Source: a virus
Length of the DNA stretch: 24,953 bases
IMG/VR virus record: IMGVR_UViG_3300034198_021756
Span: 1-24,953 of that record
Direction: 5' to 3' (one strand)
Made by a program: the position numbers and the translations under genes. Below the pieces are notes generated by a model. The model did no database searches. It saw nothing but the letters and a program-made list of their open reading frames with translations, and was not told the DNA's origin. How positions within the stretch are numbered: the first letter of the stretch is position 1; each line of letters begins with the position of its first letter. This document shows positions 1 through 24,953 of this stretch, one piece after another.

Positions 1-19
1 AAGCCCCGTCCGCAAGACC

Positions 20-1051
20 ATGCGGGACATGGGCAACAAAACCACCCCCTCGCAATTTCCTGATGGCCTGGAGATCTTCCAAGCCGGGGCCCGCACGGCC
101 ACCAACGGCCAGGTCTATGTGATCACCGAGGCCGATGTCGCTGCCACGGCCGCTGCTTACGACCCCGCCGTCCACGAAGCGCCCCTGGTCATTGGCCATC
201 CCGCAGATGACCACCCCGCCTGGGGTTGGGTCACCAAGCTGTCGGCCGAAGGCGGGACGCTCAAGTCCAGCCACCAGCAGATAGACCCCTCATTCGCCGA
301 GTACTACGGCGCCGGCCGCGTCAAAAAGCGCAGCGCCGCCTTCTACCACCCCGAAGACCCAGCCAATCCGAAGCCTGGCGTCTATTACCTGCGTCACGTC
401 GGCTTCCTGGGTGCCGAGCCTCCAGCCGTCAAAGGCCTGCGTGATCCCAAGTTCGCCGAAGGCGGAAACGACACCGATTTCGGACTCATCTTTTTTTCCG
501 AGCAACCCACCCCCAACCAGGAGCACCCATCCATGACCGAAGCCGAACGAATCGAAGCCGAGCGCAAAGCCAGGGAAGAAGCCGAGCGCAAGGCTGCCGA
601 GGAAGCGCAGAAGACAGCCGCAGCTGTCGCCGAACGCGACCAGGCACGCGCCCAGCTGGCTCAGTTTTCTGAGCAGCAAAAGCGTGATCGCCACACCGCC
701 AACGTCTCGTTCGCGGAAAGCCAAGTCAAGGCCGGCCGCTTGATGCCCAAGGACAAAGACATGGCTGTCGCCACGTTGGACCGCCTGGCCGAGGCCGAAC
801 CAGTGGAGTTTTCCGAAGGTGACACCAAACGCAAGGTCAGCCCCTCTGCCTGGCTGCAGGAGCTGATCGCCGGCAGCAAGCCATCGGTCGATTTCAGTGA
901 GCACGGCGGTGGTCAAGTACCCGAAGGCGAGCAAGGCAGCGCCAAGGGCAAGAGCGACGCCGAGATCGACAAGGCCGCCAAGGCCTACGCCAACAAGCAC
1001 AACGTGAGCTACGCCGAGGCGGTGAGCAAGGTTGTGTCGTTCGAGGGCTGA
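20..1051 (+). CDS. Phage prohead protease, Mu gpI-like, with scaffold C-terminus
   Basis: This is a 343-residue protein whose first ~150 residues resemble the Mu gpI-type head maturation protease. Visible family features are PDGLEIFQAG near the start, VIGHP with His60, KRSAAFY with Ser105 and LRHVGFLGA with His126. I infer these to be a Ser-His-His triad like that of herpesvirus assemblins. The last ~170 residues are a charged Glu/Ala/Lys-rich helix typical of a scaffold, so the protease is probably made fused to scaffold, cleaves capsid-associated proteins during head assembly and is itself removed. It directly precedes the major capsid gene, as in Mu-like phages. The start is uncertain: there is no clear ribosome binding site, ATG at 29 is an equally good choice, and the frame stays open to the left edge, so the gene could begin outside the window. 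Confidence 0.8.
   Translation: MRDMGNKTTPSQFPDGLEIFQAGARTATNGQVYVITEADVAATAAAYDPAVHEAPLVIGHPADDHPAWGWVTKLSAEGGTLKSSHQQIDPSFAEYYGAGRVKKRSAAFYHPEDPANPKPGVYYLRHVGFLGAEPPAVKGLRDPKFAEGGNDTDFGLIFFSEQPTPNQEHPSMTEAERIEAERKAREEAERKAAEEAQKTAAAVAERDQARAQLAQFSEQQKRDRHTANVSFAESQVKAGRLMPKDKDMAVATLDRLAEAEPVEFSEGDTKRKVSPSAWLQELIAGSKPSVDFSEHGGGQVPEGEQGSAKGKSDAEIDKAAKAYANKHNVSYAEAVSKVVSFEG
533..1051 (+). CDS. Nested in-frame scaffold protein, Mu gpZ / lambda Nu3-like
   Basis: An internal ATG at 533 lies in the protease frame and is preceded by AGGAG at 519–523 with a 9-base gap, a better ribosome binding site than any seen for the full-length start. Translation from it would give a 172-residue protein that begins MTEAERIEAERKAREEAE and is a predicted coiled coil for its first ~50 residues, ending in the conserved KAYANKHNVSYAEAVSK segment. 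Mu (I/Z) and lambda (C/Nu3) make their scaffolds in exactly this way, from an in-frame start inside the protease gene. Production of this shorter product is inferred from the start signals and the family precedent. It would act as the internal core that shapes the procapsid and would be lost at maturation. Confidence 0.65.
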   Translation: MTEAERIEAERKAREEAERKAAEEAQKTAAAVAERDQARAQLAQFSEQQKRDRHTANVSFAESQVKAGRLMPKDKDMAVATLDRLAEAEPVEFSEGDTKRKVSPSAWLQELIAGSKPSVDFSEHGGGQVPEGEQGSAKGKSDAEIDKAAKAYANKHNVSYAEAVSKVVSFEG

Positions 1052-1082
1052 TTCCCCCAACTCCCCAGAAGGAAACCACAAC

Positions 1083-2039
1083 ATGATGACGCTCGACGAA
1101 ATCCGTCTCAAAGCCAACCCGGTCCTCACCAACCTGCTGCTCGGCCGTGGCCAGGGCACTATGGTGGCAGACCGCCTGTTCCCCCGACTGCCGCAGTCGC
1201 TGAGCACGGTGACCATTGCCAAGATGGGCGATGCCGCTCGCCGCCGCTACAACCTGCGCCGCGCGCCTGGTACAGCGACCAAGCAGATCACCATCAACTT
1301 CGAGGGGAAGCTCTACACCGTCAAGCAGCACGCGGTAGAAGTTCCCATCCCCCGCGAGCTGATCCGCGAGTCCGACGAAGCCAAGAAGCTCAATCTCGCG
1401 CCCAACATCGGCATCTCCACCGTGGCTATGACCACGGCGCGCGATGTCCTGAACCTGGATTACGAGATCGAGGCGGCCGAGTTTGCCACCGACCCCAGCA
1501 GCTTCGCGCCCGGCCATTCCAAGGCCCTGGCTGGTGCTGAGAAGTGGTCGGCGACCACTGGCATGCCTGTGACAGACATCCTGGCGGCTTCCAATGTGAT
1601 CCGCAAGAAAGTCGGCCGCCGCCCCAACAAGCTGATTCTCTCGGCTGATGCAGAAACCGCTCTGATCTCCAATGCTGAGGTCAAGAGCTACCTGCCATCC
1701 ACGCAGATGGGCCCGGCGACACTGGAGCAGCTCAAGACGATCCTGAAGGTCAAGGAGATCGTTGTAGGCGATGCCTCCTATACGGATGAAGACGACGAAG
1801 GTCATGACGTGTGGGGCAACGCGGCCGTGCTGGCTTACGCGCCCGACATCCCGGCTTCCGGCGAATTCAGCCTGGCAGAGCCCGCTTTCGGCTTTACCAA
1901 CGTCATCGAAGGCCATCCCTTCAGCGAGACGCCCGTGTACCGCGAAACGCAAAAGAGCTGGATCTATGGCGGCACCTTCGAGCGCGCGCCCAACATCGCT
2001 TACCCCGATGCCGGCTTCCTGTTCCTGAACCCGAACTAA
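1083..2039 (+). CDS. Phage major capsid protein
   Basis: This 318-residue protein follows the protease/scaffold gene, the usual place for the major capsid subunit. The start at 1083 is chosen because AAGGA at 1069–1073 sits 9 bases upstream; ATG at 1086 would differ by one residue. The N-terminus (MTLDEIRLKANPVLTNLLLG) and the middle (KLYTVKQHAVEVPIP, MTTARDVLNLDYEIEAAE) match phage capsid proteins of the HK97-fold type found in B3-like and related siphophages. The segment KLILSADAETALISN followed by KVKEIVVGDASY is the typical P-domain/A-domain region, and GFTNVIEGHPFSETPVYRETQKSWIYGG is a typical C-terminal end. Many copies would form the icosahedral shell. The functional call is firm from position and character; the exact family is inferred. 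Confidence 0.85.
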   Translation: MMTLDEIRLKANPVLTNLLLGRGQGTMVADRLFPRLPQSLSTVTIAKMGDAARRRYNLRRAPGTATKQITINFEGKLYTVKQHAVEVPIPRELIRESDEAKKLNLAPNIGISTVAMTTARDVLNLDYEIEAAEFATDPSSFAPGHSKALAGAEKWSATTGMPVTDILAASNVIRKKVGRRPNKLILSADAETALISNAEVKSYLPSTQMGPATLEQLKTILKVKEIVVGDASYTDEDDEGHDVWGNAAVLAYAPDIPASGEFSLAEPAFGFTNVIEGHPFSETPVYRETQKSWIYGGTFERAPNIAYPDAGFLFLNPN

Positions 2040-2051
2040 GGAGCCGCCACC

Positions 2052-2705
2052 ATGACTTTGATCGCAAAGATCCTCATCGTGGCCAGCACCGTGGGTGCTG
2101 ACGGCAAAACGGTGCGCAAAGAGTTCAAGCCCGGTGCAGCAGTGACGGGCCTGAGCGACCACGACGAGCGCGAGCTGCTGAAGATGAAGGCGCTGGCTGA
2201 CACGGACCGAGAAGAAGCCAGCGACCAGTACGACGCCATGCGTGCTGAGCATGCGCAACGCGAATTCGAGCGCGAGCGCCAGGCTGTCCTGCAGAAGCGT
2301 GGATCCACCGAGCCTCCAGCCGGGCTCTTCGCCAGCACTGACGGCACCGGCCAGACCTCTGGCTTGATTGATGGCGCCGGTGGCAATGCTGCTGCTGGCG
2401 ACGGCCAAGGCGGTCAGGGCAGCAACGCTGGCGATGCTCAGGGAACCCAGGCCAGCAGCAGTGTTAGCCAGGCCGCCTCCTTGGTTGATGCAGCCGGTGG
2501 CAATGCTGCTGCTGGCGACGGTCAAGGTGATCAGGGCAGCAGCAATGCTGGCGATGGTCAGGGAGCCCAGGACAGCAGCAACGCTGGCGAGTCCGCAGCA
2601 CCCGCGCCCGACACATCTACAGCTTCCGCTCCCACACCGGCACCCGCAGCTGCTCCCTCGGAGAAGCCCAAGAGTACGGGCAAGGGCGCCCCGAAGCGCA
2701 ACTGA
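2052..2705 (+). CDS. Small phage protein with tandem-repeat Gly/Ala/Gln/Ser tail
   Basis: The 217-residue protein has two parts. Residues 1–~85 are a compact N-terminal region (MTLIAKILIVASTVGADGKTV, then a charged helix with many Arg, Glu and Gln). From ~100 on there is a low-complexity tail with two near-copies of a 39-residue unit built around GGNAAAGDGQG, a partial third, and a Pro/Ala-rich, lysine-ending terminus. AAGGAG at 2038–2043 overlaps the capsid stop codon and lies 8 bases before the ATG, so translation is probably coupled to the capsid gene. I do not recognise a family for certain. Small proteins just after the capsid gene are often head completion or decoration accessories, but that role is only inferred. 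The tail looks unfolded and could be a spacer or surface-exposed. Confidence 0.65.
   Translation: MTLIAKILIVASTVGADGKTVRKEFKPGAAVTGLSDHDERELLKMKALADTDREEASDQYDAMRAEHAQREFERERQAVLQKRGSTEPPAGLFASTDGTGQTSGLIDGAGGNAAAGDGQGGQGSNAGDAQGTQASSSVSQAASLVDAAGGNAAAGDGQGDQGSSNAGDGQGAQDSSNAGESAAPAPDTSTASAPTPAPAAAPSEKPKSTGKGAPKRN
2364..2590 (+). repeat. 117-nt tandem repeat, two near-copies plus a partial third
   Basis: Unit 1 begins at 2364 (ttgattgatggcgccggtgg) and unit 2 at 2481 (ttggttgatgcagccggtgg), giving a period of 117 nucleotides or 39 codons. Within each unit the stretch ggtggcaatgctgctgctgg is identical. A short third element resembling agcagcaacgctggcgag begins near 2574. The repeat lies wholly inside the tail of the small phage protein and keeps its frame, so copy number can change without breaking the gene. 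Confidence 0.85.
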
Positions 2706-2730
2706 CAACCACCCCGAGCGAGAAGCTGCC

Positions 2731-2760
2731 CCCGGTCCAGGTCATGAGCACCTGGCCGGG
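2731..2760 (+). other. Strong stem-loop between head genes
   Basis: CCCGG at 2731–2735, a bulged T, then CCAGGT at 2737–2742 pair with ACCTGG at 2750–2755 and CCGGG at 2756–2760 around a 7-base loop (catgagc). This is an 11-bp stem with one bulge. No T-run follows, so it is not a standard intrinsic terminator. It sits in the only sizeable gap (2706–2804) in the head genes and could be an mRNA processing or stability element; that is inference. Confidence 0.5.
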
Positions 2761-2804
2761 TTGGGCCAGTAGGAAACCCTTTCACATCGACCTGGAGCGA
2801 AACC

Positions 2805-3197
2805 ATGGCATCTCAGAACAACCCCGGCCGCCAGTTTGACAAGCAGCACGCGGTCACCATCGTGGCCACGGCCATCATCGAGAAATACCGCTTTGTCGGC
2901 TACAACGGCCAACACGCAACCAGCGCAGGCGGCGTGCATGACTCTCAGGGCACCAGCGAGTACGGCGCCGCTGTGGGCGCTGCCTTCTCGGCCATCACCA
3001 GCTATTCCGGCCTGGTGGAAATTGCGGCTGGCCAGACCATTGCCTTCGGCGATCCGGTCAAACCTGCGGCCGACGGCAGCGGCAAGGCAGCGCTGGGTGA
3101 CTCCGATGACAACTGCGGCCGCGCCCTGGGCGCCGGTACCGAAGGCCACATCATCGAAGTCCAGATCCAGCGCCACGTTCACCCTGCAACGCCTTGA
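2805..3197 (+). CDS. DUF2190-type phage capsid decoration-like protein
   Basis: The 130-residue protein has the short beta-rich layout of the DUF2190 family: NNPGRQFDKQHAVTIVATAI near the start, a Gly/Ala-rich centre (GTSEYGAAVGAAFSAITSY), VEIAAGQTIAFGDPVKPAADG, and a closing GRALGAGTEGHIIEVQIQ. Members of this family occur beside the major capsid gene in Mu-like and other siphophages and are considered capsid cement or decoration proteins. GGAG at 2794–2797 lies 7 bases upstream of the chosen ATG. The gene is followed by the DUF1320 connector after a 20-base gap, in the usual head-completion order. Family assignment is from sequence character without a search, and the decoration role is family knowledge rather than anything seen here. 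Confidence 0.72.
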   Translation: MASQNNPGRQFDKQHAVTIVATAIIEKYRFVGYNGQHATSAGGVHDSQGTSEYGAAVGAAFSAITSYSGLVEIAAGQTIAFGDPVKPAADGSGKAALGDSDDNCGRALGAGTEGHIIEVQIQRHVHPATP

Positions 3198-3217
3198 TCT
3201 GACGGCAGGCCAATCGC

Positions 3218-3712
3218 ATGAGCTACGCCACCGTCGCCGACATGGTTGCCCGTTTTGGTGCTCTGGAGCTGATCCAGCTCACCGACGTGGACAACATACC
3301 GCCCAGCACCATCGACGAAGCCCGTGTCGGGCTGAAGCTGGAAGACGCCTCGTCTTTCATCGACGGCTATGTGGGCCAGGTCTACCGCCTGCCGCTGCAG
3401 GGTTGCCGCAAGCCCCTGATCCCCGGCCAGCCCGTGGAATACGCCATGCCGCCCGTCCTGGTGCGAATGGCCTGCGATGTGGCGCGCTACTACCTGCACG
3501 ACGACCTGGCCCCCGAAAACGAGGTGTACCGCCGCTACAAGGCGGTCATTGCCGAGCTGGATGCCATCGCCATGGGTAAGTCCATGTTGTCCTGCCCCTG
3601 GGGCGGGTCGCCTGGCTCGCTGGTGGCGGCCGACGCCCAGCAAGGCACTGACGTGCATTTCGATTTCAGCCCACGCGCTGTGACAGACGACACCCTGCGG
3701 GGGTTCGGCTGA
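3218..3712 (+). CDS. Mu gp36-like protein (DUF1320), head-tail connector
   Basis: The 164-residue protein begins MSYATVADMVARFGALELIQLTD, the hallmark N-terminus of the DUF1320/Mu gp36 family. It continues with a helical core (ASSFIDGYVGQVYRLPL, VRMACDVARYYLHDD, VYRRYKAVIAELDAIA). Proteins of this kind sit at the neck between the portal and the tail. The C-terminus (residues ~120–164) is a Gly/Pro-rich extension with a DVHFDFSPRAVTDDTLRGF ending that is also typical of the family. Only a weak ribosome binding site is visible. The stop codon shares one base with the start of the next gene (TGATG), which implies translational coupling. The role as connector is from family knowledge and context. 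Confidence 0.85.
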   Translation: MSYATVADMVARFGALELIQLTDVDNIPPSTIDEARVGLKLEDASSFIDGYVGQVYRLPLQGCRKPLIPGQPVEYAMPPVLVRMACDVARYYLHDDLAPENEVYRRYKAVIAELDAIAMGKSMLSCPWGGSPGSLVAADAQQGTDVHFDFSPRAVTDDTLRGFG

Positions 3713-4167
3713 TGCAAACGACCTGGAATTTTCTCGACGCTCAGACCGGCATCGTCGACCGCCTCAAGGCAAAGACGCAGCCGGCCGATGGCAGCGGCTG
3801 GGCCCGCCTGGTCGGCACCCGCAAGGAGCTGGCGGCCGTGGCCGAGGAAATGCAGGTCACGCCTGCTGTCTATGTCGTTTACGACGGCTTTGCCGTCCTG
3901 CCTGGATCGGACGAGTACTCGCTGCAGCTGAGCCATCGCTGGTTGGTCGTCCTGGCCATCGGCAATGCGGCCAGCCAACGCGAGGCTGCCGCCCTCGACC
4001 AGGAAGCAGGTCCGCACCTGGGCGAACTCATCAAGGCCTTGCATGGCTACACGCCGCCGCAATGCAACAGCCCCCTGGTGATGTCCACACCGCCGAGGCC
4101 TTTCTATAGCCCGGCCAAGTTTGCCTATTACCCGCTGCTGTTCACCGTCAGCAGCATCCATTGCTAG
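3712..4167 (+). CDS. Mu gp37-like (DUF1834-type) tail completion protein
   Basis: The 151-residue protein lies directly after the gp36-like gene, as gp37 does in Mu-like phages. Visible features are an N-terminal helix with IVDRLKAKT, a beta strand PAVYVVYDGFAVL, the segment LSHRWLVVLAIGNAAS, and the closing PKFAYYPLLFTVSSIH-like strand. This alternation of strand and helix fits small alpha/beta tail terminator or joining proteins. It would cap the tail tube and join it to the head. Its ATG overlaps the previous stop by one base. The exact family (DUF1834 or a gpU/gp37-like terminator) is not certain; a tail completion role rests mostly on position. Confidence 0.68.
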   Translation: MQTTWNFLDAQTGIVDRLKAKTQPADGSGWARLVGTRKELAAVAEEMQVTPAVYVVYDGFAVLPGSDEYSLQLSHRWLVVLAIGNAASQREAAALDQEAGPHLGELIKALHGYTPPQCNSPLVMSTPPRPFYSPAKFAYYPLLFTVSSIHC

Positions 4168-4185
4168 TTTTTTTAGGAGAGAGAA

Positions 4186-4989
4186 ATGGCTGAACGCAAA
4201 TTCTGCTGCTTCAAGGGCCGGGGTGAAATCAGCCTGGTCGATTACCTGGCCCGCCTGGCGCGCACCGCAGGCTTCATTCCTGTAGGCAACGCGCCCAGCT
4301 TTGTGCTCAACGCGACCGAGACCACGGAAAACGTGAAGGACTTCACTACGCCTGGCGGTGGTACTGCTTGCGCGTTCCGTGAAATCGACGCCGTCAACGT
4401 CTCCCTGCAACTGCGCTGCCACTCCCCACGCAATTGGTCCATTGCTACTGGGGGCAGCGGTGAAGGTGCCGAGGTGGCAACAGCCGCCGTCGCCAGCGAG
4501 GAGCATGTGCTGTGGCCTGGCACCGTGGAGCCGCTCGACCACCTGGCCGACGACACCGTGGCCATCGTGGTCAAGAGCGCAGACGGTCAAACGACCTATG
4601 ACGTTGGCACCGACTACGAGATCACGCCGGCAGGCTCCATCAAGCTGGTCGAAGGCACCACCATCCCCGCGCCGACAGTAGCGCAGGGCAAGGGACAGCC
4701 CAACATCACGGTCAGCTACACGCGACGCGAGCAGCGCCTGATCCAGCTGTACTCGCAGCCTCCCAAGCCTGTGGCACTCCACTTCGATGGCTACAACGTG
4801 GCCGAAAGCCCCGTCCAGCCCATCCACTTTGACCTCTTCAAGGTGGTCTTTGGCCCGGCCGCGTCCGTGAACGTCATCAGCGACAACCTGGCCCAGCTGG
4901 AGCTGACCGGTACCGTCGAGCGTGATTCCTCGCGCCCCCTGGGCACCTTGGCCAACCCCTTCAGCCAGTACGGCACGCTGAAGATCTGA
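4186..4989 (+). CDS. Major tail tube protein
   Basis: The 267-residue protein comes immediately before the remaining tail genes and has the strongest ribosome binding site in the module (AGGAGAGAG just after a run of seven T, ~6 bases before ATG 4186), as expected for a protein made in many copies. Tail-tube features are the opening ETTENVKDFTTPGGG, a strand ending in VSLQLRCHSP, then DDTVAIVVKSADGQTTYDVG, DYEITPAGSIKLVEG, NITVSYTRREQ, and near the end the characteristic VALHFDGYNVAESPVQPIHFDLFKVVFGPAA and LAQLELTGTVERDSS. Multiple copies would stack as hexamers to make the tube of a long non-contractile tail. Function is inferred with good confidence from layout and position. Confidence 0.82.
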   Translation: MAERKFCCFKGRGEISLVDYLARLARTAGFIPVGNAPSFVLNATETTENVKDFTTPGGGTACAFREIDAVNVSLQLRCHSPRNWSIATGGSGEGAEVATAAVASEEHVLWPGTVEPLDHLADDTVAIVVKSADGQTTYDVGTDYEITPAGSIKLVEGTTIPAPTVAQGKGQPNITVSYTRREQRLIQLYSQPPKPVALHFDGYNVAESPVQPIHFDLFKVVFGPAASVNVISDNLAQLELTGTVERDSSRPLGTLANPFSQYGTLKI

Positions 4990-5001
4990 CGGGCAGGCGC
5001 A

Positions 5002-5850
5002 ATGTATCTGGGCCAGTATGAAGACGCGCGCAACCCTCACCATGTGGGGCGTGGCCGCGTGTTCTTCACTCCACCGCTACTGCCGACAGGCGGCGTGAAT
5101 ATGGACGCCTACGGCCGGCGCTGGGGCAACAACTGGCCCAGCTCTCCTGACATCCCCGGCGATCCACGTATGGCACCCGGCCGATTTGTAGGCAACGCCC
5201 GTGGTCTGGTCGTGCGGCCGTCTCTGCGGCGCTTGCGTACCTCTCCCTGGGATACCAGAGGCAATGCGGTCATCGACAGCATCGCGGCTTCTCTGACGCT
5301 TTATGGCCATGGCGCAGCAAACCTGTCTGACGCTTTGCACGGTCTACGTCTGCAGCATGCCGCACACGAAACCACAGAACAGGTGCGCACAGGCGCGGCC
5401 ACCATCGAAGCGGGCAGCATGCTTTTCACGCGCCACCTGGTCGATATGAGCAAGCCCGTCGAGGTGACACCGTCCTGGTCGACCTGGACTGAGGGCGTGC
5501 ACTGGCGCCGTGAAGCATTCGGCGTGCTTTTGCTGGCTGGCATGTCCGCCCCAGAGAGCGCCCGCATTGATATCCGCTACACGCCAGAAGGCAGCAGCGA
5601 CGAGCTGCAGGTCTTCGGCAATCTGGGCCTTGAGCTGGGCCTGGTCTACGTGGGCCCCAACGTCATCGACGGGCGCATGACCAGGCTGGAGCTGTTCCGC
5701 GCTCGGCCTGAGCTGGGTGATGGCCTCCAGCCCCTTGGCGATGGCGTCAGCACCCTGACCCTGAATTTCAACCTGCAACCCGTGTCCAGCGCTGCTGGCC
5801 GCCCGGCCGAATGGCTGCGCACGACACGCGGTGCATACACAGCAAACTGA
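5002..5850 (+). CDS. Tail protein with a tube-like C-terminal domain
   Basis: The 282-residue protein has an N-terminal ~90 residues rich in Arg, Pro and Gly (MYLGQYEDARNPHHVGRGRV, NWPSSPDIPGDPRMAPGRFV). Residues ~92–270 repeat the tail-tube layout of its neighbour: SLTLYGHGAANLSDALHG, AGSMLFTRHLVDMSKPVEV, EGVHWRREAFGVLLL, ARIDIRYTPEGSS, then ELGLVYVGPNVIDGRMTRLELFRARPE and TLTLNFNLQPVS. The order of strand motifs parallels the major tube protein, so it may be a minor tube or tube-initiator/distal protein. No strong ribosome binding site is seen. I do not recognise a named family; the tube relationship is my reading of the motifs by eye. Confidence 0.6.
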   Translation: MYLGQYEDARNPHHVGRGRVFFTPPLLPTGGVNMDAYGRRWGNNWPSSPDIPGDPRMAPGRFVGNARGLVVRPSLRRLRTSPWDTRGNAVIDSIAASLTLYGHGAANLSDALHGLRLQHAAHETTEQVRTGAATIEAGSMLFTRHLVDMSKPVEVTPSWSTWTEGVHWRREAFGVLLLAGMSAPESARIDIRYTPEGSSDELQVFGNLGLELGLVYVGPNVIDGRMTRLELFRARPELGDGLQPLGDGVSTLTLNFNLQPVSSAAGRPAEWLRTTRGAYTAN

Positions 5851-5851
5851 T

Positions 5852-8530
5852 ATGGCAGTCGAACAACTGGCACGCGGGCTTTGGACTGGCTGGGCGCCGA
5901 CGGAGAACCCTTTCAACACGCCCAATGGCATGGATGCGAATCTGCGCACATTGGACGACCACATGGCGCTCTACACGCTTCAGCCGCCTATTGCCGTGGG
6001 GACACCACTGCCTGTAACAGCAGGCAATGGTGACGGACAGATCTTCATCAACGGCTCCTACGCAATCTTCAATGCAGGCAGTTGGCAGATTTATGGACCA
6101 CGCAAGGGCATCATGTTCATGTCCACGGACGCATCCGAATCCTGGCAATGCAACGGGACCGGATGGACGAAGGCCTCTGTCCTGGACGTCCAACCTGCAA
6201 TTGCGGCGGCACGGGCAACGGTAGAGCCTTTGGTGCAGCGGGCCGAGGATGCGGCACAGGTCGCCACCTCCCAGAGCAACCCGTTTCCCACGATTGCTGC
6301 AGGTATTGCTGGCACCGCCAACGGCCAGTTTTTCACCGTCTATACGGGCGGTACAGACAACCTCAAGCGGTCCACCATCTTCAAGAACAATGCCGGCGTC
6401 GCCAAGCTCATTCAGGAGCTTATCCCTGGCACTGAGTTCGACGGCCTATCGTCTGAGCTGGCGGACTTCTCCCGCGTCGTGGGCTATGCATCGGCTTTGC
6501 CATTTCCACCCGCGTCTGCCGCTGTGACCGGCGGCACTTTCGTCTTTGCTCAGCAAGTCGCTCAAAGCCTCACCCTTTCACGCCTGACCATGAGCGCTGC
6601 AATTGCTGGCGTCATCACGCTGAGTGCGTGGACCCGCGCCGGCGACACCTTTACGCGGACTCGCAGCGTAGATGTTCAGGTGGGCGCTGGGCAGCAGACC
6701 CTGCAGATCAACTTTCCGGTGATGGCCGGCGAGTATGTGGGCGTGTTTGGTCCCAACATCATTCATTACGGCCTGGGCGGCGCGGAAGGCTGGTACAACG
6801 GCGTGGGCAACCAGTTTGTCGACTCCTCTAGTGAGAGCAATTCCCGCCTTTTTGTTCTGCTGGAGACCTCCACCCCGAGCAGAATCGGAAAGCTGGAGGG
6901 ACAAATAGCGAATGCGGTTACCACGCAAGACCTGGATGAACTGACCACCAAGGTAGGAATACAGATTGGTCAACAGGCGCCGATACCCGATGGCAACTGG
7001 GATGTGTCTTGGGGCTCGATGTTTGCCATGGAGCAGGCTGCCCCCTGGCGCGGTACTGTGTCCCGAGTGGCATTCCGCACTTCTGCGGCCGGTGATTTCC
7101 GAGCGATGGTCTTCAAGCGCACAGGAAATCTATTCGAGGTCGTTCAAGAGGTGGTGTTGCACGCTCCTGCGGCTGGCCCCCACGAGTTTGAGACGAACCT
7201 GCCTATCGAAGAAGGCCAGCATGTAGGCTTTCGGACTGCTGTGGGCCGCTATCAGACTGGCACTACCGAGCAGTACGGTTGGTTCGGCGGGTCTGGTACG
7301 ACATCGTTCGTTGACGACACCGTCTCTCGCAATTCTCGCCTGCTGGTGGGTTTCAGATTGGAGCATCGCCGGCTCGCCGCCGTTGCCGGCATGTCTCGGC
7401 ATGAAGGGCTGCCGTTTGAGAGTGCCTTGATCATTGGCATGGGCCAAAGTCTGATGGAAGGCTCCCAGACACCAACCAGCGGCACAAGCCCAATCACCAC
7501 TGTCCAAGAGTACGACAGCGTCGGCTTTCCCGCTTATCCAGCCGCCCCTACATCGATAGCCCCAGCGACCGTAGCAAACACCCAGCGCTCCGGCAGTCGT
7601 GGTGAATGGCCAGGCTTGGGCGCCGCTGCATCGGTACGTCAGCGACTCCTGGCAAACAACAACATTTCCTACAGGGACGTCAAAAGCACTCTGGTCATTG
7701 CCAACAATGCGGTCGGTGGCTCGCCAATCGCCAACATCTCCAAAGGCACTGCGCCCTACAACTCGGCCGTTGCGCAAGCCACTGCGCTGGCGGGTCTGAC
7801 TGGCGACAAGTCTGGTGTTATGGCTGTCATCTACGGCCAAGGGGAGAGCGACGGCGTGCTGACCCGTGAGCAATACCGAGAGGCCTTGATCAAGCTGGCC
7901 ACGGACTTGGATGCGGATCTGCGAGCCGCTACAGGCCAAGCCAAGCAGGTTCCCCTGATCGCCTATCAGCTTGCCACTGCCCGCCGTGATATCTCTCTGG
8001 CTCAGCTCGATGCGGCCCGCAAGAGCCCTTTGGTGAGCATTGCATGCGCCATGTACCCGTTCACGTACTACGACACACAGCACGTCGACAGTATTTCGTC
8101 GCGTCGTATGGGGGGCTACTACGGTGCGGCCGTCAAGCGCATTGCGGTGGATGGCGGGCGCTGGGAGGCCTTGTGGCCGATTGATTGCCGGGTTGATGGA
8201 AATTTCATCACACTCACATTCAATAAGTCGGGGCTGCAGTTCGACGTGAACCTGGTACCGGTCCAATCCAACTATGGCTTCTGGGTCTCCTCGGGATCTG
8301 GGCCTGTGCAGACGATCAATAGCATCGTTGTGCTGAACTCCAACCAGGTGCGCATCGAATGCGCACAGGCACCGCAGCCAGGCTGGACGGTGAACTACGG
8401 CATCAACGCTGTGAACATGGCTCCCTTTACCGGACGGGCCGGCAACTTGAGAGACTGCGCAGGCGATGTGCTGCAGTTCGACAACTACCCATTGCACAAC
8501 TGGTGCCTTGGATTCGACTGGACTATCTGA
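5852..8530 (+). CDS. Phage tail fibre/spike with SGNH esterase domain
   Basis: An 892-residue protein. Residues ~1–100 resemble tail attachment modules (NPFNTPNGMDANLRTLDDH, then DGQIFINGSYAIFNAGSWQIY). Residues ~212–338 and ~375–504 are two related beta-sandwich modules, each ending in a GW-(Y/F)-x-G-x-G ... FVD ... NSRLxV block. Residues ~522–760 are an SGNH/sialate O-acetylesterase-like domain: GMGQSL with the likely nucleophile Ser533, YGQGESDG around Glu665, and DTQH with Asp741 and His744. The last ~130 residues look like a beta domain. It probably binds and deacetylates a host surface polysaccharide. ATG 5852 is preferred over GTG 5831, because the latter sits within the previous gene; neither has a clear ribosome binding site. 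Unusually, the gene lies in the middle of the tail cluster. Confidence 0.82.
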   Translation: MAVEQLARGLWTGWAPTENPFNTPNGMDANLRTLDDHMALYTLQPPIAVGTPLPVTAGNGDGQIFINGSYAIFNAGSWQIYGPRKGIMFMSTDASESWQCNGTGWTKASVLDVQPAIAAARATVEPLVQRAEDAAQVATSQSNPFPTIAAGIAGTANGQFFTVYTGGTDNLKRSTIFKNNAGVAKLIQELIPGTEFDGLSSELADFSRVVGYASALPFPPASAAVTGGTFVFAQQVAQSLTLSRLTMSAAIAGVITLSAWTRAGDTFTRTRSVDVQVGAGQQTLQINFPVMAGEYVGVFGPNIIHYGLGGAEGWYNGVGNQFVDSSSESNSRLFVLLETSTPSRIGKLEGQIANAVTTQDLDELTTKVGIQIGQQAPIPDGNWDVSWGSMFAMEQAAPWRGTVSRVAFRTSAAGDFRAMVFKRTGNLFEVVQEVVLHAPAAGPHEFETNLPIEEGQHVGFRTAVGRYQTGTTEQYGWFGGSGTTSFVDDTVSRNSRLLVGFRLEHRRLAAVAGMSRHEGLPFESALIIGMGQSLMEGSQTPTSGTSPITTVQEYDSVGFPAYPAAPTSIAPATVANTQRSGSRGEWPGLGAAASVRQRLLANNNISYRDVKSTLVIANNAVGGSPIANISKGTAPYNSAVAQATALAGLTGDKSGVMAVIYGQGESDGVLTREQYREALIKLATDLDADLRAATGQAKQVPLIAYQLATARRDISLAQLDAARKSPLVSIACAMYPFTYYDTQHVDSISSRRMGGYYGAAVKRIAVDGGRWEALWPIDCRVDGNFITLTFNKSGLQFDVNLVPVQSNYGFWVSSGSGPVQTINSIVVLNSNQVRIECAQAPQPGWTVNYGINAVNMAPFTGRAGNLRDCAGDVLQFDNYPLHNWCLGFDWTI

Positions 8531-8991
8531 TGAGCAAGCTGTTTCACAACCCGGCCACAAAAAGCATCGCTGGCCACGATTTCCAGGTCAGCCAGGTGCC
8601 TTTTGAGGTCTTCACCGAGGCATTCGAGTTTGGCGACTGGCTGATCAGCATGCAGGGCGGCAAATTCGATCTGGCCAGCCTCAAGGTGCTGCAAGGCGAA
8701 TCGACCTTGCGCCTGGCGCTGGAAAAGTTGCTGGCAGCGTGCCTGGCGCCAGTGCAGGATGGCCAGGCCAAGCCCATGTCGGTGGCTGATGTGCGTGCGA
8801 TGCCGATAGCCATGGTGCTCGAAGCAGTCTATGTGGTGCTGGAGGAAAACCTCAGTTTTTTTACCCAGCGCCTGCAGGCGATCAAGGTGATCCAGGCGAA
8901 ACTGATGTCGATTGGTTCGCCGTTGCTCAGCAGCTCATCGCCGCAGGCCACGACCGACAGCAGCTTCGGCGCTACAGCATCGACGAGCTGA
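8530..8991 (+). CDS. Tail assembly chaperone, short form (lambda gpG-like)
   Basis: The 153-residue protein is mostly helical (FEVFTEAFEFGDWLISMQ, STLRLALEKLLAACLAP, MVLEAVYVVLEENLSFF) and sits just upstream of the tape-measure gene, the fixed place of tail assembly chaperones. These proteins coat the tape measure during tail assembly and are absent from the finished virion. Its ATG shares one base with the fibre stop (TGATG). The last ~40 residues after the slippery site turn into a Ser/Thr-rich low-complexity tail (GSPLLSSSSPQATTDSS), which looks like incidental coding and fits the idea that the biologically meaningful C-terminus is in the -1 frame. Family call is by position, helical character and the frameshift signal. 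Confidence 0.75.
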   Translation: MSKLFHNPATKSIAGHDFQVSQVPFEVFTEAFEFGDWLISMQGGKFDLASLKVLQGESTLRLALEKLLAACLAPVQDGQAKPMSVADVRAMPIAMVLEAVYVVLEENLSFFTQRLQAIKVIQAKLMSIGSPLLSSSSPQATTDSSFGATASTS

Positions 8992-9086
8992 AAGGCTATC
9001 TGCAGGCCATCGGCGACCAGGCCGAACGTCATGCACAACACCAGGCGGTCCACACAGCCGTCGCACTCGCAGGGGGCTCAATCTGA
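8530..9086 (+). CDS. Tail assembly chaperone, -1 frameshift product (lambda gpGT-like)
   Basis: If ribosomes slip back one base on the heptamer at 8856–8862, the first 111 codons join a -1 reading frame that continues for 74 more codons to the TGA at 9084–9086, giving 185 residues. The extension contains DVDWFAVAQQLIAAGHD, LRRYSIDELKGYLQAIGDQ and AERHAQHQAVHTAV, a well-formed helical domain, whereas the zero frame here is low complexity. The -1 frame is open from 8790 to 9083 and I find no ATG, GTG or TTG in it, so it cannot easily be translated alone. Lambda gpGT and many other siphophages make their second chaperone this way, at a low ratio to the short form. Frameshifting itself is inferred. 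Confidence 0.78.
8856..8862 (+). promoter_or_regulatory. -1 ribosomal frameshift slippery site T TTT TTT
   Basis: Seven consecutive T fit the X XXY YYZ heptamer in the correct zero-frame phase (agT TTT TTT acc). Six bases downstream is CGCCTGCAGGCG at 8869–8880, a perfect palindrome that can fold as a 4-bp GC stem with a TGCA loop, a modest candidate stimulator. The -1 frame beyond encodes the chaperone extension. Confidence 0.75.
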
Positions 9087-9097
9087 GCCCCTTTTTT
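9073..9097 (+). terminator. Rho-independent terminator overlapping the chaperone -1 frame stop
   Basis: GGGGCTCA at 9073–9080 and TGAGCCCC at 9084–9091 form a perfect 8-bp stem around a 3-base ATC loop, followed at once by six T (9092–9097). The TGA stop of the frameshift product is the first three bases of the right arm. It lies inside the tail gene cluster, between the chaperone and the tape-measure gene, so either it is read through by a phage antitermination activity or it lowers expression of the downstream tail-tip genes. Confidence 0.8.
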
Positions 9098-9160
9098 CAT
9101 GGGCAAACTCTAAAGCGTTTTACTTATTGCTGAGGGCCGTGGCGGGAGACCATGCGGTCC

Positions 9161-12100
9161 ATGGCAAACAACCTCGAAATCGGACTGCGGGTCCAGGCCG
9201 CACTGGACGAAGCGCGCAAAGAAGTCCGCGCGTTCACTGCCGAAGTCCAAGAGCTGGGTGCAGCCGGCAAAAAAGCTTCGTCAGAAATGTCGACCGTGCC
9301 GGCGCCCGCGTCTGGCTCGGCTCCGTCGGCTCCCGGCTCCGACCAGGCCGCTACAGCCAGGCAGGCGGCCACGGCCACTCAAGAGCAAGCCACAGCCACG
9401 GCCACGCTGTCAGCAGCCCAGAAGGAACAGGCCGAAGCCTCTGATCGCTCAGCCAAGTCCGAGCAGGAGCTGACCAAGCAGCGGGAATCCCAGGGGCAGC
9501 AAAGCAGGAAGAACGAGGAGCAGCAACAGCGCCAGGCTAAAGGCTCCGACGAAGCCGCCAAGGCTACCGACCGTGAAAAGCTGGCCATTGACCGCCTGAT
9601 TGCCAGCCTGGACCCCGCCGCCACTGAGGCCTTCCGCCTAGCGCAAGCTCAGAACGAACTGAATACTGCCCTGGCCCGTGGCCTCATCACACAGGACCAG
9701 CACACGCGCCTCATGGGCCTGGCTCAGCAGCGCTTTGCCGGCCTTGGTGTTTCTGCAGGGCAAACAGCAGCGGCAATGCGCATGCTGCCGGCGCAGATCA
9801 CCGATATCACCACCAGCATCGCCAGCGGCATGCCCATCTGGCTTGTGGCGATCCAACAAGGTGGGCAGATCAAGGATTCGTTCGGTGGTGTGGCTCCTGC
9901 CTTCAACGCCATCACCTCGGCAATCTCCCCGGCCAAGGCGGCCGTCGGCGGTCTGGCCTTGGGTGTTGGAGCCTTGGCACTGCTGTTCCTCGAAGCCGAG
10001 AAAAAGGCCTATGCCTTCAATGTGGCTGTGCAGACCACCGGGAATGCGGCCGGCGCGACGCATGGGCGCATCGAAGCCCTGGCCGAGGCGGCCAACAAAG
10101 TCAGCGGCATCAGCAAGAGCGCAGCCGAGTCCGCGGCCGTGGCCATGGTGCAGTCCGGTCGCCTTGGCATCGACGTCATCGGCAACCTGACCAAGGCCAT
10201 CAACGGCTATGCGACCGCCACCGGGCAGTCCACCGATGCGGCGGCCAGCTCCCTTGCCAAGCTGTTTGCGGAGCCTGCCAAGGCCGCCAAGCAGCTGGAT
10301 GATCAGTTCAACTTCCTCTCGGCAACGCAGCGCCGGCACATCGCCGACCTGGTCGAGCAAGGCCGGGTCGAGGAAGCCCAGCTGGAGCTGAGCCGGCAGA
10401 CCGCCGACCACTTCGGCCGCGTGGTGCCGGAAAACCTCGGCTATCTGATGAAGGCCCTGAACACTGCGGCCGAGGTGGCCCGTAAATTCTGGGGCGCAAT
10501 CATGAACACGGGCAAGCAGCAGACTCCAGAGGACTTGATCAATGAACAGGAGGCCCGCGTCACTCAGCTAGCAGCAGACCTCAAGCGTCGCGGGAGCAAT
10601 TTGGCGGGCAATCAGCAGATGCCAGCAATGCTCGTCGCAGAGATGAACAAGCTCAGCGATATGTACCGAGAAAGAGATGCTAAAGACAAGGCTGCTGATG
10701 ATGAGGCTGCAAAACAATCTAAGGATCGCGAGGTCAAAGCGATCCATGAAAAATATGCTGCGGCCATAAAGGCTACAGAGACCGAAGAAAAAAGGCTGGC
10801 AGAGAGCAAGAAGCTCTGGCAAAGCTGGCGTGACAAAGGTGCTATCACTCAAGATGAGCTGGACACACTGATCAAGCAGGCTGACGACAAGGCAGCGAAG
10901 AAGACACGCACGACGAAGGCCAACACGCCTGAGCAGGAGGCTATCCAGCAGATCCGCTCAAATCTGCGCACCCTGCAAGCCTCAATCAAGAGCAGTGATG
11001 CCTTCCTGGTCAACCAGCTGGAAGAAGGCCGTGTCAACATTGAGGAGGCCTACCAAAAGCGCCTGGCTGGCATCAATGAAGACTACGAGGCCCAGCGTGA
11101 GGCTCTAGAAAAAGAGCTGAATGCCAAGGGCACGACAAAGACTCGGGCTGTGGAGCTGAAGGCATCGCTCAAGGTCTTGGAGCAATCGAAGGCAGATTCC
11201 ACGCGCGAGTTGGACAAATGGCGGCGCTCTGAAGAGTTGAAGCTGGCAAACCTCGTCGTGAGACTGCGTGTAGATACAGCTGCATTGACTGGGCAGTTTG
11301 ACCGTGAGGCCATCCGAAAGCAGTTGGAGCTGCAATATGCGGAGGAGCTGCGCGCCGCTGGCCGCCAGTCGAATCCTGCGGATGCCGAAAAGTCTCGCCA
11401 GCAGGTCCAATTATTGATAGAGGCTGGTGCTGCTCAGGCCGAATTCAACAATAAGCTGGCAGAGGCGCAGCGCCTTCAGAGCCAGCTCGGCGTCATCGAG
11501 CAGGCCGTGCAGACCCAAGCCACACAGGGCACGATCAGCCAGATCGAGGCCGAAGCACGCATCAGACAGGCCCGCGCATCCCAGGTGCCGTTGCTGCAAG
11601 CCATCGTCCAGGAGCTTGAGCGGGTGCGCGACAGCCTGCCGCCAGAGGCTCAGGTCGCCATAGACAACATGAGCACCAGCATCGGCCAGCTCAAAAATGA
11701 AGTGGCCGGCGCTACGCCTGTGGTCGTCAACCTTGGAACGCGCCTGCGCAATACCGTCATCGACGGCGTGGCGGATGCAGCGGCCAATGCCGTGACTAAT
11801 TTCAAGAGCCTGAGTGAGGTCGCTAGCGCGACCCTGCGCCAGATTGCCGGTGACATCGTGCGCAGTGACATCAAGCGGTTGCTGACCAATATGTTTACGC
11901 CTGATGTGAGCGGCGGCGGTACTGTCATCGGCGGTATTTTCGGAAGCATCGGCAAGATTTTCGGGTTCGCCGAGGGCGGGTCTCCCTCATCGGGCGGCGG
12001 CCGCATCGTGGGCCCTGGCACGGGCACCAGCGACAGCATTGCCGCTCTGGTCGACGGCAAACGTCCCATTGCCGTCAGCAATAACGAGTTCATCCAGCCC

Positions 12101-12436
12101 GAAAAGGCGGTGAATCACTACGGCCTGCCGTTCATGGAAGCAGTGCGTACTCTGCGCCTGCCAAAGCCTCGCTTCGCTCTGGGCGGTCTGATATCAGCCA
12201 GCCAGCGCGTGAGCTTCGCCACAGGGGGCTCTGTATCGTCCGCCGGCGGTGCCATGCCTGGCCAGACTCAGCCTGTGGAGGTCCGCTTCAACAACCAGGG
12301 CACTCCCAAACAGCAGGTCGGCCAGCCAATAACCAAACAGGAATTGGGCCGCCTGGTCGTAGAAATCATGATCGCAGATGCAAGCAATGGCGGGAAAGCC
12401 TCAAGCGCAATCAACGCGGCAGGGAGGCGCAACTGA
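9161..12436 (+). CDS. Tail tape measure protein
   Basis: The ~1091-residue protein is the longest in the window, and its length should set tail length. Residues ~30–150 are an Ala/Gln/Glu-rich low-complexity coil. Residues ~200–250 carry the TMP_2-type segment LPAQITDITTSIASGMPIWLV-like with IQQGGQIKDSFGG, followed by a hydrophobic stretch (AVGGLALGVGALALLFL). Long coiled coils follow at ~440–870. The C-terminus carries the lambda gpH-like block VADAAANAVTNF, SLSEVASATLRQIAGDIVRSDIKRLLTNM, and a Gly-rich end with RPIAVSNNEFIQPEKAV. The start is between ATG 9152 and ATG 9161; GGGAG at 9144–9148 is very close to the first and a little far from the second, and MANNLEIGLRVQAALDEARKE is the usual family beginning. 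Confidence 0.88.
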   Translation: MANNLEIGLRVQAALDEARKEVRAFTAEVQELGAAGKKASSEMSTVPAPASGSAPSAPGSDQAATARQAATATQEQATATATLSAAQKEQAEASDRSAKSEQELTKQRESQGQQSRKNEEQQQRQAKGSDEAAKATDREKLAIDRLIASLDPAATEAFRLAQAQNELNTALARGLITQDQHTRLMGLAQQRFAGLGVSAGQTAAAMRMLPAQITDITTSIASGMPIWLVAIQQGGQIKDSFGGVAPAFNAITSAISPAKAAVGGLALGVGALALLFLEAEKKAYAFNVAVQTTGNAAGATHGRIEALAEAANKVSGISKSAAESAAVAMVQSGRLGIDVIGNLTKAINGYATATGQSTDAAASSLAKLFAEPAKAAKQLDDQFNFLSATQRRHIADLVEQGRVEEAQLELSRQTADHFGRVVPENLGYLMKALNTAAEVARKFWGAIMNTGKQQTPEDLINEQEARVTQLAADLKRRGSNLAGNQQMPAMLVAEMNKLSDMYRERDAKDKAADDEAAKQSKDREVKAIHEKYAAAIKATETEEKRLAESKKLWQSWRDKGAITQDELDTLIKQADDKAAKKTRTTKANTPEQEAIQQIRSNLRTLQASIKSSDAFLVNQLEEGRVNIEEAYQKRLAGINEDYEAQREALEKELNAKGTTKTRAVELKASLKVLEQSKADSTRELDKWRRSEELKLANLVVRLRVDTAALTGQFDREAIRKQLELQYAEELRAAGRQSNPADAEKSRQQVQLLIEAGAAQAEFNNKLAEAQRLQSQLGVIEQAVQTQATQGTISQIEAEARIRQARASQVPLLQAIVQELERVRDSLPPEAQVAIDNMSTSIGQLKNEVAGATPVVVNLGTRLRNTVIDGVADAAANAVTNFKSLSEVASATLRQIAGDIVRSDIKRLLTNMFTPDVSGGGTVIGGIFGSIGKIFGFAEGGSPSSGGGRIVGPGTGTSDSIAALVDGKRPIAVSNNEFIQPEKAVNHYGLPFMEAVRTLRLPKPRFALGGLISASQRVSFATGGSVSSAGGAMPGQTQPVEVRFNNQGTPKQQVGQPITKQELGRLVVEIMIADASNGGKASSAINAAGRRN

Positions 12437-12810
12437 TGGCATACACCCGATTCCCCGATTACGCCCAGCTCGTATTCGAGACTGATTACACCCTGCGCCC
12501 CATGGGTGGTGTGGAGCGCACAGAGATGGAGGACGGCTTTATCGAGCAGGCTCCTGTGCAGTCTCTGGCCCGCTATGAGGTGCCGCTGACCTACCGCCTG
12601 GATAGCCTGGCGCACAAGCAGCAGTTCGAGGTCTGGCGCAAGACCGAACTGGCCCTGGGCGCCAGGTTCTTCGCCTGGCCAGATGTCGAAGACCCCAGCG
12701 GCGCCACACTGCGCCGGGCCCGGATCGTGGGTGGTGCGGTCGATTACAAGGCGATCACCGACCGCCTGGACGAGTTCATGGTCTCTTTCACCCTGGAGTA
12801 CTGGGCATGA
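12436..12810 (+). CDS. Minor tail protein, lambda gpM-like
   Basis: The 124-residue protein directly follows the tape measure, the place of lambda gene M. It begins MAYTRFPDYAQLVFETDYTL and has the sequence PLTYRLDSLAHKQQFEVWRK, FFAWPDVEDPSGATLRRARIVGG and an ending MVSFTLEYWA. The ending, in which a beta-strand with an aromatic pair closes the protein, is common in small tail-tip hub proteins. Start and stop overlap their neighbours by one and four bases (TGATG at the start, ATGA at the end), which suggests coupled translation. The role would be in tail-tip assembly around the tape-measure C-terminus. The gpM assignment rests on position and size more than on sequence recognition. Confidence 0.62.
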   Translation: MAYTRFPDYAQLVFETDYTLRPMGGVERTEMEDGFIEQAPVQSLARYEVPLTYRLDSLAHKQQFEVWRKTELALGARFFAWPDVEDPSGATLRRARIVGGAVDYKAITDRLDEFMVSFTLEYWA

Positions 12811-13283
12811 GCACGCGCAAGTCTTCCCGATACCGCCGTGCTGCCCAGCAACTGGCCCCAGCCGAGCGACCCCTGGTGCTGCTGGAGCTGGCCCATGCGC
12901 TGCTGCCCGAGCCCATGCGATTCGTCAATGACAACCAGGACGTGGTCTCTCGCACTCATCTATACGTGGCCACGACTTTCGAGTTCACCTGGCCAGACGA
13001 CCAGGAAGGCCGCACGCCGGCAGCGGCACTGAGCATCGGCAACGTATCTGGCGGTGTGGGCGTCTTCTTCGAGCGCACCCATGGCGGCCGTGGTGCCGTC
13101 ATCACGGCTCTGCAGATCATGCGCAGCGCCCCCGATTTCATCGAAGACGAGCTGACGCTGGATCTGCGCAACGTCGAAGTCACCACCAAGGCCGTGACTG
13201 GACAGCTCGGCTATGACGACATCCTTAACAAAGCGGCCGTGGCGTACACCTACCGGCCAGAAACCGCTCCGGGGCTTTTCTGA
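12807..13283 (+). CDS. DUF1833 tail-tip protein, lambda gpL-equivalent
   Basis: The 158-residue protein has the DUF1833 pattern: LVLLELAHALLPEPMRFVND near the start, then VSRTHLYVATTFEFTWPDD, AALSIGNVSGG, ALQIMRSAPDFIEDELTLDL and a final DDILNKAAVAYTYRPETAPGLF. Proteins of this family stand between an M-like and a K-like gene in lambdoid-type tails, where lambda has gene L, and are part of the tail-tip complex. The ATGA overlap with the preceding gene and TGATG with the next indicate one coupled tail-tip operon. Unlike lambda gpL, no Cys-rich iron-sulphur motif is visible in it. Confidence 0.75.
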   Translation: MSTRKSSRYRRAAQQLAPAERPLVLLELAHALLPEPMRFVNDNQDVVSRTHLYVATTFEFTWPDDQEGRTPAAALSIGNVSGGVGVFFERTHGGRGAVITALQIMRSAPDFIEDELTLDLRNVEVTTKAVTGQLGYDDILNKAAVAYTYRPETAPGLF

Positions 13284-13660
13284 TGCACTGGTCTGACTCT
13301 TATATAGACATCCCGCACGACGTGCTGGACTGCGCGCAACTGGTCGAACGTGCTTTGCATGAGCAGTTCGGCCGCATAGACATCCACTTCCCGAGGCGCC
13401 AGGCAGACGACCTGGCCCACCGCTCGGCCTTGATCACGGCCAACCAGGCTGATTTCGCCAAGCGGATCGAGGAGCCCGTCGATGGATGTGGCGTGCTGAT
13501 GCTGGCACGCGGCCGCCAGGCCCACATCGGGCTGTATTGCTTGATTCAGGGCGTGCCCTATGTGCTGCACAGCGATGCGCTGTTCGGGTCGAGCATGCGC
13601 CAGCCCCTGGCACGCTTGCCTCGGTGCTACCGTGTGGAGGGCTTTTACCAATGGCTCTGA
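13283..13660 (+). CDS. NlpC/P60-type tail-tip peptidase, lambda gpK-like
   Basis: The 125-residue protein has the NlpC/P60 active-site layout: VLDCAQLVERAL with the likely nucleophile Cys17, then GRQAHIGLY with His81, and a third polar residue, His96, in VPYVLHSDA. The domain is short for a complete tail-tip protein, since lambda gpK also has an N-terminal Mov34/JAB part that is missing here. It follows the DUF1833 gene and precedes the I/J-type protein, exactly where K belongs. A role in cutting peptidoglycan cross-bridges during DNA injection is family knowledge. Start and stop overlap the neighbouring genes. Confidence 0.82.
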   Translation: MHWSDSYIDIPHDVLDCAQLVERALHEQFGRIDIHFPRRQADDLAHRSALITANQADFAKRIEEPVDGCGVLMLARGRQAHIGLYCLIQGVPYVLHSDALFGSSMRQPLARLPRCYRVEGFYQWL

Positions 13661-14514
13661 TGCCCACACTCTCAGTCATCTGGTGTCCAAACCCGTTGCG
13701 CCCAGCCAGTGACCGGAAGGTACTGCCCATTGCCCTGGCCGGTACCGAAACTCTGCAGGGCATCATCCAGCGTCTGGGCCTGGCTGAAACACCCCTAGCC
13801 GTCATGTTCAATGGCCTGCCCGTGGCGGCCGAGGATTGGGCCGCGACGCCCGTGACCGTATCTGACCTGATCGTCATCCACCAGGTAGCCAAGGGTATCG
13901 TCGAGGGCAGCACAGTCGCAGCCAAGCTGGTTATGTATGGCGAGATTGGCTGGACTGCTGCCTTCGCTCTGGGAACTGTGGCCGCGTTTGCTGCCAATGC
14001 CGTGATCGCCTTCGCCATTTCCGCCTTGGCCGGCAGCTTGTCCGCCCGGAGCGCTGCCTCTGCCCAGGGCGATGATGCGCCCACGGCGTACAGCATTGAG
14101 GGCGGCTCCAACTCGGCCCGCAACTATGAGCCGCTGCAACTGGTACTGGGCGAACACCGTGTATTCCCAGACTACGCTGGCCGTCCGTTTGGCGAATTCG
14201 TCCCGGACCCTAGCACGGCCACCGAGGTGATCAACAACACCCCGGTCTATGAAACCCGTACCCATCCACCATTCGGCTTCGAGGGCACAGAAGTCATTGC
14301 TCCATGGGTGCTCATTCGTACAGATGTCTGGGAAAGCGGAACGATTGAGTACTACGGAGACCAGGCCAGCCGCACCTATACCAGCAGCAGCGGCGGAACG
14401 GTCACCCAGCCGCATACCTTTGTGATTAGCCACCAAGGGCTGTTCGACTCGGTGACGACCTATGAGGACTACCTGGTGCAGATCACCCCACCAGAAAGTG
14501 GTGGAGGAGACTGA
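13651..14514 (+). CDS. Tail-tip protein: lambda gpI-like with J N-terminal motif
   Basis: The 287-residue protein starts with a ~80-residue beta-grasp-like part (MPTLSVIWCPNPLRP, LPIALAGTETLQGIIQRLGL, TVSDLIVIHQVAKG) similar in layout to the start of lambda gpI. A hydrophobic segment follows at ~98–127 (WTAAFALGTVAAFAANAVIA). It is followed by NSARNYEPLQLVLGEHRVFPDYAGRPFGEFV, a segment of the kind found at the N-terminus of J-type host specificity proteins, and a beta-rich end. GGAGG at 13636–13640 lies 10 bases before ATG 13651; ATG 13660, which overlaps the previous stop, is the alternative. It is probably part of the tail-tip baseplate and works with the following J-like protein. The I-plus-J composition is inferred from these motifs. 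Confidence 0.65.
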   Translation: MALMPTLSVIWCPNPLRPASDRKVLPIALAGTETLQGIIQRLGLAETPLAVMFNGLPVAAEDWAATPVTVSDLIVIHQVAKGIVEGSTVAAKLVMYGEIGWTAAFALGTVAAFAANAVIAFAISALAGSLSARSAASAQGDDAPTAYSIEGGSNSARNYEPLQLVLGEHRVFPDYAGRPFGEFVPDPSTATEVINNTPVYETRTHPPFGFEGTEVIAPWVLIRTDVWESGTIEYYGDQASRTYTSSSGGTVTQPHTFVISHQGLFDSVTTYEDYLVQITPPESGGGD

Positions 14515-14515
14515 T

Positions 14516-16768
14516 ATGGCCTGGAATCCTTTGGGCACGCCGCTGCCAGTCCTGGTGCGCTACGGCTACACCATCATCTACAACACGGAGCGCGTCACGA
14601 GCGTCTTCAATTATGGGTTTGGCGACCTGGCCATCAGCGACGAACGCATCGGTGCCAACGCTGTCAGCCAGTACAACGCCATCGAGCTGCACAGCAGTGC
14701 AACTCCGCCTGGCCAGGCCGACCGCACAGTGCTGCGTGGTTACGCAAGCGCTGGCTGGCCGACGGATATCTACCCTGGCAACGTGCAGACCGTCGATGGC
14801 GGCGCCCTGGAACAGCGGGCAAATGTCGAGAATGACGGCTGGATAGAACGCCGAGGCTCTGTCGCCGGCAGATTCATACAGATGGATATTTCGGGTCGTC
14901 TGCTGCGGCAAGCAAGCGGCGGCTTCGAGAATCTGACCTGTCAGGTGGTGGCTGAGTATCAACTGCCAGGATCGAACGCCTGGCAACCGATGCCGTTTTC
15001 TCCCATGACTCTCAGCAATGGCAGCACCCGGCCGCTGCGTGAGACGTTTTCGGCCATGCTCCCCCAGGCTGCGGCCAAGTTCCGCGTGCGACGTGTCACC
15101 CCTGAGTACACCGATGCAAATAATGTGGCCGAGATCGAATGGACACGCCTCAAGGTCTTCCGCGATACCGATGCTCTCTACCCAGCGCAGTTGCGCCGGG
15201 GGATGATGGTCAAGGCGACAGGCCAGCTCAATGGCCGAATCGACCGCTACTCGGCCCTGCTGCGCCATAAATGCTGGGTCTGGAATTCGTCGGCTCCCTG
15301 GGACGGCTCCATGCCGGCAGTAGGTGCCGGCGCCTGGCAGTGGACATACAGCACGAATCCTGCCTGGCTGTTCCTCTACTTCTCGCGCGGCGGCTTCCTC
15401 AATTCCTATGCCGCGCCGGCCCACCTGGGCCAGGCTGGCTGGTTGGATGAGCCATCAGCCAGCAATGGCGAGCGCCTCTTTGGCGCCGGCCTGCCCAATG
15501 CCCGCATCGACTACGGCACGTTGGTTGCCTGGGGGCAGTACTGCGCTGCAGCTCAGCTGACCTGCCGCATGCTGCTGAGCGGCGCGCGCAGTGCAGGCAC
15601 CGTGCTCGATGACATCGCTGCAGCGGGCCGGGCCCGGAAAACCTGGGCGCCTGGCAAGCTGTCGGTTTGGTGGGAAAGAGATGGCCAGCCCTGGGTGGCG
15701 GCCTTCGGTGCGAGCAACATCATCGCGGGCACGTTCAAGATCGCCTACATCACGGACGACACGGTCGACGAGTTCGGGCTCTCATACAGCCAGTCCGATA
15801 ACGACTATGAGGCTGACACCGTCTATGCCAAGGTGCCAGGCGTCACCCTGCCGGTCAATCAGCAGGTCAACCAGGCCACCTACAGCATGCCAAAGGCCCA
15901 GGCCCAGCGCCTGGTCAACCTGCTGGCTGCCTCGAAGTACTACCACCGCCGCACGATCACATGGGAGAGTTCCATCATGGGGCTGACCGTGGCAACGGGC
16001 GACATCATCCAGTTGGGCCACGATCTGACCCGCTGGGCCTTCAGCGGTCGCCTGATCGGGTTGGGCCTGACAGGCACCCGCGTGGCCTGGGTGGATTTGT
16101 CGGCCGAAGTGGAGCTGCCAGACGGTAATGACTTCTATCTGATGGTCACACCGCCAGGCGGAGACCCATTCAGCGTGCGCTGCGCCAAGCCTGTCGGCCG
16201 CTCACGCCGGCTGACCCTGGTGGACAACTGGCCCGCCTCGGCAGCGCCAGGCTGGCTAGACGCCGGCACGCCTAATCCACAAACGTCTGCAGAGTGGGAG
16301 GACACTGCTCCCGAGGACTGGACATTCCTGGGAGGTCCGCAGCAGACGCCCGGTAAGCGCGTGCGCATCATCAGCATGGAGCCCAGCAGCTCCAGGCGTG
16401 TGCGCATGACGGTCCGTGATGAATATGAGCAGTACTACCCGCTGGAGTGGGGCCTGGGTGTTGTGCCCGAGGTGGCCAGCGGCGAGCGTCGCGTGGCCAG
16501 GGCCTTCAATCTGTCGGCTGCACCACTGCCCGATGGCGGGACACGCCTAGCCTGGGAGTTGGAAGCGGCCCATGGTGCCGATGTCCGCGTCTCAGTGAAC
16601 AGCGGGCCCAGCCAGCAAGTCCCCGTCGCTGGCCACATCACCGTCCTCGGCCGTGAGCTGCTGCTGCCACCGTATCCAGCCGGCACCCGCCTGGCGGTTT
16701 CTCTGCTGCCGGTGACGGCCGGGGCGCCGGTAGGCGTCGAGGGAGACGCCCTGAATATCAATCTATGA
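14516..16768 (+). CDS. J-like tail-tip / host specificity protein
   Basis: The 750-residue protein is the last gene of the tail cluster, the position of lambda J. GGAGGAGA at ~14503–14510 lies ~6 bases before ATG 14516, and the start follows the previous stop by one base (TGATATG). The protein is beta-rich. Residues ~20–230 hold the N-terminal beta domain (NYGFGDLAISDERIGANAVSQ, RFRVRRVTPEY), residues ~350–600 resemble the phage tail hub region (LVAWGQYCAAAQLTCRMLLS, DDTVDEFGLSYSQSDNDYEAD, LLAASKYYHRRTITWESS, GLTVATGDIIQLGHD), and the C-terminus (~620–750) holds fibronectin-III-like strands (LSAAPLPDGGTRLAWELEA). It likely forms the central tip that contacts the host receptor. Its stop overlaps the stop of the convergent gene by 6 bases. 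Confidence 0.8.
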   Translation: MAWNPLGTPLPVLVRYGYTIIYNTERVTSVFNYGFGDLAISDERIGANAVSQYNAIELHSSATPPGQADRTVLRGYASAGWPTDIYPGNVQTVDGGALEQRANVENDGWIERRGSVAGRFIQMDISGRLLRQASGGFENLTCQVVAEYQLPGSNAWQPMPFSPMTLSNGSTRPLRETFSAMLPQAAAKFRVRRVTPEYTDANNVAEIEWTRLKVFRDTDALYPAQLRRGMMVKATGQLNGRIDRYSALLRHKCWVWNSSAPWDGSMPAVGAGAWQWTYSTNPAWLFLYFSRGGFLNSYAAPAHLGQAGWLDEPSASNGERLFGAGLPNARIDYGTLVAWGQYCAAAQLTCRMLLSGARSAGTVLDDIAAAGRARKTWAPGKLSVWWERDGQPWVAAFGASNIIAGTFKIAYITDDTVDEFGLSYSQSDNDYEADTVYAKVPGVTLPVNQQVNQATYSMPKAQAQRLVNLLAASKYYHRRTITWESSIMGLTVATGDIIQLGHDLTRWAFSGRLIGLGLTGTRVAWVDLSAEVELPDGNDFYLMVTPPGGDPFSVRCAKPVGRSRRLTLVDNWPASAAPGWLDAGTPNPQTSAEWEDTAPEDWTFLGGPQQTPGKRVRIISMEPSSSRRVRMTVRDEYEQYYPLEWGLGVVPEVASGERRVARAFNLSAAPLPDGGTRLAWELEAAHGADVRVSVNSGPSQQVPVAGHITVLGRELLLPPYPAGTRLAVSLLPVTAGAPVGVEGDALNINL

Positions 16769-17629
16769 GTGCTTTTTCCAAGGGTTTCTATCAAGGACAG
16801 AACCGGAGAGAGGAACACGTAGCCCCTCTCTGTCCAGCATAGACCTGACTAGGTGGAGGAGCCACGGCTTCGAGTCTGGAGATAGGCGGACACCCGTAAT
16901 CAAGGTTGGCAGGTCTATGTCAATCAGACTGCCGAATGACTCTCTGCGTTCAGTGAACACACTGGCGGGCTTCCAAACGATGGCACGAACTTCTTTCTCA
17001 AACTCATAGGCATGCATCTTGTGCAGAACTGAGGCAAATGACGAACCTGTCTGAAAGGGGTCAATCTCATGATTGATGTAGTGCACTTTGGCAATGTGAC
17101 ACTTCATATCGTCAGCCAAGCGCAGAGCGCGTTTCAGTCGCCCCACAGTAGAGGTGATGCAAACAGCTTCGTTCGTGCGACCGTAGATCCTCCACATGGC
17201 TAGGCTTTCATCGACACTCTCATGCCAGCAAGCAACATCTATCCAGTCACGAAGCTTGTGGAGAACTCCCTCGTAGCCAAGCGCTGGGGCTTTGTCTGTG
17301 TAGTCCCCAAACGGAGTCTCAAACGTCAAGGGCTTTTCCAGGTCCGCTTTGCGCGCCTTAGCCTCTAATGATTCAACAGTTTGCTTGGAGGACTTCCCAA
17401 TGGTCCCTGGCCACAAAGAGTTAACCGCATAGTCAAGAAGCGCTGGGGTGTTGGAGTTGACTAGTGCATCAATTAAGGTTGCTGCACCCTCACTTTTGTC
17501 CTCGAATTGACTAACTGTGTTGAAGAACAGCTTCTTAGATAGCAACGTTGAGGCAAATGCCGCGAAGCTCATGTAGCGGCTGATCACCGCGTCATCATCC
17601 AAACCGTGCGAGATATCTATCGGTCCCAT
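16763..17629 (-). CDS. DUF2971-like protein, lower-GC accessory gene
   Basis: The 288-residue protein carries DUF2971-like features: an N-terminal RYMSFAAFASTLLSKKLFFNTVSQFEDKSEGA region, CWHESVDESLAMWRIYGRTNEAVCITS at about residue 135–160, and an AYEFEKEVRAIVWK segment. DUF2971 proteins have unknown function; some are found in accessory and defence-linked regions. There is no signal peptide or membrane segment. The gene runs against the phage tail genes, its stop codon (16763–16765) overlaps the J-like stop by 6 bases, and its base composition differs: positions 17041–17100 contain 27 G/C of 60, whereas 16021–16080 in the J-like gene have 42 of 60. This supports later acquisition, as for a phage moron. 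No clear ribosome binding site is seen upstream of the ATG. Confidence 0.65.
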   Translation of the reverse strand: MGPIDISHGLDDDAVISRYMSFAAFASTLLSKKLFFNTVSQFEDKSEGAATLIDALVNSNTPALLDYAVNSLWPGTIGKSSKQTVESLEAKARKADLEKPLTFETPFGDYTDKAPALGYEGVLHKLRDWIDVACWHESVDESLAMWRIYGRTNEAVCITSTVGRLKRALRLADDMKCHIAKVHYINHEIDPFQTGSSFASVLHKMHAYEFEKEVRAIVWKPASVFTERRESFGSLIDIDLPTLITGVRLSPDSKPWLLHLVRSMLDREGLRVPLSGSVLDRNPWKKHS

Positions 17630-17791
17630 TTCATCAGTGCAGAAGTTGTTTTGCCCATCCTAAGCTGGAACTACTGACTGTGATTCTGTAATTCTCTTTC
17701 CTGTGGCGAAATTGAATCTTCTCGCATTTATCTCATCTACGCGGCTGGATTTATCGCGCCGCGCTTCACTATTGCTTCCATCGGAGTATTG

Positions 17792-18535
17792 ATGCGTTCA
17801 GGAACGTCTATCTCTGCACCACAGAGTTATGGATTTCAGCGTGTGCATGCCGCATTGCAGACCGGCCATACGCTGACCGTGCAGCAGCAGCGCCAAGAGC
17901 CGGTGCGCTGCTTTATGCAGCAGTCCATGCTCGATGGTGCTTGTGGCACGCATGTGTTGGCGATGCTCTTGGTGATCTTCGATTTGGCCAAGGCTTCGGC
18001 CATGTACGACATGAGCCAGCGCAAGTACGGCGTGGCCGCAGCGGTCTGGAATGCATTCGGCCCCAAATACTTCAGCGGTATCCATGCCAAAGAGTGGGTG
18101 GAGTTGGTCAAAAGCCTAGAGCTGCCCCTGAAGCTGACTGCCAAGTACGGAGCCAAAGAGCATGTGGATAGACATGCGCTGGAATGGCTGATGCGGGGTG
18201 AGCTGGTGGCGCTGGCATTTGCGTCGGTCAAACACCAGCGCACCAAGCACTGGGCACTGGCGGTCGGTGTGGAAGGCATGGCTTCTGGATCAAAGCATCA
18301 GCCGCAGCGCATCTTGCTGCTGGACCCAGGCGGTGGTGGTGAGCCATGCTTTAAAGCATTCAATGCACGGCTGCGATTGCCAACCACTGGCCTCGGTAGT
18401 CGCCGCGCCAAGCAACTGCATCTGCCTGCTGATGACGCCAAGCCATGGACAGTGTTCTGGCACTACGAATCGGAGTCGTGGTCTGCGGAGCTGGTGCGGC
18501 TGCTGGCAGCGGTGCGCGTGCGTAAGCTGCAGTGA
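17792..18535 (+). CDS. C39-like papain-fold cysteine protease, probably cytosolic
   Basis: The 247-residue protein has a C39-type active site: the motif DGACGTHVLAMLL contains Cys51 and matches the CG..xLAMxL block of C39 peptidases, KHWALAVG contains His153, and LLLDPGGGG contains Asp178, in the expected Cys, His, Asp order. Gln44 may be the oxyanion residue, although it sits one position earlier than usual. GGAG at 17783–17786 lies 5 bases before ATG 17792, and a TTG stands immediately upstream. There is no signal peptide or transmembrane segment, so secretion-linked bacteriocin processing looks unlikely. Its stop is 5 bases from the stop of the convergent XRE gene. Substrate and pathway are unknown. 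Confidence 0.68.
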   Translation: MRSGTSISAPQSYGFQRVHAALQTGHTLTVQQQRQEPVRCFMQQSMLDGACGTHVLAMLLVIFDLAKASAMYDMSQRKYGVAAAVWNAFGPKYFSGIHAKEWVELVKSLELPLKLTAKYGAKEHVDRHALEWLMRGELVALAFASVKHQRTKHWALAVGVEGMASGSKHQPQRILLLDPGGGGEPCFKAFNARLRLPTTGLGSRRAKQLHLPADDAKPWTVFWHYESESWSAELVRLLAAVRVRKLQ

Positions 18536-18540
18536 CTGGC

Positions 18541-18936
18541 CTATGCCTTGGAACGTTTGGCGCGGTGATCGGCACCGACGACTTTGGACGGCGCTGGACT
18601 CTTCTCGGCATGTGCTTGGTTGCGGCGGCGCAGAGCACCACCTTGCGAAGCGGGTGGCAGCGTGGCCGTCACGCCTTCAAAGAGTTGTTCCAGCGTAATG
18701 CTCAAGCAGTGACACAGCGTTGCCAGTGTGAGCAGCGATGGATTGATGTGGCCGTTCTCCAGCTTGGAGATGCGAGAGCGCTCCACTTCGGCGTCATGCG
18801 CCAGTTGCTCTTGTGACTTTTGCGCCAGCTCGCGGTAGCTGCGCAGCTTGACCCCCAATGCTTTTGTGACGGCATTTGGCAGCTTCACCACTGGCGTGGT
18901 GTTCAGTTGCGACGGGGCAGACTCCTTGGCTCTCAT
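18541..18936 (-). CDS. XRE-family helix-turn-helix transcriptional regulator
   Basis: The 131-residue protein has a clear XRE/Cro-type DNA-binding domain at ~31–90: LRSYRELAQKSQEQLAHDAE, RSRISKLENGHINPSLLTLA and LCHCLSITLEQLFEG. The remaining ~40 residues form a basic tail rich in Arg, Lys and Ala. ATG 18936 is preferred: a farther ATG at 18990 lies upstream of the transcription start that the -10 hexamer at 18977–18982 predicts (~18970). No strong ribosome binding site is visible. The gene diverges from the lipoprotein gene across an inverted repeat containing both -10 hexamers, so autoregulation with repression of both is the simplest reading. It may be the control gene of this cluster; targets are unknown. 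Confidence 0.82.
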   Translation of the reverse strand: MRAKESAPSQLNTTPVVKLPNAVTKALGVKLRSYRELAQKSQEQLAHDAEVERSRISKLENGHINPSLLTLATLCHCLSITLEQLFEGVTATLPPASQGGALRRRNQAHAEKSPAPSKVVGADHRAKRSKA

Positions 18937-18974
18937 GGCCGCTGAGGGTCTGCCAATGTGTCTTTTTAACCAAC

Positions 18975-19017
18975 GTCTTATACGACACATTACGCTAAGA
19001 TTTGAGTCGTATAAGAC
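18975..19017. promoter_or_regulatory. Divergent promoter with 12-bp inverted operator, XRE candidate site
   Basis: GTCTTATACGAC (18975–18986) and GTCGTATAAGAC (19006–19017) are perfect inverted copies with centres 31 bp apart, nearly three helical turns. Each copy is itself a near-palindrome. The + copy contains TATAAG (19010–19015), a -10 that would place transcription starts ~17 bases before the lipoprotein ATG; the - copy contains the mirror TATAAG for the XRE gene. No good -35 is seen on either strand. That arrangement suits an XRE dimer that covers both -10 elements. Confidence 0.72.
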
Positions 19018-19037
19018 ACATACAACAGGAGAGAGGA

Positions 19038-20174
19038 ATGATGAGAAAGACTCTAGTAAGTACCGTCTGTGCGGTTGTGGCCGTGCTTTCTGGATGCGGT
19101 AGCAAGACACCGACCTGCGCTGATGCGGAGACCGTCAGCTTGGTCAAACAGATTTACCAGCAGCAGTTTGACAAGCAGCACAACGCTATGAGCGAGGAAC
19201 GCCAGCAGCGTGTGCAGTTCACGGTCAAGGACACCACCGTTACCCTGGAAAACATCACCACCGATGCCAACAACGCCAATACCGGCAAAGCGGTCTGCTC
19301 GGCACAGCTGGCAACCGTCTTCCCGGAAGATGCGGTGAAGGCAGAGCCACAGATGGAGCAATACATGCGCGCCATCTATGAAAAGCAAGGCGCAGTGCTG
19401 GAGGGCACCAAGCTACGTGGCGATGTGACATACACCGCGCAGCGCACCGAAGACACTGGCGCACTCCAAGTGGCGCTCAATGGCTTCATGCCATTCATGG
19501 GCTACTTCCACGACATAGCGATGGATCGCTATGACCGTATGCTGCGTGCGCAAGTAGCGGCAAAGAAAGCTGCCGAAGCACAGGCAGCAGCGCAACCATC
19601 AGCAAGCCAGGCAGAGATGGAGGCAGAGTCCGAAGGCGCATCGTCAGAGCCTGCGCCTGTGGCAACGCCAGTCACGGCATCACAGCAGCCCCAAGCGGCG
19701 GTAGGCCAGCAAGTTCTGCCAGCATCGGCAGCAGCAACACCTAGCCAGAATTCAGTAGTGCCAACGCTGTGCTCAGCAGATGAGACGCCAGTGTTTGCAT
19801 GCTTCACTGGCAAGAAGCGTGCATCGCTGTGTATGAGCGGCAGCGGCAATCAGCTGGCATACCGGCTGGCTCCGCTTGATGGGACGCCAGAGATGGTCTA
19901 TCCGGCCAGTGCAACCGCAGCCAGCCCTGCATTCAAGCAAGGCACACAGGTTGGAGCCAATGGGCAGGCACTGTCGTTTGTGTCGTTTGATAAAGGCATC
20001 TACCGTTATGCCGTGTATGGCAGCACGACAACGGCACAAGGTATCTTGGTAGAGCAAAACGGCAAGCGGATTGCAGACCTGCGCTGCCAAGCGGATCGTT
20101 TGTCTGACCTGGGTACATCCAAACTGCAGAGCTTGGGCCTTGGTCAAGATCAACGTCCACTTCTGCTGCCTTGA
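19038..20174 (+). CDS. Secreted lipoprotein with Cys-rich C-terminal domain
   Basis: The 378-residue protein begins with a lipoprotein signal peptide (MMRKTLVSTVCAVVAVLSGC) whose lipobox LSGC ends at Cys20. Residues ~26–165 form a mixed alpha/beta domain (ADAETVSLVKQIYQQQFD, VQFTVKDTTVTLENI, LEGTKLRGDVTYTAQRT). Residues ~175–245 are an Ala/Gln/Ser/Pro-rich linker. Residues ~250–350 are a Cys-containing C-terminal domain (TLCSADETPVFACFTG, ASLCMSGSGNQLAYRL, QALSFVSFDKGIYRYAVYG, IADLRCQADRLSDLG) of a type seen in other proteobacterial envelope proteins of unknown function. AGGAG at 19027–19031 lies 6 bases before ATG 19038. The product is anchored in the inner or outer membrane; +2 is Gly/Ser, so no inner-membrane retention signal is evident. 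Divergent from the XRE gene and likely controlled by it. Confidence 0.75.
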   Translation: MMRKTLVSTVCAVVAVLSGCGSKTPTCADAETVSLVKQIYQQQFDKQHNAMSEERQQRVQFTVKDTTVTLENITTDANNANTGKAVCSAQLATVFPEDAVKAEPQMEQYMRAIYEKQGAVLEGTKLRGDVTYTAQRTEDTGALQVALNGFMPFMGYFHDIAMDRYDRMLRAQVAAKKAAEAQAAAQPSASQAEMEAESEGASSEPAPVATPVTASQQPQAAVGQQVLPASAAATPSQNSVVPTLCSADETPVFACFTGKKRASLCMSGSGNQLAYRLAPLDGTPEMVYPASATAASPAFKQGTQVGANGQALSFVSFDKGIYRYAVYGSTTTAQGILVEQNGKRIADLRCQADRLSDLGTSKLQSLGLGQDQRPLLLP

Positions 20175-20209
20175 AATCACGGCGTAAGCCAGCCGGTATC
20201 TGATTCGCA

Positions 20210-20241
20210 CGGCGGCACGCACATTAAAGGCGTAGCCGCCG
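20210..20241 (+). other. GC-rich stem-loop upstream of the hydrolase gene
   Basis: CGGCGGC at 20210–20216 and GCCGCCG at 20235–20241 pair perfectly. Inside, ACGC (20217–20220) and GCGT (20230–20233) can add four more pairs with one bulged A and a 9-base loop. It lies in the gap between the lipoprotein stop and the hydrolase ribosome binding site and has no T-run. It might separate expression of the two genes or stabilise one transcript; this is a guess. Confidence 0.5.
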
Positions 20242-20275
20242 ACAAATAAATGATCTCGTGGAGAGGGAGATAGTT

Positions 20276-21208
20276 ATGCGCAGGGGAAAATTTACTGCTT
20301 GCCGCGTTCTGATCTTGGCACTGTCACAGTCGCTGCTGATTTCAAATGCTGGTGCTCAGCAGAGTCGCCAAGCTCCGGCCTATGACAAAGCACAGGCCCG
20401 AACGGTGCTTGACCGCAGCGTCTTCTATCTTCCGTTGTTCGGGGCTGTATACCGCGACAAGTTCACTGCGCTGATACCGCGCCATCCCACAGTGCGTGGA
20501 CTTGTCATCCACAACCATGGCTGTGGCGGCATGTGGGGATGGGAAACCACGGTGGCGCAGTTCTACTACCGAGAAGGGTTTGCGGTCATCACGCCAGAAT
20601 TCGTGGCGCGGGACAGCAACAAGCTCGGTTGTCCAGGCGGCTCAACTGAAGAAATGCTCAAGCAAGCCAGCGAGCGGGCACGCGAAGGCGTGTACACAGC
20701 AGTCAATCCAGCGCGCCTGGATGCACGCGGCGACGATATTGCAGAAGTCATCCGCTGGTTCAAAACGTTCTCCAATCTGCCCATTATCTTGAGCGGTCAT
20801 AGCGAGGGCTGTCGCACCACGTACCACTGGGATCGTGCTGATCCCCAGATCGTTGGTGGGGTCTGCCACAAGCAGAGCGTCAACCGACAGTACGAGCATT
20901 TATGGAAATGGGACACGCGACTGCCGATGTGGTCATCTATCGAAGACGAAGACCCGTGGGCTGGCGGCAGTAAGCAATACCCTGCCGTTGGATTCACAGA
21001 TAAATTTAAAGCTCACCCAGAAAACCTCACGGAATTCCGCTTTCCCGGAAACAGCCACGATCCGCTGGTGCGCCAAGGTGAAAGCCAGAGTTTGGCTGAG
21101 TGGCTCAGCCAGAGAGTCACCAAGCCACTGCAGAGAGTTCAGAGCGGTTTCAACTATGAAGATGTGCTACCTGCGGTGCAAGAGGCTGTTGGTAGGCAAT
21201 TGCGTTGA
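20276..21208 (+). CDS. Secreted alpha/beta hydrolase, dienelactone-hydrolase-like
   Basis: The 310-residue protein starts with a signal peptide ending near ISNAGAQQS. The alpha/beta-hydrolase core is clear: an oxyanion-hole region VIHNHGCGGMWGWE, the nucleophile elbow ILSGHSEGC with Ser176, and NSHDP with the likely catalytic His261. The acid residue cannot be fixed by eye. Length and layout fit carboxylesterase/dienelactone-hydrolase-like enzymes acting in the periplasm or outside the cell; the substrate is unknown. GAGAGGGAG at 20261–20269 lies 6 bases before ATG 20276; GTG 20258 is an upstream alternative, but its sequence has no signal peptide. It follows the lipoprotein gene on the same strand across a 100-base gap with a strong stem-loop, so co-transcription is possible but uncertain. 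Confidence 0.75.
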   Translation: MRRGKFTACRVLILALSQSLLISNAGAQQSRQAPAYDKAQARTVLDRSVFYLPLFGAVYRDKFTALIPRHPTVRGLVIHNHGCGGMWGWETTVAQFYYREGFAVITPEFVARDSNKLGCPGGSTEEMLKQASERAREGVYTAVNPARLDARGDDIAEVIRWFKTFSNLPIILSGHSEGCRTTYHWDRADPQIVGGVCHKQSVNRQYEHLWKWDTRLPMWSSIEDEDPWAGGSKQYPAVGFTDKFKAHPENLTEFRFPGNSHDPLVRQGESQSLAEWLSQRVTKPLQRVQSGFNYEDVLPAVQEAVGRQLR

Positions 21209-21243
21209 ACAGTTGGCTTGAATGCTCCTGATCTAACTGTTCA
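21206..21243 (+). other. 9-bp inverted repeat at the hydrolase stop
   Basis: TGAACAGTT (21206–21214), starting at the TGA stop, and AACTGTTCA (21235–21243) are perfect inverted copies with a 20-base spacer. No T-run follows, so it is a weak terminator candidate. Nothing else clear is seen in the remainder of the 260-base gap up to the metal-efflux operon. Confidence 0.35.
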
Positions 21244-21433
21244 CAAGCAGATTGCAGGTTGAGCGTCTGCATTGTGGCCTGGTTGTGAATTCACACTATC
21301 GGGCCAGAAGCAGACTCTCATGACTGTTTTTCGAGCGGCAGCTTTATGCCTCAAAGTAGTCATGCTCAATTCATGCTGGATGAACAATACTGATCTGGCC
21401 GCGCATCAAACAATTCGCAGCGCCCACAAAGAT

Positions 21434-21459
21434 TGTGGGAGATATCTCCCACATATAAT
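21434..21459 (+). promoter_or_regulatory. 20-bp palindromic operator with adjacent consensus -10
   Basis: TGTGGGAGATATCTCCCACA at 21434–21453 is a perfect 20-bp palindrome, immediately followed by TATAAT at 21454–21459, an exact -10 consensus. The palindrome therefore occupies the place of the -35 to -10 spacer and is a strong candidate operator for the metal-responsive regulator of the efflux genes. The regulator is not in the window. No good -35 is visible at normal spacing, as for many activator-controlled promoters. Confidence 0.75.
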
Positions 21460-21468
21460 TTCCGAACT

Positions 21469-21822
21469 ATGACCCGCCGTCTGGCCATGTTCTTCGTGAT
21501 GCTGAGCGTCTTTTGGCAAGCCCTTGCGGTGGCTGGCCAGATGCCTGTCTTTGCGTCTCATGAAGCACTTGAGCATGCGGCGATGCACCTTCAAGAGGAA
21601 GGTCACCATCACAATGATGATGGTGCGGTTGAGCTTGATGAGTCCTCTGATTCCAAACTGCACATGATGGCCAATGGGATGCCATCTGCAGCGGTTGAAG
21701 CTTTCACCTTGAGCGTTCCTGCGCCCGACTGGGGAAGTTCTCCACCCAGTGCAGCCCTCGACTCCATACTCCCACATCCCATCCTGGAAGGTCTGCGACG
21801 GCCTCCCAGACACACTGCCTAG
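21469..21822 (+). CDS. czcI: CzcI-like His-rich periplasmic protein
   Basis: The 117-residue protein has a hydrophobic N-terminus (residues ~6–25) typical of a secreted protein, then a His/acid-rich region (HEALEHAAMHL, EEGHHHNDDG) and a C-terminal ILEGLRRPPRHTA. Gene position, size, the His cluster and the closing ...RPP(R/Q) type end match CzcI proteins, whose genes precede czcCBA in betaproteobacteria and whose function as metal-binding or regulatory proteins is not settled. The -10 at 21454–21459 predicts transcription near 21466, only ~3 bases before ATG 21469, and no ribosome binding site is present, so the mRNA may be leaderless. ATG 21487 is a shorter alternative within the signal peptide. 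A stem-loop-rich gap separates it from czcC. Confidence 0.6.
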   Translation: MTRRLAMFFVMLSVFWQALAVAGQMPVFASHEALEHAAMHLQEEGHHHNDDGAVELDESSDSKLHMMANGMPSAAVEAFTLSVPAPDWGSSPPSAALDSILPHPILEGLRRPPRHTA

Positions 21823-21835
21823 CTCACTTTAGGTC

Positions 21836-21902
21836 GGCTTCATTCGCGTGAAGCCATCCCTTTGTTTGTGCGTGTCATATCTGTCGCAGTACCTAGCGAC
21901 GG
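21836..21902 (+). other. Two hairpins between the CzcI-like gene and czcC
   Basis: GGCTTCA (21836–21842) with TGAAGCC (21849–21855) forms a 7-bp hairpin with a 6-base loop, followed by a T-rich stretch (atccctttgtttgtg) rather than a proper T-run. CTGTCGC (21881–21887) with GCGACGG (21896–21902) forms a second hairpin of 7 pairs, one of them G–U, and an 8-base loop. They may act as a partial terminator or mRNA processing sites that set the ratio of the first gene to the pump genes. Confidence 0.4.
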
Positions 21903-21935
21903 CACTCCATTGCACTCAGAGCATTTAGAGGCTTT

Positions 21936-23195
21936 GTGAACCCCAAATTCAGTTGGAGGCTCTGCATCCTTGCAGGGCTGACGTCGGCGTGCACTTCTTA
22001 TGCACAGCCGATGGAAGGCGTTGCTGCGCCCAATTTGAGCAGCAACATTCAAATAACCACCCTGGCATCAGCCGTTGAGGCGGCCTGGAATCGCGCCGTT
22101 GCCTCTGCGGAGGCGACAGGCATTTCTCGGCAGGCCAGCGCAGAAAAGAAAGCCTCAAGCGCTCTCTGGGCGGCACCTCCCTCAGTGGAGTTGAGTCACC
22201 GAAATGATCGTCTTCAAAGCAACAACGGTGCCCGCGAGACAGAAGTCGCATTGGCAGTCCCTCTCTGGCTTCCTGGCCAGAAAAGCGCCAAACAGCAAGC
22301 CGCAGATTCGTTGTCATCTCTCTCTCAGTTATCTGAAACAGAGGGAAAACTACGTGTTGCAGAGGTCGTCCGTGAGTTGCATTGGCAGATTGCCGAGCTG
22401 CAGGCCAACCAATCGCTGTCGAAGCAACAGACCAGCACTTTTGCGGCCATCGCATCTGACGTGGATAAACGTGTCCAAGCTGGTGATCTGGCAAGAGCAG
22501 ATGCCTTGGCAGCCAAAGGTGAGCTTTTAAGCGCTCAAGCAGCTCAGTCACAGGCGGAAACCCAGCTTGAAACAGCAAAGCGCCAGTGGACAGCCCTAAC
22601 CGGATTGGCTCAGACACCTGACGCTACGTTGGCAAGTGTTGAAAGCCCGTCTCCTCGACAGTTGGCCGAGCATCCCGAGTTGTTGCGTGCGGAACAGCAG
22701 GTAGACCTGGCACGCAAACGTGTGGACTTGGTTGCCAAATCGAATCGCAGTGCTCCAGAGCTGATCACGAAGCTCAGGCATGACATTCCGGCTCGTGGCC
22801 AGGGTTCTGCCTACAGCTTGGGCCTTGCAGTGCGTATTCCGTTTGGCACTGACGATAGAAATGCGCCATTGCAAGCTGCCGCCTTGACTGAGCTGGAGGT
22901 AGCTCAAAGCAAGGCGCAGTTACTTCGCGCTCAGCTGCATGCTCGTATGGAAAGCGCCAAGGCTGCAGCACAAGCAAGCCAGTTGCAGTTGCAGACCGAG
23001 CGTGAAAAGGCCTCTTTGCTTAACGAACGAGCCAAGCTGATTCGCGCCTCCTTCAATGCAGGGGAAACATCTCTCCCAGAGCTCCTGCGCGCAGCCAGTG
23101 CCGCAGCTCAAGCCGACTACAGCGCTGCTCGCCAGGAGGCTGCATTTGGCCTCTCACGTGCGCGTCTTCAACAAGCCTACGGACAACTGCCATGA
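21936..23195 (+). CDS. czcC: Outer-membrane efflux channel CzcC, TolC family
   Basis: The 419-residue protein begins with a signal peptide ending near SYAQPM. The typical TolC/OEP layout of two repeats follows: residues ~40–230 (VEAAWNRAVASAEATGISRQ, then VALAVPLWLPGQKSAKQQAAD, a beta-barrel strand) and ~240–415 (HPELLRAEQQVDLARKRVDLV, SLGLAVRIPFGTDDRN, LIRASFNAGETSLPELLRAA). The length fits CzcC (about 420 residues). It would form the outer-membrane channel of an RND pump exporting divalent cations; the metal cannot be told from sequence. Start is GTG 21936, because GAGG just upstream is at suitable spacing and the signal peptide begins there. The stop overlaps the next start by ATGA. Confidence 0.88.
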   Translation: MNPKFSWRLCILAGLTSACTSYAQPMEGVAAPNLSSNIQITTLASAVEAAWNRAVASAEATGISRQASAEKKASSALWAAPPSVELSHRNDRLQSNNGARETEVALAVPLWLPGQKSAKQQAADSLSSLSQLSETEGKLRVAEVVRELHWQIAELQANQSLSKQQTSTFAAIASDVDKRVQAGDLARADALAAKGELLSAQAAQSQAETQLETAKRQWTALTGLAQTPDATLASVESPSPRQLAEHPELLRAEQQVDLARKRVDLVAKSNRSAPELITKLRHDIPARGQGSAYSLGLAVRIPFGTDDRNAPLQAAALTELEVAQSKAQLLRAQLHARMESAKAAAQASQLQLQTEREKASLLNERAKLIRASFNAGETSLPELLRAASAAAQADYSAARQEAAFGLSRARLQQAYGQLP

Positions 23196-23803
23196 ATTCC
23201 CCGTTATCAATTCCTCGCATTGCTAATCGCTTGCTCTTACTGGGTGGCTTCGCCCTTTCCACTGGGATCGCCTGGGCTTCCCCTGGTGCACATGGCCCCA
23301 ATGGCGAACATCTGGATGCAGCACCCACGGCAGGAGCTACGTCTTCTGCTCCCAGGTTTGAGGCTAAGTCCGAAAGCTACGAGTTGGTTGGTCGCCTGCA
23401 AGGTGGTGAGTTTTCGATGTTTATCAATCGATTCGCTACCAATGAACCCGTAGATCAAGCCAAGGTGGAAGTCGAGCTGGGCCAACTGAAAGCCCCTGCG
23501 CCTTATCACTCGGACCAGGGCGACTATGCCGTGGCTGATGAGAAGTTTTTGGCAGAGCTCGGCAAGAAAGGGTCCCACGCGCTGGTGATCACGATTCTGG
23601 ACGGCAAAGAGTCTGACCTGCTGGACGGCACTTTGGAAGTCGGGGCGACCCAAGCTGCAGCTGAGGCCACCCATGCTCATGGAGATGAAAACGCTTTGCT
23701 GTTTGCCGCATTGGCGATTGCCGCATTGGCCGCCGTGGGCGGATTGGGATGGCTTTTGGGCCGTGGCTCTAACAGCAAGGTAGCAAAGGGAGGTGCCCAA
23801 TGA
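23192..23803 (+). CDS. Membrane-anchored periplasmic protein of the metal-efflux operon
   Basis: The 203-residue protein has a signal peptide ending at AWA|SPG, then the motif GAHGPNGEHLD, a beta-rich periplasmic domain (residues ~50–155: ESYELVGRLQGGEFSMFINRFATNEPV, KVEVELGQL, DYAVADEKFLAELG, HALVITILDGKESDLLDGTLEV), a short AEATHAHGDE His segment, and one C-terminal transmembrane helix at ~170–193 (LLFAALAIAALAAVGGLGWLLG) with a basic tail. The periplasmic domain resembles an N-terminal domain that, to my knowledge, precedes the adaptor part in some heavy-metal RND adaptors; here it is a separate gene. It overlaps czcC and czcB by ATGA at both ends, which implies coupled expression and a role in the same pump. 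Confidence 0.65.
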   Translation: MNSPLSIPRIANRLLLLGGFALSTGIAWASPGAHGPNGEHLDAAPTAGATSSAPRFEAKSESYELVGRLQGGEFSMFINRFATNEPVDQAKVEVELGQLKAPAPYHSDQGDYAVADEKFLAELGKKGSHALVITILDGKESDLLDGTLEVGATQAAAEATHAHGDENALLFAALAIAALAAVGGLGWLLGRGSNSKVAKGGAQ

Positions 23804-24918
23804 AGCGCATCGTCATCATGTCTGCGGTCTTGGCAATCACCATGGCTCAAGCCTCTCCGGGCGCTCATGGCCCCAACGGAGAGCATCTGGATACGGCCTC
23901 GGCCACTCCATCGGCAGCAGGTTTGAGTCGCTTGCCTGATGGCAGTGTCAATGTGCCCATGCTGTCCCAGCGTCGATTGGCTATTCGCACGGAAATTGCC
24001 CTGATGTCTGAAGCCAGCGCAACCACCGAACTGCCAGCCAAAGTCATTGCGGACCCCAATGCAAGTGGCCTGGTTCAGACGGTTGTGGGCGGAAAGATTG
24101 AGGCCGGAGCCCAAGGCTTGCCCTTCGCTGGCAAGACTGTACGCAAAGGAGAAGTCCTGGCTGTCGTGGCCCACCACGCAGAGCCACTTGCCTGGTCTGG
24201 ACAGCGTGCTCAGTTGGCCGAACTCAGAGGTGCCCGAGAAATCGCGCAAAAACGTGTGGAGCGACTCAAAGGGCTTGAAGGCACTGTCCCACGCAAAGAG
24301 ATTGAAGCAGCACAGACAGAGCTTGCAAGCCTGAGGGCGCGTGAAAGCGCAATTGGTGGCGGTCTTGCTGCCAAGGAAAACGTGGTAGCGCCCGTCTCGG
24401 GTGTCATCGCCAGCGCCAATGTGGTCCTCGGCCAGGTTGTTGAATCCAAGGATGTCTTGTTTGAGATCACCGATCCAGCCAAGGTCATGGTGGAGGCCAC
24501 AACGGCCGATCCTGCTCTAGCAGCCAACATCAGTGCAGCAACGATCAAAGCGACGCCGGGAGTCCGTTTGGAGCTCATTGGTGCTGGTCGAAGCTTGCGT
24601 GACGGCGTGTTGCCATTGACCTTCAAGGCGGTTGCTTCCGATGGTACGCAACAGCTACCAATTGCTATTGGCCAACCTGTCACCGTGATTGCCAACTCCA
24701 AGCAAAGCGTCAAAGGCTTTGTTCTTCCCGCACAGGCGATCACCCGCAATCCGGCCAATGAGCCAGTCGTCTGGATCAAGTCAGGTGCAGAGCGCTATAT
24801 CCCGCAACCCGTGCAGTACCAAGCGCTGGACGCGAACCGGATCGTCGTCACCAAGGGGCTTGGCGATGAAAACCGGGTCGTGGTTCAAGGTGCGGCGCTG
24901 ATCGCACAAATCCGCTGA
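23800..24918 (+). CDS. czcB: RND periplasmic adaptor CzcB (membrane fusion protein)
   Basis: The 372-residue protein has a signal peptide ending near MAQA|SPG and the same SPGAHGPNGEHLD mature start as its upstream neighbour. Adaptor features follow: a beta-barrel/lipoyl half (ADPNASGLVQTVVGGKIEAG, GKTVRKGEVLAVV) at ~80–125, an alpha hairpin (AQLAELRGAREIAQKRVERL, EIEAAQTELASLRARES) at ~135–185, the second lipoyl half (ENVVAPVSGVIASANVVLGQVV) at ~190–220, and the barrel and proximal domains to the end. There is no lipobox cysteine, so it is probably soluble or associated with the pump. It would link the CzcA transporter in the inner membrane to CzcC. ATG overlaps the previous stop (ATGA). Confidence 0.88.
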   Translation: MKRIVIMSAVLAITMAQASPGAHGPNGEHLDTASATPSAAGLSRLPDGSVNVPMLSQRRLAIRTEIALMSEASATTELPAKVIADPNASGLVQTVVGGKIEAGAQGLPFAGKTVRKGEVLAVVAHHAEPLAWSGQRAQLAELRGAREIAQKRVERLKGLEGTVPRKEIEAAQTELASLRARESAIGGGLAAKENVVAPVSGVIASANVVLGQVVESKDVLFEITDPAKVMVEATTADPALAANISAATIKATPGVRLELIGAGRSLRDGVLPLTFKAVASDGTQQLPIAIGQPVTVIANSKQSVKGFVLPAQAITRNPANEPVVWIKSGAERYIPQPVQYQALDANRIVVTKGLGDENRVVVQGAALIAQIR

Positions 24919-24933
24919 ACTGTGAGGTGACAC

Positions 24934-24953
24934 ATGTTCAACTGGATTGTTCG
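24934..24953 (+). CDS. czcA: CzcA heavy-metal RND transporter, N-terminus only
   Basis: The window ends after the first six codons and two bases of the next gene. ATG 24934 is followed by codons for Phe-Asn-Trp-Ile-Val, and MF(x)WIVR is the usual beginning of CzcA/CusA-type proton-driven metal transporters. GAGGTGA at ~24923–24930 is a usable ribosome binding site. The assignment follows mainly from its position after czcCB; the gene continues beyond the window. Confidence 0.75.

Follow-up and report, generated by a model that had tools for sequence, protein, structure and literature searches.

A predicted programmed -1 frameshift in the tail assembly chaperone locus of a D3112-like phage

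The chaperone locus and its two frames

In the virus record IMGVR_UViG_3300034198_021756, whose full 24,953 bases we analysed as a single window, an apparent tail assembly chaperone gene (G) is overlapped by a long open stretch in the -1 frame (T) that lacks any of the usual start codons. The question raised by this locus is whether the second frame is translated, and if so, by what means. A previous sequence-only reading proposed a programmed -1 frameshift, and we consider it very likely, judging from the sequence evidence below, that the locus does yield both G (153 aa) and a GT fusion (185 aa) in this way.

The genes of the window run in the order Mu-type protease, major capsid, head-tail adaptor, tail terminator, major tail protein (4186-4989), second major-tail-like protein, esterase-bearing fibre-like protein, G/GT, tape measure and minor tail proteins. 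The stretch 5002-8530 is occupied by the second major-tail-like protein (phrog_807, E 3e-7) and the fibre-like protein, which has 899 aa and an acetylesterase (SASA) domain. The features that the argument needs are the following:

8530-8991, + strand: gene G in the zero frame, for the tail assembly chaperone of 153 aa (open reading frame; phrog_1442; adjoins the tape measure gene on its 5' side)
8856-8862, + strand: T TTT TTT, slippery heptamer in phase with G (sequence; site shared by 57 of 59 homologous loci)
8862-9083, + strand: T extension in the -1 frame, 74 codons after the slip, with a conserved helical motif W..QRLI..GH....YTL (profile homologues; pS far above pN; phrog_14432 match; three helices in an AlphaFold model)
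8530-9083, + strand: predicted GT fusion product, 185 aa, by way of a -1 slip at 8856-8862 (sequence; homology to the annotated frameshift products of Suso and HXX_Dennis and to D3112 orf42/orf43)
9084-9086, + strand: TGA stop of the T frame, within a terminator-like hairpin (sequence)
9152-12436, + strand: gene for the tape measure protein, the expected client of G and GT (Pfam TMP_2, E 2.7e-58; phrog_24, E 1.3e-113)

The zero-frame codons TTT TTT fall at 8857-8862, so the heptamer has the phase X XXY YYZ. The -1 frame is preceded by a stop at 8787-8789 and is open from 8790 to 9083; it contains no ATG, GTG or TTG, and its only near-starts are CTG and ATC. After a slip at 8862 the junction would read SFF followed by YPAPAGD, and then 67 further residues. 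On re-check the coordinates of G and of the T run, the phase of the heptamer, the limits of the -1 frame and its lack of starts, the 74 residues after the slip and the 185-residue length of GT all agreed with the sequence-only reading. Among 16 phage genes tested, this site in G is the sole in-phase heptamer made of a T or A run.

The majority of ribosomes would translate G, while a minority would slip by -1 on T TTT TTT, where the tRNA-Phe in both the P site and the A site could re-pair with UUU UUU, and would carry on in the -1 frame to give GT. By analogy with lambda, G may coat the tape measure protein, and GT may recruit the major tail protein through its T domain. We infer the occurrence of slippage, its efficiency and these roles from sequence and analogy.

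Conservation of the slip site

Both frames and the T run are kept in all six related viral contigs (L002-L007), of which L007 is the most distant, with 42% identity over GT; a Pigmentiphaga locus (L009) has 54%. The closest relative in a named host genome is a Comamonas testosteroni locus (L008, 89% identity). A GT profile, run against 399 genomes from the same order, added ten loci, and each of the ten has an overlapping open reading frame, an EVNADFF-like ending and an in-phase TTTTTTT or TTTTTTC leading into the matched frame. With a profile of T only, and with the search broadened to class and family, the total came to 59 loci, the relatives of the T extension being found in genomes of other Burkholderiales and of Gammaproteobacteria as well as in cultured phages. 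One further candidate (L046) was left out of this total as a likely chance match (E 7e-4, 29 residues within a frame of 765 aa). The 59 loci are redundant, and represent 55 distinct contexts and 26 representatives below 60% identity.

An in-phase TTTTTT(T/C/G) lies at the same place in the overlapping chaperone frame in 57 of the 59 loci, most of which were found by way of the T protein. Since protein similarity was what led to the genome loci, the slip site was no precondition of the search. Two relatives have TTTTTTG, which alters the amino acid and keeps the run. The remaining two belong to a single genome: in L052 a T is missing from the run, and in L071 the run adjoins undetermined bases. 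With its run one base short, just upstream of position 1501, L052 could not join the frames by a -1 shift and could not make GT that way; the locus may have decayed, or the missing base may be a homopolymer sequencing error. All 55 distinct contexts have TTT as the first codon of the slip site, compared with 54 of 218 phenylalanine codons (25%) elsewhere in these genes, although relatives of common ancestry are not independent events.

A T run could also be slippery for RNA polymerase rather than for the ribosome, in which case mRNAs with one base more or fewer would give the mixture of G and GT. The seven Ts in the window and the longer run in L015 would suit such a mechanism, but 22 of the 55 distinct contexts have just six Ts followed by C, and 2 have six followed by G. 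A run of six is short for polymerase slippage. The phase is also kept throughout, and a Shine-Dalgarno-like element, which acts on ribosomes, stands at a fixed spacing from the site (see below). We therefore regard polymerase slippage as very unlikely, and continue with the ribosomal frameshift.

Selection on the -1 frame

In the region that only T covers, past the G stop, comparison of the window with L009 gave pS 0.85 and pN 0.21, and comparison with L015 gave pS 0.84 and pN 0.17. In the other two frames of this region pN is higher than pS, so the synonymous excess is specific to the -1 frame. By this measure the -1 frame is under purifying selection.

These results bear on the idea that the open stretch arose by chance, is what remains of a separate gene, or is expressed from an internal start of its own, for which the GGAGG sequence just upstream might speak. 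We give it almost no credence, as it is already contradicted by the selection in the -1 frame, by the slip site in 57 of 59 loci, and by the lack of ATG, GTG or TTG in the -1 frame and within reach of GGAGG in any frame.

A Shine-Dalgarno-like element upstream of the slip site

The GGAGG sequence may instead be a frameshift stimulator:

8841-8845, + strand: GGAGG, Shine-Dalgarno-like, a proposed stimulator 10 nt 5' of the slip site (energy of the duplex with the anti-Shine-Dalgarno sequence -9.3 kcal/mol; positional peak in the family)

Its 10-nt spacer falls within the range of 9-14 nt known for Shine-Dalgarno-like stimulators of -1 sites (PMC5009743), of which E. coli dnaX is the type. Across the family, 8-mers that end 8 nt 5' of the slip have a mean predicted pairing energy of -7.4 kcal/mol with the 16S rRNA 3' end, compared with a background of -1.1, and the signal peaks at the same spacing over the 26 divergent representatives. 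It is weak in some relatives (L030, L036 and L066). When the upstream codons were recoded synonymously, the observed strength was equalled in 6 of 2000 trials, suggesting that the signal comes partly from conservation of the protein and partly not. A conserved glutamate is encoded by GAG in all 46 contexts that have it, compared with 65% of glutamate codons elsewhere.

Like the corresponding element in dnaX, GGAGG probably favours slippage by pairing with 16S rRNA. The sequence-only reading missed this conserved element and pointed to a short CGCC/GGCG hairpin, which does lie six bases past the run (CGCC-TGCA-GGCG, 8869-8880) but is a poor candidate for a stimulator: the fold downstream of the site in the window has z = -1.14, with 26 of 200 shuffles equally good, and the divergent relatives lack the hairpin. 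We reject it in that role on both grounds, and consider the Shine-Dalgarno-like element the likelier stimulator. Nor does the family show a stable downstream stem-loop of the dnaX type, the mean z over the 26 representatives being -0.87, a rough guide only, as the scores come from mononucleotide shuffles; exceptions with a strong fold include Suso and L020. Our literature search on tail chaperone frameshifts found no statement that Shine-Dalgarno-like rRNA pairing drives them. The fixed spacing of the element suggests that such pairing helps to drive this class of tail chaperone frameshift.

Comparison with known frameshift cassettes

Frameshifting of the lambda type is widely conserved in phages with long tails (PMC5009743), and the window resembles lambda gpG/gpGT in its position before the tape measure gene, in a predicted low-level -1 shift near the end of G, and in the function expected of the products (PMC5009743). 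The overlapping frames adjoin the tape measure gene and lie 3' of the major tail protein gene, with two other tail genes between; an in-phase slippery sequence lies near the 3' end of G; and the second frame is protein-coding and conserved, as judged from its profile homologues and from pS and pN. The lambda slip site is G GGA AAG, and has no Shine-Dalgarno-like element, in contrast to T TTT TTT with GGAGG in the window. The sequence-only reading had suggested a comparison of the extension with lambda gpT-like and other phage G/GT proteins. We found no detectable similarity between T and lambda gpT (hhalign, probability 0.1%) and reject that homology; thus the window would work in the manner of lambda G/GT, and belongs to the D3112 group by homology.

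Homologues of the extension, with a slippery site at the matching position, were found in the chaperone loci of other phages, so that both sequence-based checks set by that reading came out in its favour; they appeared both in our profile searches and in the -1 frame of D3112, which the T profile matches with E 4e-13. In D3112 (orf42/orf43) and PaMx73 (core ORFs 35/36), of the Casadabanvirus group, the genes run from protease to tape measure as in the window, and the homology of the window to this group is seen for G through phrog_1442 and for the T extension through its profile. A T TTT TTC frameshift has been proposed in the homologous chaperone of PaMx73 (PMC4378225), and this site is in phase in both phages, as T TTT TTT is in the window. 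There are differences: D3112 orf43 is annotated from an ATG, whereas the T frame of the window has none; the Shine-Dalgarno-like element of D3112 is weaker and farther upstream; and the window has a terminator-like hairpin after T and, inserted between the chaperone and major tail protein genes, two genes (5002-8530) that D3112 lacks at this position.

Stenotrophomonas phage Suso and Xanthomonas phage HXX_Dennis have a T domain homologous to that of the window and a T TTT TTC site, and in both the joined coding sequence is annotated as a "tape measure chaperone frameshift product". Compared with the window, their G protein is longer and their Shine-Dalgarno-like signal weak, and Suso has the strong downstream fold mentioned above. 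These two matches were obtained with the GT of a more central family member as the query; the DNA of the window had no match among cultured phages, and tblastn of the window's own GT found nothing in the phage collection. E. coli dnaX resembles the window in having a Shine-Dalgarno-like element at a similar distance upstream of a slippery heptamer (PMC5009743), but it also has a strong downstream hairpin, it is a cellular gene, and its shift yields a shorter product.

With high confidence, which applies jointly to the whole frameshift explanation, we assign the locus on sequence grounds to the G/GT tail assembly chaperone cassette of a D3112-like phage, with a Mu-type head and a siphophage tail, of Comamonas or a near relative. 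This type of cassette is already known, given the homologous arrangement in D3112, published for PaMx73, and the annotations in Suso and HXX_Dennis. To it we would add the conserved Shine-Dalgarno-like element and the apparent assignment of three protein families, DUF6631, phrog_14432 and phrog_13355. The annotation of this prophage family, in which the T extension is easily missed, is also corrected.

Protein families and predicted structures

The three families are all catalogued as of unknown function. DUF6631, a Pfam family matched by 29 of 39 members of the G family, corresponds to the G protein in the related loci, phrog_13355 to the T extension, and phrog_14432, which the T extension of the window matches, appears to span both parts. 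G itself matches phrog_1442, "tail assembly chaperone", with E 9e-4 for the protein of the window and in 36 of 39 family members. A Sec7-like Pfam match to G (E 0.0065) was below its cut-off and was disregarded, and a Pfam search with T and GT found nothing.

In the AlphaFold models G is a compact protein of mixed fold (pLDDT 81.8), whose last long helix begins at the slip site, and T consists of three helices, predicted with moderate confidence (pLDDT 71.5). Structure searches with the T and G models against the PDB, and with T against viral models, found no meaningful relatives.

The region before the tape measure gene

The T frame had been described as ending right at a terminator, and its TGA does lie inside a strong hairpin (9071-9093) followed by a T tail:

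9071-9097, + strand: hairpin of 10 pairs with a T tail, resembling an intrinsic terminator, between GT and the tape measure gene (fold -16.8 kcal/mol)

The hairpin straddles the T stop and is present in the close Comamonas clade only; many other relatives have the start of the next open reading frame adjacent to the T stop or overlapping it. With the -1 stop inside the hairpin, only shifted ribosomes would reach and open it and so let transcription proceed. It is conceivable, if unlikely, that the frameshift in this clade also sets the expression of the tape measure gene, in which case the shift would be a switch for that gene besides being the source of GT.

In the spacer that leads from the T stop to the tape measure gene, at 9106-9125, we also observed a 20-base motif, AACTSTAAARCGYTTTACTT, with the palindrome TAAARCGYTTTA, which occurs once per phage. 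The motif is kept even in the divergent L007 and L015, where much of the remaining spacer is lost, and is possibly a protein-binding site.
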